DNA of 6,875 bases, taken from positions 15,695 to 22,569 of the forward strand of contig MGSU01000067.1 of NCBI GenBank assembly GCA_001799195.1, in the 5' to 3' direction. The stretch comes from Deltaproteobacteria bacterium RIFOXYA12_FULL_61_11 (GTDB taxonomy: Bacteria > Bdellovibrionota_F > JAHFAK01 > YA12-FULL-61-11). The position numbers and the translations under genes were made by a program. The notes below the pieces were generated by a model. It did not search any database and was not told the origin of the DNA. It saw only the letters and a list, made by a program, of their open reading frames with translations. Below, piece by piece: positions 1 through 6,875 of the stretch; within the stretch, counting starts at the first letter, position 1, and every line of letters begins with the position of its first letter.

Positions 1-13
1 CGCGACTACGGAC

Positions 14-1765
14 CTATCGACCGTTAAGGGGGAAGAGCACGGCGCCATCGGTGACCAGGGGCAGCTCAGTTACTTCGGCTCGCCATGTACCGAGGGGGAG
101 TTCGAAGGGGTGGTCGTCACGGAACAGCCGCAACGAGAGAGCTCCTCCGCTCGGCAGGGCGAGCAGCTCGTTCGGTACGTTCGGATACGTAGCGAAGAGC
201 AACCACCGGGCTTCGGGCCAGGCCACGAGGTGGAAGTCCTCCTCTCCGAAGTGGAACTCCAGGACTCCTCCATTGGCCATGGAGAGGCGAGTCGTGCCCC
301 GGCGCGGCCAGGGAGAGGAAGTGCCCCCCGGGGGATCTGGACGCCGGAATCGCAGTCCGGGAAGATGTCGGTCGAAAGCGAGGAAGTCGGCCCGCACCCG
401 GAGCAGGGCGATTGGCAATCCTTCTGCGAGGAAGCTCGGCTCGGGATCGATCAAGTCTCTGCCGTTCGATCCATCCTCCGTTGAGGACGGCACGAGGGCT
501 TGGTCGACCGCTGAGGCTCGATCCAACAAGAGATAGGCAGCCTCCGGCCAAGCACCGTTCACCCCGGTGAAACCGAGCAGGAATTTCCCGGCTTTGAACT
601 GGTCGCACGCGAACGAGGGGGTCATCGAGTGGGGTCCTGGGCCGGATGCTTGCACGAGGTAGCCCTCGAGGCCGGTTCCGAGGGAGAGTTCGAGCCGGTC
701 GCAGACCCCTGCGTTGCGGTGAGGAACGACCGCGGAAGGGAACGGGGAATAGGTCGGGCGGGCGAAGGGACTCGCGGCACGGCCCCTGAGGTGATCAAGG
801 ACCTGCCGGGCGACGACGAGGTTACCGAGAGGACTGTTGTGCCCTTGGGGAGCCAGGAAGGGGAACGTCTCCCCGAAATGTACCGGTGCGAGCACCATCC
901 TTGGCAAACGTAATTTCCTGACCAGCTCCACGATGGCGGGGTTGCTATGGCAAAGGACGACGGGTCGGCCCAGATCGTCGATGCGGCGCAGGAGGCGGCG
1001 CCAGGTTTCCTCGACCTCCTCGACCGGACCGGAGGGATGATAGAAGAAGGGATTGTGCAGGGTTCGACCCGGCGGCAGGAGACAGTTCAAGAAGGGGGGC
1101 AGGGCCGCGTCGTAGCGCAGGTAGTGCCAGGAGGGAAGAAACCCCTGGTAGATGGCGGCACGTTCACGGGGCGTTTCTCCGAGCGGCAGAAGCTGGCGGA
1201 GGTCGTCGCCGCTCAGGATCCACCGACCGTGCAACAAGGGTAACTCTCTTGTGGAGTGTCGCCAGGTGAAACTCTGGTCCCGGTCGTGATGGAAATCCTT
1301 CGGCCCTAACAGCAGTGCGTCGAGGTGATAGCGTTGGGTCAGTTCGAGGGCGAGCGTTGCACTCTGATGAAAGCCGTAGCCACCCACGCCGAAGTTCAGT
1401 ACCTCGACTTGCAGGCCTTCCGCCAGGAGCAGGCGACCCAAGATGGCCGGATAGTCCCAAGGATCGGCGACCTCGGAGCCGGCGGTGAAGGAATCCCCGA
1501 AGCAGCCGAGTCGTACTACCCCTTCGGGCTTGTCGAGAGGGAAGCGATAGTAGGCACTGCTCTTCTCGTTGGAGAAGAAGCCGATCTTGGCGAGGAGTTC
1601 GGGCTCCATGCCCGGGATCGGGTCGTACTCGGGTTGCACCAAGACCGGGGCCGAGAACTCGCGTACCCTGTAGATGCCGTACAGGAGCAGCGTGCTCGCT
1701 CCGAGGAGGTAAGCGAGATAGCACGAAGCGTTGAGGAAGCGGCGGCCGAGGGTTCTGGAGGGCAT
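14..1765 (-). CDS. Membrane-anchored SGNH-hydrolase-like protein with atypical catalytic residues and unrecognised C-terminal half
   Basis: The predicted product has 583 residues. A short basic N-terminus (RTLGRR) precedes one hydrophobic segment at about residues 10-33, so the bulk should be periplasmic and tethered to the inner membrane. Residues ~85-327 look like an SGNH/GDSL hydrolase fold: block I is GCFGDSFTAG (Ser92), block II is NFGVGGYG (124-131), and block V is QGHNSPLGN (His309). Two hallmark positions differ from the family. Block III reads GPKD (154-157) where GxND is usual, and the Asp that normally precedes the block V His is Gln307. Residues ~330-583 are rich in beta-type sequence and I do not recognise them. 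Known family members are esterases, or acetyl transfer/removal enzymes acting on polysaccharides; activity here is uncertain. ATG at 1765 is preferred because a weak GGAAG lies 5 bases upstream. A TTG at 1795 would overlap the preceding gene and has no ribosome-binding site. It is the last visible gene of the three-gene cluster, 13 bases after its neighbour. Confidence 0.85.
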   Translation of the reverse strand: MPSRTLGRRFLNASCYLAYLLGASTLLLYGIYRVREFSAPVLVQPEYDPIPGMEPELLAKIGFFSNEKSSAYYRFPLDKPEGVVRLGCFGDSFTAGSEVADPWDYPAILGRLLLAEGLQVEVLNFGVGGYGFHQSATLALELTQRYHLDALLLGPKDFHHDRDQSFTWRHSTRELPLLHGRWILSGDDLRQLLPLGETPRERAAIYQGFLPSWHYLRYDAALPPFLNCLLPPGRTLHNPFFYHPSGPVEEVEETWRRLLRRIDDLGRPVVLCHSNPAIVELVRKLRLPRMVLAPVHFGETFPFLAPQGHNSPLGNLVVARQVLDHLRGRAASPFARPTYSPFPSAVVPHRNAGVCDRLELSLGTGLEGYLVQASGPGPHSMTPSFACDQFKAGKFLLGFTGVNGAWPEAAYLLLDRASAVDQALVPSSTEDGSNGRDLIDPEPSFLAEGLPIALLRVRADFLAFDRHLPGLRFRRPDPPGGTSSPWPRRGTTRLSMANGGVLEFHFGEEDFHLVAWPEARWLLFATYPNVPNELLALPSGGALSLRLFRDDHPFELPLGTWRAEVTELPLVTDGAVLFPLNGR

Positions 1766-1770
1766 CCTTG

Positions 1771-1775
1771 CTTCC
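1771..1775 (-). promoter_or_regulatory. Weak ribosome binding site (GGAAG) for the SGNH-like gene
   Basis: On the minus strand GGAAG ends 5 bases before the ATG at 1765. It lies within the 13-base gap after the lipoprotein stop codon (TGA, 1779-1781). The match is modest, so translation may partly depend on coupling to the upstream gene. The alternative TTG at 1795 has an A/T-rich stretch but no purine-rich site upstream. Confidence 0.35.
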
Positions 1776-1778
1776 GGG

Positions 1779-4631
1779 TCACTGCGGGGCTGCAACGCCG
1801 AACGAAAAATCCTCGGGCACCTCGAGCCGCAGCACGCTCCGGTAGTGGGAAGAGAGGTAGAGAACGTCCCCCGAGCCGTGGAGGTCGTAGATCTCCATCC
1901 CGTACACCCCTTGGTTGAGGTTGAGCACCCACTTCCAGGCTCCCTCAGATCGCAGCCACAAGTTGTCTTCGCCGGTCAACCAGAGGCGGCCGGATGCATC
2001 GGCAAAAAGCCGGTCCGTAGAAATTTTCCAGCCGTCTGGTGTGCGAGGCAGGTCGAGCCGATGCCAACCATCGTCGTCGAAGCGATAGTGGAACAACGGT
2101 TCTCCGGTATTCAGATCGCAGCCGGCCAGCAGCAGTCCGCCCTCAGGCTCCAGAGCGAGGGCGTTCCATATACACCTCGAGGGGTTATCGAGGTCCGGCG
2201 GCGGGTCCACCTCGGTGACCGAGGTTCCGGTGACGTGCAGCAAGGTGCTGCACGTTAAGCCGCCGAGCCACAGGTCGTCGGAGCCGTCCCCGGTCATGGT
2301 CTGGAGCAGGCTCGTACCCAGGTCCTGCGATTCACAGGAACCGTCGGGGGTGATACGCAGCAGGCGACCCTCGAGGCGATCGAGGATCACGAAGCTCGGG
2401 CCTTCTTCGGTGACGATGGAAGCCACGGCTTGCGGATGGAAGGACTGGAGACACGCCGGATCGAGCGCGAGGGGGGTGAGTTCCTCGCCGTCCCAGAGCG
2501 AGAGCTCTCCACCGGACGTCGCTGCCATGGCCAGGTCCGGCCCGGTCGCTGCCAGGAAGTCGAAGGCCGAAGCCCCCTCCCCACCCTCTTCGTGCCAACC
2601 CAACTCGTCGCGCCACAGGAAGAGTCCATCGTCGCCCACGGCGAAGGCGTGGGTCTCATCGACCGCCCGTACCGAGAACAAGCGGGAAAAACGGTCGAAG
2701 GGCGAACTGAACAGGGTCCATCCCGGGCCGATCAAGGTGCCGACGAGGCCCCCGGCGAACAGTCCACCGTCGTCCGGGGCCGCGAACAAAGCCCAGGGGC
2801 CGGGCTGGAAATCAGCCAGGTCGGGAACCAGGTCGAGGGCCCGGTGGGAAGGCTCGGATGCTGGCACGAAGCGGACCGCACCGTTCTCGTCGATGCTGAC
2901 AAGCTCCCCTCCGGGTAACGCGGTGAGGTCCATGAGGTTGGTGCCGTTCGAGGGCGTGAGCACGGTCCAGCCCCCGGATCCAAAGTGGAAAACCGCTCCG
3001 CCGCTTGCCAGAGAAAGTTCATCGGTTCCCTCGACGATCAGGGAGTGCATCGCACCCGCGCCCACGACCTCTCGATCGTCGATGCGCTCCCAACCCCCTA
3101 TCGCGGTGTGGCGAAGCACGACTCCTCCGTAGCCCGCGGCGAAGATTGCTGCTCCCCCCGTTGCTCCGCCTATCGAATACAAATCCCAGCCTGGACCGGC
3201 CGGAAGGGAGTCAAGATCCTGGACGAGCACCGAACCCGGGTCCTCGCTCAGGTCCGCCTCCGGGAGGTGATAGACCCAGGCTTCGGGATGTTCGTCATCT
3301 CCGAGGTGATGCAGAACGTAGCCCGGCGTGAAGGAGGCGAGGTCCCCGCGACTCTTGCCGCTTAGCCAGAGTTCCTCGGGGTCCTCGGCCCACAGCTCGG
3401 TGAGTTCTCCCACCCCGGGATGGCCGTTGAAGATCCTGTGGCAGCTCGGGGTGCCCTCGAGGAGAATGCAGCGGTAGATCGCTGCGCGGTCGAGTTGCCC
3501 ATCGTGTCCGGCGATCACGGCCGTGCCGTCTTCGAAGGCGGTGACCGCGATCAGATTGACCCAGGCGTCGACGTTGCCGGAAAGCCAGACCGTGCCGTCA
3601 TAGTGGAGGACCGTTCCCTGCCAACCGACGGCCCACACATCGCGGGAGGAGGTGCCGGAGAGGTCGAGGAGCAACGCGCCGCTCGGCCGGTTGGTTTCCC
3701 AGGAGAGGGCCATGAAACCGGGCGCCTCTGGCAACGAAGGTTCCGCGCTGACATCGGGGGGAGACGGTTCGATCGGTTGCGGTTCGTCGACGTCGGCGCT
3801 GGGTTCCAAGGGCGGCCCCTCTGGTTCGGACGGTTCAGGCGGAGGTCCCAGCGGCTCCGGGTCGGCCGAAGGATCGGAAACGGGTTCTCCAGGATCCGAG
3901 GAAAGGTCTCCTGTCTCTTCCGATGGTTGGGCTGGCACTGCTTGAGGGGAGGGGTCCACCGCGAGTGGACGGAAGGCCGCTTCGAGGTCGTCGAGGGCAA
4001 CCCCGGCGAGGGTGGGTTGCGGTCCGCCGCGTCGGAAGAGCACGAAGACCAACCAGACCGAGCTGCGACCGGCTAGGCCTTGTTCGGGAAGGTTCTCGGC
4101 CAGCAACGTCGTGAGCACGGACAGCTCTGCCTCGCTCCAGCGAGGTTCGAGGCGCTGCGGAGTACCGAGCAGGTCTCCCTTGGGCCCGAGGAGCAGGAGG
4201 AAACTGGACACAGTCCAAGCGACCGTTTCGTCCGCCACGAGCGAGAACCGGGGACGCAGGTACTTGGCCGAGGCCGGGAGGGCGCCGAGGAACTGGTCCC
4301 GCGGGAGGCCATGTTCCTCGAAGACCGAACCGGGTACGAGGACCTCGAGGGGGCCATCGAGGCGCACGGTCTCGCCGGTCTCGCCGAGGGTCAGCTCCAC
4401 GGCGAGGAGTACCCGCGAACCCTCGGGGAGGGAGAGGCCGAGCTCAAGGGCCTCGAGGGTCGCCTCGGTGGTCGCCGCTGTCCGCACGATCAGCGCGGTC
4501 GAGGTCGTGCCCCGGAGGGGTGAGGTAGACTCGAGTCGGGGAAGGTCCCCTGTCGTTCCGGTACCCTTTTCCGGAGCATGGTCGCAAGCGACGATGAGGC
4601 TGAAGAGCAGGAGGATCGGAATTCTAGGCAT
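1779..4631 (-). CDS. Large lipoprotein with Pro/acidic stalk and C-terminal beta-propeller-like repeats
   Basis: The predicted product has 950 residues. The N-terminus is a lipoprotein signal: hydrophobic ILLLFSLIVA followed by Cys16 (lipobox IVAC), with Asp at +2. Residues ~30-227 form an unrecognised, probably beta-rich domain. Residues ~228-304 are a low-complexity stalk of Pro, Glu, Asp and Ser. From ~318 to the end there are many degenerate repeats of the type [D/E]-hydrophobic-W/F-hydrophobic-x-G-x-x-G-x-hydrophobic-hydrophobic...GW, for example DVWAVGWQGTVLHYDG (331-346), AIFAAGYGGVVLRH, HAFAVGDDGLFLWRD, DLWLGG and RLWLTG. I count about a dozen, enough for two propellers or one large one. 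Such repeats usually bind proteins or glycans and are not catalytic. The start at ATG 4631 is decided by a perfect AGGAGG 7 bases upstream. An in-frame ATG at 4658 has no such site and would put nine residues before the signal peptide. It lies 32 bases after the beta-barrel gene and 13 before the SGNH-like gene. Family identity beyond 'lipoprotein with propeller repeats' is unknown. Confidence 0.9.
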   Translation of the reverse strand: MPRIPILLLFSLIVACDHAPEKGTGTTGDLPRLESTSPLRGTTSTALIVRTAATTEATLEALELGLSLPEGSRVLLAVELTLGETGETVRLDGPLEVLVPGSVFEEHGLPRDQFLGALPASAKYLRPRFSLVADETVAWTVSSFLLLLGPKGDLLGTPQRLEPRWSEAELSVLTTLLAENLPEQGLAGRSSVWLVFVLFRRGGPQPTLAGVALDDLEAAFRPLAVDPSPQAVPAQPSEETGDLSSDPGEPVSDPSADPEPLGPPPEPSEPEGPPLEPSADVDEPQPIEPSPPDVSAEPSLPEAPGFMALSWETNRPSGALLLDLSGTSSRDVWAVGWQGTVLHYDGTVWLSGNVDAWVNLIAVTAFEDGTAVIAGHDGQLDRAAIYRCILLEGTPSCHRIFNGHPGVGELTELWAEDPEELWLSGKSRGDLASFTPGYVLHHLGDDEHPEAWVYHLPEADLSEDPGSVLVQDLDSLPAGPGWDLYSIGGATGGAAIFAAGYGGVVLRHTAIGGWERIDDREVVGAGAMHSLIVEGTDELSLASGGAVFHFGSGGWTVLTPSNGTNLMDLTALPGGELVSIDENGAVRFVPASEPSHRALDLVPDLADFQPGPWALFAAPDDGGLFAGGLVGTLIGPGWTLFSSPFDRFSRLFSVRAVDETHAFAVGDDGLFLWRDELGWHEEGGEGASAFDFLAATGPDLAMAATSGGELSLWDGEELTPLALDPACLQSFHPQAVASIVTEEGPSFVILDRLEGRLLRITPDGSCESQDLGTSLLQTMTGDGSDDLWLGGLTCSTLLHVTGTSVTEVDPPPDLDNPSRCIWNALALEPEGGLLLAGCDLNTGEPLFHYRFDDDGWHRLDLPRTPDGWKISTDRLFADASGRLWLTGEDNLWLRSEGAWKWVLNLNQGVYGMEIYDLHGSGDVLYLSSHYRSVLRLEVPEDFSFGVAAPQ
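2233..2255. repeat. Perfect 10-bp inverted repeat with 3-base loop inside the lipoprotein gene
   Basis: ACGTGCAGCA (2233-2242) and TGCTGCACGT (2246-2255) are exact reverse complements separated by AGG. The structure lies within codons for the propeller region (residues around LTCSTLLHVT). There is no T tract on either side in either direction, so it is not an intrinsic terminator. It may be chance plus codon choice, or an mRNA hairpin. Confidence 0.8.
3720..3950 (-). repeat. Low-complexity coding region for the lipoprotein's Pro/Glu/Asp/Ser stalk
   Basis: This stretch encodes residues ~228-304 of the lipoprotein. It consists of irregular iterations of short units such as SDPGEP, SDPSADPEP, PPEPSEPEGPP and EPSPPD. 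The composition is strongly acidic and proline-rich, as expected of an extended, disordered spacer that lifts the C-terminal domain away from the membrane. Such tracts commonly vary in length between strains; that is general knowledge and is not shown here. Confidence 0.8.
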
Positions 4632-4636
4632 GGCGG

Positions 4637-4645
4637 CTCCTCCTC
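4637..4645 (-). promoter_or_regulatory. Strong ribosome binding site (GAGGAGGAG) deciding the lipoprotein start
   Basis: Read on the minus strand, GAGGAGGAG contains a perfect AGGAGG core at 4639-4644, 7 bases before the ATG at 4631. It lies in the 32-base gap after the beta-barrel gene and rules in 4631 over the in-frame ATG at 4658. It is the strongest translation signal in the operon. Confidence 0.85.
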
Positions 4646-4663
4646 GGAAAGGCTGCATGGCCC

Positions 4664-5323
4664 TCAGTATTCGAACGGGAGGCCAGCACCGATAATGAGG
4701 TATTGCACGTCTTCGGTGTCGCGGTGGTGGTAGGAAAGGTACAGCCGGGCGTACTCGACGAAGAGATGCGGTTGGAAAGTCTTGGCGAAGTTAAAGAACA
4801 AGCCGCCGCGCAGGCGCACCGTGCCGCCGGTGTTGGCGTGGTCGGGAAAATGCCCGGAGGCTCCCGAGGAGAGGGTACAGGTGTTGTCCGGATCCTTTCC
4901 AGCACCGGGAAGGCACTTCTTGGTACGACGCAGGTCGCGCATGCCCAAGCCGCCGTCGACACGGGTCAATTTGAGGAACGAGACATACTGGTAGCTCGCG
5001 CCCAGCTCCAGGGCGATGAGGTCGCCGAGGTTGAGGATGGTTCGGAGGCCGAGCGGGGTGAAGAGGAGGGGCACGGGCACGAAATCGGGCCAGGCGTTGT
5101 CGTAGCCGAGCAGGCGGAAGTCGAGCAGGAAGGGGCCGGGCAGGGTCAGCCCCGCGATCAGGTCGCCGTGCGGGCCGTCGACGTCGCTCTGTTGGGCCTC
5201 GACGCGCTGGAGCTGGAACTGGTAGCCAGCGTTCCACTCCACGAGCCAGGTCTTGGCCTGCCCCTCCGGGCAGACCCACAGAACGATGAGAAGCAGGAAG
5301 GGAAGGAGCTTGGCAGGGCCCAT
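4664..5323 (-). CDS. Predicted outer-membrane beta-barrel protein
   Basis: The predicted product has 219 residues. Residues 1-23 form a signal peptide (Lys5, hydrophobic LLPFLLLIVLWV, likely cleavage after GQA). A Cys18 in the hydrophobic region follows LWV, which is a poor lipobox, so type I cleavage is preferred. The mature part alternates polar and hydrophobic/aromatic residues in strand-like stretches, for example NAGYQFQLQRVE, LIALELGASYQYVSF, GTVRLRGGLFFNFA and HLFVEYARLYLSYHH. It ends ...GAGLPFEY with a terminal aromatic residue, the typical C-terminal signal of Gram-negative barrel proteins. About eight strands fit the length. A loop at ~130-165 has two cysteines (Cys137, Cys149) that could form a disulfide. 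I do not recognise the family. ATG 5323 is chosen because GGAGG lies 8 bases upstream and the signal peptide begins there. The frame stays open to 5647, but that extension crosses the divergent promoter region and the neighbouring gene. It is the first gene of the minus-strand cluster. Confidence 0.85.
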   Translation of the reverse strand: MGPAKLLPFLLLIVLWVCPEGQAKTWLVEWNAGYQFQLQRVEAQQSDVDGPHGDLIAGLTLPGPFLLDFRLLGYDNAWPDFVPVPLLFTPLGLRTILNLGDLIALELGASYQYVSFLKLTRVDGGLGMRDLRRTKKCLPGAGKDPDNTCTLSSGASGHFPDHANTGGTVRLRGGLFFNFAKTFQPHLFVEYARLYLSYHHRDTEDVQYLIIGAGLPFEY

Positions 5324-5331
5324 GGGCGCGG

Positions 5332-5336
5332 CCTCC
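5332..5336 (-). promoter_or_regulatory. Ribosome binding site (GGAGG) of the beta-barrel gene
   Basis: On the minus strand GGAGG ends 8 bases before the ATG at 5323. It decides this start against upstream in-frame codons in the open frame that runs to 5647. Confidence 0.75.
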
Positions 5337-5364
5337 GGGCGCGAGTGAGTGGATCGTCCCCGGC

Positions 5365-5392
5365 ATCCTAACCGCTGGGAGGGAAAAGTCGA
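5365..5392 (-). promoter_or_regulatory. Candidate sigma70-type promoter for the three-gene minus-strand operon
   Basis: On the minus strand TCGACT (5387-5392; 4 of 6 match to TTGACA) and TAGGAT (5365-5370; 4 of 6 match to TATAAT) are separated by 16 bases. A start of transcription near 5358 would give a leader of about 35 bases before the ATG at 5323. This is the only reasonable pair I found in the intergenic region for this strand, but matches of this quality occur by chance. Confidence 0.35.
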
Positions 5393-5418
5393 GTCCGATG
5401 AAGGGGCTGTGGCATGAT
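5389..5418 (+). promoter_or_regulatory. Weak candidate promoter (extended -10) for the radical-SAM gene
   Basis: TGGCATGAT (5410-5418) resembles an extended -10 element (TG-n-TATAAT, 4 of 6 in the hexamer). TCGAGT (5389-5394) is a poor -35, 18 bases upstream. If used, transcription would start near 5425, past the ATG at 5414, which would support translation from 5480. The -35 overlaps that of the divergent candidate promoter. Confidence 0.2.
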
Positions 5419-5479
5419 AGACCTCCTTGCCCTGGAAGAGCTGCCCGGTTATCCTGGAGACCCGAAGAGAGAGAAGCCC

Positions 5480-6688
5480 ATGCGCGTCCTCGTCGACACC
5501 AACCACCGTTGCGCCGGCAACAACCTCTGGTCGGCCCGACTCGCCGCCTGGGTGAGGGCCAACGGGCACGAGCTGGTCTGGGAGGTGGAACAGGCCGAAG
5601 TGCTCCTTCTCAATGCCTGCGGAGTAACCCATGAAGCCCAGGACCACGAACTTGCGCTCGTCGAGGCCTATCGGCGGCGTCTCCCCGGGGGAAGCAAAAT
5701 CGTGGTGTTCGGCTGCCTACCCGGCATCGCTCCGGAGCGGCTCCGTGGGGTCGAGGCGATCGGTTTTGCGGAAACGGCGCGGCTCGAGGCGTTGCTCGGG
5801 GGGACGGTCCCCCTCGAGAGCTTGCCCGCGGCCTCGGCGGGAGCCCCCATCGAGACGCTGAAAACTGCAAAAGATGGCCATCTCCGGGCAGAAGGTTTGC
5901 TCGTCGACGGTTGGCGCTCCCGGTTGCCCTTCCTGCTGCCCTCGCTCCTCGCCTACGCGCTGCCGCGGGTAAGGTCCCGGCTCGACAGGTTGTTGGTCGA
6001 ACTGGCCCTTGGCGGGCGAGCCCACCTCGAGATCGGTAGCGGTTGTTCCGCCCGGTGCAGCTATTGTCTCATCCGCAAGGCCAAGGGGAAGGTCCGCTCG
6101 CGCTCGATCGAGACTATCCTCCATGACCTGGACACCTTACCGCCGGAAGAACCCGTGGCCCTGGTTGCCGATGATTGCGGTTCCTATGGTCAGGACCTCG
6201 GCCTCGACCTCGTCCACCTGCTCGAGGCGATCGGCAAGCACCGTCCGGGTATCGCCCTTGATCTCACCTACCTCAACCCCGCTGCCCTGCTCACGCTCGA
6301 AGCGCGGCTCTTCGTGGCCCTACGCTCCGTGCGTTTGCGCAGCGCCGTGATCCCCCTGCAAAGCGGATCGGCCACAGTGCTGAAGGGCATGCGGCGCGAC
6401 TACGATCCGAACGAGGTCCTTGCCAGTCTGCATCGTTTGCGCGCCCTGCACCCCGAGACCGTGTTGGTGTCTCACCTCATCATCGGTTTTCCAGGTGAGG
6501 GGTGGCGGGAGTTCTTCCGCTCGGTGGCGACCCTCCCCTCTTACGATTTCACCGCGGTGTTCGCCTATGCCCCACCCGGACGGGCTTCTACCCACCATCC
6601 CTGGGATCGCTGCCGCGTGTTCGGGAGGTTAGCGTTCCTAACTCTGGTACAGAACCTCTGGTATTCCCTCCGCCTATTGCGGGGATGA
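5480..6688 (+). CDS. Radical-SAM methylthiotransferase-family protein (MiaB/RimO/MtaB/CDKAL1-like) lacking a TRAM domain
   Basis: The predicted product has 402 residues. Residues 1-~108 are the N-terminal methylthiotransferase domain, with its three cluster-binding cysteines: Cys11 (HRCAGNN), Cys47 (LNACGVT) and Cys79 (FGCLPG). Residues ~183-375 are the radical-SAM domain with CSARCSYC (Cys189, 193, 196), then DDCGSYGQDLG (231-241), PLQSGSATVLKGMRRDY (292-308) and GFPGE (336-340). Known relatives use two 4Fe-4S clusters to insert a methylthio group into tRNA adenosine-37 (MiaB, MtaB, CDKAL1) or ribosomal protein S12 (RimO). The D.GSYG.D.G and LNP motifs look most like the MtaB/CDKAL1 branch, but the substrate cannot be read from sequence. 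It is unusual in two ways. A ~70-residue segment between the domains includes hydrophobic LPFLLPSLLAYALP (149-162). After residue ~375 there is only a short hydrophobic/basic tail (ending YSLRLLRG) where a TRAM RNA-binding domain is normal. ATG 5480 fits the family N-terminus; an in-frame ATG at 5414, with AAGGGG 7 bases upstream, would add 22 residues. Confidence 0.88.
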   Translation: MRVLVDTNHRCAGNNLWSARLAAWVRANGHELVWEVEQAEVLLLNACGVTHEAQDHELALVEAYRRRLPGGSKIVVFGCLPGIAPERLRGVEAIGFAETARLEALLGGTVPLESLPAASAGAPIETLKTAKDGHLRAEGLLVDGWRSRLPFLLPSLLAYALPRVRSRLDRLLVELALGGRAHLEIGSGCSARCSYCLIRKAKGKVRSRSIETILHDLDTLPPEEPVALVADDCGSYGQDLGLDLVHLLEAIGKHRPGIALDLTYLNPAALLTLEARLFVALRSVRLRSAVIPLQSGSATVLKGMRRDYDPNEVLASLHRLRALHPETVLVSHLIIGFPGEGWREFFRSVATLPSYDFTAVFAYAPPGRASTHHPWDRCRVFGRLAFLTLVQNLWYSLRLLRG

Positions 6689-6738
6689 CCCTCGTCTCCA
6701 CCCCCTCCACCCGGGGTCAGAGGTCCGGATTTCGGAGA

Positions 6739-6771
6739 GTGACCGAAAACCGGTGACCGGAAATCGGTGAC
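6739..6771 (+). repeat. Three GTGAC direct repeats with exact 14-base period
   Basis: GTGAC occurs at 6739-6743, 6753-6757 and 6767-6771. The first two copies extend to GTGACCG, and the second and third are each preceded by CG (CGGTGAC). The interval between copies is A/T-richer (AAAA, AAAT). The period is not a whole helical turn (about 1.3 turns), so adjacent copies would lie on different faces of the DNA. Confidence 0.85.
6742..6768. promoter_or_regulatory. Interrupted 27-base palindrome, possible protein-binding site
   Basis: The pattern ACCGA-N3-CCGGT-N-ACCGG-N3-TCGGT is exactly symmetric in its twenty fixed bases, with the centre at 6755. It is superimposed on the GTGAC direct repeats. 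Such nested direct and inverted symmetry is typical of DNA bound by dimeric or multimeric proteins (transposase or repressor). Which protein binds it, if any, is unknown. Confidence 0.5.
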
Positions 6772-6844
6772 TTTAAGGCAAGGAAGGCGGCGCCGTACAA
6801 CGGAAACAACATGTTCCATCTCGGCATGAATCTTCCAATGCGCC

Positions 6845-6864
6845 CGGGGCATGAGAACGCCCCG
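6845..6864. other. Small inverted repeat CGGGGC/GCCCCG
   Basis: A 6-bp stem (6845-6850 with 6859-6864) encloses an 8-base loop. No T tract follows before the window end. In GC-rich DNA such short stems are common, so its significance is low. Confidence 0.25.
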
Positions 6865-6875
6865 CTTCGACATCA

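Follow-up and report, generated by a model that had tools for sequence, protein, structure and literature searches.

We have found that P0001, a protein of 402 amino acids encoded in the window analysed here (the whole stretch of 6,875 nucleotides, positions 15695-22569 of contig C67, which ends where the window ends), groups with a branch of TRAM-less, MiaB/RimO-related radical SAM proteins, and we regard it as about evenly poised whether it is a methylthiotransferase of that branch that modifies a small-molecule, glycan or lipid precursor. The separation of the branch from MiaB, RimO, MtaB and e-MtaB appears well supported by sequence comparison. Somewhat more tentatively, we suggest that this thinly spread branch as a whole may methylthiolate small molecules, glycans or lipids, not tRNA or S12, and that in the P0001 lineage an amphipathic helix may take the place of TRAM.

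Domain organisation of P0001

The open reading frame of P0001 runs from an ATG at 5480 to a stop at 6686-6688; an alternative, longer frame begins at 5414, and the family alignment favours the start at 5480. Pfam detects UPF0004 (E 3.6e-10) and Radical_SAM (1e-13) in the protein and gives no match to TRAM. The features of the window that concern us are as follows.

5480..6688, + strand: P0001, TRAM-less methylthiotransferase-family radical SAM protein, 402 aa (ORF and Pfam)
5510..5746, + strand: UPF0004 (auxiliary-cluster) domain, PF00919, residues 11-89, Cys codons at 5510, 5618 and 5714
5924..6010, + strand: hydrophobic/amphipathic inter-domain helix, residues 149-177, beginning LPFLLPSLLAYALP (linker length; low-confidence model)
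6029..6517, + strand: Radical SAM core, PF04055, residues 184-346, codons of CX3CX2C at 6044, 6056 and 6065
6350..6403, + strand: IPLQSGS to MRRDY (sequence motifs)
6473..6499, + strand: HLIIGFPGE motif, in which H332 is the mark of the branch (His in 31/31 members)
6599..6682, + strand: C-terminal hydrophobic/basic helix, where canonical proteins run on into TRAM (model and tail comparison)
6696..6875, + strand: multi-copy repeat, not part of the enzyme, reaching the contig end; its last 25 bases match the first bases of an IS200-like (Y1) transposase gene

The auxiliary-cluster cysteines are C11, C47 and C79 (spacing X35, X31), those of the radical SAM cluster are C189-X3-C193-X2-C196, and the motifs IPLQSGS (291-297), MRRDY (304-308) and GFPGE (336-340) are intact. 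An earlier note on this DNA had judged all six cysteines complete, along with the QSG, MRRDY and GFPGE motifs, and had seen a short hydrophobic/basic C-terminal tail in place of TRAM; both readings hold for the 402-residue protein, which looks catalytically competent. The same note's inter-domain insert is also real, since the linker of P0001, which contains LPFLLPSLLAYALP, has 109 residues as against 58-86 in 51 canonical proteins, and is the longest of the branch (range 64-109). This anatomy of domains, cysteines, linker and absent TRAM is well supported.

Published work defines the methylthiotransferase family by three domains (PMC5352715, PMC10702137). P0001 has the first, by its Pfam match to UPF0004 with C-X35/36-C-X32/33-C, with a spacing of its own that misses the textbook range by one residue but lies within the 26-35 of the 51 canonical proteins; it has the second, a radical SAM domain with CX3CX2C; and it lacks the third, a C-terminal TRAM. 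We therefore place it beside the family, as a TRAM-less variant, and not among its ordinary members. The MiaB/RimO family profile TIGR00089 ranks first among NCBIfam models (E 7.9e-45), yet its score of 153.4 bits falls short of the cut-off of 251, and the TRAM part of the profile is unmatched.

P0001 shares with RimO (the S12 aspartate methylthiotransferase, TIGR01125) the UPF0004 and radical SAM domains, the cysteine spacing, QSG and GFPGE, and its predicted structure matches RimO (PDB 4jc0) with Z 28.2, but it scores only 126 bits against a cut-off of 357, is without TRAM and has H332. The t6A methylthiotransferases MtaB and e-MtaB (TIGR01579 and TIGR01578) likewise have both domains (9a6d, Z 30.9), whereas P0001 scores 127.6 bits for MtaB (cut-off 357) and 123.3 for e-MtaB (cut-off 314.7) and lies outside both clades. 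MiaB (TIGR01574) has the same fold (Z 29-30), although P0001 reaches 96 bits against a cut-off of 355 and lies outside the MiaB clade. TRAM is missing from some MiaBs too: the MiaB clade contains TRAM-less proteins of 419, 398 and 381 amino acids (L145, L143 and L040), the first of them in a complete Velamenicoccus chromosome. Loss of TRAM thus need not change the substrate, and its absence is weak evidence of a different one.

Phylogenetic position of P0001

Our trees separate the branch members cleanly from the canonical proteins. The split keeps a support of 100 when the columns of the search motif are removed, with one clade apiece for MiaB, RimO, MtaB and the archaeal enzymes. A smaller, careful tree gives support of 100/99 to the branch and 99/96 to the pairing of P0001 with L111, an Omnitrophota protein that shares its long helical linker and tail. 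Against a profile of the branch built without P0001, the protein scores 241 bits, and the best canonical clade gives 150; masking the motif lowers the two values to 170 and 98. P0001 is a long branch in the trees, and an AU test leaves its placement with RimO unrejected (p 0.21 without the motif columns, 0.115 with all columns). Subject to that test, the tree placement proposed in the earlier note puts P0001 outside MiaB, RimO, MtaB and e-MtaB, and the outcome that would have spoken against the note's reading, a position inside a known tRNA-modifying clade that lacks TRAM, did not materialise, since the trees set P0001 apart from MiaB, MtaB and e-MtaB.

All 31 branch members have His just before xxxGFPxE, a position that is Asp in 36, Thr in 10, Ser in 4 and Ala in 1 of the 51 canonical rows. 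Because most members were found by this residue, which served as the search key for all but the first members, L060 and L094, we treat it as a mark of the branch and not as independent proof. P0001 has each of the characters of the TRAM-less His branch, namely no TRAM, His at this position and the branch profile as its closest. The six cluster cysteines are conserved in all 31 members and in the 51 canonical proteins, one gapped row at C11 excepted.

Relatives and distribution

A tblastn search of 386 genomes returned mostly canonical enzymes together with three short TRAM-less proteins (L030, L044 and L053), which also score below the TIGR00089 cut-off. A profile of P0001 and these three found L060, which led to L094, a protein 49% identical to it from another family. 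We then scanned 84,980 species genomes with a DNA pattern for MxRxY-23 aa-H[LI][IMV]xGFPxE, whose only matches among the loci then collected were P0001 and L030, L044 and L053. The scan gave 33 loci, two of which (L124 and L126) repeat the records of L053 and L030; the pattern is strict and misses members of other spacing, such as L060. Among the names in the record titles are Omnitrophota, Desulfobacterales, Bacteroidota, Clostridia, Hydrogenedentota, Nitrospirae, Bdellovibrio, Saccharibacteria, Dependentiae, Woesearchaeota, Micrarchaeota and Thermoplasmata. No TRAM is recognisable in the translations of the 33 loci (the 3' end of L099 being cut off), and Pfam detects none in the 31 full or nearly full branch members, making its absence a trait of the whole branch and not of P0001 alone.

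A profile of the 31 finds members in 6 of the 386 genomes, at 307-393 bits, with the next score at 282. On these searches the distribution of the branch is uncommon and patchy over bacteria and archaea. In each of the 23 member genomes tested there is also a TIGR00089 match above the cut-off. A locus-level search with P0001 alone as query found no relatives. Carriage by phages or plasmids was considered and set aside: tblastn matches there reach at most about 29% identity, the annotated ones are ordinary MiaB/RimO/MtaB-type proteins, and the motif pattern has no match in viral contigs.

Our searches of open-licence papers turned up no description of the branch, and nothing on it in work on sugar or peptide methylthiolation. 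Five methylthiotransferase families are recognised (PMC5352715). No title among the 33 motif-scan loci is from Campylobacterota, a count made with a pattern that demands the His and exact spacing. We take the fifth published family to be MTL1, of the epsilon-proteobacteria.

Neighbourhoods of branch genes

Branch relatives lie in biosynthetic and not in translation neighbourhoods. Glycan-type genes are found at many loci of the branch. A sugar-type cluster is common to the loci in genomes G188 and G144, with epimerases, transketolase halves, a GHMP kinase, a nucleotidyltransferase and a methyltransferase. Epimerases, glycosyltransferases, GHMP kinase, and FkbM and other methyltransferases occur at several branch loci, and several further loci have glycosyltransferases or B12-radical-SAM genes. 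Two distantly related genomes (L092 and L096) have in common a large sugar-biosynthesis cluster with branch members that are 49% identical, which suggests transfer.

A nucleotidyltransferase-like gene is common to six loci (L102:4471-7029, L106, L108, L110, L121 and L125), in which it forms a set with the TRAM-less enzyme and, in five, a P-loop kinase; no kinase is seen in L125, where the locus begins inside the enzyme gene. The hosts of this cassette are Clostridia, Patescibacteria and one archaeon. Another radical-SAM gene lies at the same locus in L111, L117 and L119 (with SPASM in L111 and L119), and also, with SPASM, in L091. Counting same-strand genes within two places, radical-SAM genes make up 9 of 77 neighbours of branch genes and 0 of 54 neighbours of canonical genes in the same genomes (Fisher p 0.010), an enrichment that is suggestive only, since related loci entered the statistic as if independent and the rules for choosing the two gene sets differed a little. 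Neighbourhoods vary among sub-branches, and some hold housekeeping genes (L105) or other genes (L103, L109).

The genome of P0001

The genome that encodes P0001 also holds a MiaB (430.5 bits, cut-off 355.3) and a RimO (401.8 bits, cut-off 356.95); its MtaB runs into a contig end and scores 184.8 bits over its first half. The separate canonical copies that the earlier note had proposed to look for are therefore all present, and P0001 is a fourth methylthiotransferase-like gene. The only other genome of the same phylum compared (G001) has no branch member. We also note that TIGR00089 matches 33 places in the genome at E <=0.001, most of them over the radical-SAM part only, so that the genome is rich in radical-SAM genes; two more lie on contig C67 (L018:181-2823).

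The immediate neighbours of P0001, a GDSL-like protein, a 959-aa protein and a divergent small protein, give no hint of its substrate. The 959-aa protein (1779-4658, - strand) has no Pfam match above cut-off, and the gene beside it (14-1795, - strand) is GDSL-like by sub-cut-off scores. The next gene is divergent, and only 187 bp of contig follow P0001. The conserved small-peptide neighbour that the earlier note had thought of did not turn up, there being no partner in the window among open reading frames above about 80-90 aa.

Predicted structure and the downstream repeat

The structure model of P0001 (pLDDT 83) matches MtaB, MiaB and RimO structures with Z 28-31 over 333-339 residues, Foldseek/VIA matches that we read as evidence of a shared fold only. 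In the model the insert is a helix (149-177), as is the tail (374-401), both at low confidence; the model of L111 (pLDDT 89) has counterparts at 143-161, 163-177 and 390-413 with better confidence. The earlier note's idea of membrane association fails as far as a transmembrane segment is concerned, since the hydropathy of the insert is too low for an anchor (best 19-residue mean 0.96, when canonical linkers reach 1.39). An amphipathic helix at the membrane surface is possible.

A frameshift or sequencing error near 6600-6690 that conceals a TRAM, the other outcome that would have undone the note's reading, can be rejected: Pfam finds no TRAM in the alternate-frame ORFs 6502-6756 (+) and 6565-6873 (-), and none is seen by eye in other frames. 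The stop lies 7 bp ahead of the repeat element. That element, which starts at about 6696, has three further copies in the genome, two of them at contig ends (C11 and C75); the internal copy (L028) stands ahead of a Y1_Tnp gene, and the opening 25 bases of that gene nearly equal window positions 6851-6875. The repeat may have trimmed a few residues from P0001. It does not explain the missing TRAM, because no relative has one.

Discussion

From the family mechanism (PMC5352715, PMC10702137) we strongly infer that P0001 would catalyse methylthiolation. A first SAM would methylate, by SN2 transfer, a sulfur on the auxiliary [4Fe-4S] cluster of C11, C47 and C79; a second would be cleaved at the cluster of C189, C193 and C196 to give a 5'-deoxyadenosyl radical, which would take a hydrogen from a C-H bond of the substrate, and the resulting carbon radical would pick up the methylthio group. 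The substrate would be a small-molecule, glycan or lipid-linked precursor and most likely not tRNA A37 or S12, and the extended amphipathic helix and the C-terminal helix may help to reach it instead of TRAM; both what the helices do and what kind of substrate is used we infer. Gene context argues moderately for a substrate that is neither tRNA nor S12. The earlier note's suggestion of a different substrate is plausible because P0001 belongs to a separate branch outside the known clades, has canonical copies beside it and has relatives in biosynthetic neighbourhoods; the part of that suggestion which leaned on the missing TRAM carries little weight on its own.

P0001 could instead have diverged from the tRNA (or S12) methylthiotransferases, with loss of TRAM, and modify another tRNA position, another set of tRNAs or an RNA with a partner. 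Its fold and active-site motifs are those of the tRNA enzymes, MiaBs without TRAM exist, recognition of i6A or t6A by MiaB and MtaB is reported not to lie in TRAM (PMC10702137), and six relatives sit in the cassette of kinase and nucleotidyltransferase-like genes. We nonetheless consider this unlikely, given that the genome already has all three canonical enzymes, that the branch stands apart in trees and is found in only 6/386 genomes, and that its relatives lie away from translation genes and adjoin other radical-SAM and glycan genes. Less probable still is another auxiliary-cluster chemistry (sulfur insertion without a methyl group, or C-C or C-H chemistry), which would suit the invariant His that replaces Asp, Thr or Ser before the GFPGE loop and the matches of other radical-SAM enzymes whose overall folds are related, MgmA and AprD4 among them (Z 21-23 against the P0001 model), but sits poorly with the retention of all three auxiliary-cluster cysteines and of the QS, MxRxY and GFPxE motifs. 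That P0001 is a decaying or truncated MiaB/RimO copy whose TRAM was removed by the repeat 7 bp after its stop is very improbable, for although the repeat's position, the long branch and a tail somewhat under the branch median (62 versus 76 residues after GFPxE) would fit, the gene has no frameshift or internal stop, its catalytic motifs are all intact, TRAM is missing from every branch member and the sister L111 has a similar tail length (72) and the same terminal helix.

If P0001 is a methylthiotransferase of small-molecule, glycan or lipid precursors, it would extend the substrates of the MiaB/RimO family beyond tRNA and ribosomal protein S12, the only ones known according to PMC10702137; the enzyme that makes 17(2)-methylthio-F430 was still unknown in 2023 (PMC10702137). 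A branch with the full sulfur-transfer machinery, no TRAM and a frequent position near glycan and other radical-SAM genes provides concrete candidates for the methylthiolation of other substrates.
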